From a virus, in the IMG/VR virus record IMGVR_UViG_3300031974_005644, positions 1 through 55,205 of that record: a stretch of 55,205 bases of DNA. One strand, written 5' to 3'. Below, one piece after another: positions 1 to 55,205 of the stretch. Each line of letters opens with the position of its first letter. The stretch's first letter is position 1. Below the pieces are notes generated by a model. That model saw only the letters and a list, made by a program, of their open reading frames with translations, was not told the origin of the DNA and did no database searches. Both the position numbers and the translations under genes were made by a program.

Positions 1-303
1 TCAGGGGGTTTGAGGCGGCTCAGCCCATGCTCGCCACGCGGCCAGAAGGTCTTCCAAATCAGCGACCCAAGTCCGCAGCACTTGCTCCCCCTCGGCGGTC
101 AGCGCACTGGTCGCCGCCGGGTCATTGGGCGCCACGAACAGCAGTGCCGGTCGCGGCACTTCGGTCAGCAGCTCGGGTGGCGGCTCAGGTGCCACGCTCA
201 CTTGCACGTAGACCACCCGCTCAACTTCGACCGGCACCTCGCGCACGAGCCACTTGCACCCGGCCAGGGCGAGCGCCAACAGCAGGATTACTGATCGAGC
301 CAT
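1..303 (-). CDS. Outer-membrane spanin lipoprotein (Rz1-like)
   Basis: This 100-residue protein has a short hydrophobic signal ending in a lipobox, LALAGC, so it should be acylated at Cys16 and sorted to the outer membrane. A proline-rich middle (APEPPPELL) is typical of o-spanins, which pair with an inner-membrane spanin to fuse the membranes at the last step of lysis. The start overlaps the end of the upstream i-spanin gene by 16 bases in another frame, the usual Rz/Rz1 arrangement. The stop codon is the first three bases of the window. Assignment rests on architecture and context. Confidence 0.85.
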   Translation of the reverse strand: MARSVILLLALALAGCKWLVREVPVEVERVVYVQVSVAPEPPPELLTEVPRPALLFVAPNDPAATSALTAEGEQVLRTWVADLEDLLAAWRAWAEPPQTP

Positions 304-623
304 TGGTTCATCACCTCGGGACCGGAACCCTCAATCACGGGACGGGGCACGTTGAGTCGGCGCAGGGCTCTCGCGGCCGCCTCAGACGCAGCCAAGGTGG
401 CCACCTGTTGGGCGGTCTCCATGCTGCGCTGCTGGGTCTTGATGTCACCCTTGAGCGTGGCGATGGTGGCGTCGCGATCGGTCAGCAGGCGCCCGTAGGC
501 CAGGGCTTCGGTTGCCGCTTCTGTCCTGCACTGACTGGTTTCGATCTTGGCGTTCTGAGTGCTGATCAGGCCTGCGGCGGCCGTGGCCATCAAAACCAGC
601 GCGGCGACGAGCGGGGCCGTCAT
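288..623 (-). CDS. Inner-membrane spanin (Rz-like)
   Basis: The 111-residue protein has an N-terminal membrane segment (about residues 5-20) followed by a long charged alpha-helical, coiled-coil-like region (about 25-90), as in Rz-type i-spanins. It would sit in the inner membrane with its periplasmic helix reaching the lipoprotein encoded just downstream. Its start overlaps the endolysin stop by ATGA and its end overlaps the Rz1-like start. Sequence similarity to known Rz proteins is not obvious by eye, so the call comes from topology and the endolysin-Rz-Rz1 order. Confidence 0.82.
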   Translation of the reverse strand: MTAPLVAALVLMATAAAGLISTQNAKIETSQCRTEAATEALAYGRLLTDRDATIATLKGDIKTQQRSMETAQQVATLAASEAAARALRRLNVPRPVIEGSGPEVMNQWLDQ

Positions 624-1144
624 TGACCAGCCTCAACACACTTGGCGTGCCGCTCAAGCTGCCGCGTCCAGACGCCCCAGCACCGCCGGTTCGGCTTGCC
701 GTCGACCAGTGTCGAACAGTCATATCCGCCGGCGCGTCGCCACAGCAGCAGGGCATCGCAGGCCGCAGGGTAGTTGCCCGCCAGCAAGTGACGGCGCATC
801 GATGACGAGCGCCAGTTGGCAATGCCGTATTGGTACGCGAAGTCGAGAAAAACGTCATATTCCGCCTGGTGCAGCTTCACGCCCGGCAGTGACTCGCGAA
901 AGGCCTTTTCGTCCTTGTCGATGTGCGCTGCGGCTTTGATCAGCGCCCGCACCGGATCGACGGTCTCGCCCATCTGCACCCGGCTGCCGTCTTCGTGGAC
1001 GGTGCTGCCGAAGCCCAGCGTGGCCCGGTCACCCTGGGTGGGGATGATCGCCCGATCTGTGAAGCCTTCATGGGTGACGATGCCCACCAGCCCTGCGGCG
1101 CTCAGCGACAGCACGCCCACGGCAATTCGCGCCCGGCCCATCAT
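620..1144 (-). CDS. SAR endolysin, GH24 lysozyme
   Basis: A 174-residue muramidase that cleaves peptidoglycan. Starting at the double Met, residues 4-23 form a weakly hydrophobic, Ala/Gly/Ser-rich signal-anchor-release segment, immediately followed by the lysozyme active site: E26 (THEGF), D39 (QGD) and T42 (ATLGFGST). The spacing between Glu and Asp is longer than in T4 lysozyme, as in several phage SAR endolysins with a TQGD motif. The C-terminal part carries SSMR, the Cys-containing YDCSTL and WTRQLERHAKC. A longer reading frame extends upstream to 1279 but adds non-hydrophobic sequence across a terminator, so the ATG at 1144 is preferred. The two spanin genes follow. Confidence 0.92.
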   Translation of the reverse strand: MMGRARIAVGVLSLSAAGLVGIVTHEGFTDRAIIPTQGDRATLGFGSTVHEDGSRVQMGETVDPVRALIKAAAHIDKDEKAFRESLPGVKLHQAEYDVFLDFAYQYGIANWRSSSMRRHLLAGNYPAACDALLLWRRAGGYDCSTLVDGKPNRRCWGVWTRQLERHAKCVEAGQ

Positions 1145-1194
1145 GGGGCAGGCTTCCAGCAGATGAAGCTCGGCATTTGCAGTCTCCTGAAACG

Positions 1195-1218
1195 AAAAAC
1201 CCCGCTCGGGGCGGGGTT
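1195..1218 (-). terminator. Rho-independent terminator upstream of lysis cassette
   Basis: The minus strand reads an 8-bp stem AACCCCGC/GCGGGGTT with a 5-nt loop, followed by five T residues. It lies between the 112-residue gene (ending at 1242) and the endolysin start, so lysis genes need antitermination or their own promoter. The same hairpin sequence recurs in opposite orientation at 46619-46641. Confidence 0.8.
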
Positions 1219-1241
1219 GAGGGTGAGATGGGTGGTGAATA

Positions 1242-1580
1242 TCAGTGCAGCTGCTTCCACTGCCCGGTCCAGCGGTCATCGATGAACTTGTCCATACCGG
1301 GGGTTACCGGCTCGTCGAACCACACTTGGTAGCCATCTTCGGGCGACCAGAAAAAGCTGCGGACTTCGAGAAAGTCACCGCCCGGCCCAATGGCCAAACT
1401 ATCCCCAACACGGGGCAGGTACGGCAGGCAAACCGCCTTGTAAAGCGCGCTATGACCGCCGTGCTCCTGAAACTCTTCGGTAGTCCAGATGGCCAAAACC
1501 ACCTTAAACACTGCGGGCTCGGGCGCCGCCGCTGCGGGCCGTGGTTGAATCTGCGGGGCTACCTCTGTAGATTTATGCAT
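1242..1580 (-). CDS. Hypothetical protein, 112 residues
   Basis: A strong ribosome site (AGGAGG, 8 nt before the ATG at 1580) and normal composition make this a real gene. The first 20 residues are Pro/Ala-rich and probably disordered; the rest is a small mixed alpha/beta domain rich in Trp and Phe with no signal peptide or membrane segment. I do not recognise the family. It sits alone between a plus-oriented hairpin (1614-1659) and the minus-oriented terminator at 1195, next to the antirepressor and lysis genes. Confidence 0.72.
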   Translation of the reverse strand: MHKSTEVAPQIQPRPAAAAPEPAVFKVVLAIWTTEEFQEHGGHSALYKAVCLPYLPRVGDSLAIGPGGDFLEVRSFFWSPEDGYQVWFDEPVTPGMDKFIDDRWTGQWKQLH

Positions 1581-1613
1581 TGGACATACCTCCTAAGGAC
1601 TTGTCTGATTCGG

Positions 1614-1659
1614 CCCCGTTCTCTTTCGTCCGCCAAGATGTCGAGAGAACGGGGTTTTT
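1614..1659 (+). terminator. Plus-oriented terminator-like hairpin with no plus-strand gene
   Basis: An 11-bp perfect stem, CCCCGTTCTCT/AGAGAACGGGG (1614-1624 and 1644-1654), with a 19-nt loop and TTTTT immediately downstream on the plus strand. No plus-strand gene ends here; the nearest plus gene ends at 3062 and lies downstream. It may stop antisense transcription entering from the left, or act as a 5'-UTR structure of the minus-strand gene starting at 1580. Confidence 0.6.
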
Positions 1660-1739
1660 CATTGCTGCTGAGCCATTATTGGCACGGCTTCCAGTGTCGG
1701 CCACACGGAAAGCCATCGTTTTCGAGGGGCTTTCGGTCA

Positions 1740-2480
1740 TCAAGCCGCCCTGCCCTGCTGAGACTGCAGAATCTGCGCAAGCTTGGTCAGCCCCTTCGGC
1801 GTGATGCGAACCTGCTCCACCACCTTTTCGCTGCCATCCGCGCGGGTCACCGTGTCGACCTTGTGCACCAGCACCCCCTGGGTGATTCGGTCCTGATACG
1901 CCAGCCAGCCGGAGTGCCCCGGACGACCGTAGATCCAACGCTGAGTGATCAGCAGGTTCCTGAGGTCAATCGGGCGAATCTGCAGCGCCTTGGCTGAGTC
2001 CCGCATGCACATCGATCCCTCGGCGTCCGCGATGCGCTCAAACCCCAGCACCTTGGGTGCTTGCTCAGCCACCTTGCTTTCAAGCGCGACCCGCTCGCCT
2101 TCTATTTGAGTGGCCAGCTGCATCAGCTCCAACCGCGACATGGCCAGGATGGGATTGGCGGCCCTGTTCTCCAACTCCGTCATCCGGTCGAACACCTTGG
2201 CCTGGAGTTCGTAGCTGTACGACATGGCCATCAGGCAGGCTTCGCGTTTGGGGAGTCGGTAGATGGGGGATTCCCGCGTTGCCCCATTGCCAACAGTGAC
2301 TTGGATCATGTCCCGAAACTTTGGGGCATGTTCTCCGAGCACTTTTGGCACCTTGGCCATGAAGTGGTCGTGGCGCAGTTCTGATTCACCGGCCCCGCGC
2401 TGGCTGTTGATGAAATCCACCAGCTCAGTGCTGGTCATGGTGACGGTGCTGCCGTCGCTGAGGGTCACTGGGTTGTTCAT
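1740..2480 (-). CDS. Phage antirepressor (Rha-type N domain, KilAC C domain)
   Basis: The 246-residue protein matches two phage regulator families. Residues about 30-108 look like the Rha domain (HDHFMAKVPKVLG, IYRLPKREACLMAMSYSYELQAKVFDRM). Residues about 135-240 look like the KilAC DNA-binding domain (ALQIRPIDLRNLL, WIYGRPGHSGWLAYQDRI, VRITPKGLTKLAQIL). Such proteins typically inactivate a repressor or rewire phage transcription. It is translationally coupled by ATGA to the Arc-like gene upstream, and both are driven from a promoter with an operator embedded in its spacer, closely paralleling arc-ant of phage P22. Confidence 0.87.
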   Translation of the reverse strand: MNNPVTLSDGSTVTMTSTELVDFINSQRGAGESELRHDHFMAKVPKVLGEHAPKFRDMIQVTVGNGATRESPIYRLPKREACLMAMSYSYELQAKVFDRMTELENRAANPILAMSRLELMQLATQIEGERVALESKVAEQAPKVLGFERIADAEGSMCMRDSAKALQIRPIDLRNLLITQRWIYGRPGHSGWLAYQDRITQGVLVHKVDTVTRADGSEKVVEQVRITPKGLTKLAQILQSQQGRAA

Positions 2481-2662
2481 GCGGCCTCCTTCAAGTCGTC
2501 ACCGCGACCCGTTGCGTCTTCCAGCACCGCAACGATTTCCCCATTGAAACTCCGACGATTCTTCTCGGCCTGCTCATGCACTTTGGCGTGAATCTCTGGG
2601 GGGAGCCTGAGCGCTGTTCGCACCCAGTTTTCCTGCCTTCCACTGCGTTTCGGCTCTGTCAT
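2477..2662 (-). CDS. Arc-like ribbon-helix-helix repressor
   Basis: A 61-residue protein whose core (TALRLPPEIHAKVHEQAEKN, then RRSFNGEIVAVLE) fits the Arc-type ribbon-helix-helix fold: a beta strand with alternating contact residues, helix A, then helix B starting at the S-x-N-x-E-I motif. The ATG at 2662 has a clear AAGGAG 6 nt upstream, whereas the longer frame runs through the promoter. It should bind the operator at 2708-2726 and repress its own transcript, including the coupled antirepressor gene. Confidence 0.87.
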   Translation of the reverse strand: MTEPKRSGRQENWVRTALRLPPEIHAKVHEQAEKNRRSFNGEIVAVLEDATGRGDDLKEAA

Positions 2663-2700
2663 AAAGTCTCCTTTACCAGTGCGGGATGCACTGTGGAGCC

Positions 2701-2765
2701 TTTTTAGCATCCACCATTTGTGGATGTCAAATAGAACCATTGCGTGCGCGCAAGTGGATGCCCAC
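2701..2765. promoter_or_regulatory. Divergent immI-like promoter/operator region
   Basis: On the minus strand a consensus -35 (TTGACA, 2730-2725) is followed after 18 bp by TAAAAA (2706-2701) as -10. Exactly in the spacer lies a perfect inverted repeat, CATCCAC-N5-GTGGATG (2708-2726). A second GTGGATG half-site lies at 2754-2760 and forms GTGG-ATGC-CCAC, just upstream of the plus-strand Mnt-like start at 2775. The geometry is that of P22 Pant, where Arc binds between -10 and -35. Which of the two ribbon-helix-helix proteins binds which site is inferred, not visible. Confidence 0.75.
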
Positions 2766-2774
2766 AATCACGCC

Positions 2775-3062
2775 ATGAGCGACCGACACCAGATAAAGCC
2801 ATACCCGCTTCGCATGGCTGATGAGCTCCGCCAGAAGATCGAGAATGCATCGAAAGAGAGCGGCCGCAGCCTGAACGCCGAAATCGTGCAGCGCCTGGAG
2901 GAATCGTTTGATCAGCCCGCGCGCGTCATCCAACTGACCTTCTCAAAGGACATCCCAAGTGAGACGCAGGAAGCTATGGCGCGCGGGTTGGTCGAGCTGG
3001 CGAGTTCAAAGGGAGTGAAGGCAGATTACCTCCTGACGGACGATGAAGACGAGGGGAAGTAG
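2775..3062 (+). CDS. Mnt-like ribbon-helix-helix regulator
   Basis: A 95-residue protein with an N-terminal Arc/Mnt-type domain (KPYPLRMADELRQKIENASK, then GRSLNAEIVQRLEESF) and a further 45 residues (VIQLTFSKDIPSETQEAMARGL) that probably add an oligomerisation helix, as in Mnt. It is divergently transcribed from the Arc-like/antirepressor pair, the same arrangement as mnt versus arc-ant in P22 immI. The start is set at the Met before SDRHQIKPYPL; the upstream frame overlaps the opposite promoter. Likely function: holding the antirepressor off in the lysogen. Confidence 0.83.
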   Translation: MSDRHQIKPYPLRMADELRQKIENASKESGRSLNAEIVQRLEESFDQPARVIQLTFSKDIPSETQEAMARGLVELASSKGVKADYLLTDDEDEGK

Positions 3063-3093
3063 CCTCGCCTCATTTGTCCCTAATGCTTACGGC

Positions 3094-3315
3094 CTACGTG
3101 CACGTGGATGTTCGGGGGCCAGTGAGCCACCCACACACGAATGCTATGGGGCAGATAATCACCGTGAAGCCAACAAACAGGACTAGGGCCAATGCCAGGC
3201 CCTTACCGGGATCAGGCGCACCAAACGCAAAAACGGCCTTGACCCCGGCGACGATGCTGACGAGCTTGAACACGGCTGTTGCCCATCTAAGGCCCTTCGA
3301 TACGCGTGGATTCAT
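3094..3315 (-). CDS. Small membrane protein, 73 residues
   Basis: Two hydrophobic segments (about residues 13-33 and 41-65) predict an inner-membrane hairpin protein. The ATG at 3315 has AAAGGA 6 nt upstream; a GTG 15 bases earlier is less well placed. The family is unknown. Next to the immunity locus and an exported protein, it may be an accessory (moron-type) gene such as a superinfection-exclusion factor, but this is inference from position and topology only. Confidence 0.55.
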   Translation of the reverse strand: MNPRVSKGLRWATAVFKLVSIVAGVKAVFAFGAPDPGKGLALALVLFVGFTVIICPIAFVCGWLTGPRTSTCT

Positions 3316-3396
3316 GGCTTTTCCTTTCACTGTGCAGCAGGTTTCATGTCAAGCGGATCGCTGAACGACTTCGAGCCGCTCCAGTGGGTGGCTCCA

Positions 3397-4005
3397 CTAC
3401 TCATCGCTACCGACGCATAGTTCACCAATCTTTGTCGGTGTGAGGATGCTCACCGAGGGGTCGTCAGGATCTAGGTCCAAGTCCATAAGTTCCCAGGGCG
3501 AGAAAAGGTTGCAAGACACATCACCGGCCTCAAGCTCAGATTGATGCCGTGCCAAGAGGGCTTCCGTGTCAAGTTCTCCAGCTTTCCGGGACTCGCATAG
3601 CAACGCCTCCATGCTGAATTTGCTCGGCTGTTGCGCCCATGACTTCCAGCCCAAATCAGTATCCAACGGGGTTGGAGGGGCATCATTGACGTAGCTCCGC
3701 ATCGCGACAGCGACAGCTTTGTTTTGCCGGGTAAGGCAATTCGTCAAATTCCGAAAAACAACCTCGAAGCCACATTCGTCAGTGGTGCAATAACGCATCA
3801 GGGAATCATGGCCGACGAACTCATCCGCATACTCAACAGTGCTAGGGTCAAAGATCACTACAGAGTTCGCGCCGCCAGACACCAAGTATTTTCCGCCCTC
3901 AAGCGGCCACACTGATTCGCTGGAAGACACTGCCATTGGGAAAATTAAGAGTGCCGCTTGGAGGCCGCACGACAGCCACCTTCTAAACGGTGAAAGCTCT
4001 TTCAT
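3397..4005 (-). CDS. Exported hypothetical protein, 202 residues
   Basis: The N-terminus KELSPFRRWLSCGLQAALLIFPMAVSSSES is a clear Sec signal peptide with a positively charged start, hydrophobic core and small residues before cleavage near residue 27. The mature part is acidic with five cysteines (YCTTDEC, TNCLTRQ, LLCES, VSCNLF, ELCVG), which suggests disulfides in the periplasm. It is not a recognised virion or lysis protein. It lies between the end of the long structural operon and the immunity locus, where phages often carry lysogenic-conversion genes. Local base composition is less GC-rich than in the flanking structural genes. Confidence 0.7.
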   Translation of the reverse strand: MKELSPFRRWLSCGLQAALLIFPMAVSSSESVWPLEGGKYLVSGGANSVVIFDPSTVEYADEFVGHDSLMRYCTTDECGFEVVFRNLTNCLTRQNKAVAVAMRSYVNDAPPTPLDTDLGWKSWAQQPSKFSMEALLCESRKAGELDTEALLARHQSELEAGDVSCNLFSPWELMDLDLDPDDPSVSILTPTKIGELCVGSDE

Positions 4006-4063
4006 GCTGTGGCCCCAACGAATTGAGGCCCGAGTTTAATGGCCTCGCCGGCGTCAACGCACC

Positions 4064-7000
4064 TCACCTGCCAAAAGCATCGTTCCAAATCCTGATCCCC
4101 GCTCGCACCTCGGCATCTCGCTCAGCCTCCCACTTCGCCTTCGTGGCGTCGTCAGGGGCATCCTCAATATCCCTGCGCGCTTTGCGATCTTCCTTGGCAA
4201 TCCATAGCACCTCATCAATGGCGTCTTCCTGCTTTTTGGTGAACTGGTCTGCATAGGGCTCGTCGCTGTCCTCCATGCTTTTGATAGTCTTCAACGCGGC
4301 ATCGGCCTGGCGGGCAATGTCGCTGAAGCGGCTGTCGTAGAAATACTCCGAACGTTCGTTGACGAAACGGCGAACCACCGGCACGTCGTTCCGATGGGTA
4401 GGCCCGTCACCAGCCAGCACGGTCACCATCCCTTCTACCAGGCGCCATTGCGGCCCTACATAGCCCTTGACCAGCGCCTCGGCGCCAGAAGCGCTCAGTG
4501 GGTCAACATTCCACGCTTCTTTGACCCAGTTCGGCCCGAACCGCGTGCCGCCCATCATCCCGTGCAGTGTTTGCATCAGGCCTGTCAGCGCTTTTTCTTC
4601 ATAGTCGCGGTACGCCACCGGGTCATAGGTGTCGTCACCGAAGCTGCGCCGGTAAATCGTGCTTCCGAAAGAGGTTTCGTTGTTCGCCACATTCAAGAAT
4701 GGCTCAGCCACGCTCGGAATCAGCGTGTCGGTCGGCATGAAACTGGTCATGAACGCGCTCAGCGACACGCCAACGGCCTCTGCCGGGCTCGCATTACCCC
4801 GAACGGCCCGACCCACCATCCGGCCCATGGCGTACGGCACGTTGTAGCCATAGGCAATCGGCCATTTGATAAAGGTGTCCTCATCAATAAACGCAGTCAG
4901 CTCGCGTCCCAGCGACCACTTCCCGGCCGCGTCTCCCAGTGGCTCGCCTTCCTCATCGTCGCCCTCAAGCAAGGACTCCACCAAGCCAGCCACCATCAAA
5001 CCCAGCATCGCGCGGCGAGTCCACTTGCTGCGAGCGGCAGCTTTCAGCATGGCAAAGTTGCCCTGCATGGCGGCGTTGAAGAACACATAGAAAGCACTCG
5101 GCCACTGCAGTTCGCCCTTCTGGTTGAAGTTCACAGTGGTGTCCTTCGCCAGCCGTGCCGATTCCTGCTTGCTCAAGCCGCGGTCACGGGCAGCTTTGTA
5201 GATCGCAAGACGGGTGGTGTTCTCGAAGATCTCGTTGTAACGCTCAAGCATGTTGAAGAAGCCGGAAACGCCCCCCTTCACACCCTGCACTGCAATGTTC
5301 GGAACCCCCTTCCGCTGCTGATCCACCAGCCTCTGGAACTCTGCCTTTATGTCGTCGACACCTGTGAGGCCATAGGCGCCAGTCGTACCGCCTGACTCCA
5401 GAAACTCGCGATACAACGGGCTGCCCTCGATTACCCAGCCCTTATCCTTGCCGCGAACCGCACCAACCAGACCAGCACGCAGATTCTTCATCACATCGAA
5501 GGCAAACCCCTTCGGGTCTTTCATGTCTGCGCCAAAGGCGTTCAGAAAAGCCGTTTGCACGTCACGAACAAAGTTGGGCAAAGCGAACTCGGGGTTGTAC
5601 ATCGTCAACGTCCGACCAAACAGCCGCGTGGCGGCGCCGATGCCCTTCAGCACCCAGCTCAGCTGCTCGCCCGCCATGTTCTTCAACTGCTTGGCCAGCC
5701 GTTTGTTCTGGAACTCCATCACCACCAACGCGCCGTCTACCCGCGCCATGAAGATTTCATCGCGGCGGTAAAGATCATTGATGCTCGGCACGTACTGAAC
5801 ATCGTCTTTGGTCACCATTCGGCCCTTGCCGTCCATCTGCGGCTTGCCAGTTTTAGGGTCAACCACCGGCACCTTCACGGTGCGCGCCATCTTCGGGTAC
5901 TCCGCCGGAGTCATCACTCGCCAGTAGTCACCTGCGGGGCCGCTGATGAGGCCTTCATTGCCGCTGGTTTCCAGAATCAGGTTGTAGACCGCTCGGCCGA
6001 CGCGATTCTTCTCAGCACGAACGAAGGTCTTCTGGGCATCAAGCAATGCGACAGCCAGCGGGTCTTCAGCGCGGGATGCCCGACCAAAGGCCTCACGGAT
6101 CACCGTCGACCGCTGATCGAACCCGTTGCCGGTGCCCTGCCCCTGTTCTTCGGGGTCAACGACGGACTTCAGCGGCACATAGTGCTGATACCCGGTGGTC
6201 AGGTCCTGGTACTGCTGCGCCGAGATCAGCCCAGCCTCGCGCATCAGGTTCAGCTTCTGCCGATTGATCGCCTGCACCACGCGGGACACCTCAGCCAGCG
6301 CGTCACGCTGTTCCTGCGGCAGTGCAGCCACTTCGGCAAGAATCTTCTTCGCCTGCCGGTTGGTCATGCCCGACCCACCATCGGGGAACATGCTGTTCCG
6401 CTCGGCAATGGCCGCGTTGCGCTCCTGAGCGTGCAGCGCATACAGGTAGTCACTGGCCTGCTTGAAGCTCACGCCAGCCTTGTTCATCACCTTGAACAGC
6501 GCCTTGGTCGTGTCCTTCAGATCGTCCAGGCGCGTCTGCGTGCGGCCGTAGAAGGTCTTCTCCAGGCTGCCGGGGTCACGCTCGTCAGGAATCGCAACGC
6601 CCTTGCCCTTCAGGAACTTCACGGCACGCTCGACTTCCGAGAAGCGGTTGATGAACCACGGATACAAGTTGTGGTTAAGCGCCCGCCTGTTGTCGGCGCG
6701 CACTTTGCGGTGCCAAATCCCCCAGCCGCCCCAGTTGGGTGGCAGCAGGGTTGAGATGTCATCCGGGTCGGTGCTGGTTTGATCCTGGCGGCTAAATTTA
6801 ACGTCGGCCCCAGAATCAGAGAACCCGCCATCGGGCGGGTTCTGGGTTACATCCGATTCGCCTTGTCTCGGGCGATCATCTGTCGGATTTCGGCGCTCGC
6901 CTGCTTCATTTCTTGCCGCAACGATTCGATCTCGGACGCCGTCAGCGTCCTGACCTGCTCTTTCGTTGGAGACTTTGGCTCGAGCTTGTTCACTTGTTCC

Positions 7001-10000
7001 GATCCTACCGGCATTGACGGATTCAAGCCATTGCGCGATGCTCTGACTGTCCTCGGGACTTCGTGGCGCGGCCATTGGGGCCGTCAGCTGTGAAGCCTCG
7101 GGGATTTTTTGTGCCTCAATGATGGCGTCACCGTCATACAGCATGTCGCCGTTGACGTTCTCGCGGACCACGTAGCGCACAAACACGGGCTCACCCGAAA
7201 TTCTCGCGCGAACTCCAAAATGGTGGAACGCCGCAGTCGAATCATCGGGCTTAGAGCGAACCGGCTGGCTCCACAAGAGCCTCGCCGCGGGCAGCAACTC
7301 GCCAACGCTTCCGATCACGGCCCGCATGCGCGGGTCGGCGGAATGGCTGCGCATCTTCCGCAGCGCACGATTCACGATCTGCACTTGATTGCCGTCCGCC
7401 GTCTTGACCGACCGTCCCACTACCTGCCGGTAGTCGGCAGCGGCCTCACCTAGTGACGCGGGCGTCTCAACCGATATCGGCGTCATCGAGGTCAGCATCT
7501 TCGCGCGCGTCAGCGAGTCGGGTTCGGCTTGGCGCGCAAACAGCGGCTGCCCTGACATCGCCGCGTCGCGCATCGCCGGGCGCAACTGCCCCTCGGCCGT
7601 GGCCTGCAGCACGTCCGCCACCAGCGTCTTGACGCTTTGAAGGTCGCGCATCGTGCGCTGGGCAAATTGGGACTGCCGCATGTCTTCGCGGCGAAGGCGA
7701 GACATCATCTTCTCGATCCAGAAGCGCAGCCGGTTCATCAACCGCTTGAACGCGTTGGGCTCCATGCGCTGCTTCAGGTCAAACAACACCTTCGGATCCG
7801 ACATGATCGAGCCCATCACGTCGGCGACGAACTCGTTCTCGACCTTCGCGCGGCTCAGGGCGGGTAGCCCGTCGCGCTGGTACACCTTCTCCAACCGCGC
7901 CTCATAGGCCGGGAATGCCCCTTCCTTGGCCATCTCCAGGATGCGGGCCTTCAGAATCGCATGCAGCTCGGCTGCCGGGCCTTCCAGCGAGTGTGTGAAC
8001 TCATGGCCCAGCACATGCCGCAGCGGCTGCTTGGCATCGGCGTTCACAAACAGCACGCCGCCGCTCACATACACACCAGCAGGCGCCCGCGTGTCACTGC
8101 TCTCGAAGAACACCGCCTTGCGGCCCAGCAGGGTCTCCATCGTTTCCGACAGGCCACGCATGGCCCTGGGCGGCTCAACCGCACGCAACGGCACGTCCTG
8201 CCCTGCCTGCCGGGCCAGAATGGCGTTCAGCTTCTCCACCTGGCCGCGATCCCACTCGGGCGCGTCGGGGCGGTTGGATGCGGGGACGGTGCCAGACTGC
8301 AATCGCGAAATGTCGGGATCAGCTGGATCAAAGGTGCCGCGGTTGCCGGTCGCTGACTTCACTTGCTCGGGGCGGAAGGCAACGTAGGTCTCATTGCCCC
8401 AGTGATAACCCTGACCAAAACGCCCCTCGTCAGTAACATTTCGGATTATTACACCGTCGTACCCGGCCGCTTTAGCCTGATCGACGATCTCCGGCACAGA
8501 CTCGTGCCCGTCGTATTCACCTTCTAGGGCTCCGTCCCAGTTACGCCCACCGAAATCCACTTCTAAAGGGTCATGGATGGACAGGTAGACCGGATACACC
8601 CCTGCCTCACCGTCATAGTCTGGGTCGAAGTCGTCGCGCAACTTCGCTTCGGTAGACCGACCTGAATAGGTTTCGGCGTTTTTCTTGGACTCTGTGAAGA
8701 AAAATCCAGCCCTTGCGTTCTGTGTGTTCGAGCCCGCCCGATCCTCATCAAAAACAGTGAAACCTGCATTTGGACTGCCGTGGTACACCACCAACGGCTT
8801 GCCGTCAGCATCAACAACCTTGCTGTCGCCAAACCACCGCTTAAATTCTGCCGTCTGAGTCTGATCTGCGGCCGACTGCCCATCCCGGCTGAACAGCACC
8901 ACGTTGTCGCCGTCCTGCTGCGTTTCGATTGTTTCGAATAGCGCATCAAAGGCCTGAGCCACCGGCGCCACTTCCTCGGGCATCAGGTAGGGGTAGCGGC
9001 CCTTGTCGCGCGTGAAGGCCTCCAGCGCCACCACGTTGGCGAGAAAGTCATTCTGGTAGCCCTTCTCCATCATCTTCGAGATCACGTAGTTCTCGAAGCT
9101 GCGAGCGCCACGCTCAATGATCTGCGACCAGTAGGCCTTCTTGTCGCTGTCCAGCAGCCGAGCGCGCGCAGCCATGGGCGATTCGTTCAGCGCTTCGACC
9201 AGGTCCGCGAAACGCTCTTCCACCTCCGGCCGCACGCCTTGTGGTGCCGACGGGTCGCGCTCCCACTTGTCGTCGTTGAAGTTGTCGGTCTGGTCGCCCA
9301 GTGCCCGGCGCTTGGCCAGAAGTTGCCCGCGCGTCATCGGCGGGAAGAGCCGGCTCCGGTCCTTCCGCACCATCAGCGGTTCGGGCTTGTAGGTGATGAA
9401 ATTCGCCCCCTGGGCACCATCGCCCCCGACTCGCTTGCGAGCAAAGTAGTTGTCCAGCGCGTGGAACCACTCATGCGCCAGCGAGCCAGCGCCCTTGGTC
9501 TTGGTCAGGTTGATGACCAGCGTATCCGGCTCGAAGTGAGCCGCAGCTTTGCCGCCCTTGCCTCGCGAACCCAGCCCAAGGCCCAGCGTGCCGCCCAGCG
9601 ACATCGCACGCGGCGGCACGCCCACGACGTCGGACAAGTCCATCAGCGCGTCGTAGACCTCGTTCAACATGCCCTGCCGGTCTTTCTGGCCTGTGCCCTG
9701 CTGCAGCCAATTGCCAAACTCGACGCCACGGAACCCAAAGGCTTCGGTGAACATCGCCTCGTCAGCATCGCGTCCATTGCGCCGGTCGGCCCCGGTGCGG
9801 GGGCGGTTCTCGCTGCGGCGCACGTCAGACTTGCGCACGTTGTCGCGATCCTTGACGCCCTCCCACTCGGACACCAGCTCGTCGTAGTTCTCGCTGATGA
9901 AGGTGAACGCCTGCTTGGGCGTCTGGAACTCGCGCAGCACGCGCTTTTCCTTGTCGCCCTTCTTGGTGATGAAAACCACCCCGTCACTGCGTCGGGTGTA

Positions 10001-13000
10001 GACGTTGAACTGCATCTTCGGCTTGGCCGGGCCGTCACCAGCCAGCTTCTCGACAACGCGGGGCACTACGCCCTCGACGTCACCAAAGCCCTGAAACCAC
10101 GAACGCTTGCCGTCAATCTCAACCAGTACCGCCGGTTGGCTTTCGCGCTCGCCGTCGACGTAGCTATATGCCTCCGGGGCTTCAACCACGCCACCGATGC
10201 GCGGCCACTGGGAGCGTTCAATCTTCTCCAGCAGGCGAACCTTGGCAAACCAGTTTCCTAGCGTCGGCGTTTCCGCAATCAGCGCGTCAACCTTCTCGCG
10301 GCCAACGCCCTGTACGGCCTTGGCCATGCCGCGCATCTGCTGCACGGTGGCGACCCAGCGCTTCAGCTTGTAGCCCTTGCGGGGCTTGGCGGGGATTTCT
10401 TCGCGGGCGGCCGTCAGCAGCGCGGCAATGAACTTGTCCTCAACCGCGTCAATCTCGGTCTTCGGCCAAATCTTGCTCAGCGGCTGGCTGGCAATGTCTT
10501 CATCCGTCAGCTCACGGCTCAGTGACGGCGCGTCATCCTTGCGGGCGCCGCCCAGCTTCTCGCCGAAATCGTCCAAGCGGTTGGCGGATGGCGAGCTTTC
10601 GAGGCGAGGTGCACTCTCAGGGCCAGGCGGGGCATCCGATTGCGTAGACGGCGGCGAGATACCCGCGCGCTGTTCACCGGAGCCGCTTGCTCCCTCAACA
10701 ACCCGCCCCTCCAGCTCAGCCGTGAACACCCGCCGCGCATCGTCATCAAACGGCACGCCAAAGCGCTCGGCTGTGGCCTGCGGGAACTGGGCAACCGCAT
10801 CGGCAACCGCTTCGCGCGCCTTCGCCTTGCCGAACGGCAACTTCACCCCGGTTTCGCGCTCAAGCGCACGCGCGGCGGCCTGCACGTCGGCACCCTTCAT
10901 CGCGTCAATGCGGGCCTGCACCTGGCTAGTCAGCAATGCGCGAGCCTGTGATACGTCGGACTGGGTGACTTGCGGCGCGGAAGTGGCGCTTTCAGACGCC
11001 GCAGACGTTGCAGCCACGGGCGTTTCGGCTTTGCTCCCCTCGTCCATGCGGGGAGCAAAAATGTCCCCCTGTCCGCGCGCAGTCCCGACGTCTGCCTGCC
11101 GGTCGCTACCAGTCAGCGTGAAGTCGCCGGCCTCACGCTCCGACTGCGCCCGCATCTCGGCTTGTTGGCGCTGCTTCTGCTTCTGGGCCTCGGCCTGGGC
11201 CACGCGCGCTTCATCCTTCTGGCGCGACGCCTCGGTCTGCTGTGCCAAAGAAAAGGCCCCGGTGTCGGGGCCTTGAGTTACTTCGGTTTGGCTGGCGGCG
11301 GGCTCGCCGGTTGCGACTGCTTGGCCGCTGCCTCGCGCATCCGCTTCGCGTCCCGCACCGCTTGCAGCAACCTGATCGGCCTGCCGCGCAGCTTCTGCTC
11401 TTCCATCAATGATCTCCTGAACGGCGCGCATGAAGGCCGCATCATCATTCTCAAACTGTCGGGCCGCCATTTCAACTGCGGCTTCATCTACCTCGTTTGC
11501 CTGCTCGACCAGAGCGTAGTCAATCACGTCCGGCTTGTTGTCGCCGGACAGGTCCCGGCCGGTAAGCGCCAGCGCATCGACTGCGTCAACGCCCAGCTCA
11601 TCCGCTGCATCCTGCGCGGTCATGGCCTCGTCGTTGCGCAGCGCAATCCAGCGGTCACGCGCCTCGATGCTCAGCACCGGCTCGCTCTTCGTGATGGCGT
11701 TGTAAATCAGGTCGCGCGCGGCCTGCACGCCGCCGTCGACATCGTTGAAGTCGGTCTCGCTGATGAAGCCGGCGTTGTAAAGGTCGGTGGCGACATCATC
11801 AATCGTGCGGCCACCCTTGCGGAACAGGCCAGGCGCCATTCGGGCGGCCGTACGTGGTTGCTCGCGAGTGATGTCCGTGCGCTCGCCGATGTCGATGCCG
11901 GTGCCGCGTAGCATCTTCATCAAGTAGCGGCGCTCGTTGGCCTCGATGTCCTCGGCCGTTTCGGGTTTTGGTGCCTTGGAACGAGAAACCCCGCCGGTGG
12001 GCGGGGTCGTCAGTGCAGGCGCTGGCTCGGGCCGGGGCTGTGCCAAAGGTGCAGGCGTTCGCATGCCGGGTGCAGGCATTCCGGCATCAGCACCTCCGTC
12101 TCCGTCGGCACGTCCTTCGTCAGCCGGTACAGCGCGTGCGCCTCCCAGCGTTTGATCACCCGGCTGCCCATTGCTTGCCGCAGCCACTTCGGCAGGACTG
12201 ATTTCGCCACTCGGCGTCTCCTTTTCCAGCAGGGTTTTGATTTCGGCAGTGACCGCGGCGTCCGCATTCTGATCGGCGCGCCACTCGGCAAACTCTTCGG
12301 GCGCCGTGAAGGCACGCTCAACGCCGGGGGCGGTCCAGTACGGCGTACCGTCCTCATCCGTCTGCTGAGTGAGGGTGACGCCTTCCACCACCACTGGCTT
12401 TGCGGGCTCTGCCTTTGGCGCCACCGGCGGTGCGGCCTTCTTCTTGCCGCTGCGAATGTCCATGTACTCGCGCAAGCTCATGCGCGGCTTTGTGGGTTCG
12501 GGCTTCAGGGGCTCGCCTGTGCCGATATTGCCTGCTGCGCCGATGGGACCACCCAGTGCAGCACCCGCAACGGCGCCAGCACCGGCCTGAGCCATCACAC
12601 CACGCATGGAATCACGCTCAGGGTCTGCGCCAGAGTCGATTGCCGCGCGGTTCTGCGCAAAGGCGTCGCCGCCCTCCTGGATGAACTCTTCTCCGGTCTG
12701 TGCGCCGACACCACGGGCGACGGCGCTTGGAACGCTGCGCGCGACCGTTTCAGGGACGATCCCGCGCGTCGCGATCTTTCCGATCTGCGAAGACGCCCCC
12801 GTCAATCGGCCAGCGACAGCGGTGATTCCGGCCGATAGCTGGGCAGCGGTATCCATGGCGCTGGACTTCATCATCCGCCGCGCCTCAACGGCACCGACTT
12901 GCGGCATCAGGCTTGCGAAGCGCGGCGATACTGCCGCCAATTCCTCGTCGGATACGTCGTCAATGGCCGCAGCGGCCTCGTCGGCGCTCATGTTGGCGGC

Positions 13001-14080
13001 GATAGTGGCTTCGGCCCCTGCAACCGCACCCGTTGCCTTAACAGCGGTTCGCTTGGCGGCGATCAGCGCGGCAGCTCGCGGATTAAATCCTGCTCTCACA
13101 TGAAGGTCATACGTCTTCTTGAACAGCGGTGCCGCCGCTGCGCGCGCAAAACCCCCAGCCACGAACATATCTGGGACCGTCTCTGCCACGGTGACTGCCA
13201 ACGCGCGCGGGTTGTTGGTCATGGCGGACGCACCCGCCCAAACCTGATTCACCATATCCAACAGGCTGCCGCTGCCATCGGCGGCCGCATCCATGGCGGC
13301 GCTCACGACCTGCTGCTGCTCTTGGGTTTCCAGCGACAGGTTGCGACTCACTGCGTCCTGAATGGCGCGGCGACCGCGCACATAGGTGTCCTGCAGCGCC
13401 TGCTGATCCTTGATCGGCTTGATCTGCTCAGCCACCCACCCAGCGCCCGGAATGCCCAAGGCGTCGTATGCGCGGAAGCCCCCTCGCACACCTCGGGCAG
13501 CAAGATCGGCGGTGCCCACGGCAAGGTCAGCGGGCAGCATGGCGGCACGCGCGCCCAGCGACATCGCCGCATCAGTCGCCAGATTGCCCGACGCAGGCCG
13601 CTCCCTGTCAGGGGATGCCTTACCGAACGCCCCTCGCAGGACGTCTTCAGATACATCGGGCGCGGCCGGTTCTGGCTGGGCACGGGCAATGGTCTGCGGA
13701 GCGGCAGTGCTCTGGTCGAATCCGGCCGACATCGGGAAGGCCTGGCCGTTCTTGATGACCGCCTGTCGACCCTGAGCGTCGTTCTGGATCTCGCCGGGTT
13801 GCACATCGTCGAGCAAGTCGGCGCGCAGTGGAACCGGCAAGCGCGAACGCGTCGGCGCCTCGGCGTACCCGGCATCGCCCATCAGCTCGACCGCCTTCGG
13901 GTTGCGTTTGTCCTCGGGCCGGTAGCTATCCCAGCGCTTGAGGGCTGTTCCCAGCTTCTCCGGCGGAATCCTCGGTGCCAGCACCTTCTCGAAGTAGTTG
14001 TTGCGCACACGCGCCCGCTCATCTGGCGGCAAGCGCTGAAAACCATCGGACTCAACCAGGCGATCCCATTGAGCAGACAT
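4064..14080 (-). CDS. Giant polyvalent ejected virion protein (zincins, ART, nuclease-like, LPD38-type domains)
   Basis: At 3338 residues this single gene is 18% of the window. Visible parts: N-terminal helical and Ala/Gly-rich region (1-520); Pro/Ala linkers; a Glu/Gln/Lys coiled coil (about 940-985); an LPD1-type zincin with HEWFH at 1536-1540 and following DNYF; an ADP-ribosyltransferase-like domain (about 1735-1925) with VYHGS at 1765 and GFFFTES; a second metallopeptidase with HEFTH at 2026-2030 and a downstream ENEFVAD; a domain at about 2215-2330 resembling barnase/EndoU-like or LPD3 domains of polyvalent proteins; and a long C-terminal region (from about 2450), with LPD38-like sequence from MYNPEF at 2827 and a hydrophobic segment near 3025. 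Such proteins are packaged and injected to protect the genome or modify host targets. It starts with GAGGTAATCA before ATG, 3 bases after the preceding ejection gene. Confidence 0.88.
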   Translation of the reverse strand: MSAQWDRLVESDGFQRLPPDERARVRNNYFEKVLAPRIPPEKLGTALKRWDSYRPEDKRNPKAVELMGDAGYAEAPTRSRLPVPLRADLLDDVQPGEIQNDAQGRQAVIKNGQAFPMSAGFDQSTAAPQTIARAQPEPAAPDVSEDVLRGAFGKASPDRERPASGNLATDAAMSLGARAAMLPADLAVGTADLAARGVRGGFRAYDALGIPGAGWVAEQIKPIKDQQALQDTYVRGRRAIQDAVSRNLSLETQEQQQVVSAAMDAAADGSGSLLDMVNQVWAGASAMTNNPRALAVTVAETVPDMFVAGGFARAAAAPLFKKTYDLHVRAGFNPRAAALIAAKRTAVKATGAVAGAEATIAANMSADEAAAAIDDVSDEELAAVSPRFASLMPQVGAVEARRMMKSSAMDTAAQLSAGITAVAGRLTGASSQIGKIATRGIVPETVARSVPSAVARGVGAQTGEEFIQEGGDAFAQNRAAIDSGADPERDSMRGVMAQAGAGAVAGAALGGPIGAAGNIGTGEPLKPEPTKPRMSLREYMDIRSGKKKAAPPVAPKAEPAKPVVVEGVTLTQQTDEDGTPYWTAPGVERAFTAPEEFAEWRADQNADAAVTAEIKTLLEKETPSGEISPAEVAAASNGQPGDQTLGGARAVPADEGRADGDGGADAGMPAPGMRTPAPLAQPRPEPAPALTTPPTGGVSRSKAPKPETAEDIEANERRYLMKMLRGTGIDIGERTDITREQPRTAARMAPGLFRKGGRTIDDVATDLYNAGFISETDFNDVDGGVQAARDLIYNAITKSEPVLSIEARDRWIALRNDEAMTAQDAADELGVDAVDALALTGRDLSGDNKPDVIDYALVEQANEVDEAAVEMAARQFENDDAAFMRAVQEIIDGRAEAARQADQVAASGAGREADARGSGQAVATGEPAASQTEVTQGPDTGAFSLAQQTEASRQKDEARVAQAEAQKQKQRQQAEMRAQSEREAGDFTLTGSDRQADVGTARGQGDIFAPRMDEGSKAETPVAATSAASESATSAPQVTQSDVSQARALLTSQVQARIDAMKGADVQAAARALERETGVKLPFGKAKAREAVADAVAQFPQATAERFGVPFDDDARRVFTAELEGRVVEGASGSGEQRAGISPPSTQSDAPPGPESAPRLESSPSANRLDDFGEKLGGARKDDAPSLSRELTDEDIASQPLSKIWPKTEIDAVEDKFIAALLTAAREEIPAKPRKGYKLKRWVATVQQMRGMAKAVQGVGREKVDALIAETPTLGNWFAKVRLLEKIERSQWPRIGGVVEAPEAYSYVDGERESQPAVLVEIDGKRSWFQGFGDVEGVVPRVVEKLAGDGPAKPKMQFNVYTRRSDGVVFITKKGDKEKRVLREFQTPKQAFTFISENYDELVSEWEGVKDRDNVRKSDVRRSENRPRTGADRRNGRDADEAMFTEAFGFRGVEFGNWLQQGTGQKDRQGMLNEVYDALMDLSDVVGVPPRAMSLGGTLGLGLGSRGKGGKAAAHFEPDTLVINLTKTKGAGSLAHEWFHALDNYFARKRVGGDGAQGANFITYKPEPLMVRKDRSRLFPPMTRGQLLAKRRALGDQTDNFNDDKWERDPSAPQGVRPEVEERFADLVEALNESPMAARARLLDSDKKAYWSQIIERGARSFENYVISKMMEKGYQNDFLANVVALEAFTRDKGRYPYLMPEEVAPVAQAFDALFETIETQQDGDNVVLFSRDGQSAADQTQTAEFKRWFGDSKVVDADGKPLVVYHGSPNAGFTVFDEDRAGSNTQNARAGFFFTESKKNAETYSGRSTEAKLRDDFDPDYDGEAGVYPVYLSIHDPLEVDFGGRNWDGALEGEYDGHESVPEIVDQAKAAGYDGVIIRNVTDEGRFGQGYHWGNETYVAFRPEQVKSATGNRGTFDPADPDISRLQSGTVPASNRPDAPEWDRGQVEKLNAILARQAGQDVPLRAVEPPRAMRGLSETMETLLGRKAVFFESSDTRAPAGVYVSGGVLFVNADAKQPLRHVLGHEFTHSLEGPAAELHAILKARILEMAKEGAFPAYEARLEKVYQRDGLPALSRAKVENEFVADVMGSIMSDPKVLFDLKQRMEPNAFKRLMNRLRFWIEKMMSRLRREDMRQSQFAQRTMRDLQSVKTLVADVLQATAEGQLRPAMRDAAMSGQPLFARQAEPDSLTRAKMLTSMTPISVETPASLGEAAADYRQVVGRSVKTADGNQVQIVNRALRKMRSHSADPRMRAVIGSVGELLPAARLLWSQPVRSKPDDSTAAFHHFGVRARISGEPVFVRYVVRENVNGDMLYDGDAIIEAQKIPEASQLTAPMAAPRSPEDSQSIAQWLESVNAGRIGTSEQARAKVSNERAGQDADGVRDRIVAARNEAGERRNPTDDRPRQGESDVTQNPPDGGFSDSGADVKFSRQDQTSTDPDDISTLLPPNWGGWGIWHRKVRADNRRALNHNLYPWFINRFSEVERAVKFLKGKGVAIPDERDPGSLEKTFYGRTQTRLDDLKDTTKALFKVMNKAGVSFKQASDYLYALHAQERNAAIAERNSMFPDGGSGMTNRQAKKILAEVAALPQEQRDALAEVSRVVQAINRQKLNLMREAGLISAQQYQDLTTGYQHYVPLKSVVDPEEQGQGTGNGFDQRSTVIREAFGRASRAEDPLAVALLDAQKTFVRAEKNRVGRAVYNLILETSGNEGLISGPAGDYWRVMTPAEYPKMARTVKVPVVDPKTGKPQMDGKGRMVTKDDVQYVPSINDLYRRDEIFMARVDGALVVMEFQNKRLAKQLKNMAGEQLSWVLKGIGAATRLFGRTLTMYNPEFALPNFVRDVQTAFLNAFGADMKDPKGFAFDVMKNLRAGLVGAVRGKDKGWVIEGSPLYREFLESGGTTGAYGLTGVDDIKAEFQRLVDQQRKGVPNIAVQGVKGGVSGFFNMLERYNEIFENTTRLAIYKAARDRGLSKQESARLAKDTTVNFNQKGELQWPSAFYVFFNAAMQGNFAMLKAAARSKWTRRAMLGLMVAGLVESLLEGDDEEGEPLGDAAGKWSLGRELTAFIDEDTFIKWPIAYGYNVPYAMGRMVGRAVRGNASPAEAVGVSLSAFMTSFMPTDTLIPSVAEPFLNVANNETSFGSTIYRRSFGDDTYDPVAYRDYEEKALTGLMQTLHGMMGGTRFGPNWVKEAWNVDPLSASGAEALVKGYVGPQWRLVEGMVTVLAGDGPTHRNDVPVVRRFVNERSEYFYDSRFSDIARQADAALKTIKSMEDSDEPYADQFTKKQEDAIDEVLWIAKEDRKARRDIEDAPDDATKAKWEAERDAEVRAGIRIWNDAFGR

Positions 14081-14083
14081 TGA

Positions 14084-15346
14084 TTACCTCATCAGGTATT
14101 GCAGGAGGACTTCTTCATCGGCGCCTCGGGTACCTTGCGGTGCATTTGAGTCGTCCGGATAAAGTTGATTGGCAATTTCCTGAGCCTCAAGCGGGGTGTA
14201 CATCGGAACGGTTGTGCCCCTCCTTTCTCCGGGCTTCGTCGGCTTCATCAGGGCCAGAATCACCGCATCCCGCCGCTCTTGCACCGTCTTACCCTTGCCC
14301 GCCCCCTTGAACTCTTGGTAAGTCGCCATCGCCAAGCGCTTGCGCTTCTCTGGGTTCGGTTCGTCCTTGTGCATGTCCATGGCGAAGGTGTAGAGCTGCT
14401 GATCAACGCCGCCACGCGATGCGGTAGCGCGGTCGCTCTCGCGCCTTGCATCGGCGGCTACTTGGGCGGATAGCAAGCCGATGTCTGGGCCGCGAGCGAT
14501 TTCACCAAGGTTGTTGCCTCGCGAGTCGAAGCGAGCCATGACGTTGTCGGTACCGTCTTGGAACTTCACGATCTCGACTTTTTCCGGCTCAGGCAGCTTC
14601 CCACCCAATCGAGCCATGTACGACTGAATCGCCGGTGGGCTCTGCTGAATGCCCCTTAGAATTAATCGGTCAGCCGTGACAAGATCCATGATCCTGTCCA
14701 GCGGGATGATCTTCACTGGGTCGTCATCGTTTGACGTGCGGTTCTCGGTGGCCGGCGCGAGATAGGTCACCTTCTTGCCGTCTGGCGTTTCTGCCGTGAT
14801 GTTCAAACCAACGGCCACCCCAGATTGATCAGGCGCCCAATCAATGCGGGCGACCTGTTTGTCGACGATCTTGCTGCCCTTCGGCAGCATCACATCGCGA
14901 GTGACCTGCCTGTCCGATTCAAATACTTCACCAACACCCTTGGTTACCTCGTCACGGATGCGCCAATCAAACAACTCGCGAGTTCTATCGTCCACAACAC
15001 CCGTTTTGGTGGCCTTCTCTGCAACATCGACCCACTCCTGCATCTTGGGATCGCCATACATGGGGAGCTTTACGCCAACTCTGGAAAGGTCTCGGTTAAT
15101 GGCCTCCACCTCTCCATAGTCAACTTCCAATCCGCCTTTCACGGCCACATCAAGCGCATTGAAGCGGTTCAGCGCATCAGCCTTCACCTGGTCGGTGTCG
15201 GCCCGCTTCCAGTCCTGCCGCTGGCGCTGGCGCAGTTCGCCGGTCCATTCCTTCTCGTCCTTGCGGGCCTTGATGCGCTCGCCGGTCTCGAAGCCTTGAA
15301 GGAAGGAATTCAAGCCGGTGTTGAGGGACAGCCCTTGGTTTCTCAC
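14084..15346 (-). CDS. Internal virion / ejection protein, 420 residues
   Basis: I do not recognise a named family. The protein is soluble and largely helical, with an Arg/Lys/Glu/Asp-rich start (GFETGERIKARKDEKEWTGELRQRQ) and a beta-rich middle (about residues 165-225). The GTG at 15346 overlaps the preceding stop as GTGA; an ATG 48 bases upstream would lie within the preceding gene. Placed between three small virion-type genes and the giant protein, it is probably part of the DNA-ejection complex of the short tail. Confidence 0.72.
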   Translation of the reverse strand: MRNQGLSLNTGLNSFLQGFETGERIKARKDEKEWTGELRQRQRQDWKRADTDQVKADALNRFNALDVAVKGGLEVDYGEVEAINRDLSRVGVKLPMYGDPKMQEWVDVAEKATKTGVVDDRTRELFDWRIRDEVTKGVGEVFESDRQVTRDVMLPKGSKIVDKQVARIDWAPDQSGVAVGLNITAETPDGKKVTYLAPATENRTSNDDDPVKIIPLDRIMDLVTADRLILRGIQQSPPAIQSYMARLGGKLPEPEKVEIVKFQDGTDNVMARFDSRGNNLGEIARGPDIGLLSAQVAADARRESDRATASRGGVDQQLYTFAMDMHKDEPNPEKRKRLAMATYQEFKGAGKGKTVQERRDAVILALMKPTKPGERRGTTVPMYTPLEAQEIANQLYPDDSNAPQGTRGADEEVLLQYLMR

Positions 15347-15594
15347 AGAATGCTCCCGAGCAAGCCGATACCGGCGCCGATGGCGGCGCCCCATGGGCCA
15401 CCGACCGATGTCCCGGCGGCGATGGAAGCGCCAAGGCCTGCCCCGGCGGCCACATTGCTGATCGTGGCCTGCTTCATTTGGGCGCCGATCTGCTCGTTCG
15501 TGATCTTCCGCTGCTGCTGGGTGCGCGCGACCTCCTGCAAGCTGCCTCGCGCCAGGTCTTTGTAGGCCTGCCCGGTTCCAATCAATCCCGCCAT
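15343..15594 (-). CDS. Small glycine-zipper internal virion protein
   Basis: The 83-residue protein has a Gln/Arg-rich helical first half and a second half of Gly/Ala/Ile repeats (AAGAGLGASIAAG through GAAIGAGIGLLGSIL), typical of glycine-zipper membrane-inserting segments. In podoviruses such proteins help form the ejection channel across the cell envelope. It is coupled by GTGA to the next gene and begins two bases before the end of the upstream gene's spacing. Confidence 0.68.
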   Translation of the reverse strand: MAGLIGTGQAYKDLARGSLQEVARTQQQRKITNEQIGAQMKQATISNVAAGAGLGASIAAGTSVGGPWGAAIGAGIGLLGSIL

Positions 15595-15595
15595 G

Positions 15596-16063
15596 TCACC
15601 CTCCCAGGCGCTGGTTCAGCGCCGATTGCGGCTGCACGCCGCTGGTCATCAGTTCCGCGTCACGGTTGTAGATACGCCGACCGGTGCGGTTGATCGCCTC
15701 GATCTCCGAAAGGCCTCGGGCGAACTGGCTGCGTCGCTGCTGATTCGCTTGGTTCTGCTGCGGCAGGCCGTAGCTGCGCATGCGGTCAGCGAGGCCCGCC
15801 TGCGCCAGATCGAACGACTTGTTGACCTCCCCGATTGCCCCGATTTGGGCGTCACGGACCTGCGTCCCGTTCCGGTACGAGCCGATCAGTTCGTTCTCGA
15901 CCGGCGTTGCGCGACGGATCAGGTTTTCGTAGTCCGATCGGTACAGCCTTGCGAGGGTGTTTTCGGCGCTGTTCTGCCTGTTGAGCAGGGCCTGCTGCAG
16001 AAGGCGGCTTATTGCGCCGCGGCCTTGACCGGCGCCAGTGGTGGGTTCGTGTCGTCCGCCCAT
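15596..16063 (-). CDS. Probable internal virion protein, 155 residues
   Basis: A helical, Gln/Arg/Asn-rich protein with a Gly-rich start and no signal peptide. Helical repeats such as LLQQALLNRQNSAENTLARL and VNKSFDLAQAGLADRMRSYG resemble ejection or internal core proteins of short-tailed phages. The preceding gene ends 12 bases upstream and the following one begins 2 bases downstream, so it belongs to the same late transcript. The family is not recognised. Confidence 0.65.
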   Translation of the reverse strand: MGGRHEPTTGAGQGRGAISRLLQQALLNRQNSAENTLARLYRSDYENLIRRATPVENELIGSYRNGTQVRDAQIGAIGEVNKSFDLAQAGLADRMRSYGLPQQNQANQQRRSQFARGLSEIEAINRTGRRIYNRDAELMTSGVQPQSALNQRLGG

Positions 16064-16074
16064 GTGGTTTCTCC

Positions 16075-16677
16075 TTAAATGCCGGGGTCAAGTTCGGGGC
16101 CAAGTCGGCCACCAATGGCAAAGTCCGCCGAGCTGGGCTGCCGGTTTACGTAGGCATTGGCGCCAAGGCCGGCGGCGGTGAGTGCGGCGCCTTGCAGGCC
16201 CAGCCGGTTTTGTGCCGATGTGATGGCGTCGCTGCGGGCCTGCTGCGTGCTCAGGTTGGCAACGCCAGAAAGCCCCCGAACTGCCTGCGACTTATCGCCG
16301 CGCAGCACGCCAGAAATGGCGCCCAGGTTCGCCAGCCGGGTGTCATCCACGGCCTGCCGGGTGTCGACGGCATTCAGGCCGCCGGACATGCCCTCATCAA
16401 TCGCCAGACTGCCCAGGGCGTCTTCAACCCGGCCGCCTCGCCGCGCCGTGGCGGTGGCCACCTCTGGCGCCACCTCTGAGAATGCGCGGGCCGTCTCGGC
16501 TGAACTCAGGTTCATGGCGGTCTGCCCGGCGTCCGGGTCCAGCGTGTCGCCGATGTACCGATCCAGCAGCGGACCCCATCGGGTCTCGTAGTCCTTGCCC
16601 ATCTCTTCCGCGATACGCGCGAACTCGCGCTGATCTTCGGTTTCCTGAATCTTGTTGCTGCCGCCGCCTTTGCCCAT
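16075..16677 (-). CDS. Probable internal virion protein, 200 residues
   Basis: Begins MGKGGGSNKIQETEDQREFA at the ATG at 16677, which has GGAG 8 nt upstream; a longer frame would overlap the preceding gene. Ala/Gly/Ser-rich helices throughout (LSSAETARAF, LGLQGAALTAAGLGANAYV), similar in style to podovirus internal core proteins. Specific function unknown; the position immediately before other ejection-type genes supports a virion role. Confidence 0.65.
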   Translation of the reverse strand: MGKGGGSNKIQETEDQREFARIAEEMGKDYETRWGPLLDRYIGDTLDPDAGQTAMNLSSAETARAFSEVAPEVATATARRGGRVEDALGSLAIDEGMSGGLNAVDTRQAVDDTRLANLGAISGVLRGDKSQAVRGLSGVANLSTQQARSDAITSAQNRLGLQGAALTAAGLGANAYVNRQPSSADFAIGGRLGPELDPGI

Positions 16678-16679
16678 GG

Positions 16680-17063
16680 TTAAATCTCCAGCTCGTAAGT
16701 GGTTGCCTTGGTCTTCCACGTCCCGGCAAGGCGCCGTTCCCAGCCGCGACGCTGGGATTCCATCGTCAGGCTCACGGCGTTGCCAGACTTGGCAATCTCG
16801 ATCAGTTGCGATTGGTAGCGCTCCACGGCATCACCGCCATCGCAATACATGGCCCACACCAGGCATTTCTTCACGCCTTTGTAGGGGTCCACGTAGGGGC
16901 GCAGCACCACCCAGCAGTCATCGCTCACGTAGAGCGAGGCCCGACCGTATCGGCAGGCGGCGTACAGCTCTTCAACCGGCTCGTCGTCACCGGCAATGTC
17001 GATGGCCTGCTGCTTGATGCGGGGCCAGCACAGGCGAATGTCAGCGGGCTGAAGCTGCATCAT
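16680..17063 (-). CDS. Hypothetical late protein, possible GNAT-like fold
   Basis: A 127-residue protein beginning MMQLQPADIRLCWPRIKQQA. The pattern of an N-terminal helix, a strand around ASLYVSDDCWVVL, then CLVWAMYCDGGDAVERYQSQLIEIAKSGNA and a C-terminal strand resembles the acetyltransferase-like fold of T7 gp13-type morphogenesis proteins, but key acetyl-CoA motifs are not clear. It overlaps the gene upstream by ATGA and precedes the ejection-protein cluster, as gp13 does in T7. Confidence 0.6.
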   Translation of the reverse strand: MMQLQPADIRLCWPRIKQQAIDIAGDDEPVEELYAACRYGRASLYVSDDCWVVLRPYVDPYKGVKKCLVWAMYCDGGDAVERYQSQLIEIAKSGNAVSLTMESQRRGWERRLAGTWKTKATTYELEI

Positions 17064-17398
17064 TGGAACCTCACGCCGTCGGCGAACACGCTGATGGCCG
17101 AAGCCACGTCAGACACGGCGCGGATGCGGTCTCCGCCTGCCAGCGTTCTCAGCATCCCGGACAGGCTCACCGGCACCCCATCTCCGGGGATGGGCACATT
17201 GATATAGACCCGGTGCTGATTCGCGTCGCTGGTTGCAGCCGCCGGACGCACTCGCAACGTAAGCGTCGCCGGGCTACCGGACTGATTGATCGCCTCAAAA
17301 CGATCGATGCGAACCCGCAGTCCAGGGGCGGTGTAGAGGTCGCCAAGCGAATTGCTGACCAACGCGCCCTGCAGTAGCGGAATGAACGTCGCGCTCAT
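17060..17398 (-). CDS. Hypothetical small virion protein, 112 residues
   Basis: Short alternating polar/hydrophobic strands (RVRIDRFEAINQSG, ATLTLRVRPAAA, HRVYINVPIPGDG, ISVFADGVRFQ) suggest a single beta-sandwich domain. It overlaps both neighbours by ATGA, between the tail-collar fiber and the GNAT-like gene. Probably a small tail or fiber-associated protein; no family recognised. Confidence 0.62.
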   Translation of the reverse strand: MSATFIPLLQGALVSNSLGDLYTAPGLRVRIDRFEAINQSGSPATLTLRVRPAAATSDANQHRVYINVPIPGDGVPVSLSGMLRTLAGGDRIRAVSDVASAISVFADGVRFQ

Positions 17399-18372
17399 GT
17401 CTTGATAATCCAGTAGACGGCAATGGAAAGAGGCCTGATGTCCGTGGGGTCGGCCAGCGCTTCGCCGGTCTCCCCGCTGACGCTGTGCGTGTGCGAGCCC
17501 GCATCGGCCGTATTGCCACTCACGGTGTGCGCGTGGGCGCCGGCAGACTCCGCGGCGCCCGTGGTGGGGTGCGTGTGATTCCCCGCTGAAGCGGCGTCAC
17601 CTGAGTGCTGGTGGAAGTCGGACGCCACATTGGTGCCAGTGCCAGATTGGACCTCAACTACGCCCGGCGGCGGACCCGGCGGAAACCCCGTGGGGAAGCC
17701 GACGCCCGTTGTATGGGTGTGCGCGCCGGCGGACTCAGCCGTGCCCGAAACAGAATGCGTGTGCGCTCCGGCAGACGCGCCGGTCAGGGTGCCGCTTGCA
17801 TGGTTGTGCACACCGGCCGCAGCCGCAGCAAGCGTCCCCGTCCCATGAGCGTGCGCAAGGTCAATCTCATTCGCGCCTACCTCTTCGCCAACATTCAGCC
17901 CGGGTCCGGCGCCGATGGGGTAAAAACCCTCGCCGGGCGGCAACTGGAACGTCGTAACCCCATCACCGCCCCAGGTCGTGCCGATGACTGCAAACAGGTC
18001 GGGATAGTCCTCGATGTCAAGCGTCGAGCCGTCCTCGATCAGAAAGCCGTCGGGCACGTTGCCGGCCGGGCATGGCCACTTCAATGACGCACCGGTTGGG
18101 ATGCCTTGCGGTGGCGCTGCGGGGGTCATAGGCGGGTACGGCGCCAACAGCAATTCAGTCAGCGACTGATCGACTGGCGAGGGGCCACCACCACCCTGGC
18201 TGGGCGCCGAAGGCTGCCGCACCACCACCACACTCTGCTCAACCGGGCGAACGGCAGCGGCCATCCCAGCCATTGCCTTATCCACCGCCTCAACCCGCTG
18301 CTTCAGCGCATCCAGAATGCGGCGCAGGTTTCGATCCGGAACATTGATGGACGGGATCGAAGGGCCGGTCAT
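17395..18372 (-). CDS. Tail-collar domain fiber with His-x-His repeats
   Basis: The 325-residue protein has a coiled-coil start (ILDALKQRVEAVDKAMAGM) and a phage tail-collar domain at about residues 95-160 (WPCPAGNVPDGFLIEDGSTL, FQLPPGEGFYPIGAG). A long repeat region (about 170-300) has at least eight H-x-H units such as GAHTHSVSG and GNHTHP. It ends with RPLSIAVYWIIKT, the usual end of collar fibers. In T4 gp12-type proteins His-x-His pairs coordinate metal ions along a trimeric fiber. It is a likely secondary receptor fiber attached near the nozzle encoded just upstream. Confidence 0.87.
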   Translation of the reverse strand: MTGPSIPSINVPDRNLRRILDALKQRVEAVDKAMAGMAAAVRPVEQSVVVVRQPSAPSQGGGGPSPVDQSLTELLLAPYPPMTPAAPPQGIPTGASLKWPCPAGNVPDGFLIEDGSTLDIEDYPDLFAVIGTTWGGDGVTTFQLPPGEGFYPIGAGPGLNVGEEVGANEIDLAHAHGTGTLAAAAAGVHNHASGTLTGASAGAHTHSVSGTAESAGAHTHTTGVGFPTGFPPGPPPGVVEVQSGTGTNVASDFHQHSGDAASAGNHTHPTTGAAESAGAHAHTVSGNTADAGSHTHSVSGETGEALADPTDIRPLSIAVYWIIKT

Positions 18373-20744
18373 TGCAGGTCGTCCACGTCCTGTTCGATCT
18401 CCGCGCTGTTGACCTTGCCGGTGGTGCTCAACTGCACCTGAATCTCTTCGGCAATCGTGTCGTTACCAACGCGCACCCGGAACTCGCGCGCTGCGGTCAC
18501 CGCGTTGGTGAAGAAGGCGGTCGCCTCCCCGTCGCGGAACAATGCGAAGTTCACCGTTTCATCGAACTCGCTGGGTGAAGGCGCACGGACCTGGGCAATG
18601 GTGAACGACGTCGGGTGCGGCAACTGCCGGATGCCAGACCGCCACGTCGCCGTCAGCTTGTCGCCGGTGTTGAACTCCACGATGTCGCCGCCCACCAGTA
18701 TGAAAAGCCGATCCTTGATCGGGTCCACGTAGGCCGCCGAGGCGTAGAAGCTCAGGTCCACCACCCCGTTGCCGACATCAAAGGTGAAACCGCCCTGCAC
18801 CGCTCCGGTGTCGTAGAAGACAAACAGAATCTCGTCATAGACGGCGCAGACCATGCTTTCCGGTGCCAGTGCCGCCCATTCCTCGCGGGAAAAGAACCGG
18901 TCGGTCAGGTTCACCGCGCCATTGGCCGTCACCGCAATCATGCCGTCGAAGCTGCTGTAGCAGACCCCGTATTCCTTCCAGCGCACGATGCTGGCGCGAC
19001 TGGCGCAGCCATAGATGGCGCTGATCTTGTCCATGCTCATCGCCGCCGGGTCATCGCCGCGCACCAGGTACGGGCATTCCTCCGTCATCACGATGGCTTG
19101 GTTCTCGATGGCCAGCATGCCCACCACTGGGAAGTCGGCCGCGCGCGCCCAGTCCTGCACGTAGGCGTGTGGCCGAAAGGCCACGCTGGGGTACACATCG
19201 CTGCCGCTGGCCAGCAGCATGATGCCGTTGGCGAGCGAGCAAATGTCACTGGTGCTGGCCGGCGGCTCAATCCAGTCCGCGCTTTCCAGAACGATGCGGG
19301 ACAGATCCTCCGTGGCCTGATCATCCGCGAAGGTCGTCGTGACGTTCGGCAGATCATCCTGATCAGCCACCAAGCGCAGCACCGTGGAACCATCACCGGT
19401 CACCGCGCGGTACAGGCGCTTGCCGACAATGCCGTATTCGGTTGTCACGCCCGCGCTCGGCGCAACGATGGCCGACACATCACGAGACAGCTCGTCCGCC
19501 ACCGGAACGATGCGACTCAACGGTGACGGGGCTGACTCTTCGCCGTAGAGATTCACCCACGTGTAGGCATAGCGGGTGTTTTCTACGCCATCCCCTGCGT
19601 AATTACCCACAAGAGCCAACGTGATGTTGTCCACCCTCGCGGTGATGCCGGCCGTCCTTGAAGGGGTTGCATTGACGCTGAACCCGTACCACGACTCACC
19701 GGACTGAAGGATTGACGTGGCAGATTCTGAAAATGCCACGGCACCTGTTGGGGTGGTGCTCTGCGATATTTCCCCGGAATAGAGATTTGATGCTCCGGCG
19801 CTCGTTCCCAAACTGAAGCGCGTAGTCACAAGAAAGTTGCCCGCAGACTGAATCTCGTTCGTCACCTCCACCTGCAAGTGGTAGTTGACCCCGAATGACA
19901 TGAGCCCCGTTACAGACTCAGCCGTCAGCGCGAATTGCCGCGACCAGCTTTCTTGAAATCCGAATGTGAACGAAGCCGTACCACTCGCGTTAATTAGGAC
20001 TCTCGCCCAGACCCCCCGGCCATCTTCGGTTGCTGAGTAGGTGAATACCAAAGCCCCAAATCCGCCGTCGCTTGGCGTGTCAATGCTGAACGTGCAGCGC
20101 ATCCGGCTGTAGTAAGCCCCGCCGAACCCATCGTTTCGGGTCATGTACGCGACGGTCTGGGGCCGATCAGAGCCGCCAACTGCGGTCAGCTTGTAAGCCC
20201 CCGCTGCGCTTTCAGCGACAGCGTCATCCTCTGTCGAGGTCACCCACCCAGCGAGGCTGCCCTGGTCATAGGTCGCATCAATATCAGGGTTTGCATCCAC
20301 CACCACGGCAACCGTCGGGGCCGCATCCGGCGCTCGCACACCGAGCCGATAGGTAGTCAATGGGAAATTAGTGCCCGCGCCATTCTGAGCGGTCGGGATG
20401 TCCGTCACCTGCGGCGTCGCCAGCCCAGCGATATAGATGCGCTCCTTCGTGGCGGCGTCTGACGGCGGCTTGGCAAACCCGCGTGCCACCCGGGCAAAGC
20501 CTTCGGCCTCAGTCCAATGCAGCCACACCGGGCCGGGGTCGGCGGTGAAGCGGCCGTACAGGTCCAAGGGATAGATCGCATTGATCGTCCCCGGCTTGGT
20601 CGGCTCGTTCACCAGGGTGTTGGCGCGCCAGGCTTCAAGGTCACCCGACTTCAGCCGGGCATTGGAGCAGACCTCTGCAAACTCATCAGGCAGCAGTCGG
20701 CTGGCCAGCTTGGGTATCCGGCCACGGAACAACCCGAATTTCAT
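18369..20744 (-). CDS. Tail nozzle-like protein with lectin-like insertion
   Basis: At 791 residues, the protein begins MKFGLFRGRIPKLASRLLPDEFAE, a start shared by nozzle/tail-tube-B-type proteins of short-tailed phages. Its second half resembles a beta-propeller body (ANGIMLLASGSDVYPS, YVQDWARAADFPVVGMLAIE, VCYSSFDGMIAVTANGAVNL). Residues about 150-380 look like an inserted concanavalin/LamG-type jelly-roll (SLAGWVTSTEDDAVAES, RMRCTFSIDTPSDGGFGALVF, YHLQVEVTNE), which may bind glycans. Start and stop overlap neighbours by ATGA. It would form the distal tail tube of the short tail. Confidence 0.72.
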   Translation of the reverse strand: MKFGLFRGRIPKLASRLLPDEFAEVCSNARLKSGDLEAWRANTLVNEPTKPGTINAIYPLDLYGRFTADPGPVWLHWTEAEGFARVARGFAKPPSDAATKERIYIAGLATPQVTDIPTAQNGAGTNFPLTTYRLGVRAPDAAPTVAVVVDANPDIDATYDQGSLAGWVTSTEDDAVAESAAGAYKLTAVGGSDRPQTVAYMTRNDGFGGAYYSRMRCTFSIDTPSDGGFGALVFTYSATEDGRGVWARVLINASGTASFTFGFQESWSRQFALTAESVTGLMSFGVNYHLQVEVTNEIQSAGNFLVTTRFSLGTSAGASNLYSGEISQSTTPTGAVAFSESATSILQSGESWYGFSVNATPSRTAGITARVDNITLALVGNYAGDGVENTRYAYTWVNLYGEESAPSPLSRIVPVADELSRDVSAIVAPSAGVTTEYGIVGKRLYRAVTGDGSTVLRLVADQDDLPNVTTTFADDQATEDLSRIVLESADWIEPPASTSDICSLANGIMLLASGSDVYPSVAFRPHAYVQDWARAADFPVVGMLAIENQAIVMTEECPYLVRGDDPAAMSMDKISAIYGCASRASIVRWKEYGVCYSSFDGMIAVTANGAVNLTDRFFSREEWAALAPESMVCAVYDEILFVFYDTGAVQGGFTFDVGNGVVDLSFYASAAYVDPIKDRLFILVGGDIVEFNTGDKLTATWRSGIRQLPHPTSFTIAQVRAPSPSEFDETVNFALFRDGEATAFFTNAVTAAREFRVRVGNDTIAEEIQVQLSTTGKVNSAEIEQDVDDLQ

Positions 20745-21406
20745 AGCGCGCCAGCGGTCGTGATTGACGTGGGCGTTTCTTCAGGCGGCATCGGCGTGAT
20801 CATTTGCTGCACCTGAGCATGCACCCCAAGGCTGTTCGCCCATTGCGACAGCCACACCTGCGCCCGCGTCATGTCGCCGCGCTTGCTGGTCTTTGCCAGG
20901 GCGTAACCGACCACCCACGCATGCAACGCCGACTCGTAGATGTCCGGCAGCGGGAAAATATCGGTTGGAGCCGTGAGGCGAGTCGGTGCCACTGCATAGC
21001 AGCAAAGCAACTCGGCGCCTGCGGTCGCCGGCGGATGAACCAAGAACCGTCGAGGATCACGGTTATCGACCATCACGTGGCGAAAGTTCGCAGTCGGTGT
21101 CGCCGAGTACCACTCCGGGTCAGAGTGATCGATGTCATTGCGAGGCTTCACGAAGACAACCTTGCCCTCACCGTTGGCCAGCGCGTCCAGAAACTGCGTG
21201 CCAGCGGCCGGCAGGTACTGCACCGGCCCGGCGATCAGCGTCACGGTTTCGGTCACCGTCGAGGTGTCCGGCTTGTGCGAAACCGTGGCGCTGATGCCAG
21301 CGTTCAGGTGTCCCAGCATCTCCGAAGGCGACCAGGTGCCACCGGTTTCATCGATAAGGGTTTGTGATGCGCGGTTGAGGATGACGCTTGCGGCGATAGT
21401 ACCCAT
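20741..21406 (-). CDS. Adaptor-like head-tail protein (DUF6682-type), copy 1
   Basis: A 221-residue protein with the pattern LIDETGGTWSPSEMLGHLN, KPDTSTVTE, QYLPAAGT, DPEWYSA, VDNRDPRRFLVHPP and PLPDIYESALHAWVVGYAL. The same landmarks occur in the same order in the gene at 25448-26101, so the two are paralogues. This fold is used by connector/adaptor proteins that ring the portal in podoviruses. Unlike its paralogue it is separated from the other head-tail genes by the large receptor-binding gene. Confidence 0.72.
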   Translation of the reverse strand: MGTIAASVILNRASQTLIDETGGTWSPSEMLGHLNAGISATVSHKPDTSTVTETVTLIAGPVQYLPAAGTQFLDALANGEGKVVFVKPRNDIDHSDPEWYSATPTANFRHVMVDNRDPRRFLVHPPATAGAELLCCYAVAPTRLTAPTDIFPLPDIYESALHAWVVGYALAKTSKRGDMTRAQVWLSQWANSLGVHAQVQQMITPMPPEETPTSITTAGAL

Positions 21407-21433
21407 TGTCTCAGGCTCCGGTGAGTCGAATGA

Positions 21434-24400
21434 TCATTCGCTGACAGTTAGATGGCTGTCGATAATTGCTGATCGGATGACGCGCCCGCCGTCAGCGTTG
21501 GGGTGGACGCCGTCGCCGTAGAGGCCGCGCGCGTCGGCGTCCACGAACTCACCGAAAAACCGTTTCAGATCGATGAATGCCCAGCCGTTCTCGCGTGCGA
21601 GCGCAAACAGCTGATCGTTGTAGTCGTCGATCTCAAATGTGCGAACGAGATCGTTCGGACCAGGTCCGACGAGCAGAATGTCGCAACGCGGAGACCCGGC
21701 AATAATCCGGTCAGCGACGTTTTTAATCCGCGTTTTGAAAGCCTCTAGCGTGACGTTTTGGCTGTTGTCGTTGGTTCCCAGCAGAATAATCGCCAGGTGC
21801 GGCGCCAACGCCGAATACGCTGCGGTTAGGTTCCCCGCCGGCACTGACTCAAATCTCAGCGCGGTGGCGCCACCATTACCCAGCTTGTGCACAACGGCCT
21901 GCCCAGGTGTGTCGTTGCGTATATCTACGCCGGTGATCGTTACGCCGGAGCCCCCGGCGGATAAAATCGCCAGGTTGAGCTGCTCGTCCGCCGCGCCGGT
22001 AACCTCGATCGTTTGGTGCCCCGCAGCGGCGTCGGTATCGACATCGACAGGCGTGCCTGCGCCAAGCGCATAGCTGAACGTACCGCCGTCGGGAGTGGTG
22101 ACGTAGTGAATCACGTACCTACTCACCGCCGCAGCGGAATACGAAAGCGTAGCGGCGGGATCAGTGGTGGTCGCGTGGGTCGTGTCCGGGCCGAACACGC
22201 CCGGCTCCACGCGCACGTCAGTCCACGCTCCAGACCGAATGCGGGTGGCCCCCGCCGCAGTGTCAATGTCGATATTTGCGCTCACGTAACCGGGCGCCGA
22301 AACTCCCATCTGGGAGTCCAAGTAGTCGCGCAACGGACCATAGATACGGAACGCCGTGTTGACCCAGCTATCTCCTATTACGGCGACAATTAACTCGCCC
22401 GCACCGCCCGAGATTTTGGCTCGCTGGGCGCGATAGCTGCGCAAGTTCCAGTTTCCCCAGGCTGCGGAGTTTTCGCGCGGCAGCTCAGGGCCGCCCAGCG
22501 CGTCGAGTTGCTGCTGCTGATCCGCATCGACAAGCGCCAGATATGCGCTGTCATCAAACGCGGGCACGGTCGGGCCGTCATTCGAGTTTCCTCGGTAAGC
22601 CCACACCGCCGCGATGTCGAACGTTCCGTCACCGCCACTTGCTGTGATCGGATACATACGAAAGCTTACGGCGCCCGCTGGCGCAACCCCGCTCATCGTG
22701 GCCAAGCTTGGCGTGGCGCTTGCGGTAAAGGCGCTGCCGATCTGAGTGCCAATCAACGCTCCCGAGACATCTAGCCATCGGCCGATCCAATCGACCAACT
22801 CCCCGTTCCCGACGATAAGTCCACGGACAGTCAGCGTGTCTCCCTCAGCAACGCCAATGTCATCGAGCCAGATGCGCGGGCCGGACAGATCCGTGTTTCC
22901 CGTTTTCCTCAACGCCTGCCCGTCGTACACCGTGTTCGGGACGAGGGTCAGCGTTGGTGCCCCAATGGTCCCGAAGAAGTAGCGCTCGCGACCAAGCTGC
23001 TCGGTATTGGCAAGTGAAAAGTGACGGAAGAAAGGGTCGGGCCAACCGTTAATGACGCCCGTTTCGCGCTGCAGCTCCACGGCGATGGCGCTCAGCGCAT
23101 TGATCTGGTCTTGCTGATCCGCATCGATAAGCGACAGGTAGGCGCCGTCGTCAAACGCGGGAGATTCCGGCCCAACGTCCGGTTCTCCGCGGTAGGCCCA
23201 GACAGCGACAATGTCGAACACCCCGTCACCGCCACTAGCGGTGACGGGGTACATGCGGACGCCCACCGCTCCCGCGGGCACCACGCCGGTCATCGTCGCT
23301 GTCGTCGGGGTCGCCGATGCCGTCACCCTGCCGCCCGGATTCGCAACCCCGCCGATCTGGACGCCAACTACAGTGCCTGATGCGTCAAGCCAGCGTCCCA
23401 GCCAGTCAACCACCTCGCCGTTACCGATGACCAGCCCTCGGATAGTAAGGGAATCCCCCTCGACTACGCCCACATCGTCAAACCATATTCTCGGGCCTGA
23501 TAGATCGCTGTTGCCAGTTTTGCGAAGCGCCTGCCCGTCGTACACCGCATTCGGAACCAAGGCCAAGGTTGGCGCGCCGGGAGATCCAAAAAAGTACCGA
23601 GCGCGCCCAAACTGGGCGGCAGTGTCCAGTGCAAAATAGCGGAAGAATGGATCCGCCCAGCCATTCACTTTGCCAGTGATTTTTTCGGTTGCAAACGACC
23701 TCTCTGCTGCGAACCGATCGCGCAGCGAAAGATATTCCGCATCATCAAAATTGGGCCAGGCAGGCGCCTGGTCTACGTCGCCTTTGGTGACGTACAGCGC
23801 AAGGATGTCAAACGTAATTCCTGCATCACTTGTGTATGGGTAGAGCGCCAGCCCAAATGCGCCCGCTGGAACAACCGTTGTCCGCTTCACAACCGACAGT
23901 CCGCTTATTTCCGACGCCCCGCTCATGACTTGGGGGCCAACAAGGGTCTGCGGGTTGCCGTTGGTGAATGCGCCTGGGAAAAAAATGTCGGCCGTCGCGC
24001 TGGGTTGCACAACGTAGGTGACCGTGATCGTCTCACCTTCATCCGCGCCGAGGTCCCCAAGATCAATATGGGGACCCGATGTTTGCACCCCTACATTCGC
24101 GGTTCGCCGCAACGCGTTGCCGTCGAATTGAGTGTTACCTACCAAGGTAAATCCAGTCCCACCACTGGCGAATCGATAGCGCACAAAGCCGAACTGGGAT
24201 ACGTTGGAATAGTCAAAATGCCGGAAAAACGGGTCAGGCCATCCGTTGATGAGCCCCGTTTCGCGACGGCGTTCAACAGCAAGTGCAGAAGGGTACCGAG
24301 ACACCTCCGCCGCAACCGGCCCGGCGTCTCTGCGATACCTGATGATTTCTAGGCCACTGGCGCCTACAACTTGGAACTGGTCGCCATCGGCGACAGCCGC

Positions 24401-25120
24401 CAACCCCGTCGCGGTATCGTCATAAACATCGGCGTTGACGAATGCGTTGTCGGCTGCCGCCTCGGAAAGCGCCACATTGGCGGCCGTCTCGAGCACGTCG
24501 GCGGCGGTCTGTGCACGATCCAGCCCGGTCTGCACCCGATCTGCCGCCGTTTGTACCCGGTCGTCTGCCGTCTGCACGGCATCAGCTTCGGTCGCGGCCA
24601 CAGCTGCGTCCAGCGCCCCCAAGTCAACTCGGTCAGCAGCTTCTTCTGCGGCTTCCTTAGCGGCAACGGCCAGCGCAGCGTTGGTGGCTGCCGCCTCCGT
24701 CGCAGCTGTCAGTTGGGCTGCTGATGCCTCAAGAATGACGAACGTCGCCACGCCAGCCACGTTGCGGTACAGCGACTTGCCGGTCTCGTCGGCCACATAA
24801 AACCAATCGCCTGCGGTGGTCCCGGCGACTGCAAGGCTGGTGTTCGTGAATATCTCTGCATTCGGGAACGACGGCGGCCGGAAAGGCATCCAGGTCACCA
24901 GATCGGTGGCCAGCTCCCACGGCGTGCTGCCAGGCGCATCGGCCACTGCCGCCACCATGCCGGGCTTGCGGCGCTCAGGGGGAATGGCGTTGCGTTCGGC
25001 AAGCGAGGCAACAGTGACCCAGCCCCCTTTCCCGTACGTGTCGACGTGGGTCGGCGTCGGCAGCCCACTGTCCAGCGGAACAATCGGCGATGCGACGGCA
25101 GTTCCTGGAATCTTCGCCAT
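21434..25120 (-). CDS. Receptor-binding tail fiber/spike with C-terminal SGNH esterase
   Basis: The 1228-residue protein starts at ATG 25120 (GGAGAG upstream). Parts: an N-terminal virion-anchoring region (1-100); an Ala-rich helical stretch with heptad-like QTADDRVQTAADRVQT repeats (about 120-215); three tandem modules of about 200 residues opening with NGWPDPFFRHF-type motifs at 292, 486 and 691; and a C-terminal SGNH/GDSL hydrolase with S918 in AVIGDSW, N1117 in LLGTNDN and D1203/H1206 in YGDGVHPN. Such esterases deacetylate surface polysaccharide during adsorption. Modules 2 and 3 are nearly identical in places, suggesting recent internal duplication. Confidence 0.88.
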   Translation of the reverse strand: MAKIPGTAVASPIVPLDSGLPTPTHVDTYGKGGWVTVASLAERNAIPPERRKPGMVAAVADAPGSTPWELATDLVTWMPFRPPSFPNAEIFTNTSLAVAGTTAGDWFYVADETGKSLYRNVAGVATFVILEASAAQLTAATEAAATNAALAVAAKEAAEEAADRVDLGALDAAVAATEADAVQTADDRVQTAADRVQTGLDRAQTAADVLETAANVALSEAAADNAFVNADVYDDTATGLAAVADGDQFQVVGASGLEIIRYRRDAGPVAAEVSRYPSALAVERRRETGLINGWPDPFFRHFDYSNVSQFGFVRYRFASGGTGFTLVGNTQFDGNALRRTANVGVQTSGPHIDLGDLGADEGETITVTYVVQPSATADIFFPGAFTNGNPQTLVGPQVMSGASEISGLSVVKRTTVVPAGAFGLALYPYTSDAGITFDILALYVTKGDVDQAPAWPNFDDAEYLSLRDRFAAERSFATEKITGKVNGWADPFFRYFALDTAAQFGRARYFFGSPGAPTLALVPNAVYDGQALRKTGNSDLSGPRIWFDDVGVVEGDSLTIRGLVIGNGEVVDWLGRWLDASGTVVGVQIGGVANPGGRVTASATPTTATMTGVVPAGAVGVRMYPVTASGGDGVFDIVAVWAYRGEPDVGPESPAFDDGAYLSLIDADQQDQINALSAIAVELQRETGVINGWPDPFFRHFSLANTEQLGRERYFFGTIGAPTLTLVPNTVYDGQALRKTGNTDLSGPRIWLDDIGVAEGDTLTVRGLIVGNGELVDWIGRWLDVSGALIGTQIGSAFTASATPSLATMSGVAPAGAVSFRMYPITASGGDGTFDIAAVWAYRGNSNDGPTVPAFDDSAYLALVDADQQQQLDALGGPELPRENSAAWGNWNLRSYRAQRAKISGGAGELIVAVIGDSWVNTAFRIYGPLRDYLDSQMGVSAPGYVSANIDIDTAAGATRIRSGAWTDVRVEPGVFGPDTTHATTTDPAATLSYSAAAVSRYVIHYVTTPDGGTFSYALGAGTPVDVDTDAAAGHQTIEVTGAADEQLNLAILSAGGSGVTITGVDIRNDTPGQAVVHKLGNGGATALRFESVPAGNLTAAYSALAPHLAIILLGTNDNSQNVTLEAFKTRIKNVADRIIAGSPRCDILLVGPGPNDLVRTFEIDDYNDQLFALARENGWAFIDLKRFFGEFVDADARGLYGDGVHPNADGGRVIRSAIIDSHLTVSE

Positions 25121-25121
25121 T

Positions 25122-25445
25122 TCAGTTGCTCTCCAGCGTGGTGTCACCGGCCACTGGGTCCGGGGATCGATAAAGGGTGTAGGGGGTCGCGGCACCGTTC
25201 ACGGTGAGCACGACAGGGGTCTCAATGCACACCAGATTCAGCGGGTGCAGGGTGAAAGGCGGCACAGGCCCAAAGGTCGTCGGCATGGCGATGAAGAGGT
25301 AGTCGCCCAACGTCACGTCCACGAAGGCATAAGTGCCGATGCGGCCGGTCTGCTCACGGGTGTTGGCCAGGTCCTGGACTTCGGTGGCAGACAGGGTTTC
25401 CCCTGCCACGCTACCCCAGTAGACCGGCATCAAGGTGCATGACAT
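25122..25445 (-). CDS. Hypothetical small virion protein, 107 residues
   Basis: Begins MSCTLMPVYWGSVAGETLSA and ends within two bases of the receptor-binding protein start. The second half is beta-rich and hydrophobic but without a membrane segment (IGTYAFVDVTLGDYLFIAMP). The position between an adaptor and the fiber suggests a fiber-attachment or assembly protein; no family recognised. Confidence 0.62.
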   Translation of the reverse strand: MSCTLMPVYWGSVAGETLSATEVQDLANTREQTGRIGTYAFVDVTLGDYLFIAMPTTFGPVPPFTLHPLNLVCIETPVVLTVNGAATPYTLYRSPDPVAGDTTLESN

Positions 25446-25447
25446 GG

Positions 25448-26101
25448 CTATCGCCTCCGTAGCTGTTCGGTGGCCGCTTCGCCGGTGGCGATGGCGTTGA
25501 GCAAGGTCGTGAACACCTGCATGTGCACAGCGGCGCGGTTGTTGTCGGGCTCTTCGCCCTCTCGGCCGGTGCCGCGCATCAGGGCACGACCGACGACGTA
25601 GCCGCGCAGCGCGTCTTCGTAGATGTCATCGATCGGCAACGGCTGGGCCTCGTCCACGTACCGCGTCGGCGTGGCGTTGTAGACGCCCTCAATCCACGAC
25701 GGGGGAAACTCCATGGGCGGGTAGACGTAGAAATACTTCTGGTCGCGCATGTCGTAGGCGTACTGCTCGACCGTGTTGCTCTGCGGCGCGTTGTGCCAGT
25801 TCGGGTCAGCCCGGTTCAGCTCTTCCAGTTCGGTCCACTGAATGGCCCGGCCTGGCTTGGCGCCGTCGGCACCTGCATTGCGCAGAATGCGGATCAGGTA
25901 AGTACCGTCGCTGGGCAGGGTCTGCACGCTGCCCTCTGCCAGTTGCCAGCGCTTCTGCACCGAATAGGCATCGGGCTTCGCGGCCACAATGGCGTTGATG
26001 GCCGAGGCCAGATAGTCCAGTAGCTCGCCACGCGAGAACGTGAAGTTGGTCTCGTCGTAGAGCACCTTCGCGGCGGCATCAATCAGCTTGGTGCCGATCA
26101 C
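25448..26101 (-). CDS. Adaptor-like head-tail protein (DUF6682-type), copy 2
   Basis: 217 residues from the GTG at 26101, which overlaps the upstream stop as GTGA. Landmarks VLYDETNFTFSRGELLDYL, AAKPDAYSV, QTLPSDGTYLI, DPNWHNA, YDMRDQKYFYVYPP and PLPIDDIYEDALRGYVVGRAL align with the gene at 20741-21406. Likely a ring protein below the portal in the head-tail junction. Being next to the gene at 26098 and the capsid cluster, this is probably the ancestral copy. Confidence 0.78.
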   Translation of the reverse strand: MIGTKLIDAAAKVLYDETNFTFSRGELLDYLASAINAIVAAKPDAYSVQKRWQLAEGSVQTLPSDGTYLIRILRNAGADGAKPGRAIQWTELEELNRADPNWHNAPQSNTVEQYAYDMRDQKYFYVYPPMEFPPSWIEGVYNATPTRYVDEAQPLPIDDIYEDALRGYVVGRALMRGTGREGEEPDNNRAAVHMQVFTTLLNAIATGEAATEQLRRR

Positions 26102-26706
26102 AGCGCACGCCCTCCGCGCCGAGCCCATGGGTCAACCGACCGGCGTCGCGCCGTGGTGCCGCCAGCACGACCGTAGCTGCGTGCAACCGCCAGCTTCGTG
26201 GCCCATTGATCGGCATGGAATCTCACCAGTTGCGGGGCTGACCACGCCTTGTTCGGGCTGGCCATCAGCCGTGCTTTCACGCCGTGCTGAATGGCCTCGA
26301 TCCACTCGTCGTAGAGGATGTCGGGCAGTTCGGTGGCGTCGGGATCGGGAATCAACACCGCCTGCACGATCAGCGTGCCGGTGCCGGGATCGCAGCGCAG
26401 TTCAATGGCATCGCCCGAGCGGGTCCAGTGCGTGCCTTCCGGCAGATCGCTGGCGCCGCGCGACACGTTCAGCACCTCGTGGCCCTGCACCGTCACGACG
26501 TCGATGTCATGCAGGCGGCCGCACTCCGGTAACGGCGTCAGCGGGTAAACGCCAGCACCGTCCGTTTCAATCTGGAAAGTCACCCGCCAAAGCCGACCGA
26601 CACGACACAACTCGCGGGCGCACTCGTTCACGGCTCGAATCAGCAGTGGTGACGGCACACCCGGCAGGTCCTCCCGGCATCGATCGGCAAAGGCGAGCGC
26701 CTTCAT
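26098..26706 (-). CDS. Head-tail adaptor-like protein, 202 residues
   Basis: The architecture resembles podovirus adaptors: an N-terminal helical bundle (FADRCREDLPGVPSPLLIRAVNE), a beta-rich middle (VTFQIETDGAGVYPL, DIDVVTVQGHEVL), and a C-terminal helix with ILYDEWIEAIQHGVKARLM, echoing the IYEDALRGYVVGRALM motif of the DUF6682-type genes downstream. The basic Arg-rich tail may touch DNA or the portal. It starts one base after the upstream stop. Confidence 0.65.
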   Translation of the reverse strand: MKALAFADRCREDLPGVPSPLLIRAVNECARELCRVGRLWRVTFQIETDGAGVYPLTPLPECGRLHDIDVVTVQGHEVLNVSRGASDLPEGTHWTRSGDAIELRCDPGTGTLIVQAVLIPDPDATELPDILYDEWIEAIQHGVKARLMASPNKAWSAPQLVRFHADQWATKLAVARSYGRAGGTTARRRSVDPWARRGGRAL

Positions 26707-26707
26707 T

Positions 26708-27295
26708 TCAGCCTCGTGCCTGTTCGATCAGCGCCAGGGCCTCGGCAATCTCGACGGCGCTCACCTTCTCGCCGACACGATCACTGACCACGCCGACACG
26801 CGGGGCATGCGTTGGCTTCTGGGCGTACTGCTCAGGGTCATTCGGGTCCATGTCCTTGACGACCGCCATGATCTTGTTCATGCGCGCCACGGCCAGTTCA
26901 CGGCTTGCCGGGTCCTTGTCGGTGGTTGAGCCAGGCGCGTCGGTCGTCGGGGCCTTGGGCGGCTTGGGCACAGGCGCCGACTCGCGTGCCTTGATCTCGG
27001 CTGAAATCTCGTCACGCAGGGCATGCAGGTCGGGGATCGACAGATCCTTCCACACACCCTTCACGGCCTCGACGTTGCCGGCGGCGGTGTTGCGGGCAGC
27101 TTCACGCTTGCCGTAGGCCTCGGGCGTGATCTCCTGCCATTCCTTCGGGTGCATCAGGTAGAACCCTGCTTCAGCAGCAGGAATCTCCAGCGCGGAGCCG
27201 CGAGCCGCCCAGACGCGACGCGTTTTCAGCACGTCGTCCACGCGATTCTTCTGCCGGCCGACGTATTCGACCAGCACGGTGTCTTTGGTTGACAT
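26708..27295 (-). CDS. Hypothetical virion-module protein, 194 residues
   Basis: Starts at ATG 27295, preceded by GGAGG, giving MSTKDTVLVEYVGRQKNRVD. The N-terminal 70 residues form a compact beta-rich unit (VLVEYVGRQ, RRVWAARGSALEIPAAEAGFYLMHP), followed by an acidic/proline linker and a helical tail. The N-terminal pattern resembles small head-completion proteins next to capsid genes, but this is only suggestive. A terminator-like hairpin separates it from the capsid genes upstream. Confidence 0.68.
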   Translation of the reverse strand: MSTKDTVLVEYVGRQKNRVDDVLKTRRVWAARGSALEIPAAEAGFYLMHPKEWQEITPEAYGKREAARNTAAGNVEAVKGVWKDLSIPDLHALRDEISAEIKARESAPVPKPPKAPTTDAPGSTTDKDPASRELAVARMNKIMAVVKDMDPNDPEQYAQKPTHAPRVGVVSDRVGEKVSAVEIAEALALIEQARG

Positions 27296-27305
27296 AGGTA
27301 CCTCC

Positions 27306-27337
27306 AAAAAGGTGGGGCCGGGCAACTACCCAGCCCC
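27306..27337 (-). terminator. Terminator-like hairpin after capsid genes
   Basis: On the minus strand a 10-bp stem with two G-U pairs (27314-27323 with 27328-27337, 4-nt loop) is followed three bases later by TTTTT. It lies between the 137-residue virion gene and the 194-residue gene and could lower expression of downstream tail genes relative to capsid. Confidence 0.55.
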
Positions 27338-27343
27338 AACCGG

Positions 27344-27757
27344 TTACTGCCCGATGGTCTGCACCACGGGCACAAGGTGGAACGTCTTGGCGGTCAGCGC
27401 GGCACCGGCGATGGTCATCGTCAGATACGCGGGCTTGGCGAAGACGATCGGGAGCGTCCCGACGTTGGCCCGAACCCGACCCACTGCGGCGAGCGAGGTG
27501 CCCGCAGCAATGAAGGCGTCGGGGTCAGCGGCGCTGCCATCAACGTAGGCCCAGCCGACTTGCGCCGTCAGGTCTGCAGTGGTGGCAGGCACGAGGACCG
27601 ACAGGTCCAGCACCTTCACCCCGGCGGCCACGGTGCCGAACCGGATCACATCCGCAATGGATGCGTCACCGGTGAAGCTGAGGACCTGGGTGATGTCGGA
27701 CCCGTCAGGGCCGTCCTTCACGAAGGTCTGGTACCCACTTGCGTTTACATTTGCCAT
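27344..27757 (-). CDS. Probable capsid decoration protein
   Basis: A 137-residue beta-rich protein (VKVLDLSVLVPATTADLTAQVGWAYVDG, YLTMTIAGAALTAKTFHLVPV) with a strong AAGGAGG ribosome site. It follows the major capsid gene by 12 bases and precedes a terminator-like hairpin, which is where abundant decoration proteins are often encoded. The role is inferred from position and fold. Confidence 0.6.
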   Translation of the reverse strand: MANVNASGYQTFVKDGPDGSDITQVLSFTGDASIADVIRFGTVAAGVKVLDLSVLVPATTADLTAQVGWAYVDGSAADPDAFIAAGTSLAAVGRVRANVGTLPIVFAKPAYLTMTIAGAALTAKTFHLVPVVQTIGQ

Positions 27758-27769
27758 GTCATGCCTCCT

Positions 27770-29071
27770 TTAGCCGCGCAGGGCGGGAACGTAGCTGTCG
27801 AAGGCGAAAACGCCGTTGTCGTAAAGCTGGCCGTCAAACTCGTAGCGCAGCTTTTTGATGCCGTTCATCGAACCGATGAACAACTGCAACAGGTTGTCGC
27901 CGTCTTCCAGCTTTTCGACCCAGCTGTAAGGCACGTTCATCGACTCGGTGCGGCCGCTGCCACGGGTGCCAGCATCAGCACCGCTCCAGCGCTCGGCGTT
28001 ACCAAACGCCAAGGCCGCAGCCTGGGCGCCCAGCAAGATGCCGCGATGCAGGCGCTCTGCCGCTGCCACCTGCTGCAACGCGCCGGCAGCGTCGTAGTAC
28101 GACACCAAGTCGCCATCGTTGAACTGGATCGGCCGCGGTGCCTGGCAGATCAGGATGTCGCGCCACAGGCCGCACTGGCCGGAGCGGAACAACGGGTGCT
28201 TGGTCCAGGCCAAACGCTCGGTGGCGTTGGACAGGAACGTGCGCCAGTTCTGATCGCTGGTCTGCTTCTGCAGCTGGTTCCACTGCTCGGAGCTGATGTA
28301 GCTGACCAGCAGGGGGCTTTCCTCGCCCTCGATGATCGCGCCATCGACACCTTCGAGCTTCACGCCCTGCAGCGGCACCGGGCTGGTGTCGTTGATGGTG
28401 CGAAGGTCATCGAAGAAGTTCAGCGTCAGCACGTTGGTGGTGCTGACATCGCCCGGGTCGACAATCGAAGACGTCAGACCGACATAGCGCGACCGCGTGG
28501 GCGGCAGCACCGGGTTGATCATGATGTCGTCGAAGTCGGGATCGGACGCCAGCGGCGCCTTCCACTCGATGCCGGTGGCCGAACCACGCGCACCCGCCAG
28601 GTGAATCTGCAGGCGGTTGTCTTCGAGGTTGCGAAGGTAGTCAATCGCCAGGCCCTGCCCCTTCTCGCGGAGCTGGTGCGGGGTGCGCTGCTGCGACATG
28701 CGGCCACCGACGTCGATCACCTTGCGGGTCTGGTCGATGGTCACTTCGTCACGCAGGATGGAGATCGGCGAACCGCTGTTCTTCGCAATACGGTCGCCCA
28801 TCACCGGCTTGCCGCCGATACGGTCGAGGATGTCGCAGGTCACGCGGTCGCCGGACATCTGCTTGAGGTCCATGATCTGCACGACGGGATAGCCGTGGCT
28901 GGTCTCGGACTTCTTGGTGCCCTGAACCCACTGATCCATCGGCACGGGGCCGGTCAGTTTGTTCAGGAAGGTGCGCTGCTGAATCATTCGCGCCATAAGG
29001 GTGCGCGAATAAACAACGGACGCGGCGTAGCTGCCCAGCGGCGCGGAGGCCGGGGTATTGGTCGCTGCCAT
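27770..29071 (-). CDS. Major capsid protein (N4-gp56/DUF4043 type)
   Basis: The 433-residue protein has features of the N4-gp56/DUF4043 capsid family: VYSRTLMARMIQQRTFLNKLTG near the start, GDRVTCDILDRIGGKPVMGD, DEVTIDQTRKVIDVGGRMSQQRT, an NRLQIHLAGARG segment, and YISSEQWNQLQKQ in the second half. It should form the HK97-fold shell. Upstream lies an acidic coiled-coil scaffolding candidate and further upstream the portal, the standard head-gene order. Confidence 0.9.
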   Translation of the reverse strand: MAATNTPASAPLGSYAASVVYSRTLMARMIQQRTFLNKLTGPVPMDQWVQGTKKSETSHGYPVVQIMDLKQMSGDRVTCDILDRIGGKPVMGDRIAKNSGSPISILRDEVTIDQTRKVIDVGGRMSQQRTPHQLREKGQGLAIDYLRNLEDNRLQIHLAGARGSATGIEWKAPLASDPDFDDIMINPVLPPTRSRYVGLTSSIVDPGDVSTTNVLTLNFFDDLRTINDTSPVPLQGVKLEGVDGAIIEGEESPLLVSYISSEQWNQLQKQTSDQNWRTFLSNATERLAWTKHPLFRSGQCGLWRDILICQAPRPIQFNDGDLVSYYDAAGALQQVAAAERLHRGILLGAQAAALAFGNAERWSGADAGTRGSGRTESMNVPYSWVEKLEDGDNLLQLFIGSMNGIKKLRYEFDGQLYDNGVFAFDSYVPALRG

Positions 29072-29086
29072 GGTGGTGATTCCTAA

Positions 29087-30019
29087 TTAGCCACCGAAGG
29101 CGCGGCTGATGAACTCGCTTTGCTTGCGAGGATCCATCTTCGCCAACAAGGCAACCGCCTTCATCGGGTCCATTGCAAGGAACGCCTCTGATTCGGTTGT
29201 CTCGGGGGCCGCGCCACCGGTGATGGTTGAAAGGCTGGCCGGTTCGGGAACATCGGCGGCCGGTAGTGGTTTGGGTTTGTCGGTGAGCGATACGCCAAGA
29301 AACTCGGCGAGTTCACGTTCCACGTCCTTGTAGTGCTGGGCGCGGGAGGTGTACTTGTAGTTCGGGTCCGCCATCAGCTGGTCGCTGATCGAAGTGGCCT
29401 GGGCGGCAAAGACCCCGCCCTTCTTCCAGCGTTTTTCCAGCAAGGGAGAGCTCTTCAGCGCCTCTTCGTGCTCCGCGAGAAGCTCGTCCTGGCTCTGCTG
29501 CTGCTCGTCCTGCTGTGCGGCCTTGCGGGCGTCCTCTTCACGCTTCTCGTACGCCTGCAAACGCTTCTGCGTCTCCAGAGATTCCTTGCGTGATTCGGCG
29601 ACCGCCTTGATGAGGTCTTCGTAATCGAGATCAGCGCTGTCCGCGGCCGTCAGCTTCTTCAGCAGTTCGTCCACGTCATCGTCCTTGGCTTCAGCCTGCT
29701 TTGCAGCGTGGCTGTTGCGCAGCTTCTCCAGTTCGGCTTCCAGCTCGCTGGCCTTCTGCTTTGCCTGGTGGGCATCTCGACGCGCGTCTTCCAGCACCGA
29801 GTACGGGAGCACACGCCCCTTGCTCTTGGTCTGGACGCCGCGCGGGCGTTCCTCATCTTCTGGCTTCTGACCTGCGTCTTCTGGCGTGGCAGGCCCTTCC
29901 GGGTTCTCACCAACTGCCGTCTGTTTCGCTTCCGGCTCAGTGGGGGCTTCGTCCTGGGCAACGCCCATTGCTGCAGCCACTTGTGCCGGGTCAGTCCAAT
30001 CTACGTTTGCTTTGCTCAC
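29087..30019 (-). CDS. Scaffolding-like protein
   Basis: 310 residues, very acidic and mostly helical, with strong coiled coil at about residues 75-180 (ELEAELEKLRNSHAAKQAEA, ETQKRLQAYEKREEDARKA) and a short conserved-looking C-terminus (AVALLAKMDPRKQSEFISRA). Together with placement directly between portal and major capsid genes this fits a capsid scaffold. The start is GTG at 30019 with AAGGG upstream. Sequence identity to known scaffolds cannot be judged. Confidence 0.8.
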   Translation of the reverse strand: MSKANVDWTDPAQVAAAMGVAQDEAPTEPEAKQTAVGENPEGPATPEDAGQKPEDEERPRGVQTKSKGRVLPYSVLEDARRDAHQAKQKASELEAELEKLRNSHAAKQAEAKDDDVDELLKKLTAADSADLDYEDLIKAVAESRKESLETQKRLQAYEKREEDARKAAQQDEQQQSQDELLAEHEEALKSSPLLEKRWKKGGVFAAQATSISDQLMADPNYKYTSRAQHYKDVERELAEFLGVSLTDKPKPLPAADVPEPASLSTITGGAAPETTESEAFLAMDPMKAVALLAKMDPRKQSEFISRAFGG

Positions 30020-30121
30020 AGTTACCCTTGCCCTTGACGACAGGCGGTCGAGTCCATTTCTGGATGGTTGCTGCTGTGACGCCGCAGCCGCGAAGCCGGG
30101 AGAATCCCCGGCGGGATGGGG

Positions 30122-32149
30122 TTACCAGAGGTATTCGGGTTGACGCTCTGGTGCAGCGGCGGGCGGGATCACCGCGTTCGTCGCCACGGTTTGTTCAATC
30201 TCGACCGTCTCGGCCTTGGTCTTGATGGTTTCGGCCGCCGTCTGAGCGGCCTTGACCTCTTCGTGCTGGGCCTCGGCCTGCGCCTTGGCGGCTTGGCCCG
30301 ATTCCTTCGCGGCCTTGGCCTCGGCGAGCGCGATCTGCAGCTGCTCCATCATCTCGGCGATCTCGGCCTGCTTCTGGGCGGACTGCTGCTCTTCCGGCGT
30401 CATGTCGTCCGGTTCCTGCATGCCCATCTGCTTGCGAATCATCTTCGCCATGTCGTGCTTGTGCGGCATTTCCGACATTTCGATCAGGATCGGCAGCGCC
30501 GCGCTACGCAGGCGTTCGTCGCCAATCGTCTGGATCGAGCGCGCCACTTCCTGGAACTGCTGCATGCGGTGCGTCGGCGTGCTCGGCACGTCATCGAGCG
30601 TCACCTGCAACTGCACCTGCTTGATGTTGTTCTTGATGAACTCATAGCCGTCCGGGTGCTGTTCCCGCACGTTCACCGGCACCACGATGCGCTTGCCGCC
30701 TTCCTTCTTCGCCTTGACCTCACCGGGCTTGCTGCCGATGTCTTCGATGATCAGCGCCAGCAATTGGCGACCCATTGCGGTACGGGCATCGCGGGCCATG
30801 CCAGACGGGCGGCTCTGGCTGTTCATGCCCTGCTCGACCATCGTGTTCATGGCCACGCCGCTGGTGATGCCCGACTCACGCTGGCCACTGAGACTGCGCG
30901 GCACGCCGGCAAGCTGCGGCATCAGGCTCATCATGTCGCTGTAGATGCCCATCTGCTCACGCGAGAGCTGGAAGTCGGCCTTGATCTCCAACTTGCTGCC
31001 GGGCTTGCGCGCCGGGTTCAGCTCGATCATCCCGTCGGGCCGGCTCATTTCTTCGCGCAGCATGTCGGGGTCGGTCACGGCGTCGGCGTCGTAGATCGCC
31101 TGCTTCTGGTTCAGGCCCCACATGGCGCGTGCCAGTCGGGTGTTCACCTGGTCCTGCAGGCTCATGATCACGCGGATCAGGCCATACGGAGACCCGGTGC
31201 GGCCCTCGCGATCATAGACCACGGGGATATACGGAAACTCGTCATGCGGGTATGGGCTGGGGCCATCCACCAGACAGATGTCACCCACGTACACCGCGCG
31301 GTTCATCTGCTTCACCAACGTCGGCTTCGGCTCAATCAGGCCCGACTCATAGGCCCGAACGTGCATCGGGTCCTTCTGGTCGAACTTCACCCAGCGACCA
31401 TTCGGCAGCAGCACCGCATAGCCTGCGGTCTCGGTGCGGTAATAGATCTCTTCCAGCGCCAACAGGTCACGGCCGGCGCCCCAAAGGTCGCGGCTGACCA
31501 TGGTCATGTCGTTCCAGGCGCCGTCACGCTGGTACTGCTGCGGCTCGTACCAACCGGTCGACTGATCGCCAGGGCCTGCCATGCGCAGCGCTGCCACCTT
31601 CTTCGGGTAGCGCTTCTCGATCTGCGAGCGCTGGAAGAACTTCACGCGGCGCAGATACTCGGCATCGCCGACGATGTTGGGCGACTTCGCACGCGGGTCC
31701 CACCACATCTCGCGCCAGTCCACCAGGCCAGTGCGGTAGGGGTAATCCAGCAGACTTTCGCTGCGACCGACCTCAATCCAGCCGATGCCGGCGCGGGACT
31801 GCGACAGCGTGGCATCCAGCCATGTGCGATCTGCCTCGGTGCGCGACTCAGCTTCTTTCAGCCGCAGGCTCAGCACCTGCGCCAGCTCTTCGTGGTCGTC
31901 TGAGGCCTCGGGCCGCACGATCCAGTCCGACTGGTTGCGCTCATGCAGGCCAACGATGGTCTGCACCAGGTCGCGGCACAGGTTCGCCACGGTGAGCGGC
32001 ATTCCGCGCTCTTCCATCTTGCGGGCCGTCTCGGCGTCAAACTGGTTGCCGTCGTAGTAATCCTCGGCCACGGCAGAGTCGTAGCGCCACGAGCTGCCGA
32101 AGGTGGCGTCGTTGCGCCACATCTGCAGTTGTTCGGGGCTCAGGGCCAC
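30122..32149 (-). CDS. Portal protein (P22 type)
   Basis: 675 residues, the usual length of P22-like portals. Recognisable segments are YDSAVAEDYYDGNQF and PLTVANLCRDLVQTIVGLHERNQSDW near the start, DWREMWWDPRAKSPN, YGLIRVIMSLQDQVNTRLARAMW and SGQRESGITSGVAMNTMVEQGM in the middle. The C-terminal 110 residues form a charged helix (QKQAEIAEMMEQLQIALAEAKAAKES) like the P22 barrel. It forms the dodecameric DNA channel at the head vertex. It starts with GTG. The 102-bp gap to the scaffold gene has a GC hairpin without a T-run. Confidence 0.9.
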   Translation of the reverse strand: MALSPEQLQMWRNDATFGSSWRYDSAVAEDYYDGNQFDAETARKMEERGMPLTVANLCRDLVQTIVGLHERNQSDWIVRPEASDDHEELAQVLSLRLKEAESRTEADRTWLDATLSQSRAGIGWIEVGRSESLLDYPYRTGLVDWREMWWDPRAKSPNIVGDAEYLRRVKFFQRSQIEKRYPKKVAALRMAGPGDQSTGWYEPQQYQRDGAWNDMTMVSRDLWGAGRDLLALEEIYYRTETAGYAVLLPNGRWVKFDQKDPMHVRAYESGLIEPKPTLVKQMNRAVYVGDICLVDGPSPYPHDEFPYIPVVYDREGRTGSPYGLIRVIMSLQDQVNTRLARAMWGLNQKQAIYDADAVTDPDMLREEMSRPDGMIELNPARKPGSKLEIKADFQLSREQMGIYSDMMSLMPQLAGVPRSLSGQRESGITSGVAMNTMVEQGMNSQSRPSGMARDARTAMGRQLLALIIEDIGSKPGEVKAKKEGGKRIVVPVNVREQHPDGYEFIKNNIKQVQLQVTLDDVPSTPTHRMQQFQEVARSIQTIGDERLRSAALPILIEMSEMPHKHDMAKMIRKQMGMQEPDDMTPEEQQSAQKQAEIAEMMEQLQIALAEAKAAKESGQAAKAQAEAQHEEVKAAQTAAETIKTKAETVEIEQTVATNAVIPPAAAPERQPEYLW

Positions 32150-32151
32150 GC

Positions 32152-32439
32152 TTACACCCGGTTCCCGAAGGCGAGGTTGACGATGGTCTCGGTGTCCGCG
32201 AACACCGCCACATGGGTTGCATTGCCCGGCACAGCGACCACGTCCGATGTTCCGGACAGCACCGCAAAGTCACCGGCAGCAGCGGTCACGGTTGAATCGC
32301 CGAACTTCAGGTACACCACAGACGCACCCACCACAGGCTCATCCACCACAGACGCACGCAGCGTGTTGGCGCTGGCGCCAATGGCCACAGCTTGGCTGGC
32401 GGCAGCAGCAACGTCCGCCGTTCTCAAAACAGTCAGCAT
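32152..32439 (-). CDS. Hypothetical small head protein, 95 residues
   Basis: Starts MLTVLRTADVAAAASQAVAI at ATG 32439 with GGAGAG upstream. The rest is a small beta domain (ASVVYLKFGDSTVTAAAGDFAVLSG, DVVAVPGNATHVAVFADTETIVNLAFG). Sitting between the terminase nuclease half and portal, it is probably a minor capsid or decoration protein. No family recognised. Confidence 0.62.
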   Translation of the reverse strand: MLTVLRTADVAAAASQAVAIGASANTLRASVVDEPVVGASVVYLKFGDSTVTAAAGDFAVLSGTSDVVAVPGNATHVAVFADTETIVNLAFGNRV

Positions 32440-32440
32440 T

Positions 32441-33217
32441 TCAGGCTCTCCAATTGGGCGCCGGCCGGTGGCGGTCGCGGGTTTGCGGCTTGCAGATGGC
32501 ATAGCGCCGCATCACAAAGGCGTATCGGCTGGCGGCCATCAGGTCGTCAGCCTCCTTCACGATCTTTCCGTCTTTGCGGTGGTACAGCCGAAACTCGTCC
32601 CACCAGTCCGACAGGTGAGCGGCGACCTTGAACGTGCCGATCTGCATGGCATCAAGCATTTCCGAGATGCCGGCCTCAACCGACACCCGCGACACGTTCG
32701 TTTCGCCTTCGCTGCCCGCCTCGGGAAGCTGGGCAATCTCGTGCAGCATGTTCAGACCCTGGCCCCGGTACTGCTCAGCCAGTTGAATGCCGGTGCCCTT
32801 CTCGGTCTGCAGGCCGTCAGCCGGCCATGCAACGGGGATCCACACGCCACGCGCCTTGATCGCCGCGGCGTGAGTGACCGGCGTCTTCTGCGCGACCCGA
32901 TAGGTGTCGTACAGATACATCGTGTCGGTGTCTCGATCCCAGGCGAACCAAGCTGCAGCGGTCGGGTGATCCCACCCGAAGTCCATGCCGCAGATACGTG
33001 GCCAATGGGCCGGAAACGGAAACAGGTTGAACTTGATCGACTCTTCGTCGACCGGGAATATCGCGCCGCTGCCCAGTGCCGGAATGCCTTGAGACCGGGC
33101 CTTGCGTAAGTGCGCTGGTGTCGAGGCCAGCAGTTCCGCCTTGGTCTTGGCGTCAAGATGAGGCACATTGTCCCAGCCCGCCATCACCAGGTACTTCGAA
33201 GGTGAAACTTCAGGCAT
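32441..33217 (-). CDS. Terminase large subunit, C-terminal nuclease half (split gene)
   Basis: 258 residues from ATG 33217: [20 protein letters not shown] resumes exactly where a typical terminase continues after its ATPase domain. RNase H-like nuclease acidic residues are visible at D79 (CGMDFGWD), D133 (PADG) and D224/D225 ([12 protein letters not shown]). The N-terminal ATPase half is a separate gene at 33770-34516, with an HNH gene in between. The ATG overlaps the HNH stop (ATGCCTGA), so translation can be coupled; a weak AAGG lies about 10 nt upstream. Both halves keep their key residues and could assemble as a two-chain packaging motor. Confidence 0.87.
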
Positions 33218-33764
33218 AACTAATGCCCTTGGCCAAATTCTCGCGGGCACTTATCACTTGCAAGTTGTGTGCGACGTGCAGGCCGCACACGTTGATTCCC
33301 TTGAGGGGAACGATGTGGTCAACGTGCATCACCAACTCCTGCGGGTCATCGCACGCCACACAGGCCGCTAGTTTGGCCTGCAGGTCCATCGCTTCGCGGT
33401 AAATGGCGCGGATCGCGGCGTCGTTCTCCCTGGCGCCTGATCTCATCAGCGCTTTGCGCATGCGTTGCGCCTTGGCCTTGTTAGAGCGGTGCGCAGGGTC
33501 TAGTTGCCGCCTTGAGTTGTAGGAGGCAAGGTGTGACTTGTTCGCGCGCTTCCATGCCAGGGATGTGGCGCGGTCGATGTCTCCCTTGATCGCGTAGCGA
33601 GCCATCCGGCGGGCGCGCGCGCATTCCGTGCAACGGGACTCGTAGCGTGTGCTGGCTTTGCCTTGACGCGTGGTGTACGGGTAACTGTAGAAATGATCCA
33701 GAGACAGGAGACGCCCGCAGGTGATGCAAGGTCGCTCGCCGGCGGTGATGACGGTGTAGGCCAT
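33210..33764 (-). CDS. HNH endonuclease inserted in the terminase gene
   Basis: 184 residues: an N-terminal zinc module ([15 protein letters not shown] and [14 protein letters not shown]), an Arg/Lys-rich linker, and a C-terminal HNH domain ([39 protein letters not shown]). It looks like a free-standing homing endonuclease. Its start lies 3 bases after the terminase ATPase-half stop and its stop overlaps the nuclease-half start. Outside the ORF only about 10 bases remain, too few for a group I intron core, and the frame differs from the terminase, ruling out an intein. Confidence 0.87.
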
Positions 33765-33769
33765 GTCGT

Positions 33770-34516
33770 TCAGTTGCCTTTCGGCATCCCGTTGGGCAGG
33801 AAGCTCTTCACCGTCTCTGTCACGCCTTCAAGCGGCGTGAACGTGATGGCGACCATGCCGCCGGTTGTTGCGGTACGGATCAGGCACTCGCCGTAAATGT
33901 CGATGGGCGGCTCTTCGTCGAGCCAGATCACGTCCTGCTCGGTGCCCTCAAAAGCCCCGCGGCCCTGCTGGTAGCTCTTGAGGCCCAGTCGCGACCATCC
34001 GCCGCTGACGTGCTCCACCATCACCGTGTCGAGAAGGTCCTGAACGCCTTGCTTCCAGTTCAAATCGCCGATGGCGTCGCCATAAATCAGCCCGGTACCG
34101 CTGACAGACTTCGGCGCGCCGCCCATCACCGAACCGACCAGCTTGGCTTGCACGATGTCGCGCGTCGTTTCGTTGGTCTTGCCAGCAGCCCATGCGCTGA
34201 TCGGGCGAGTGAACCGGCGGCCAGGCCACCAGTCGGGATACTGTCCCGTCAAATGCAGCGCTATTTCGTAGCCGCCTGCGCCTTCCGATTTACCGATGCG
34301 ATTGGCCGCCAAGAAACACCGCTCGCGATACGTCGCGCCGGCCGCGAAGAACTCCAGGTGTTTGGGGTACAACTCACGCCGCAACGGCCCTTCGTCCGGG
34401 AAGAACGAATCAATCTTCCGACGACTCTTCCGACGCTCCGCTTCCTCCAGCAACTCCAATAGCTGTAGCCGCTCCGAGCGCGGCAACTGCTCCCAGTTTG
34501 GCGGCAAGTCGGGCAT
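33770..34516 (-). CDS. Terminase large subunit, N-terminal ATPase half (split gene)
   Basis: 248 residues containing the packaging ATPase: a Walker A-like AANRIGKS at 70-77, Walker B with catalytic Glu in [10 protein letters not shown] (D200, E201) and the coupling motif ITFTPLEG at 225-231. It then stops after [10 protein letters not shown], in the linker that normally joins ATPase and nuclease domains. Its start lies inside the end of the small terminase gene. The break is precisely between domains, with the nuclease encoded separately downstream. Confidence 0.87.
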
Positions 34517-35030
34517 TCAGATCCTCGTCCGAGATGTTGCGTACATCGACGTTGGCGTCGACCGAGACTTTGTCGCCGTACTCTTTCGAGGCGATCTTCG
34601 CGGCTCGCCAGCGGTAGTGATGAGCGAGCTCCTTGGCCTTCTTCAACTCGAACTCATCCTTGGCGAGATCGATCCTCGATTCCGCCTTCTCGTCCCAAAG
34701 TTTCGCCGTCGCAGTACGGGCCTCGCGCACGCGCGCGGAACGAACCGGATCTGCGTCAATCCACACCAGCAATCGAGTCAGCGAAGCGCCTGCCTCTGCG
34801 GCAATGTCCGTGAGGCTCTTACGGTCGATGATGGCCTCGCAAAGACGCGAGATGCCGTAGTTGTCCATCGCCTCTACAGTCGCGCCGCGCTTGGTCTTGC
34901 ACGTCTTCGGCTTAGCCGCCGCCTTTGCCTTCGGCTGGCTGGACTTCGGCACCGGCGTCTTCTTGGGCGCCGCCTTCTTCCCCGCTGGCTTGGTGGGCGC
35001 CTTCGTCGCGCCGCGCGCCTTCGTGCTCAC
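34410..35030 (-). CDS. Terminase small subunit
   Basis: 206 residues. A Lys/Ala/Pro-rich basic start (1-50) precedes a helix-turn-helix-like domain (ISRLCEAIIDRKSLTDIAAEAGASLTRLL) with WIDADPVRSARVREARTA, common in small terminases that recognise the packaging site. A helical oligomerisation region and acidic C-terminus follow. It overlaps the ATPase gene by 107 bases in another frame and begins with GTG overlapping the holin stop. Confidence 0.83.
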   Translation of the reverse strand: MSTKARGATKAPTKPAGKKAAPKKTPVPKSSQPKAKAAAKPKTCKTKRGATVEAMDNYGISRLCEAIIDRKSLTDIAAEAGASLTRLLVWIDADPVRSARVREARTATAKLWDEKAESRIDLAKDEFELKKAKELAHHYRWRAAKIASKEYGDKVSVDANVDVRNISDEDLNARLAAKLGAVAALGAATAIGVAGGSGASEESSED

Positions 35031-35290
35031 TTCTCGTAATCCACCGGCGGTTCGCTGCTGTCGAGCGCTTGCCGCTTGTTCTTCCGGCGTTCCTCTCCTG
35101 ATCGGCGGTCTCTCCGGTCACCGTGCTCGTTGCGCCATGACCAGAACTTGTGAGCCAGCAGCACCAACAGGTAAATCACCGTCAGCACCGCAATCAGCTC
35201 CTGAGACGTCGCCCCGCTCACCATTGCCGCCACGGGCGGCGTCAGCTTGGCGGTCTCCATTGGCAGGTCTGCGAGGATCTGTGTCGACAT
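35027..35290 (-). CDS. Holin candidate, single membrane span
   Basis: 87 residues with one strong transmembrane segment (QELIAVLTVIYLLVLLAHKFW, about residues 30-50) and a highly charged Arg/Glu/Lys C-terminal tail, a layout seen in T7-type (class II/III) holins. As in T7, the gene is next to the small terminase rather than the endolysin, which here is 34 kb away. ATG 35290 has GGAGAG upstream. The holin role is inferred. Confidence 0.65.
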   Translation of the reverse strand: MSTQILADLPMETAKLTPPVAAMVSGATSQELIAVLTVIYLLVLLAHKFWSWRNEHGDRRDRRSGEERRKNKRQALDSSEPPVDYEK

Positions 35291-35719
35291 GCGCTCTCCA
35301 TCCGCCCGCGCCTGGCGCTGGCTCTCTGCGTGAATTGACGCCCGATAACGGGGGCGAACCGGCCCATCACCCTCAACGATTCAGCCCCGGAGTTGTTCAC
35401 TAAGGGCTATGCGGGTCGGGGGCTGCCGGGTTACTCGCCACGTCCGGCTTGGCGGGGGTGAATAGATGCCCCGCATACACGGGGCCTCCCTCGCTATCGG
35501 CTATGCGATGCTGGACGGGGAGAAGGGTGAAGTGGTTGCCGGTTACAGCGTCCGGCGCGCTTGCTGCGTTGCAGCGGCTGGAAGCGCTGGTGGTCATCTG
35601 CGGGTTACTGGTCCCGCGACCTGATGCCACTCAGGTCAGTTCATGCCCTTCGGTCGGCTGGCGAGCCGCTTTCGTTTGAGGGACCGGCCCCGTTAGCCTG
35701 GAACGGGGCAACCGCATAT
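35291..35719. other. Structured non-coding region upstream of holin/terminase genes
   Basis: No convincing gene is present. The stretch is rich in perfect GC hairpins: GCCCCG/CGGGGC at 35468-35485, GACCTGA/TCAGGTC at 35618-35637 and an 8-bp GCCCCGTT/AACGGGGC at 35687-35709, none with a T-run. Being just upstream of the small terminase, it is a candidate packaging-initiation (cos/pac) region or a structured leader RNA; neither can be shown by eye. A 76-residue minus ORF (35400-35630) lacks a convincing start site and composition. Confidence 0.45.
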
Positions 35720-35747
35720 TGGTAGCGGCGGGTCGAGTCGAACGACC
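35720..35747 (-). other. tRNA 3'-end-like element (T-arm, acceptor strand, CCA)
   Basis: The minus strand reads GGTCG-TTCGACT-CGACC, a 5-bp T-stem with a 7-nt loop fitting TTCRANY and the invariant G-C closing pair. It is followed by seven acceptor-like bases (CGCCGCT), a discriminator A and CCA at the exact tRNA spacing. No matching 5' half is found upstream, where the endonuclease VII gene lies; its TAG stop shares the first G of the T-stem. It could be an attachment-site core derived from a host tRNA, or a tRNA mimic. Confidence 0.45.
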
Positions 35748-36190
35748 TATATTTGCCGCGCCTCAAGGTACTGAATGATGTTTTCGACTTTACGCTTCAC
35801 GGCAGGCAGGCTATCTCCAAGACGCCCAATCAAAGTATTGCAATGCCTGCACAAAATCCCGCGCGGTTTTTGGCTTTCGTGGCAGTGATCAAAAACCAGA
35901 TCTTTCTTGCTTAAGCAAACCTGGCATTCATCAATGCCTAAACCGAGAAGTGCGCCTACGCTCAGCACATCTAGTTTGTAGCGGGCTGCAATGACCTTAT
36001 CTTGGTTCCGCGCTTCCCATGATCTAACAGCATCTTTGTGCCGCTCTCGGTTCGCCGGATACCAGACCTCTCTAACGTATTTGTTGTGGCATGCCTTACA
36101 TTTTGATGATCTACCAGTTTTACTGGCGGACTTCTTTGAAAATGATGCCTCTGGCAGATGCTCTCCGCACGAAATACATTCGTAGATCAT
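35747..36190 (-). CDS. Recombination endonuclease VII-like protein
   Basis: 147 residues from ATG 36190. An N-terminal zinc module (CISCGEHLPEASFS and SKCKACHNKYVREVW) is followed by the endonuclease VII signature CQVCLSKKDLVFDHCHESQKPRGILCRHCNT split over residues about 95-128, with Cys pairs and DHCH catalytic/zinc residues. Family members resolve branched DNA or act as homing nucleases. The gene is clearly less GC-rich than its neighbours and lies between a terminator and the tRNA-like element, which suggests recent acquisition. Confidence 0.85.
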   Translation of the reverse strand: MIYECISCGEHLPEASFSKKSASKTGRSSKCKACHNKYVREVWYPANRERHKDAVRSWEARNQDKVIAARYKLDVLSVGALLGLGIDECQVCLSKKDLVFDHCHESQKPRGILCRHCNTLIGRLGDSLPAVKRKVENIIQYLEARQI

Positions 36191-36245
36191 GGGCGATCCT
36201 GTTATGAGCCACGCGGAATGCCGGTTTCCTACAGCCGCTTCAAAC

Positions 36246-36269
36246 AAAAAACCCGGCGCGGAGGCCGGG
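36246..36269 (-). terminator. Terminator before endonuclease VII gene
   Basis: On the minus strand GCCCGG-type stem CCCGGC/GCCGGG (36252-36257 with 36264-36269) with a 6-nt loop, followed by TTTTTTG. It separates the endonuclease VII and packaging genes from transcription entering from the Q-like region, fitting a Q-dependent late operon. Confidence 0.75.
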
Positions 36270-36528
36270 CTCATGAATAGCTGAAAACGGGCCGGAGATG
36301 ATCCCGGCTTGCATGCCTGCCACGGTGTAGAACACGACGCCTACACTTTTCGCCGCCGCCCGGTCCTGCATCATCGCTTGCTGGCGATGGCCGTTGCTTG
36401 CCGGATTATCGCTGCACATCATCACTGCGCACTTCCGCTTTCAAGCGATGCCGTCCGGGGCCTCGCGCTACGCACTTGGCTGGTGCCGCATCCTTCAAAG
36501 CTCTCGGCTGTCCGAGATTTCTAACGAC
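36270..36528. other. Intergenic stretch between two minus-strand terminators
   Basis: About 260 bases lie between the terminators at 36246 and 36529. A 61-codon minus frame (36240-36425) runs through the downstream terminator and is weakly supported. A small CTCGG/CCGAG hairpin lies near 36503-36516. By analogy with lambda, the late promoter and antitermination site of the adjacent Q-like gene could be here, but no clear promoter is visible. Confidence 0.4.
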
Positions 36529-36550
36529 AAAAGCCCGCTGATCGGCGGGC
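36529..36550 (-). terminator. Terminator after Q-like antiterminator gene
   Basis: Minus-strand stem GCCCGC/GCGGGC (36533-36538 with 36545-36550) followed by TTTTG. It is the first terminator after the Q-like gene at 36605 and would end the delayed-early transcript unless antitermination occurs. Confidence 0.75.
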
Positions 36551-36604
36551 TTCTTAGGCAACTACTGCAATGTACCTGAATGGTGCATCCTTAATTCCAG
36601 AATG

Positions 36605-37072
36605 TCAAATCGCCCTGATCCGTGGGCCGTAGGTCTCCATCATCGCGCGGTCGTGCGTGTTGTTCACGTAGTAGCGAACCGCCTCACGTAGCAGCCCCAT
36701 GGCGCGGTCATGCAGGATCGTGACCAACTCACGGTCAGCCTGGGCGGCGTTCGCGATCTCCTGCAGCGACATGATGCGAATGAAGCGCGCACGGATGATG
36801 TCGCGGGCCTGGCTGTGCAGCTCGATCACTCGGGCGTCGATCATCCGATACAGCCCCTGCCCGTCTTCGTCGGCTCGCATGTACTCGGCAAAGGCTGGAT
36901 CGGCATGTGTGCCCAGCGGCCGGCTGAACCGGGCCTGCTGCTCCACGCTGCCACCGCTCCCCAGGCCGGGCCGCTGCACCCTCGCCCATCCGCCCCAGTC
37001 GCGCATCACCTCGGTCAGCACGTCGTTGCGGCGATAGCGGGCCTTCACGCTCTCCATCTTGATCGCTGCCAT
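36605..37072 (-). CDS. Q-like antitermination protein (candidate)
   Basis: 155 residues from ATG 37072, overlapping the preceding stop by one base (TGATG). The N-terminal MRDWGGWARVQRPGLGSG resembles the start of lambdoid Q-type antiterminators, and the C-terminal half (MIDARVIELHSQARDIIRARFI, SLQEIANAAQADRELVTILHDRAMGLLREAV) looks like a helix-turn-helix region of that family. It is the last gene before two terminators and the late operon, where Q proteins sit. Family assignment is from pattern and position. Confidence 0.68.
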   Translation of the reverse strand: MAAIKMESVKARYRRNDVLTEVMRDWGGWARVQRPGLGSGGSVEQQARFSRPLGTHADPAFAEYMRADEDGQGLYRMIDARVIELHSQARDIIRARFIRIMSLQEIANAAQADRELVTILHDRAMGLLREAVRYYVNNTHDRAMMETYGPRIRAI

Positions 37073-37281
37073 CACAGCCGCTCCCCCATCCGTGTAGCAA
37101 TCTCGGCCAGCAGCGCCTTGCTCGCAATCGCCGACAGCGGCTCATCAACCGCCCAGGCCTCGACGCTGCTCGCCCGGTGGCCGCACTCCCGGCACTCGTA
37201 CCGCCGGCGCCGGCGGGCGGCTTCCTGCCGACTCTCTCGCACGATCAGACTCGGGCTCAGGCACTTCGGGCAGGCGTTCAT
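37072..37281 (-). CDS. Zinc-ribbon protein, 69 residues
   Basis: Two CxxC pairs, CPKC near the N-terminus and CREC after RRRRYE, enclose a Ser/Arg-rich segment (VRESRQEAARRRRRYECRECG), a zinc-ribbon arrangement like the NrdR N-terminus. A short helical tail follows. It is probably a nucleic-acid-binding regulator. It is coupled by overlaps to the VRR-NUC gene upstream and the Q-like gene downstream. Confidence 0.68.
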   Translation of the reverse strand: MNACPKCLSPSLIVRESRQEAARRRRRYECRECGHRASSVEAWAVDEPLSAIASKALLAEIATRMGERL

Positions 37282-37649
37282 GCGGGCTCCATGCTCAGAT
37301 ACCGCGTGATCGATTCCGCCGCCTCATCCCACCCTTTGGCCACGACCGTGGCGTAACCCTGCCCAGCGAGCCGTGCCAGCCATTCGCGCTGTTCGGGTGA
37401 CGTGGTGCTGCCCTTGCGCCGCTTAAGCTCCACGAACAGCCCGTGGGAGCCACCACGGGGCACCGGCAGGCAAAGATCAGGAACGCCGGGTTTCACACCT
37501 TCGGCTTTCAGGCGCCCGGCAGTGGCTTTGCTGCGATGGCCACCGTTGGGCACGGCGAACAAAAGCGCCAGTTCGGGATACGCGGCCTTTGACGCAGCGG
37601 CCCAACGCATCAGGGCCACTTGCTCGACGTGTTCGGTTGGGCAGGTCAT
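37278..37649 (-). CDS. VRR-NUC nuclease
   Basis: The 123-residue protein carries the VRR-NUC (PD-(D/E)xK) pattern: PNGGHRS, GVKPGVPDLCLPVP with catalytic Asp, then GLFVELKRRKG with the E-x-K pair, followed by EQREWLARLAGQGY. Stand-alone VRR-NUC proteins in phages can cut Holliday junctions and branched DNA. It lies in a NinB/HNH/nuclease recombination cluster with ATGA overlaps. Confidence 0.88.
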   Translation of the reverse strand: MTCPTEHVEQVALMRWAAASKAAYPELALLFAVPNGGHRSKATAGRLKAEGVKPGVPDLCLPVPRGGSHGLFVELKRRKGSTTSPEQREWLARLAGQGYATVVAKGWDEAAESITRYLSMEPA

Positions 37650-38401
37650 GCCGCTCCTCCCATGAATAACTCACCCTGTCGCTCGTTCGCTGGTGCGGCG
37701 TAACCGGCGATTCGATCCGACCACCGTTGCGCCTCGCGCCAGTCGTTCGCATTGCGCCCTTGGCGGCGAGCTGCAAATGACCAGGCCATGGAGTCGGCGG
37801 TATGAAGCAAGGCCCGAACCAGCCCAGATGAAAGCGCAGTCGTCTTGAGCCCGAAGCCGTGCAGCCGAAGGTCGGGCCGCTCGAACTTGATGGCGCTCAG
37901 CACGCGCTCGATTGATCGCGGGTCTCCGTTGCGCTTGCACACAGATCCCACTCCAACCCAGTGCCCATGCGTCAGGCGGTCGCCATAGGCGCGAACATGG
38001 TCGACGTACTCTGAGGGTTGAAAGCCCTGCAGCACCGGCATGATGTAAACCCCGCCAACGTCGCAGGCCAGAAGATCGTCATAGCGCTGAATCGTCATGC
38101 GCTGATGCTCAGCAACGGATAGCCCGGTCTTGGCCACTACGAAGGGCTCGCACATATAGTCCTGAGCGACGGCTGCCAGAAGGTTGCCATTGGTCGCCCA
38201 GCGCTTGATCTCGCTGGCGTACTCGGCCACTGAGTGCCGATACCGGCCATGCGTCGTGACTTCGGTGAAGGCGCCAGAGTCCATGATCCAATCGCCGACC
38301 TGAAACGGTCCTTTGCGCGTCCGCAAACGGTTGACGCTGATGAACGCTGCGTCGAAGTGCTTCGCGTCGCTTGGTTGGTGAAGGCCGACGAAGAACTTCA
38401 T
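37646..38401 (-). CDS. DpdA-like DNA 7-deazaguanine transglycosylase
   Basis: 251 residues from ATG 38401 (GAGGTG upstream). It has the TGT/DpdA barrel pattern: MDSGAF with D41, VAQDYMCEP, GVGSVCKR, LHGFGLK and TADSMAWSF with D203 in the place of the nucleophilic Asp. DpdA enzymes exchange guanine in DNA for a 7-deazaguanine derivative, shielding phage DNA from restriction. The usual partner genes for preQ0 synthesis (folE, queD, queE, queC) are not in this window, so precursor would have to come from the host. A tRNA-directed or base-salvage role cannot be excluded. Confidence 0.78.
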   Translation of the reverse strand: MKFFVGLHQPSDAKHFDAAFISVNRLRTRKGPFQVGDWIMDSGAFTEVTTHGRYRHSVAEYASEIKRWATNGNLLAAVAQDYMCEPFVVAKTGLSVAEHQRMTIQRYDDLLACDVGGVYIMPVLQGFQPSEYVDHVRAYGDRLTHGHWVGVGSVCKRNGDPRSIERVLSAIKFERPDLRLHGFGLKTTALSSGLVRALLHTADSMAWSFAARRQGRNANDWREAQRWSDRIAGYAAPANERQGELFMGGAA

Positions 38402-38604
38402 CCCACCACCTCGATCTTGCCCCGGCACACGCCATCGTCATCGCGCATGTGCGTCGCAAACGAAACTCCCCGGTAGTCCGGCACCTGATCGATTTCAATC
38501 GTCCGATACCGGGCGCAGCTTTCGCGCTCATTGCAGATCGGGTCGGACGGCCCCAGTCCGATGCGACCGGCGCAGCGGCTCATGTCGAGGGACAGTGGGC
38601 TCAT
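38398..38604 (-). CDS. Small cysteine-containing protein, 68 residues
   Basis: Supported by ATGA overlap with the upstream gene at 38604 and an overlap with the DpdA-like start at 38401. It begins MSPLSLDMSRCAGRIGLG and has four cysteines (C11, C24, C30, C60) that could bind zinc. Function unknown. Tight coupling to the DpdA-like gene makes an accessory role for it possible, but this is only positional. Confidence 0.58.
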   Translation of the reverse strand: MSPLSLDMSRCAGRIGLGPSDPICNERESCARYRTIEIDQVPDYRGVSFATHMRDDDGVCRGKIEVVG

Positions 38605-38867
38605 GCCGCCAACCTCCCCAGCGTCACGTTCAGCGCCTTGAGCTCGTCCATTTTGCGAATGCGCCACAAAGTCTTGTCGCCATGCCAACCGATGGGGCCG
38701 CGATGACAATCCGCGCAGACGGAAATCACGGCAAAGTGAAGGCCTTGGACGATGTGGTGTGCTTCGCTTGGCCCTCCGCGCAGGCAAATCACGCACGGCA
38801 GCTCCTTCACCCGGGCGAGGTGCACGCGCTCGGCAGCGGTCAGGGGGCGGGAGTTTTTGCTTCTCAT
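38601..38867 (-). CDS. HNH-type nuclease, Ref/NinG-like context
   Basis: 88 residues with CVICLRGGPSEAHHIVQGLH, VCADCHRGPIGWHGDK and a helical end (DELKALNVTLGRL). Two Cys pairs and the HH/CH residues fit a compact HNH fold like the RecA-dependent nuclease (Ref-type) or NinG-type proteins of phage recombination loci. It overlaps NinB by ATGA, as nin-region nucleases often do. Confidence 0.75.
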   Translation of the reverse strand: MRSKNSRPLTAAERVHLARVKELPCVICLRGGPSEAHHIVQGLHFAVISVCADCHRGPIGWHGDKTLWRIRKMDELKALNVTLGRLAA

Positions 38868-39307
38868 GCCGCCCGCCCCTGCTCGGCACGCATCAACGAC
38901 TGAAACTCAGGGTCTGACCATTCGACGCTGTGCTGCCCGCCGAACGCATAAAGCAGGTCGATCAGATCGCCCATCTGCCGCACCGTGAACCGGCTAGTGC
39001 GCTGCCCCAAAATGACGAAACCACCATTGATGCCAGCGGCGACGCGCTGATGCTGTTTCAGCCCGGCGCTGATGATGTGCTTCCAGTCATCCGGCGTGAG
39101 CTTCTGCATCAAGCCGTCGACCGGCCATTGAACCTGACGACTTATGTCGGTCAAGGCGGCCCACATGAGGCGATTCTGCACGTCGCTTCGCTTGTCACCC
39201 GACGCTTTCCATGACACGTCCTGCGGGCCATCGCTGGCAATCGCTTCGGTGATGGCGCGCCAGACGCGGGTGAGGCTTTCGCGGTTTGCGGTGAGGGTCG
39301 CGCTCAT
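38864..39307 (-). CDS. NinB-like recombination mediator
   Basis: 147 residues from ATG 39307. The pattern RSDVQNRLMWAALTDISRQVQW, LTPDDWKHIISAGLK, GGFVILGQRTSRFT and DLIDLLYAFGGQHSVEWSDP is characteristic of NinB (lambda Orf), which loads recombinases on SSB-coated DNA. Its ATG overlaps the stop of a 16-codon leader ORF with a strong ribosome site, so it is probably translated by coupling. Confidence 0.87.
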   Translation of the reverse strand: MSATLTANRESLTRVWRAITEAIASDGPQDVSWKASGDKRSDVQNRLMWAALTDISRQVQWPVDGLMQKLTPDDWKHIISAGLKQHQRVAAGINGGFVILGQRTSRFTVRQMGDLIDLLYAFGGQHSVEWSDPEFQSLMRAEQGRAA

Positions 39308-39354
39308 GCCGTCACCCGAATATGCCGCTGGCTTCTTGCTTGACAATCTTTCAT
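39304..39354 (-). CDS. 16-residue leader peptide coupled to NinB gene
   Basis: Consensus AAGGAGG at 39370-39364 lies 9 nt before an ATG that opens MKDCQARSQRHIRVTA, whose TGA overlaps the NinB ATG as ATGA. The NinB start itself has only a weak ribosome site, so ribosomes probably enter through this leader. It is too short for a folded protein. Confidence 0.6.
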   Translation of the reverse strand: MKDCQARSQRHIRVTA

Positions 39355-39389
39355 CTGATTGAGCCTCCTTAAAATCTGGTGTAACTCAG

Positions 39390-39551
39390 GTAAAAACGCT
39401 TCAGAACTGGTGGTGAGCCTTGAGGTAATCGGGTATGTCTCGAACATCCCAAATGAATGGGCGTTCTCGACATACCCGTTCAGAACCGTATGGAGCCGCC
39501 CATCGGATAACGGGGCACCCATGCCCGACGCGGCTGGGTACTGAAGCGTTC
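39390..39551 (-). ncRNA. Branched structured RNA ending in a U-tract (candidate attenuator or sRNA)
   Basis: An outer 10-bp stem, AACGCTTCAG/CTGAAGCGTT (39395-39404 with 39541-39550), encloses two branches: a long hairpin at 39430-39478 with a 10-bp base stem (CGGGTATGTC/GACATACCCG), and AGCCGC/GCGGCT (39494-39499, 39530-39535) capped by GGGC/GCCC. On the minus strand the closing strand of the outer stem runs directly into TTTTT, as in an intrinsic terminator. It lies between primase and NinB genes with no convincing ORF. Function is unknown. Confidence 0.55.
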
Positions 39552-39779
39552 ACGGCACGTCGCCGCTGGGCTGGTCGCTTCCGGCTTACAAAGGGGGCAA
39601 ATGCCGCTTGCTCTGTTTGCCTGTCTCTCATCGCGCCCTTGCCCATCCCGCTGTTGGCGCACCCGTCACGACTCCGTGCCCAGCCGGTTCAATCGTCGCG
39701 GAGCCATTCCGGCTCACTTACACCTATGCGTTCACGATCAAGACGGTACAAACACGGAACCTTTTTCTTGCGTTAGGCG
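39552..39779. other. Non-coding stretch downstream of primase gene
   Basis: No supported gene on either strand. GAGCC/GGCTC and AGCCGG/CCGGCT inverted repeats on the minus strand around 39680-39715 suggest more RNA structure leading into the branched element at 39390-39551. Open frames here have high Arg/Ala composition and no ribosome sites. Confidence 0.35.
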
Positions 39780-40682
39780 CTAAGCGGCCCTCCGCATTTG
39801 CGTGAGTTCACGCGCCAGGGCGCGAGCCCCATGCGCGAGGTGAAAGTCGTTTGCATCGGTGCCGGTTTCCGGTGGCATCCACCACGGCAGGCCGGTGGCC
39901 TCTGCGGCTTTTTGGCCGGTTCCGCTGGCATCGTTGTCAGCCACCACGAACCCGCCGATGCGCTTTGCGACGTGCGTGAGGTTCCCAGCGCTGAAACACA
40001 CCACCACCCGCGCGGGCCAGTACACGGCGCGCAGGGCTTCTCGGATGGACAAGCCGGTGGCGAATCCTTCGCACAGCACAGCGGCCCGCTCTGAGCCCAT
40101 TGCGAACACCGAACCGCGCGCACGGCCACCCGGCAGGAACTTCTTTTGAAAGCCGTCAGCGCCGCGCCATATCTGCTGGATGGACTGGACCTTGCGGTTA
40201 TCCATGGAGCGCATCGGGATCAGCAGCGCTTGCCCATGAATCAGTCCGCGCTCGTTCGGAAAGCCCTTCTCGGCCAGGTACTGATGCGTCCCTATGGCTG
40301 AATCGCTGACGAGCCTCTGAGCCCGCTCTGCGGCCTTGTTCCACTCGCGTTCCTGTTGCGCTGCGAACCGCCGATCCTCTGCCGCGCGTTCGGCTCTGCG
40401 CTTGGCGTAATCAACGGGGCTCTGTTCTGGCTCTGTGCCCGTCCAGCCGCCTTGTCGGGCGAGGTGATACAGGCTGCCGATGCCAATGCCTCCATGGGCT
40501 CGGATGGAGCGCCAGACGACCTTCGCATCACGCTCTTTCCAGCGGTCGTCGTTCTCACTCCACTGAGCCCAAACGTCCCATCCGGAATCACCCAGCTCCG
40601 ACTTGATGGCCATGGCCATGCGGACCCACACGTCGCGGTCGTCGGCAGGGATGAAGCGCAGGGCGTCGGAAATGTCGCTCAT
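39780..40682 (-). CDS. Toprim primase with PriCT-2 N-terminal domain
   Basis: 300 residues from ATG 40682, overlapping the helicase stop by ATGA. Residues 1-75 match PriCT-2 (ALRFIPADDRDVWVRMAMAI, WDVWAQWSENDDRW). Residues about 195-295 are a Toprim domain with E205 in LCEGFATG and D249/D251 in VVADNDASG. A Gly/Arg segment (KKFLPGGRARGSVF) precedes it. It would synthesise primers for phage replication together with the upstream SF2 helicase. Confidence 0.88.
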   Translation of the reverse strand: MSDISDALRFIPADDRDVWVRMAMAIKSELGDSGWDVWAQWSENDDRWKERDAKVVWRSIRAHGGIGIGSLYHLARQGGWTGTEPEQSPVDYAKRRAERAAEDRRFAAQQEREWNKAAERAQRLVSDSAIGTHQYLAEKGFPNERGLIHGQALLIPMRSMDNRKVQSIQQIWRGADGFQKKFLPGGRARGSVFAMGSERAAVLCEGFATGLSIREALRAVYWPARVVVCFSAGNLTHVAKRIGGFVVADNDASGTGQKAAEATGLPWWMPPETGTDANDFHLAHGARALARELTQMRRAA

Positions 40683-42220
40683 GCGGCCTTCCGTTTGATG
40701 CGGTTGGCGTACGCGATGTTCTTGGCCTTGATCATGTTCAAGACCGCTGCGCTGATCGGTGCCGGTGGCGTGTTGTCGAAGTTCCACATGCGGGACGGCT
40801 CACGCCCGGCGATGTCGCGGTAGAGGTGGTAAGCCCTGCCCCGCTGCTTGTCCTCGTTGGAATGGCCGCGCGCGTAGGCGCACGCCTGCTGCCAAAGCTC
40901 GTAATCGTTGATCGTTGTGCCGGTCTTGCCGATCTTGATTTCATGCAGCCCGGAGCCCGGCAACACTTCCACGTTGCTGGCGCGTTTGACCTCATGACCG
41001 CATGACATACAGCGACCGACGAACGGGTGATAGCCGCACGCGGGGCAGTTCTTGGCCTTGTCCTCGTCGTCCTCTTTGCGGACGATCTTGTCGAGCTTTT
41101 CCCCGGCGTCCAGAGCGGTCAGACCGTTGAAAAAGACGTCGGTGTAATCCTCTGCGAAGCGCAGAATGTTCCCGGTAAAGTCCAGCAGCAGGCATTCATT
41201 TTTCCCGGTGCCGGGCGACGAACGCAGGCCACGGCCCCACATCTGAATCGCGGTGCTGAGACTCTTTTGCAGCGGGCGGCAGTCGCACACACACTCCACG
41301 TCAGGCACGTCGAAACCCTTGGCAAGTGCTTCGACGCTGATCAGCACCCGCAGGCGAGAATCAGGCTTGCGGTACTCATCCAGCAGCGCCTTACGTTCTG
41401 GCGGCGTGGTGTGGGCGCTGAACACGGCGGCCTCGATTCCGGCAGCGTTGAACGCCCGCGCCATTTCCTCGCAGTGGGCAATGGTGGCGCCGAAAACAAT
41501 GGTCTTTTTGCCGTACGCGGCCTTGCACCACTCGCTGACCACGTCGCCGATGATGGCCATGCCGCGCTCAGCAGCTGCGGTGTCCGTCCACTCTCCGCCG
41601 CTGGTGGGCGCGCCGGTCATGTCAACTCGGGTGCTGGTGAGTACGCGCATCGGCACCAGCACGCCCGACTCGGTCAACTCATGCGCGGTGGTGGCGTTGA
41701 TGAGGTTCGTGAACAGCTTCCCCAGCCCCTTCGAAAATGGCGTGGCCGACAGGCCGACGACCTTTGCCCGGCAATCGGGTATGTGCTTGGTCCAAGCCGT
41801 CATCTGCGTGTGCGCTTCGTCAATCACGATCACGTCTGCATCCGGCCAGTCGCGCCGCGCCAAGGTCTGAGCGCTAGCGATCTGGAACGGCATGGACTTA
41901 TCGGCGCGTGGGTTGTCCGCCTGCATGATTCCGTGAGCCGACAAACCAAACTGATCGGCTTGCGCGCTGGCCTGGTTGATCAACGTCGTCCGGTCACAGA
42001 CGAAGATGGCTTTGCGCCCGCGCTTCAACGCCTCCGAAACCACCTGCAAGCCCAGGTACAACTTGCCCGCGCCAGTCGGCGCCATGACCATCTGATTCTT
42101 GTGTCCCGCTCTGGCGCCCTCGCGCAACTGCTCATGCGCCGTCACCTGAAAAGGGCGCGGCGGCGGGAACGAAGTTGACTCGTAGTTAGGCGAGTCCACG
42201 AAGAGCGGGATCGTATTCAC
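40679..42220 (-). CDS. SF2 DEAH-type helicase with zinc ribbon
   Basis: 513 residues. Motifs: Q-motif-like FQVTAHEQL, motif I APTGAGKLYL (G50-K53), DEAH at 134-137, SAT at 158-160, motif VI QMWGRGLR with R330 and R333. After the helicase core a zinc ribbon (CPAC and CMSC, 392-408) may contact DNA or primase. The residue after the Walker A Lys is Leu54 where Ser/Thr is expected for magnesium coordination. The gene is coupled to the primase downstream and the ParB-like gene upstream. Confidence 0.88.
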   Translation of the reverse strand: MNTIPLFVDSPNYESTSFPPPRPFQVTAHEQLREGARAGHKNQMVMAPTGAGKLYLGLQVVSEALKRGRKAIFVCDRTTLINQASAQADQFGLSAHGIMQADNPRADKSMPFQIASAQTLARRDWPDADVIVIDEAHTQMTAWTKHIPDCRAKVVGLSATPFSKGLGKLFTNLINATTAHELTESGVLVPMRVLTSTRVDMTGAPTSGGEWTDTAAAERGMAIIGDVVSEWCKAAYGKKTIVFGATIAHCEEMARAFNAAGIEAAVFSAHTTPPERKALLDEYRKPDSRLRVLISVEALAKGFDVPDVECVCDCRPLQKSLSTAIQMWGRGLRSSPGTGKNECLLLDFTGNILRFAEDYTDVFFNGLTALDAGEKLDKIVRKEDDEDKAKNCPACGYHPFVGRCMSCGHEVKRASNVEVLPGSGLHEIKIGKTGTTINDYELWQQACAYARGHSNEDKQRGRAYHLYRDIAGREPSRMWNFDNTPPAPISAAVLNMIKAKNIAYANRIKRKAA

Positions 42221-43023
42221 GCGGCTTGCCGATCCATTTCACGCTTGAGCTTCAAGTACCGACGCTTCCATTCGGCGGACTCGTTCATGTACTGATTGCG
42301 CTGGCCTTCAACCACGCGGACGAGGTTGTTCAGTCGCTCAATCTCTGCAACCGATGCGGCGACCTTATCGTCCGACGCCAGCAACCGATCAAAGGCTTCC
42401 TGATTGCGCTGGATTTCCTGCTCAGCGGCGGCCAGTTCGTCTTCGCTGGGGCCGAACTCTTCGTGCTCTTCGTTGGCGGCGATTGGGAGCGATGGGAACT
42501 GCGAGGTGGAATCCGATTCCACCCGACCCGTCTGGATTGGCGCTTCAACCTTCCCCGCAATGCTCTTTTCGCGGTTGTCTTGCTGCCTAGATTTGATTTC
42601 TGGGGATCTGATTGCGGCCACGAATGGATGGCTAACACCGCACACCTTCGCGGCCTCGCGGTCACTCATCTGCGCCCATTCCGCATCAGCCAACAACGTC
42701 TCGACGGCCTTGCGCTTGTCGGCATTACTGCGGCGCAGGCCGTGGTCAGCATTCGCGCCAAGGCTGTGCAGCACCGCGTCACGCTTCGCGCCCTCGATGA
42801 CCTTGGCTTCAATCTCGGCACGCCCCGCTTTCTTTGCGGCGAAGTAGCGGTGAAAGCCATCGGCCAGCCAGTAGGCCGTGCCGTCATAAAACACTGTGAC
42901 CGGCGGGAAAGCCGCGCCCGCCTCGATGGCTTCGGCATAGTCCGCCACCACCGCTTCGTTCAGCTCAGCGCGTGACTGCGTGCCGCCATCAATGCGGATC
43001 ATCTGGATTTCGATGTGACTCAT
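42217..43023 (-). CDS. ParB/Srx-fold DNA-binding protein
   Basis: 268 residues. The N-terminal ParB-like nuclease/CTPase-type domain is seen in MIRIDGGTQSRAELNEAVVADYAEAI and FYDGTAYWLADGFHRYFAAKKAG (about 53-68). A helix-turn-helix follows (MSDREAAKVCGVSHPFVAAIR, about 118-138), then an acidic linker and a C-terminal coiled coil (ASVAEIERLNNLVRVVEGQRNQY). In phage replication modules these proteins act as DNA-binding initiators or regulators rather than partition factors. No parA gene is present. Confidence 0.82.
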   Translation of the reverse strand: MSHIEIQMIRIDGGTQSRAELNEAVVADYAEAIEAGAAFPPVTVFYDGTAYWLADGFHRYFAAKKAGRAEIEAKVIEGAKRDAVLHSLGANADHGLRRSNADKRKAVETLLADAEWAQMSDREAAKVCGVSHPFVAAIRSPEIKSRQQDNREKSIAGKVEAPIQTGRVESDSTSQFPSLPIAANEEHEEFGPSEDELAAAEQEIQRNQEAFDRLLASDDKVAASVAEIERLNNLVRVVEGQRNQYMNESAEWKRRYLKLKREMDRQAA

Positions 43024-43292
43024 GCGGCTTCCTTGAGTTGGGGGTGAGCGGCTTCAAACGCCGCGTTCGCGTGTTCTTGGCAAAGGGCGCGCGCGGGGGC
43101 GCCTTCCGCAAAGCCGGGAATCTGTAAGGGGGTGCTGCCAAACCACGGCTCGAAGTGCCAAACCGATGCGCCCATGTCGGCGCCGGGATGCTTGACAGCG
43201 GCGACGGTGTAGCCAGGCGGATGGCTGACCTGGACGTACTTGCCCTTGCGGGTCCAGGTGAGGATCGGCGCGTCGAGCCAATGCGTACTCAT
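43020..43292 (-). CDS. Hypothetical protein, 90 residues
   Basis: Small soluble protein with a Trp-rich N-terminal half (HWLDAPILTWTRKGKYVQVSHPPG, VWHFEPWFG) and an Ala-rich helical end. ATGA overlaps with both neighbours show it is part of the early minus-strand operon. No family recognised. Confidence 0.62.
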   Translation of the reverse strand: MSTHWLDAPILTWTRKGKYVQVSHPPGYTVAAVKHPGADMGASVWHFEPWFGSTPLQIPGFAEGAPARALCQEHANAAFEAAHPQLKEAA

Positions 43293-43396
43293 GCGGTCTG
43301 CAACCTCATCAATCGGATGAGGCGTGTCGCCGTGTGCGGGCCAATAGCGCCGCGCTCGTACAGCCAGACAATCAGCGACTTGGGGCGCGCCTTCAT
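43289..43396 (-). CDS. 35-residue basic microprotein
   Basis: The frame opens MKARPKSLIVWLYERGAIG at ATG 43396 and ends in a TGA that overlaps the next gene's ATG. Both ends show ATGA overlaps with supported genes, a pattern unlikely by chance. It is basic (seven Arg/Lys) with one amphipathic helix. Function unknown. Confidence 0.55.
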   Translation of the reverse strand: MKARPKSLIVWLYERGAIGPHTATRLIRLMRLQTA

Positions 43397-43602
43397 GCCA
43401 GCGACTCCAAGTCCAACAGCAGCTTCCGCCGCTCGCGTGGCGTTAAACGGGCGCCGCGCAGCTCATGCTCCATCCGCTTGCGTTCGCTCTGCACGTTGGT
43501 CGACGAACTCACCAAGCGCGGCGCAGGCAGCAAAGTGGCGCCTTTGCGCGGCGGTTTGATCGACGTAAATTCGAGGCGCGGGAAACGGGCGGGCTTGCTC
43601 AT
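43393..43602 (-). CDS. Hypothetical basic protein, 69 residues
   Basis: Begins MSKPARFPRLEFTSIKPPRK and ends with an amphipathic helical segment (GARLTPRERRKLLLDLESLA). It overlaps the cII-like gene upstream and the 35-residue gene downstream by ATGA. No known family; strongly basic, so nucleic-acid binding is possible. Confidence 0.58.
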   Translation of the reverse strand: MSKPARFPRLEFTSIKPPRKGATLLPAPRLVSSSTNVQSERKRMEHELRGARLTPRERRKLLLDLESLA

Positions 43603-43907
43603 TCATCCACCGCCATATCGCTGGCGTTCTGAATCTGCCGCAGGCGTTCGCGAGCAAGCGTCAGGATCGCTTCCATCTGATCTTCCGGGTAGCACTTCAT
43701 CTCCACCGGGACGACCTTCAAACCGGCGTGCGCAAGCACTGCGCAGAACGTCTCGATGTGGTCCGACTTGAGTCGGCTGATGGTGCTGCCCGACACGCCC
43801 ATCGTCGCTGCGATGGCGTCTTGCGAACCTGCAAGCCTCTGCATGACAAGGCTGACGTATTTGCGTGCGCGCTCCGCAGGTGTCGGGGACGATGTGGCCA
43901 TGAACAT
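43599..43907 (-). CDS. CII-like transcriptional activator
   Basis: 102 residues from ATG 43907 (GAGGG upstream). The helix-turn-helix QDAIAATMGVSGSTISRLKSD, followed by HAGLKVVPVEMKCY, closely follows the lambda CII pattern. It lies downstream of a Cro-like gene, with a terminator-like hairpin between, exactly as in lambda cro-tR1-cII. It probably promotes repressor or lysogeny-gene transcription. Confidence 0.84.
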   Translation of the reverse strand: MFMATSSPTPAERARKYVSLVMQRLAGSQDAIAATMGVSGSTISRLKSDHIETFCAVLAHAGLKVVPVEMKCYPEDQMEAILTLARERLRQIQNASDMAVDE

Positions 43908-43924
43908 CAGCCCTCGCCAACTGA

Positions 43925-43965
43925 ATAGAAAGCCCGACCGCCGCCAGGGGAAAACGACGGCCGGG
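43925..43965 (-). terminator. tR1-like hairpin between cro-like and cII-like genes
   Basis: Minus-strand stem of 11 bp with two G-U pairs (43955-43965 with 43933-43943) followed by CTTTCTATT, an imperfect T-tract. The position corresponds to lambda tR1, so it may attenuate expression of cII and replication genes. Confidence 0.45.
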
Positions 43966-44010
43966 AGGCCCCCTGCTCGGGGAGGGAAAAAGCAGGACAA
44001 GGGAAGAGAT

Positions 44011-44241
44011 TCACGCGGCGGCCTTGCCGCGAAGCACGTGCCACGGCACGTCGGATCGGAGTTCTTCGCAGGTCACGGCGCCGTTGGTGGCGGCTTCGAT
44101 CCGCATGCAGAGGCTTTCGCCAGGGTTCTTGAACCCCCCAGCGACAAGTTGCATGTATCCGGTCGAGGTTCCGCAGGACGCTGCGAAGCACTCCCGATCA
44201 GGGCCAGGGCGCAATGATTTCCAGTAGTCGGCGATTTTCAC
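44011..44241 (-). CDS. Cro/YdaS-like helix-turn-helix repressor
   Basis: 76 residues resembling the YdaS/Cro family: SLRPGPDRECFAASCGTSTGYM, QLVAGGFKNPGESLCMRIEAA and VTCEELRSDVPWHVLRG. Likely represses the CI promoter when lytic growth begins. The start is GTG at 44241. The -10 (TATATT, 44255-44250) is so close that the mRNA would be nearly leaderless, with no ribosome site visible. Confidence 0.82.
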   Translation of the reverse strand: MKIADYWKSLRPGPDRECFAASCGTSTGYMQLVAGGFKNPGESLCMRIEAATNGAVTCEELRSDVPWHVLRGKAAA

Positions 44242-44324
44242 AGGGCCAGAATATACCCACAGATAAAGTCCTGCAATACCCGCAGGGCATTTACCTAACG
44301 GTATCCCGGCAACATTCTCGCGTC
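44242..44324. promoter_or_regulatory. cI/cro divergent promoter and operator region
   Basis: The cro promoter on the minus strand has -10 TATATT (44255-44250) with a TTGCAG-like -35 about 15 bp upstream. Operator-like boxes are TATACCCACAGATAAA at 44252-44267, a related ATACCCGCAG at 44276-44285 (23 bp away) and a dyad TACC-TAAC-GGTA at 44292-44303. The first box occurs again, inverted and with one mismatch, over the early promoter at 46704-46719. Confidence 0.7.
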
Positions 44325-45023
44325 GTGATTGATCATGACCGCCGCCGCCGCCGCTTGATGAGCCTCATTGGTGACAAGCCAATGAAGGACTTTGCCGATA
44401 AGGTCAGCCGGGCCCCTGCTCAGGTATCGCACTGGGTGAGCGGCGAAAAGAACATCGGCGAAAAGACCGTCCATCACCTATCTTCAATCTTCGCCTTGCC
44501 GCCCGGATGGTTCGACCAAGAAGTACCCACTCGCGAAGAGCTACACGGCGTCCTAGACATCCGAGACGAGTGGGCGACGTCGATCAAGAAGAACAACCGC
44601 GACATCCAAATCCCCCTGCTCGACAGCCGCGCCAGCATGGGCAACGGCACGCCGCTGACCGACTACGTCAACGTGGTCGAGATGGTCACCGCCAACCTGC
44701 CCGAGCTGCGCACCCGCGTCAGCTTCAGCGCCCCCCACAACCTGCGGCTGCTCACCGGCTACGGCGACAGCATGAGCCCCACCTTCAACGACGGCGACGT
44801 GCTGCTGATCGACATGGGCGTGACCGACCTCACGCTCGACGCCGTGTACGTCATGGAGCGCCACGACCAGCTGTACGTCAAACGCATCCAGCGGCGCACC
44901 ACCGGCGCCCTGCGCATGATCAGCGACAACCCGGTATACCCGCCCGAAGACATCGACCCCAACCGCGACGGCTTCGACGTGCGCGCCAGGGTGCTGTGCG
45001 TTTGGAACTTTCGGAAACTATAG
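44325..45023 (+). CDS. CI-like repressor with S24 autoprotease domain
   Basis: 232 residues from GTG 44325. N-terminal helix-turn-helix (LIGDKPMKDFADKVSRAPAQVSHWVSGEKN), linker, and C-terminal LexA/CI-type peptidase with S149 in GYGDSMSPTF and K186 in LYVKRI. The linker segment SRASMGNG is a likely self-cleavage site, as in SOS-inducible repressors. No ribosome site precedes the GTG; a leaderless mRNA is possible, and the ATG at 44358 is an alternative start but would cut into helix 1. Two genes follow before a terminator. Confidence 0.88.
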   Translation: MIDHDRRRRRLMSLIGDKPMKDFADKVSRAPAQVSHWVSGEKNIGEKTVHHLSSIFALPPGWFDQEVPTREELHGVLDIRDEWATSIKKNNRDIQIPLLDSRASMGNGTPLTDYVNVVEMVTANLPELRTRVSFSAPHNLRLLTGYGDSMSPTFNDGDVLLIDMGVTDLTLDAVYVMERHDQLYVKRIQRRTTGALRMISDNPVYPPEDIDPNRDGFDVRARVLCVWNFRKL

Positions 45024-45031
45024 AGAACGGC

Positions 45032-45562
45032 ATGGCGCGCAAGAAAACACTATTTGAACTGCGACCTTTCGACAACGAATCCTTTGCGGCCACCGTTGAA
45101 CGCTGGCAAGGGAAAACGAACATGGGGTTCCCCGCTGACATAGAAATGTCTCTGTCGTGGGCGGACGCTCACCGAGACTACGCGTCTCCATCTGGAGACT
45201 TTTCGTATGGAATTTTTGGCTCCAACTCGGAGGGCGCGGCGGCAATCACAACCCTTGTTTACCGGAAAGACGGCCGTCGCTGGCTAAAAATGCTTGATCT
45301 CCGGCTGTCGCCAGAGCTTGATGCCAGCCTGAACGACGGAGGTGAGTACCTGTCTGAGATCGCATCCATTTTTACTGAGGCGATAGCCGGTACATTGCGC
45401 CTGACCGCAGTGCACAAAAGCGACACCGTGAAGCTATACGCGAGGTCGAGCGGTCTGCTATCGTTCTTCAAGGGTCTGACGGCCCACCTACAGAGCGCGA
45501 ACAGCGCCGACAAGTTGACCACGACCATCGAAGGCAGATGGATGGTCTTTCGCAGCAAATAA
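45032..45562 (+). CDS. Hypothetical protein cotranscribed with cI, 176 residues
   Basis: Starts 8 bases after the repressor stop and is less GC-rich than its neighbours. It begins MARKKTLFELRPFDNESFAA; alternating beta strands (FSYGIFGSNSEGAAAITTLVY, LKMLDLRLSP, GTLRLTAVHK) and no signal peptide suggest a cytoplasmic alpha/beta protein. I do not recognise the family. Genes cotranscribed with a repressor are expressed in lysogens and often exclude other phages (lambda rex). Confidence 0.7.
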   Translation: MARKKTLFELRPFDNESFAATVERWQGKTNMGFPADIEMSLSWADAHRDYASPSGDFSYGIFGSNSEGAAAITTLVYRKDGRRWLKMLDLRLSPELDASLNDGGEYLSEIASIFTEAIAGTLRLTAVHKSDTVKLYARSSGLLSFFKGLTAHLQSANSADKLTTTIEGRWMVFRSK

Positions 45563-45574
45563 TTGGAGATGTTC

Positions 45575-45769
45575 ATGGCGATTTCCCACATCAATGGGGC
45601 TTGCCTTTGGGAGAGGGTAAAGCACCAGGAAGCCCAGATCGTGGCCTCAATCAGCAATGCTGTTCACACTCAGGTCGCTGCACTCGGTGACCAGATTGTC
45701 ACCTTGGAATGGGCCAGTTGGGCCGCGCGTCGCGCACTTGACGACATGCCCGTTCAGCGGGCAGCCTGA
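45575..45769 (+). CDS. Hypothetical protein in the cI operon, 64 residues
   Basis: ATG 45575 follows TTGGAG with 6-nt spacing and begins MAISHINGACLWERVKHQEA. Mostly helical and Ala-rich, without membrane segments. It is the last gene before the terminator at 45786. Function unknown; likely expressed in lysogens with the repressor. Confidence 0.6.
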   Translation: MAISHINGACLWERVKHQEAQIVASISNAVHTQVAALGDQIVTLEWASWAARRALDDMPVQRAA

Positions 45770-45785
45770 TCTGAGCTAGCACAAG

Positions 45786-45808
45786 AGCCCCGCCAGCCGG
45801 GGCTTTTT
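45786..45808 (+). terminator. Terminator of the cI operon
   Basis: Perfect 7-bp stem AGCCCCG/CGGGGCT with a 5-nt loop followed by TTTTT on the plus strand, 16 bases after the stop of the 64-residue gene. Confidence 0.88.
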
Positions 45809-45809
45809 C

Positions 45810-45965
45810 ATGCCCATGACCTACCCCGCCGCTCTCGCCCTCGCCGCCCGCTACGGCCTGCAGCGCGAATTTGCCATGTCGTATCGGCAGGTCCGGCCCT
45901 GGTGGGCGTTCTGGGTCAGCGAGGATTGGGCAGTGCAGATGTCACTTGAGGACTGCGACCTATGA
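45810..45965 (+). CDS. 51-residue hypothetical protein
   Basis: An open frame from ATG 45810 (or 45816) beginning MPMTYPAALALAARYGLQRE ends in TGA overlapping the next gene's ATG as ATGA. It is Ala/Trp-rich and soluble. No clear ribosome site lies upstream, where the terminator T-tract ends. Coupling to the next gene is the main support. Confidence 0.45.
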   Translation: MPMTYPAALALAARYGLQREFAMSYRQVRPWWAFWVSEDWAVQMSLEDCDL

Positions 45966-46267
45966 GCAATGATGAGCGACTAGGGTATCTGGCGATTTTT
46001 GCGTTAGTGTTCTTCGGCGTGCAGTACGCGACCTACGCGATCCTGTTGCCGAACGCCAAAACCCACACAGTCGCAGGTTTCTTCAAAGGGTGGGGGCTCG
46101 GATGGGCCGTAGCGCTCGGGCTGGTGATCCTGTTAGAAGGATTGTGGCCGACAGCGGACCCAACTAGCTGGCGTCTAAGAGGCGCTGTATTGCTGTCTGC
46201 GTACATGGCATCTTGGGCTTGCTGGGCCAAATCAGGGGGCATCAAGGGCCAGCAACGAGGCGCTTAA
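45962..46267 (+). CDS. Small membrane protein, 101 residues
   Basis: Three hydrophobic segments (about residues 7-28, 42-60 and 72-88) predict an inner-membrane protein starting MSNDERLGYLAIFALVFFGV. No family recognised. It lies between the cI-operon terminator and an opposite-strand exported-protein gene, so it is probably an accessory gene. Confidence 0.65.
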   Translation: MSNDERLGYLAIFALVFFGVQYATYAILLPNAKTHTVAGFFKGWGLGWAVALGLVILLEGLWPTADPTSWRLRGAVLLSAYMASWACWAKSGGIKGQQRGA

Positions 46268-46283
46268 CGCGTAGCGAGCGCAT

Positions 46284-46553
46284 TCAGTCCTGCATCTCCA
46301 ATATCCGCACGTCGCCCGTGTCGTGATCATAGATCTCGACCTCAACCGTCGATCCGTACCGTCGAATCGACTCGACATCGCCGTAGCGATATTCCCCAGC
46401 GCCATGATCGAAGTATTCGACTTCTCGACCGGGCCGGACGAGATTTCCACTCTCAATCTCGACATCTGAGCCACTTTCCAAATCGTAGCCGTCCCACGCA
46501 TGACCAACCTGCACGGCGAAAGCCAACAAACCCCAGACTAACAAGCGCTGCAT
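46284..46553 (-). CDS. DUF5334-like exported protein
   Basis: 89 residues from ATG 46553 (GGGAG upstream). A signal peptide (MQRLLVWGLLAFAVQVGHAW) is followed by a small, very acidic beta domain (GYDLESGSDVEIESGNLV, GRYGDV-type segments, TVEVEIYDHDTGDVRILEM). The pattern fits DUF5334, small periplasmic proteins found on mobile elements. It is the only minus-strand gene in the plus-strand arm, so a separately expressed lysogenic-conversion gene is likely. Confidence 0.75.
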   Translation of the reverse strand: MQRLLVWGLLAFAVQVGHAWDGYDLESGSDVEIESGNLVRPGREVEYFDHGAGEYRYGDVESIRRYGSTVEVEIYDHDTGDVRILEMQD

Positions 46554-46618
46554 GTCGTTCTCCCTAGTGAGCACCGACAGTACACCGGCACGCAAGACAC
46601 GCACAACCGCGAACGCAA

Positions 46619-46641
46619 CCCCGCCCCGAGCGGGGTTTTTT
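46619..46641 (+). terminator. Terminator upstream of early operon
   Basis: CCCCGC/GCGGGG stem with a 5-nt loop followed by TTTTTT on the plus strand. It insulates the early promoter at 46693 from upstream transcription. The hairpin is the reverse complement of that at 1198-1218. Confidence 0.8.
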
Positions 46642-46692
46642 GTGCCCGTCGATCACGATAATGACGGCATGACAAATAATTACCTTGAGGTA

Positions 46693-46721
46693 TTGCATCA
46701 CAGTTTATCTGCGGGTATAGT
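46693..46721 (+). promoter_or_regulatory. Early operon promoter with repressor box
   Basis: TTGCAT (46693-46698), a 17-bp spacer and TATAGT (46716-46721) form a good sigma70 promoter. TTTATCTGCGGGTATA (46704-46719) covers the spacer and -10 and matches the cro-promoter box (44267-44252 on the minus strand) in 15 of 16 positions and in the same register to the -10. CI is the likely repressor. Confidence 0.78.
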
Positions 46722-46748
46722 CTCTCCATCGCCCCACCAAAGGCAGCA

Positions 46749-47063
46749 ATGGAGATGGAGATGGCCCACAACGACACAAAGCACCCCAGCAGCGGGGCGC
46801 GAATTCTCATCGAACGGGCAGGATTCGGCACGCGGCTCACCGTTGGCGAGCCGGGCAACCGGACACTGCTGGTGGCCTACGCGCACCACGACGCCCCCGC
46901 CGACGAAGCGGTCGTGATCGCCACCACCGCGTGGCTCAACGACGAGCCACTCAGCACCCGCAACTGGGGGCCATCGGCGGTCATGCAGTGCGACGAGACG
47001 CTGCGCAAGCTACTGCCCTGGGCCTTCCGGGCACGGGCCGCCGCCCAGGGGGCAACGCCATGA
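46749..47063 (+). CDS. Hypothetical early protein, 104 residues
   Basis: First gene after the early promoter. It has three in-frame ATGs (46749, 46755, 46761) spaced by GGAG, so the third, opening MAHNDTKHPSSGARIL, is also plausible. A beta-rich middle (TRLTVGEPGNRTLLVAYAHH, AVVIATTAWLND) and a helical end. Function unknown; the position suits an early takeover or anti-host protein. Confidence 0.68.
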   Translation: MEMEMAHNDTKHPSSGARILIERAGFGTRLTVGEPGNRTLLVAYAHHDAPADEAVVIATTAWLNDEPLSTRNWGPSAVMQCDETLRKLLPWAFRARAAAQGATP

Positions 47064-47218
47064 TCCGCCCCTTCATTTCCCGCATGCGCGCCGACTGGCG
47101 CGAGCTGCCGCAGACCTGGCGGCCCAACCCGGCAACCGTCGGGCACATCGCTCGCGAAGCCGATGCACTGCGGGCCAATGGCGAGCGCAATGCGGCGCTG
47201 CTGGAGGGTGGCAAGTGA
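47060..47218 (+). CDS. Hypothetical protein, 52 residues
   Basis: ATG overlaps the upstream stop (ATGA) and the end overlaps the next gene's GTG. It begins MIRPFISRMRADWRELPQTW; a basic, helical, soluble product. No family recognised. Confidence 0.58.
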   Translation: MIRPFISRMRADWRELPQTWRPNPATVGHIAREADALRANGERNAALLEGGK

Positions 47219-47433
47219 GCGCGGACTACCAAAAGCTGGGCGAAGCCCTCGGCAAGATCGCCGTGCAGGTGCGCAATTTGGACGAGCGCGCCGATCGCCT
47301 AGAGCGTCAACGCGACAGCCTGCTTACGGCCCTGATCGGCTGCATTGAGCACATGGAGTACAGCAATCCGCAGGGCGAACAGGCATGCAATGCGGCTCAG
47401 GCTCTCATCATGGTGCTGGGCGGTGACGCATGA
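47215..47433 (+). CDS. Hypothetical coiled-coil protein, 72 residues
   Basis: GTG start overlapping the upstream stop as GTGA. Residues 5-40 form a heptad-like helix (LGEALGKIAVQVRNLDERAD, LERQRDSLLTALIG). Function unknown; member of the early small-gene series. Confidence 0.6.
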   Translation: MSADYQKLGEALGKIAVQVRNLDERADRLERQRDSLLTALIGCIEHMEYSNPQGEQACNAAQALIMVLGGDA

Positions 47434-47645
47434 GCACCCACACCATCCGCGTACGCCTACCCGCCGACGCCAGCGCCATGAGCGTGACGATGGCCCTCGC
47501 CTCAGTTGCGCAGCGCATGGACTTTCGCCTCACGGCCACGCACGCCGAGCCGGGCATCACCGACATCGAAATGAAGCCCGGCTACGTGCCGAGCAACGTC
47601 ATCCCCATGCGCCGGACTGGCGCGATTAAAGGAGTTAAATCGTGA
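47430..47645 (+). CDS. Hypothetical protein, 71 residues
   Basis: ATGA overlap with the gene upstream; begins MSTHTIRVRLPADASAMSVT. Beta strands TIRVRLP and FRLTATHAEPG around a helix suggest a small ferredoxin-like fold. It ends in GGAG-containing sequence that serves as the ribosome site of the RecT-like gene. Confidence 0.58.
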   Translation: MSTHTIRVRLPADASAMSVTMALASVAQRMDFRLTATHAEPGITDIEMKPGYVPSNVIPMRRTGAIKGVKS

Positions 47646-48379
47646 ATGCACTCACCGTTATAGAGCCGCGCGCGCAAGCGCCGGTCCCCTTGCATGACAT
47701 GCAGCACATGGCCAACGCCATGGCCGCATCCGGTTTCTTCGGCTTCAAGACGCCTGACCAGGCGCTGGCGATCATGTTGATCGCACACGCCAACGGCCAG
47801 CACCCGGCAAGCGCTGCGCAGGATTACGACGTGATCCAAAACAAGCCCACGAAGAAGCCGCAGGCGATGTTGCGTGACTTTCTGGCGGCAGGCGGAAAGG
47901 TCGAATGGCACGAAGCCACAGCAGCCGCTGCAGACGCCACGTTCAGTCATCCTCGCGGTGGCTCTCTGCGCGTTCGGTGGGATATGGCGCGCGCTCAACA
48001 GATGGGCCTTTCCGGAAAGGACAACTACAAGAAGCAGCCCGGCGTGATGTTCCGCTGGCGCTGCGTTGCCGAGGGCGTCCGCATCGTCTACCCAGGCGCT
48101 ACCGCTGGGCTGTACACGCCCGAAGAGGTATTGGAGCTTGACCCCACCGCAGCCGAACCGGTGCGAACCGCCATCGGCAGCGCGCGCAACAGCGCCCTCA
48201 TGCCCTACCCGGCTGATGAATTCGCCAAGAACAGCCCGGCATGGGAAGCCGCCATCCGGTCCGGCAAGGCATCAGCTCATGAGGTCATCACAAAGGTCCA
48301 GACCAAGGGCCTGCTGAGCGAAGACCAGATGCAGGCGCTGCGCGACTGCGAAACCACCGACGCGGAGAACGCAGAATGA
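47642..48379 (+). CDS. RecT-like single-strand annealing protein
   Basis: 245 residues from a GTG preceded by AAAGGAG. Pattern MANAMAASGFFGFKTPDQAL, AHANGQHPASAAQDYDVIQN, MLRDFLAAGGKVEW, SHPRGGSLRVRW, GKDNYKKQPGVMFRWRCVAE and YPGATAGLYTPEEV is that of RecT-type phage recombinases. It anneals single strands made by the exonuclease encoded just downstream; the two genes overlap. Confidence 0.77.
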   Translation: MNALTVIEPRAQAPVPLHDMQHMANAMAASGFFGFKTPDQALAIMLIAHANGQHPASAAQDYDVIQNKPTKKPQAMLRDFLAAGGKVEWHEATAAAADATFSHPRGGSLRVRWDMARAQQMGLSGKDNYKKQPGVMFRWRCVAEGVRIVYPGATAGLYTPEEVLELDPTAAEPVRTAIGSARNSALMPYPADEFAKNSPAWEAAIRSGKASAHEVITKVQTKGLLSEDQMQALRDCETTDAENAE

Positions 48380-50139
48380 AAACCATCGCAGGAATGACCC
48401 AAGGCGATGCCGCGTGGCATGCCCACCGAGCCACAACCCGTAACGCCAGTGACGCGCCGGCCGTTATGGGCGTGTCGCCCTACACCACCCGCAGCGAACT
48501 GGTGAAGCGCTACGCCACCGGCATCGCGCCGACGGTCGACGAAGCGACACAGCGCCGCTTTGATAGCGGCCATGAAGTGGAGCCCGCCCTTCGCGCCATT
48601 GCCGAAGGCATCGCCGGAGAAGAGTTCTATCCCGCCGTGGCCGCCAGCGATGACGGCTACTTGGGCGCCAGCTTCGACGGCGTGACGATGTTGGATGACG
48701 CCATCTGCGAAGTGAAGCTCGCCAACCGCGCGAAGATGGAAACGATCCGCGACGGCTTCATCCCCGAGGGTGATCGTTGGCAGATCGTTCAGCAGTTCGC
48801 CGTGTGCGAGTCCGCCACCCGCTGCATCTACGTCTGCGGCGACGGCACCGAGGACGGCAGCGAGTCGCTGATCATCGAACGCGCCGACATCGAGGCCGAC
48901 ATCCCGACGCTGATCGCCGCGTGGGAACAGTTCGACGCCGACGTTGCCGCGTACGTGCCCCAGGAAGCCGCCCCGGTCGTCGTGGCCACCCCTACCGAAT
49001 CCCTGCCCGCCGTCTCAGTGCGCATGGACGGCGCAATCGCCGTCATCAGCAACCTCGACCTGTTCGGCGACCGGCTCAAGGCGTTCGTCGCCGGCCTGGA
49101 CATGAAGCCCGACACCGACCAGGCGTTCGCCGATGCCGAGGCCGCAGTCAAGACGCTGAAAAAGGCCGAAGAGGCGCTGACCACCGCCGAAGAATCCGCG
49201 CTGGCGCAGATCGACCCAGTCGAGGCCATGCGCCGCCAAGTCGCCGATCTGCACGAAACCGCGCGCAGTACGCGCCTGCTTCTGGAAAAGGTCACCAAGG
49301 CGCGCAAGGAGCAGATTCGCACCGAGGAAGTGGCCAAGGCCCGCGCGCAGTTCAGCGCCCACGTCGAGGCCATCAACAAGACCTTGGGCGGCAAGGTTCG
49401 CCTGCCCGACGTGCCGGCCGATTTCGGAGGCGCGATCAAAGGGCTCAAGACCCTGACCAGCCTGCGCGACGCCATCAGCACCGAATTGGCACGCGCCAAG
49501 ATCGAGGCCGACCGTATCGCCAACGGCATCCGCACCAATCTGGAATTGCTGCGCACCGAAGCCGCCGGGCATGGGTCGCTTTTCGTCGATGCCCAGCAGC
49601 TCGTCACTAGCAAGTCAGAAGACGACCTGCGCAACCTCATCAAGACCCGCATCGCCGAACACCAGCAACGCGAACAGGCCCGGCTTGATGCCGAACGTGC
49701 CCGCATCCGTGCCGAGGAAGAAGCCCGTGCCCAGCGTGAGGCCGATGCAAAAGCCGAGCAGGAACGCCAGCGCATCCGGCAGGAAGAGCAGGCCAAGGCG
49801 CGGCAGGAAGCCGAAGACCGGCGCCGGCTGGATGCCCACGCATCGGCAGAGCGCAGCGCCGCTGCAGCCGAATCGATGGCGCGCAGCGAAGAGCCGCCCA
49901 AGTACGACGCCAAGCCCTCGAATGACAGCGGCGCACGCATCCGCCTGGGCGAGCTGAACGCCCTCATCGCCCCGCTGTCCATCAGCGCCGATGGCCTGGC
50001 GCAGCTCGGCTTTGAACACGTCGCCACCGAGAAGGCCGCGAAGCTCTACCGCGCGTCCGACCTGCCGCGAATCCTCGGCCGCATGGCCCAACACATCGTC
50101 GATGCCGCGAAGGCCGACGCACTCAAGAAGGCGGCATAG
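48376..50139 (+). CDS. YqaJ-type viral recombinase exonuclease with coiled-coil extension
   Basis: 587 residues. The first 200 form a lambda-exonuclease-like YqaJ domain: [19 protein letters not shown]67 in [10 protein letters not shown]101 in GASFDGV and E112/K114 in CEVKLANR. The remaining 390 residues are mostly helical, with charged coiled coils at about 240-330 and 430-510 ([20 protein letters not shown]) and no known domain I can name. It degrades one strand of dsDNA for the RecT-like partner upstream; SSB follows 2 bases downstream. The extension roughly doubles the usual length. Confidence 0.87.
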
Positions 50140-50141
50140 AC

Positions 50142-50582
50142 ATGGCACGCGGAGTCAATAAGGTGATCTTGATCGGCAACCTCGGCAAAGACCCCGAGGT
50201 TCGCTACTTCCCCAGCGGCGATGCCATCGCCAACGCCACGTTGGCCACCACCGAGAGCTGGAAGGACAAGCAGACCGGCGAGGCCAAAGAGGCGACCGAG
50301 TGGCATGCACTGACCTTCCCCGGAAAGCTCGGCGAGATCGCCGGGAAGTACCTCACCAAAGGTTCGAAGGTCTACGTCGAGGGCAGCCTGCGCACCCGCA
50401 AATGGCAGGACAAGGAAGGCCGCGACCGGTACACGACCGAGATTCGCGTCAGTGACCTGCAGATGCTCGACGGGAAGCCGGAGGGGCAGCATCAGGCCCC
50501 GGCGCGTCAGCATCAACCGCAGCGGCAAGCCGCGCAGAGCGAGCCTGCTGGGTTTGATGATGACCCAATGATCCCGTTCTGA
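50142..50582 (+). CDS. ssb: Single-stranded DNA-binding protein
   Basis: 146 residues with the SSB OB fold: [58 protein letters not shown] and [15 protein letters not shown] Gln/Pro/Ala linker leads to the acidic tip DDDPMIPF that binds partner proteins. It completes a RecT-exonuclease-SSB recombination module. Confidence 0.95.
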
Positions 50583-50585
50583 CCC

Positions 50586-51062
50586 ATGCGAGCCTGCAAA
50601 CAATGCGGCGCCGAGAAGGCTGTTGCGGATTTCTACTCAAGTCCTCAGCAGCCGTGTAAGGAATGCCACAAGGGGAATGCTAGGGAACATCGGCTGTCTC
50701 GGCTTGATGAGGCGCGGGCCTATGACCGTCGAAGAGCGAACGCCCCGCACCGGGTCTCCGCTCGCAAGGCATACGCAAAAAGCCCTCGCGGGCAGGAGCG
50801 GATGCGGATCGGAAAGGCCGGGTATGCCGAGAAGCATGCCGCAAGGCGGGCCGCTAACGTCGCGCTGGGAAACGCAGTGCGCGATGGCCGAGTCCTAAAG
50901 GGGACATGCCTTGTCTGCGGCGAAGAGAAATCGCAGGGCCATCACTTTGACTATTCCAGGCCGTTGGAAGTCGTCTGGCTATGCGTTCACCACCACGCTG
51001 CGGTTCACAAAGTGGACCGGGAGATAAAGCGCATCACGGCTCCCAAGGGGCATTCGGCATGA
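50586..51062 (+). CDS. HNH-type endonuclease with N-terminal zinc module
   Basis: 158 residues: ACKQCGAEKAVADFYSS and PCKECHKGN form a zinc module, an Arg/Ala-rich linker follows, then a C-terminal HNH-like domain (CLVCGEEKSQGHHFDYSRPL, VWLCVHHHAAVHK). It is probably a free-standing homing endonuclease between SSB and the DUF1643 gene. It shares the module layout with the nucleases at 33210 and 35747. Confidence 0.82.
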   Translation: MRACKQCGAEKAVADFYSSPQQPCKECHKGNAREHRLSRLDEARAYDRRRANAPHRVSARKAYAKSPRGQERMRIGKAGYAEKHAARRAANVALGNAVRDGRVLKGTCLVCGEEKSQGHHFDYSRPLEVVWLCVHHHAAVHKVDREIKRITAPKGHSA

Positions 51063-51613
51063 CCCTCATCTTCCGCCACCACGAAGCCGACGGCATCCGG
51101 TCTGAGGCCGTGTTCAGCGAATGCGAGCGCTACCGGTACCTGCTGACCCGCCGCTGGTCACGTGAGCCTAAGGCCGTTCTGTTGGCTATGAACCCCAGCA
51201 CAGCCACCGAGGTGCAGAGCGACGCAACTATCACCCGCTTCATGCGGCGCGTGACCGCATGGAACATGACCGGCTGGTTTGCACCCGGCCAGCGATACGG
51301 CGCAGTCAGCATCGTCAACGTTTTCGCGTGGCGCGAGACCGACAGCAAGCAACTGCCAAAGCGCATCGCCGAGGGTCGAGACATCGTCGGCTGGCACAAC
51401 GACACGGCAATCACCGAGGCCTGCGCCGACGCAGGCATCGTCATCTGCGGATGGGGCCAGCCCGGAAACCTGATGGGTCGTGGCCCGGCAGTCATGCAGA
51501 TGCTGCGGCGTCAGGGCATCCGACTTCATGCGCTGGCCATCAACGCCGACGGCACGCCCAAGCATCCGCTTTACATCGGCTATTCAGCCGCTCCGGTGGA
51601 GATCGAGGCATGA
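51059..51613 (+). CDS. DUF1643 protein
   Basis: 184 residues from an ATG overlapping the previous stop. The pattern CERYRYLLTRRW, AVLLAMNPSTATEVQSDATITR, VNVFAWRETDSKQLP, ICGWGQPGNL and PKHPLYIGYSA is that of DUF1643, common in phages and mobile elements. The conserved Asn/Asp/Trp residues suggest an enzyme related to uracil-DNA-glycosylase-like folds, but no activity is established from sequence. Confidence 0.85.
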   Translation: MTLIFRHHEADGIRSEAVFSECERYRYLLTRRWSREPKAVLLAMNPSTATEVQSDATITRFMRRVTAWNMTGWFAPGQRYGAVSIVNVFAWRETDSKQLPKRIAEGRDIVGWHNDTAITEACADAGIVICGWGQPGNLMGRGPAVMQMLRRQGIRLHALAINADGTPKHPLYIGYSAAPVEIEA

Positions 51614-52380
51614 GCCTATCCACCACCCTGCGCCTGCCGCCCACCATCGCCGAAATGGTCGGCCATCGCGACCGCGCCGTATCCCACCTGCGCGAAGCGG
51701 GGCGCTGCATTGATCAGGCCGAAGAAGCGGCGACAATGATCCGGCGCCACGCCATGCCATTCGGTGCGCGCTTTCAGCAGCCGCTCGACAGGCTGATCGC
51801 CGAGCTGGATCGCGTCGCCTGGCGAGAAGCTTTCCGCATCGGCGGCTTCGAAGCGGTCTGGGATGCCCAGGCCCGCAAAGAGTTCGACGACTCGCTCGAA
51901 AAGTGCCCGCCAGAGTTCACAGAAGCGAACCTGCGCGACAACCTGCTGGAGTACCTGCCGCAGAAAGATCACCTGTTCGCACGCGGGCTGGTGACCATCT
52001 TCCGCAGGCTCAGCGGCGACTACAAACGCCACGCCGATGCCGGGTTCAGCGTGCCGCAGAATATGATCGTGCGGAGCTGGTCAAGCGCCAGTTATTTCCG
52101 TGGGCGAATGATCGCCTACTACTACAGCGACGAAGTCCGCGACTTCATGCGCGTGCTCTACAAGCTGACCGATCGCGAGTTCGACTACGGCCCGGTGCAG
52201 TCGCTGATCAACGCCGCATGGGGCGACAACTTGGCATTCGAGGACGAATACGTCGTCCTGATCCCGCACAAGAACGGGAACGTCCACATCCATATCAAGG
52301 ACCGTGCCCTGCTGGCGCGGATCAACACCGTCGTTGCCGATTACTACGAAGGCAACGCATTGGGAGAGGCCGCCGCATGA
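51610..52380 (+). CDS. DUF4942-like protein
   Basis: 256 residues beginning MSLSTTLRLPPTIAEMVGHR. A helical N-terminal half and a C-terminal half with DEVRDFMRVLYKLTDREFDY, FEDEYVVLIPHKNGNVHIHI and LLARINTVVADYY resemble DUF4942, found beside DNA-modification and plasmid genes. No catalytic residues are identified. It overlaps both neighbours by ATGA. Confidence 0.72.
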   Translation: MSLSTTLRLPPTIAEMVGHRDRAVSHLREAGRCIDQAEEAATMIRRHAMPFGARFQQPLDRLIAELDRVAWREAFRIGGFEAVWDAQARKEFDDSLEKCPPEFTEANLRDNLLEYLPQKDHLFARGLVTIFRRLSGDYKRHADAGFSVPQNMIVRSWSSASYFRGRMIAYYYSDEVRDFMRVLYKLTDREFDYGPVQSLINAAWGDNLAFEDEYVVLIPHKNGNVHIHIKDRALLARINTVVADYYEGNALGEAAA

Positions 52381-52580
52381 CCGCCGATCGTACAACCGAC
52401 AACCGCATCAAATACAGCGACGCCATCGTGCGCCGCGCCCGGCAGCTACACGCACGGCGCGTTTGGACTGCGCCGGAAATCCGCGAACACTTAGCCGATG
52501 AAGGCGTCACCGTGAACCTGTCGTGCCTGAAAGCATGGCTACGGGGCGACACCCGGCGCGATGTTGGAGGGATGGCCTGA
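52377..52580 (+). CDS. Small helix-turn-helix protein, 67 residues
   Basis: ATGA overlap at the start. Residues about 14-55 (SDAIVRRARQLHARRVWTAP, EIREHLADEGVTVNLSCLKAWLRG) fit a helix-turn-helix resembling resolvase-type DNA-binding tails. It may regulate the early operon or bind phage DNA. Confidence 0.65.
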   Translation: MTADRTTDNRIKYSDAIVRRARQLHARRVWTAPEIREHLADEGVTVNLSCLKAWLRGDTRRDVGGMA

Positions 52581-52963
52581 TGCCGACGCTATCTGAAATG
52601 AACGAACACGCCAACGATGCCGAGCATCAGGCATTCCAACGGGCTTATGACGCGTTGCTGGACATTGCCAAGGACCCAATCACCTGTCGGCATTTTTGGG
52701 ACGTGGGCCGCCTCGACTATGCCAGAGAGACCGAACAAGAATTGGCCATTGCCTACATAGACGGCCACGCACGGGGACGGGAGTCGCTGCGGATTGAATT
52801 GGAGAGGCAGGAGGCCAAAGCCCAGCCACCTGACGTGAGGGAGTTGGTGGAGGCGTTGCGCGGGCTGATTGCTCATCACGAAGGGCGCGACGATTACGGG
52901 ACAGACTTTCAATATTGGAAGCGCGCCCGCGCCGCACTGGCGAAGTTTGGGGGTGGGGAATGA
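52580..52963 (+). CDS. Hypothetical helical protein, 127 residues
   Basis: ATG overlaps the previous stop by one base (TGATG). Begins MPTLSEMNEHANDAEHQAFQ; almost entirely helical and charged, with a typical end (RARAALAKFGGGE). No family recognised. Confidence 0.62.
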   Translation: MPTLSEMNEHANDAEHQAFQRAYDALLDIAKDPITCRHFWDVGRLDYARETEQELAIAYIDGHARGRESLRIELERQEAKAQPPDVRELVEALRGLIAHHEGRDDYGTDFQYWKRARAALAKFGGGE

Positions 52964-53145
52964 GCGTTGAATGCGAACACTGTGGTCGCGGGCCTCACAC
53001 CGGGGATGCAGTTTACCGAGCTAACGAGAAGGGCGTCACCGGGCGCTGGCGCTGCAAGCTGCATCTAAACGAGACGGCCCGAAAAACCCACGACAGCGCG
53101 ACCGGCGACATCGTGCGCCTGATTGAAAAGGACAGGAAACCATGA
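52960..53145 (+). CDS. Small zinc-binding protein, 61 residues
   Basis: CEHCGRGPHTGDAVYRANEK and RWRCKLH supply three Cys and several His for one zinc site near the N-terminus. The rest is a charged helix. ATGA overlaps on both sides. Function unknown. Confidence 0.6.
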   Translation: MSVECEHCGRGPHTGDAVYRANEKGVTGRWRCKLHLNETARKTHDSATGDIVRLIEKDRKP

Positions 53146-53990
53146 ACCACCGCGAAGTAATGCAGCAGGCGTTGGATGCCCTCGAATGGGTGAACGACAA
53201 CACGGCTGACGAAATGTCAATCGTTGACGCGGCGTTGTTTGATCTGCGATGCGAACTCGACAAGCCTGAAGAAAAAGCTGTCCGCGATCTTGAAGAGGCG
53301 GAGCAGTACATACAGAACAGCATCGACTGCGCGCCAGAACCACTGAAGCGCCTTGGCGAGTGGCTGACCAATGTTCTGGACGAGAACCAGTGGCCGCATG
53401 CCGAGAGGTTGTTGCTCGGGGCAATTGCCGCCAAGCCTGCGGCGGGGGCGGAGGGCTGGGCGATGGTGCCGAAAGAGCCGACGTGGGAAATGAACGCGGC
53501 TGGTAGTAATGCGGGAGGTCTAGGGTACAGAGACGTCGAAAACATCAGCGATGATGATGCAGAAGACGTTTACAAAGCAATGCTCGCCGCCGCTCCTCAA
53601 CCCCCAGCGCCTGCCGTCGATGTTGAGGCGGTGCCTGCCGGTTGGGTGATGGTGCAACCCGGTGGCCCACGCACGCCAGATAACAGCATGGTCATCTGCC
53701 CTTGCTGCACGCACCAGTTCCACGCGATCAGTGTGGACGATCAAGAACGAATGCGCGCCTTGCCCGAGCCTGCGGCGGTGCCGACAGATGAAGCGATTGT
53801 CGCGGCGTTCAAGGCTGCTGGGATGAACACCGACATCGACCAGATGCCGAACATGCTCTATTCGGTGCGCGGCCAACTCGCACAGTTGATTAACGGAGCG
53901 CGCGCGCTGCTTGCAGACCAACAGCCTGCTGCGGTGCCGGATGGGCAAAACAACAAAGGAGAATGCCAATGCCCTCTATGCAAAGAGTAA
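53142..53990 (+). CDS. Hypothetical modular early protein, 282 residues
   Basis: Segments joined by Pro/Ala linkers: an N-terminal helical region (MNHREVMQQALDALEWVNDN), a unit with EGWAMVPKEPTWEMNAAGSN seen in several accessory phage proteins, a unit with ICPCCTHQF, and a C-terminal region with PTDEAIVAAFKAAGMNTDID ending in CQCPLCKE. It looks assembled from small phage modules. Its end overlaps the next gene. No biochemical role known. Confidence 0.62.
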   Translation: MNHREVMQQALDALEWVNDNTADEMSIVDAALFDLRCELDKPEEKAVRDLEEAEQYIQNSIDCAPEPLKRLGEWLTNVLDENQWPHAERLLLGAIAAKPAAGAEGWAMVPKEPTWEMNAAGSNAGGLGYRDVENISDDDAEDVYKAMLAAAPQPPAPAVDVEAVPAGWVMVQPGGPRTPDNSMVICPCCTHQFHAISVDDQERMRALPEPAAVPTDEAIVAAFKAAGMNTDIDQMPNMLYSVRGQLAQLINGARALLADQQPAAVPDGQNNKGECQCPLCKE

Positions 53991-54331
53991 GCCCCGAAGA
54001 AATTCTGCACGTTGCCTTGTGTCAGGCGGTTGGCCTGATGAACGGATCACTGATTTTTGCGCAAAGCGAAGAAGGCCAGCAAGTGCGAAATACTTTGAGG
54101 ACGGCGCTGACGGAATACGCCGATGCCTACATGGATCAGCCCGTAACTGAAGCGGAACGGGCCGCGATGATTCGCGGTCACGCCAATTCTGCGGTTGATG
54201 TTGAGGCGGTGCGGGGCACTATCTTCAGGATGAAGGACAACCATAAGCTCAGAGAATCCCGATGCAAGCCAGACCCACTGATCTCGATTTGGGCCAACGA
54301 ACTCGCCCGCGCTATTGGAGATGAGAAATGA
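53969..54331 (+). CDS. Hypothetical protein, 120 residues
   Basis: AAAGGAG at 53955-53961 favours ATG 53969 (7-nt spacing) over ATG 53963. Begins MPSMQRVSPEEILHVALCQA; helical, with a segment (VTEAERAAMIRGHANSAVDV) similar in style to the Pro/Ala-linked units of the gene upstream. No family recognised. Confidence 0.6.
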   Translation: MPSMQRVSPEEILHVALCQAVGLMNGSLIFAQSEEGQQVRNTLRTALTEYADAYMDQPVTEAERAAMIRGHANSAVDVEAVRGTIFRMKDNHKLRESRCKPDPLISIWANELARAIGDEK

Positions 54332-54528
54332 GCAAATGGCAGCCGATTGAGACAGCGCCCCGAGACGGAACGGTTGTTGATTTGTGGTACCACAAGGAAC
54401 GTATTACCGACTACCGATGGATACAAATTTCAAAAACCAACGGCTTTTTCCAGTGTGTTGATAGCGGGTATACGTGCGTGCGTGACGCAACCCATTGGAT
54501 GTCGATCCCGGAGCCGCCCAATGAGTGA
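54328..54528 (+). CDS. DUF551-like protein, 66 residues
   Basis: Starts MSKWQPIETAPRDGTVVDLW, the hallmark of DUF551-type phage accessory proteins, and ends with ATHWMSIPEPP. Overlaps both neighbours. Function unknown in the family. Confidence 0.82.
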   Translation: MSKWQPIETAPRDGTVVDLWYHKERITDYRWIQISKTNGFFQCVDSGYTCVRDATHWMSIPEPPNE

Positions 54529-54805
54529 TCTACTACAAGCGCGCATTGACGAACTCGAAGCCGAGAACAACCGGCTTTTGGAAACAGTAGATCGAATGCA
54601 ACAACTGTGGGCCGAGAACTCGGCAGCGGTTTACTGGAAAAAGGAATTCGACCGGGTGAGTTTGGATGCCACTCGGTACAGGTTTATCAGGAGCCTCAGC
54701 GCAGAGCAGTTTGATTCTGTGTTTGGCAATTGTCCACGGGACGCACAAACCGAGGCGCTTGATCGGTATATCGACGCCGCCATGAACCGGGAGCGCGGGG
54801 AATGA
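54521..54805 (+). CDS. Hypothetical coiled-coil protein, 94 residues
   Basis: Begins MSDLLQARIDELEAENNRLL, a strong heptad coiled coil through about residue 35, then DATRYRFIRSLSAEQFDSVF and a Cys-containing helical end, a pattern common in small phage accessory proteins. It overlaps the DUF551 gene by 8 bases. Confidence 0.68.
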   Translation: MSDLLQARIDELEAENNRLLETVDRMQQLWAENSAAVYWKKEFDRVSLDATRYRFIRSLSAEQFDSVFGNCPRDAQTEALDRYIDAAMNRERGE

Positions 54806-55011
54806 ACCCCATCTGCCTCCTATTCGCCATCTGGCGCACCATCCGCCTGAGCATCCGTTGTCGGAGCATCGTGGTCACAACCGGCCACGACTACCGGCTG
54901 ATCGAAGACACGCCGCCGAACGTCTGCGCGCTTAAGTGTGTGCGATGCGGGCACAGGACTGTCGAATGGTCGTGGTCGCCGCTGCCGTGTCATAGGGAGC
55001 GGGGCCAATGA
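54802..55011 (+). CDS. Hypothetical small protein with CxxC, 69 residues
   Basis: ATGA overlap at both ends. A hydrophobic, basic N-terminus (MNPICLLFAIWRTIRLSIRC) could insert in the membrane; the second half has CALKCVRCGHRTVEW, a possible zinc site. Function unknown. Confidence 0.55.
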   Translation: MNPICLLFAIWRTIRLSIRCRSIVVTTGHDYRLIEDTPPNVCALKCVRCGHRTVEWSWSPLPCHRERGQ

Positions 55012-55205
55012 CCGTCCAGTTCAACCCGCCAACACTGTGGGACGCCCATCAAATCGGCGCCTATCTGCGCGTGACCCGCAAGACGGTGCTCACCGACTAC
55101 GTTCACAAGCCTGGGTTTCCTCAACCGGTCGGTGGCGCCAGGCGTAACCGGTTGTGGGTCGCCGAAGACGTGGTCAAGTTTCTGACGCGCAGGGCAGCGG
55201 CCTAG
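55008..55205 (+). CDS. AlpA/excisionase-like winged-helix protein
   Basis: 65 residues with the MerR/AlpA-type winged-helix pattern: LWDAHQIGAYLRVTRKTVLT, HKPGFPQPVG and NRLWVAEDVVKFL. Such proteins act as excisionases or transcription regulators and often close an early operon next to an integrase. No integrase is present here. The stop codon is the last base of the window. Confidence 0.8.
   Translation: MTVQFNPPTLWDAHQIGAYLRVTRKTVLTDYVHKPGFPQPVGGARRNRLWVAEDVVKFLTRRAAA

Follow-up and report, generated by a model that had tools for sequence, protein, structure and literature searches.

A probable two-chain large terminase with an exchangeable nuclease chain and a putative homing endonuclease gene at its junction

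Models of the large terminase (TerL) place the ATPase and the nuclease on one chain, with the lid as the link between them. In the viral DNA analysed here (the window, 55,205 nucleotides), a preliminary description made from the sequence alone noted two separate terminase genes with an HNH gene between them, an arrangement confirmed by the ORFs, by the Pfam matches to Terminase_6N and Terminase_6C and by PHROGs (Table 1). The locus raises the question of whether such a terminase is still a working motor, and whether the HNH gene was what broke it.

Table 1. Features of the terL locus and its neighbours in the window.
Feature	Positions	Strand	Evidence or remark
terL-N, ATPase core, 248 aa	33770..34516	-	Pfam Terminase_6N, 1.1e-12; alignment of 17 split relatives
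Walker A; Walker B; motif III	34286-34309; 33911-33931; 33833-33844	-	Within terL-N
Free-standing HNH endonuclease gene, 184 aa	33210..33764	-	Pfam HNH (weak); PHROGs; N-terminal signature
terL-C, lid segment and RNase H-like nuclease, 258 aa, own ATG (33217)	32441..33217	-	Pfam Terminase_6C, 1.1e-18
N-terminal segment of the nuclease chain (~47 residues), forming the C-terminus of the ATPase domain (strand and two helices, putative lid)	33077..33217	-	
8-base overlap ATGCCTGA, HNH stop and nuclease start	33210..33217	-	
Small terminase subunit (Sf6-like), upstream neighbour	34410..35030	-	PF20901, 2.5e-9
P22-like portal, downstream neighbour	30122..32149	-	PF16510, 1.8e-88

The minus-strand genes follow each other in the order small terminase subunit (TerS), ATPase half, HNH gene, nuclease half, a small gene and the portal gene. 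The spacer between the ATPase half and the HNH gene is only 5 bases, and the nuclease ATG does overlap the HNH stop, as had been pointed out. This ATG is preceded by a weak Shine-Dalgarno-like AAGG, and the open frame of the nuclease extends up to a GTG at 33250 and ends with the stop at 32441. The middle ORF was assigned to endonuclease VII/HNH in PHROGs (3.6e-18), its Pfam HNH match being weak, and carries the motif HVDHIVPL...NLQ...N..K together with CxxC pairs. The best PHROG of the ATPase half is annotated as 'unknown function', NCBIfam gave no match for it, and a search of the rest of the record found no second ATPase of the terL-N kind. Over 7,048 bases the window sequence recurs at 100% identity in a second contig, which may belong to the same sampling series. 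Elsewhere in the window, a second HNH-type ORF of the endonuclease VII type (Pfam 3.9e-12) lies on the minus strand at 35747-36274, just upstream of the terminase genes, and a minus-strand ORF of 3338 aa at 4064-14080 is longer than is usual for a podovirus-like genome.

Both halves keep their catalytic residues, in agreement with the preliminary description. The ATPase half contains a Walker A motif (NRIGKS), a Walker B motif (LDEE) and motif III (TFTP), all conserved, and N72, R73, G75, K76, D200, E201, E202, T227 and P228 are invariant in the alignment of 17 relatives. In the nuclease chain, which was matched by the profile of the P22 nuclease domain (4DKW) at 2.1e-69, D79 is invariant and D224 is at least 90% conserved. 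The ATPase motifs and the RNase H-like nuclease domain of a P22/Sf6-like large terminase are thus both present; the single polypeptide is not, its place being taken by two ORFs separated by stops and an inserted gene.

The break had been placed in the interdomain linker. It actually falls within the ATPase domain, past motif III and short of the lid segment, and about 47 residues of the ATPase C-terminus, forming the putative lid, are carried by the nuclease chain. The Terminase_6N model runs on into the nuclease ORF, with profile positions 164-214 aligned to ORF residues 21-71, and the 4DKW match starts only at residue 48 of the nuclease chain. In the structure predicted for an intact Cupriavidus homologue (mean pLDDT 83), which resembles solved terminases, the break site corresponds to a low-confidence loop, after which come a strand (249-254), two helices and then the nuclease domain. 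When the nuclease chain was modelled alone, its first segment was poorly predicted and the strand was absent, which would fit a need for the ATPase sheet. Alignment with intact terminases gave a linker of 13 residues versus 16 in Cupriavidus, and as the loop at the break site is of variable length in intact relatives, no conserved residue has been lost.

The split is widespread among relatives, the comparisons resting mostly on metagenomic contigs. Among 80 non-redundant relatives in viral contigs, 28 are split, most of them with the halves adjacent or overlapping and HNH absent, and such HNH-less splits occur at 60-77% ATPase identity to the window. Of 38 loci from bacterial-genome assemblies, many of them named isolates, 25 are split, including those of Herminiimonas, Azospirillum, Acetobacter, Roseomonas, Aminobacter, Acidovorax and Vibrio galatheae. 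In a second, distant clade (ATPase ~40% identical to that of the window), the split occurs in every one of the 79 contigs that have both halves, the window-type HNH being found at six of these junctions and an endonuclease VII-type ORF at five; even where the nucleases are 95-100% identical, the two genes lie in all three relative frames. The nuclease start codons are ATG in 43 cases, GTG in nine and TTG in two (n=54), a supportive rather than blind count because the starts were picked at the aligned position. Other junctions hold genes for a radical SAM protein, a GDSL hydrolase, a DUF1643 protein or an HTH protein, an assortment to be expected of an ordinary gene boundary. Five closely related Acidovorax prophages (L150, L153, L154, L155 and L163) differ in what separates their ATPase and nuclease genes: the inserts measure 0-2 kb, and HTH and DUF1643 genes are among them.

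In close split pairs dN/dS is mostly 0.05-0.2 for both halves, indicating that both are in use; some ATPase pairs reach 0.3-0.46, probably owing to saturated dS. No split TerL was seen among named phages, the six records examined out of ~400 matches all being intact. The exact phrase 'split terminase' had no match in the literature searched, and related phrases yielded nothing relevant. Actinobacteriophage annotators name terminase ATPase and nuclease genes separately, and split terminases elsewhere may be known.

Once separate, the nuclease gene has not always stayed with its ATPase partner. In the ATPase tree the window groups with split relatives (21 rows, SH-aLRT 97), a group that comprises 40 rows, 37 of them split, when genomes are added. 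In the nuclease tree those split phages divide into two distant types, and a tree forced to join the 21 was rejected (AU p=0.00014). The window and L013, for instance, share 78% identity in the ATPase and 49% in the nuclease. At 65-80% ATPase identity, nuclease identity fell below 50% in none of 80 intact pairs versus about 35% of 202 split pairs, the pairs in both counts being non-independent. Parsimony gave three to four swaps; grouping all nuclease-B rows together within the split clade was not rejected (p=0.165), so a single swap inside the clade is possible. At least once in the split clade, a nuclease gene of a distant type has taken the place of the earlier one. Two intact Cupriavidus terminases (L127, 4001-5509; L130, 4001-5512) nest inside this clade, and a constraint excluding all intact rows from it was rejected (p=0.00014), so the splits may have arisen repeatedly or been re-fused; in L127 and L130 the two genes may have rejoined naturally.

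The HNH gene has an HNH motif, a reading frame of its own and neither an intron nor an intein as host, as do free-standing HNH homing endonucleases. Its N-terminal signature, used as a DNA pattern, was found in ten stretches among 2.9 million IMG/VR viral contigs, all at the terL junction, some of them from nearly the same virus and hence amounting to fewer than ten independent cases. Relatives of the gene also lie at the terL junction of Roseomonas (L132) and of a Rhizobiaceae metagenome-assembled genome (L156), and a search of whole genomes (385 and 369) gave one match, a member already known. The gene can be read as a free-standing homing endonuclease whose family is dedicated to the terL junction, with cleavage and homing as its predicted activities. 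An endonuclease VII type is found at the terL junction of L033, L297, L301, L315, L316 and L318.

Occupied and empty junctions were found in two sets of near-identical relatives; for the HNH of the window itself, no relative is close enough for such a comparison. L256, which has the gene, and L016-L018, which lack it, are 99% identical in the ATPase (over the 100 residues held in L256) and 96.5% in the nuclease, a near-identity indicating that the HNH of this pair entered an already split gene; L261 and L262 have 100% identical nucleases, with the HNH present in L261 and absent from L262. In L256 the gene lies after nuclease codon 14, and the nuclease 5' end is repeated over 38 bases on each side of it, the copies differing at synonymous sites only. 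The HNH ORF of L156 (7791-8387) opens by repeating the nuclease N-terminus (MPAITESRYLVQA), and the downstream nuclease copy, from 8375 onward, has nearly the same residues in mostly different codons. Only in these two loci, L156 and L256, can a stolen or duplicated nuclease start be made out clearly. The nuclease copy after the HNH is frameshifted by an insertion of 7 bases in L256 (near 1028-1034) and of 5 bases in L121 (near 2567), in both cases directly behind GW(N/S) and ahead of DVPHL; these insertions are possible scars of endonuclease cutting, and some occupied loci may thus be dead.

The window itself has no clear repeat of the nuclease start around its HNH gene, and a stolen nuclease start was rejected as the origin of the HNH N-terminus, which is closer to other HNHs (MGYTKIRDG, MYTKIKDG) than to nuclease starts. 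In its nearest empty form, L126 from Herminiimonas, the ATPase tail (GMPKNA and stop) overlaps the nuclease start (MPEV) by the same ATGCCTGA; in the window the ATPase ends with GMPKGN and a stop, followed by the HNH gene and then by the overlap as in L126. This comparison shows that the HNH gene has replaced the last ATPase codons and kept the old overlap. The overlap had been thought to tie the supply of the nuclease to translation of the homing enzyme. Such coupling is nothing special to the HNH, as the overlap already links ATPase and nuclease in the HNH-less L126, L009, L011, L012, L013 and L016; the HNH 3' end simply stands in place of the ATPase tail.

Could the two genes nevertheless yield one full-length TerL, through programmed frameshifting, bypassing or splicing? 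The ATPase and nuclease lie in the same frame in the window, and many relatives have +1 or -1 overlaps. Against this, the insert has eight stops in the ATPase frame, which also exclude an intein, and a group I intron, already doubted in the preliminary description, has no room in 5 spacer bases and an 8-base overlap; Rfam searches of the window and of 13 loci with inserts matched no intron. Near-identical relatives differ in frame, the nuclease start always has a start codon, and the two ORFs occur in all three relative frames with gaps ranging from overlap to 3.9 kb, which excludes a common frameshift or splice and leaves a single full-length product very improbable. It is just as hard to believe that the locus is a decayed or misassembled terminase, in a dead prophage or in a phage packaging its DNA with another enzyme: the frameshifted nuclease copies of L121 and L256 are what such decay might look like, but the halves in the window are full length with their catalytic residues, the relatives are under purifying selection, and the layout is repeated in bacterial-genome assemblies and many contigs.

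A more serious competitor, though still an unlikely one, is that insertion of the HNH gene split an intact terL, as in Aeh1 nrdA, and that the HNH-less relatives lost the gene later. This origin had been assumed in the preliminary description, and it draws some support from L033, where an endonuclease VII-type HNH lies between the halves of a gene that is intact in the close relative L059, from L258, which is split with an HNH and has a nuclease 93% identical to that of the intact L127, and from family members at the same junction in distant lineages. The nearest HNH-less relatives of the window, however, are split with a clean 8-base overlap, the HNH occurs in only a few of ~38 split clade members, many splits have unrelated inserts or none, and in L256/L016 the HNH enters a gene already split. 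With dozens of related phages, close and distant, split without HNH, the gene is probably not the cause; in the lineage of the window the split probably predates it, and the HNH is probably a visitor at an existing break.

The reading preferred here, to which we give a probability of roughly 0.8, is a stable two-chain terminase with an exchangeable lid and nuclease chain and sporadic invasion by homing endonucleases, its assembly, homing and coupling being inferred from sequence; a motor in two chains, as suggested earlier, is probable. Chain 1 would be the ATPase core, and chain 2 would comprise the final strand of the ATPase domain and its lid, together with the nuclease. Translation of the two chains would be coupled through their adjacent, overlapping genes, and both would reassemble into one motor subunit in which the nuclease chain completes the ATPase fold. 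The HNH gene would enter phages lacking it by homing, and its 3' end would keep or re-supply the nuclease start, so that the packaging genes survive. Slightly better than even odds may be given to the broader proposition of a widespread bipartite motor of tailed phages, with an ATPase finished in trans by the strand and lid of the nuclease chain, swappable nuclease chains and a dedicated homing endonuclease family at the junction.

The main interest would lie in this clade-wide combination of a two-chain terminase, an exchangeable nuclease and a dedicated homing endonuclease. A natural terminase broken inside the ATPase domain would make the coupling of lid, ATPase and nuclease testable by mixing chains. 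An essential motor could, it appears, dispense with its covalent link and go on to exchange one of its parts, and the split terL would be a place where homing endonucleases do no harm. Both halves will be mislabelled by annotation tools looking for a TerL of ~500 residues.

Among the closest known systems is the P22/Sf6-type large terminase (P22 gp2 nuclease domain, 4DKW), which is alike in domains, motifs and neighbours (Sf6-like TerS, P22-like portal), with intact homologues 50-70% identical; in the window the protein comes as two polypeptides, and the break precedes the lid segment within the ATPase domain. ICP1 has a spliced intron in terL, and terL of Campylobacter phage IBB_35 was reported as intron/intein (PMC10448857, PMC3322345); these genes are likewise interrupted in association with homing endonucleases, whereas neither intron nor intein fits in the window. 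The genes-in-pieces ribonucleotide reductase of Aeh1, nrdA/mobE (Friedrich 2007, as cited in PMC2988022 and PMC3322345), is likewise an essential phage enzyme in two parts with a gene for an HNH homing endonuclease between them; it differs from the terL case in that most relatives of the window are split without an endonuclease, and lineages have exchanged the nuclease part. In the fungal mitochondrial mobile ORFs, which bring a replacement gene end (PMC3630166), the endonuclease gene lies, as in L256 and L156, between two mostly synonymous copies of a host gene end, although in L256 and L156 the copy is of the 5' end and in a phage, and no such copy is clear in the window. In phages 25 and 44RR the gene 43 DNA polymerase is another essential enzyme in two pieces, and the review describing it also considers that an already split gene may have been invaded by an endonuclease (PMC2988022); the protein is a different one, and the terL relatives show near-identical occupied and empty sites directly.
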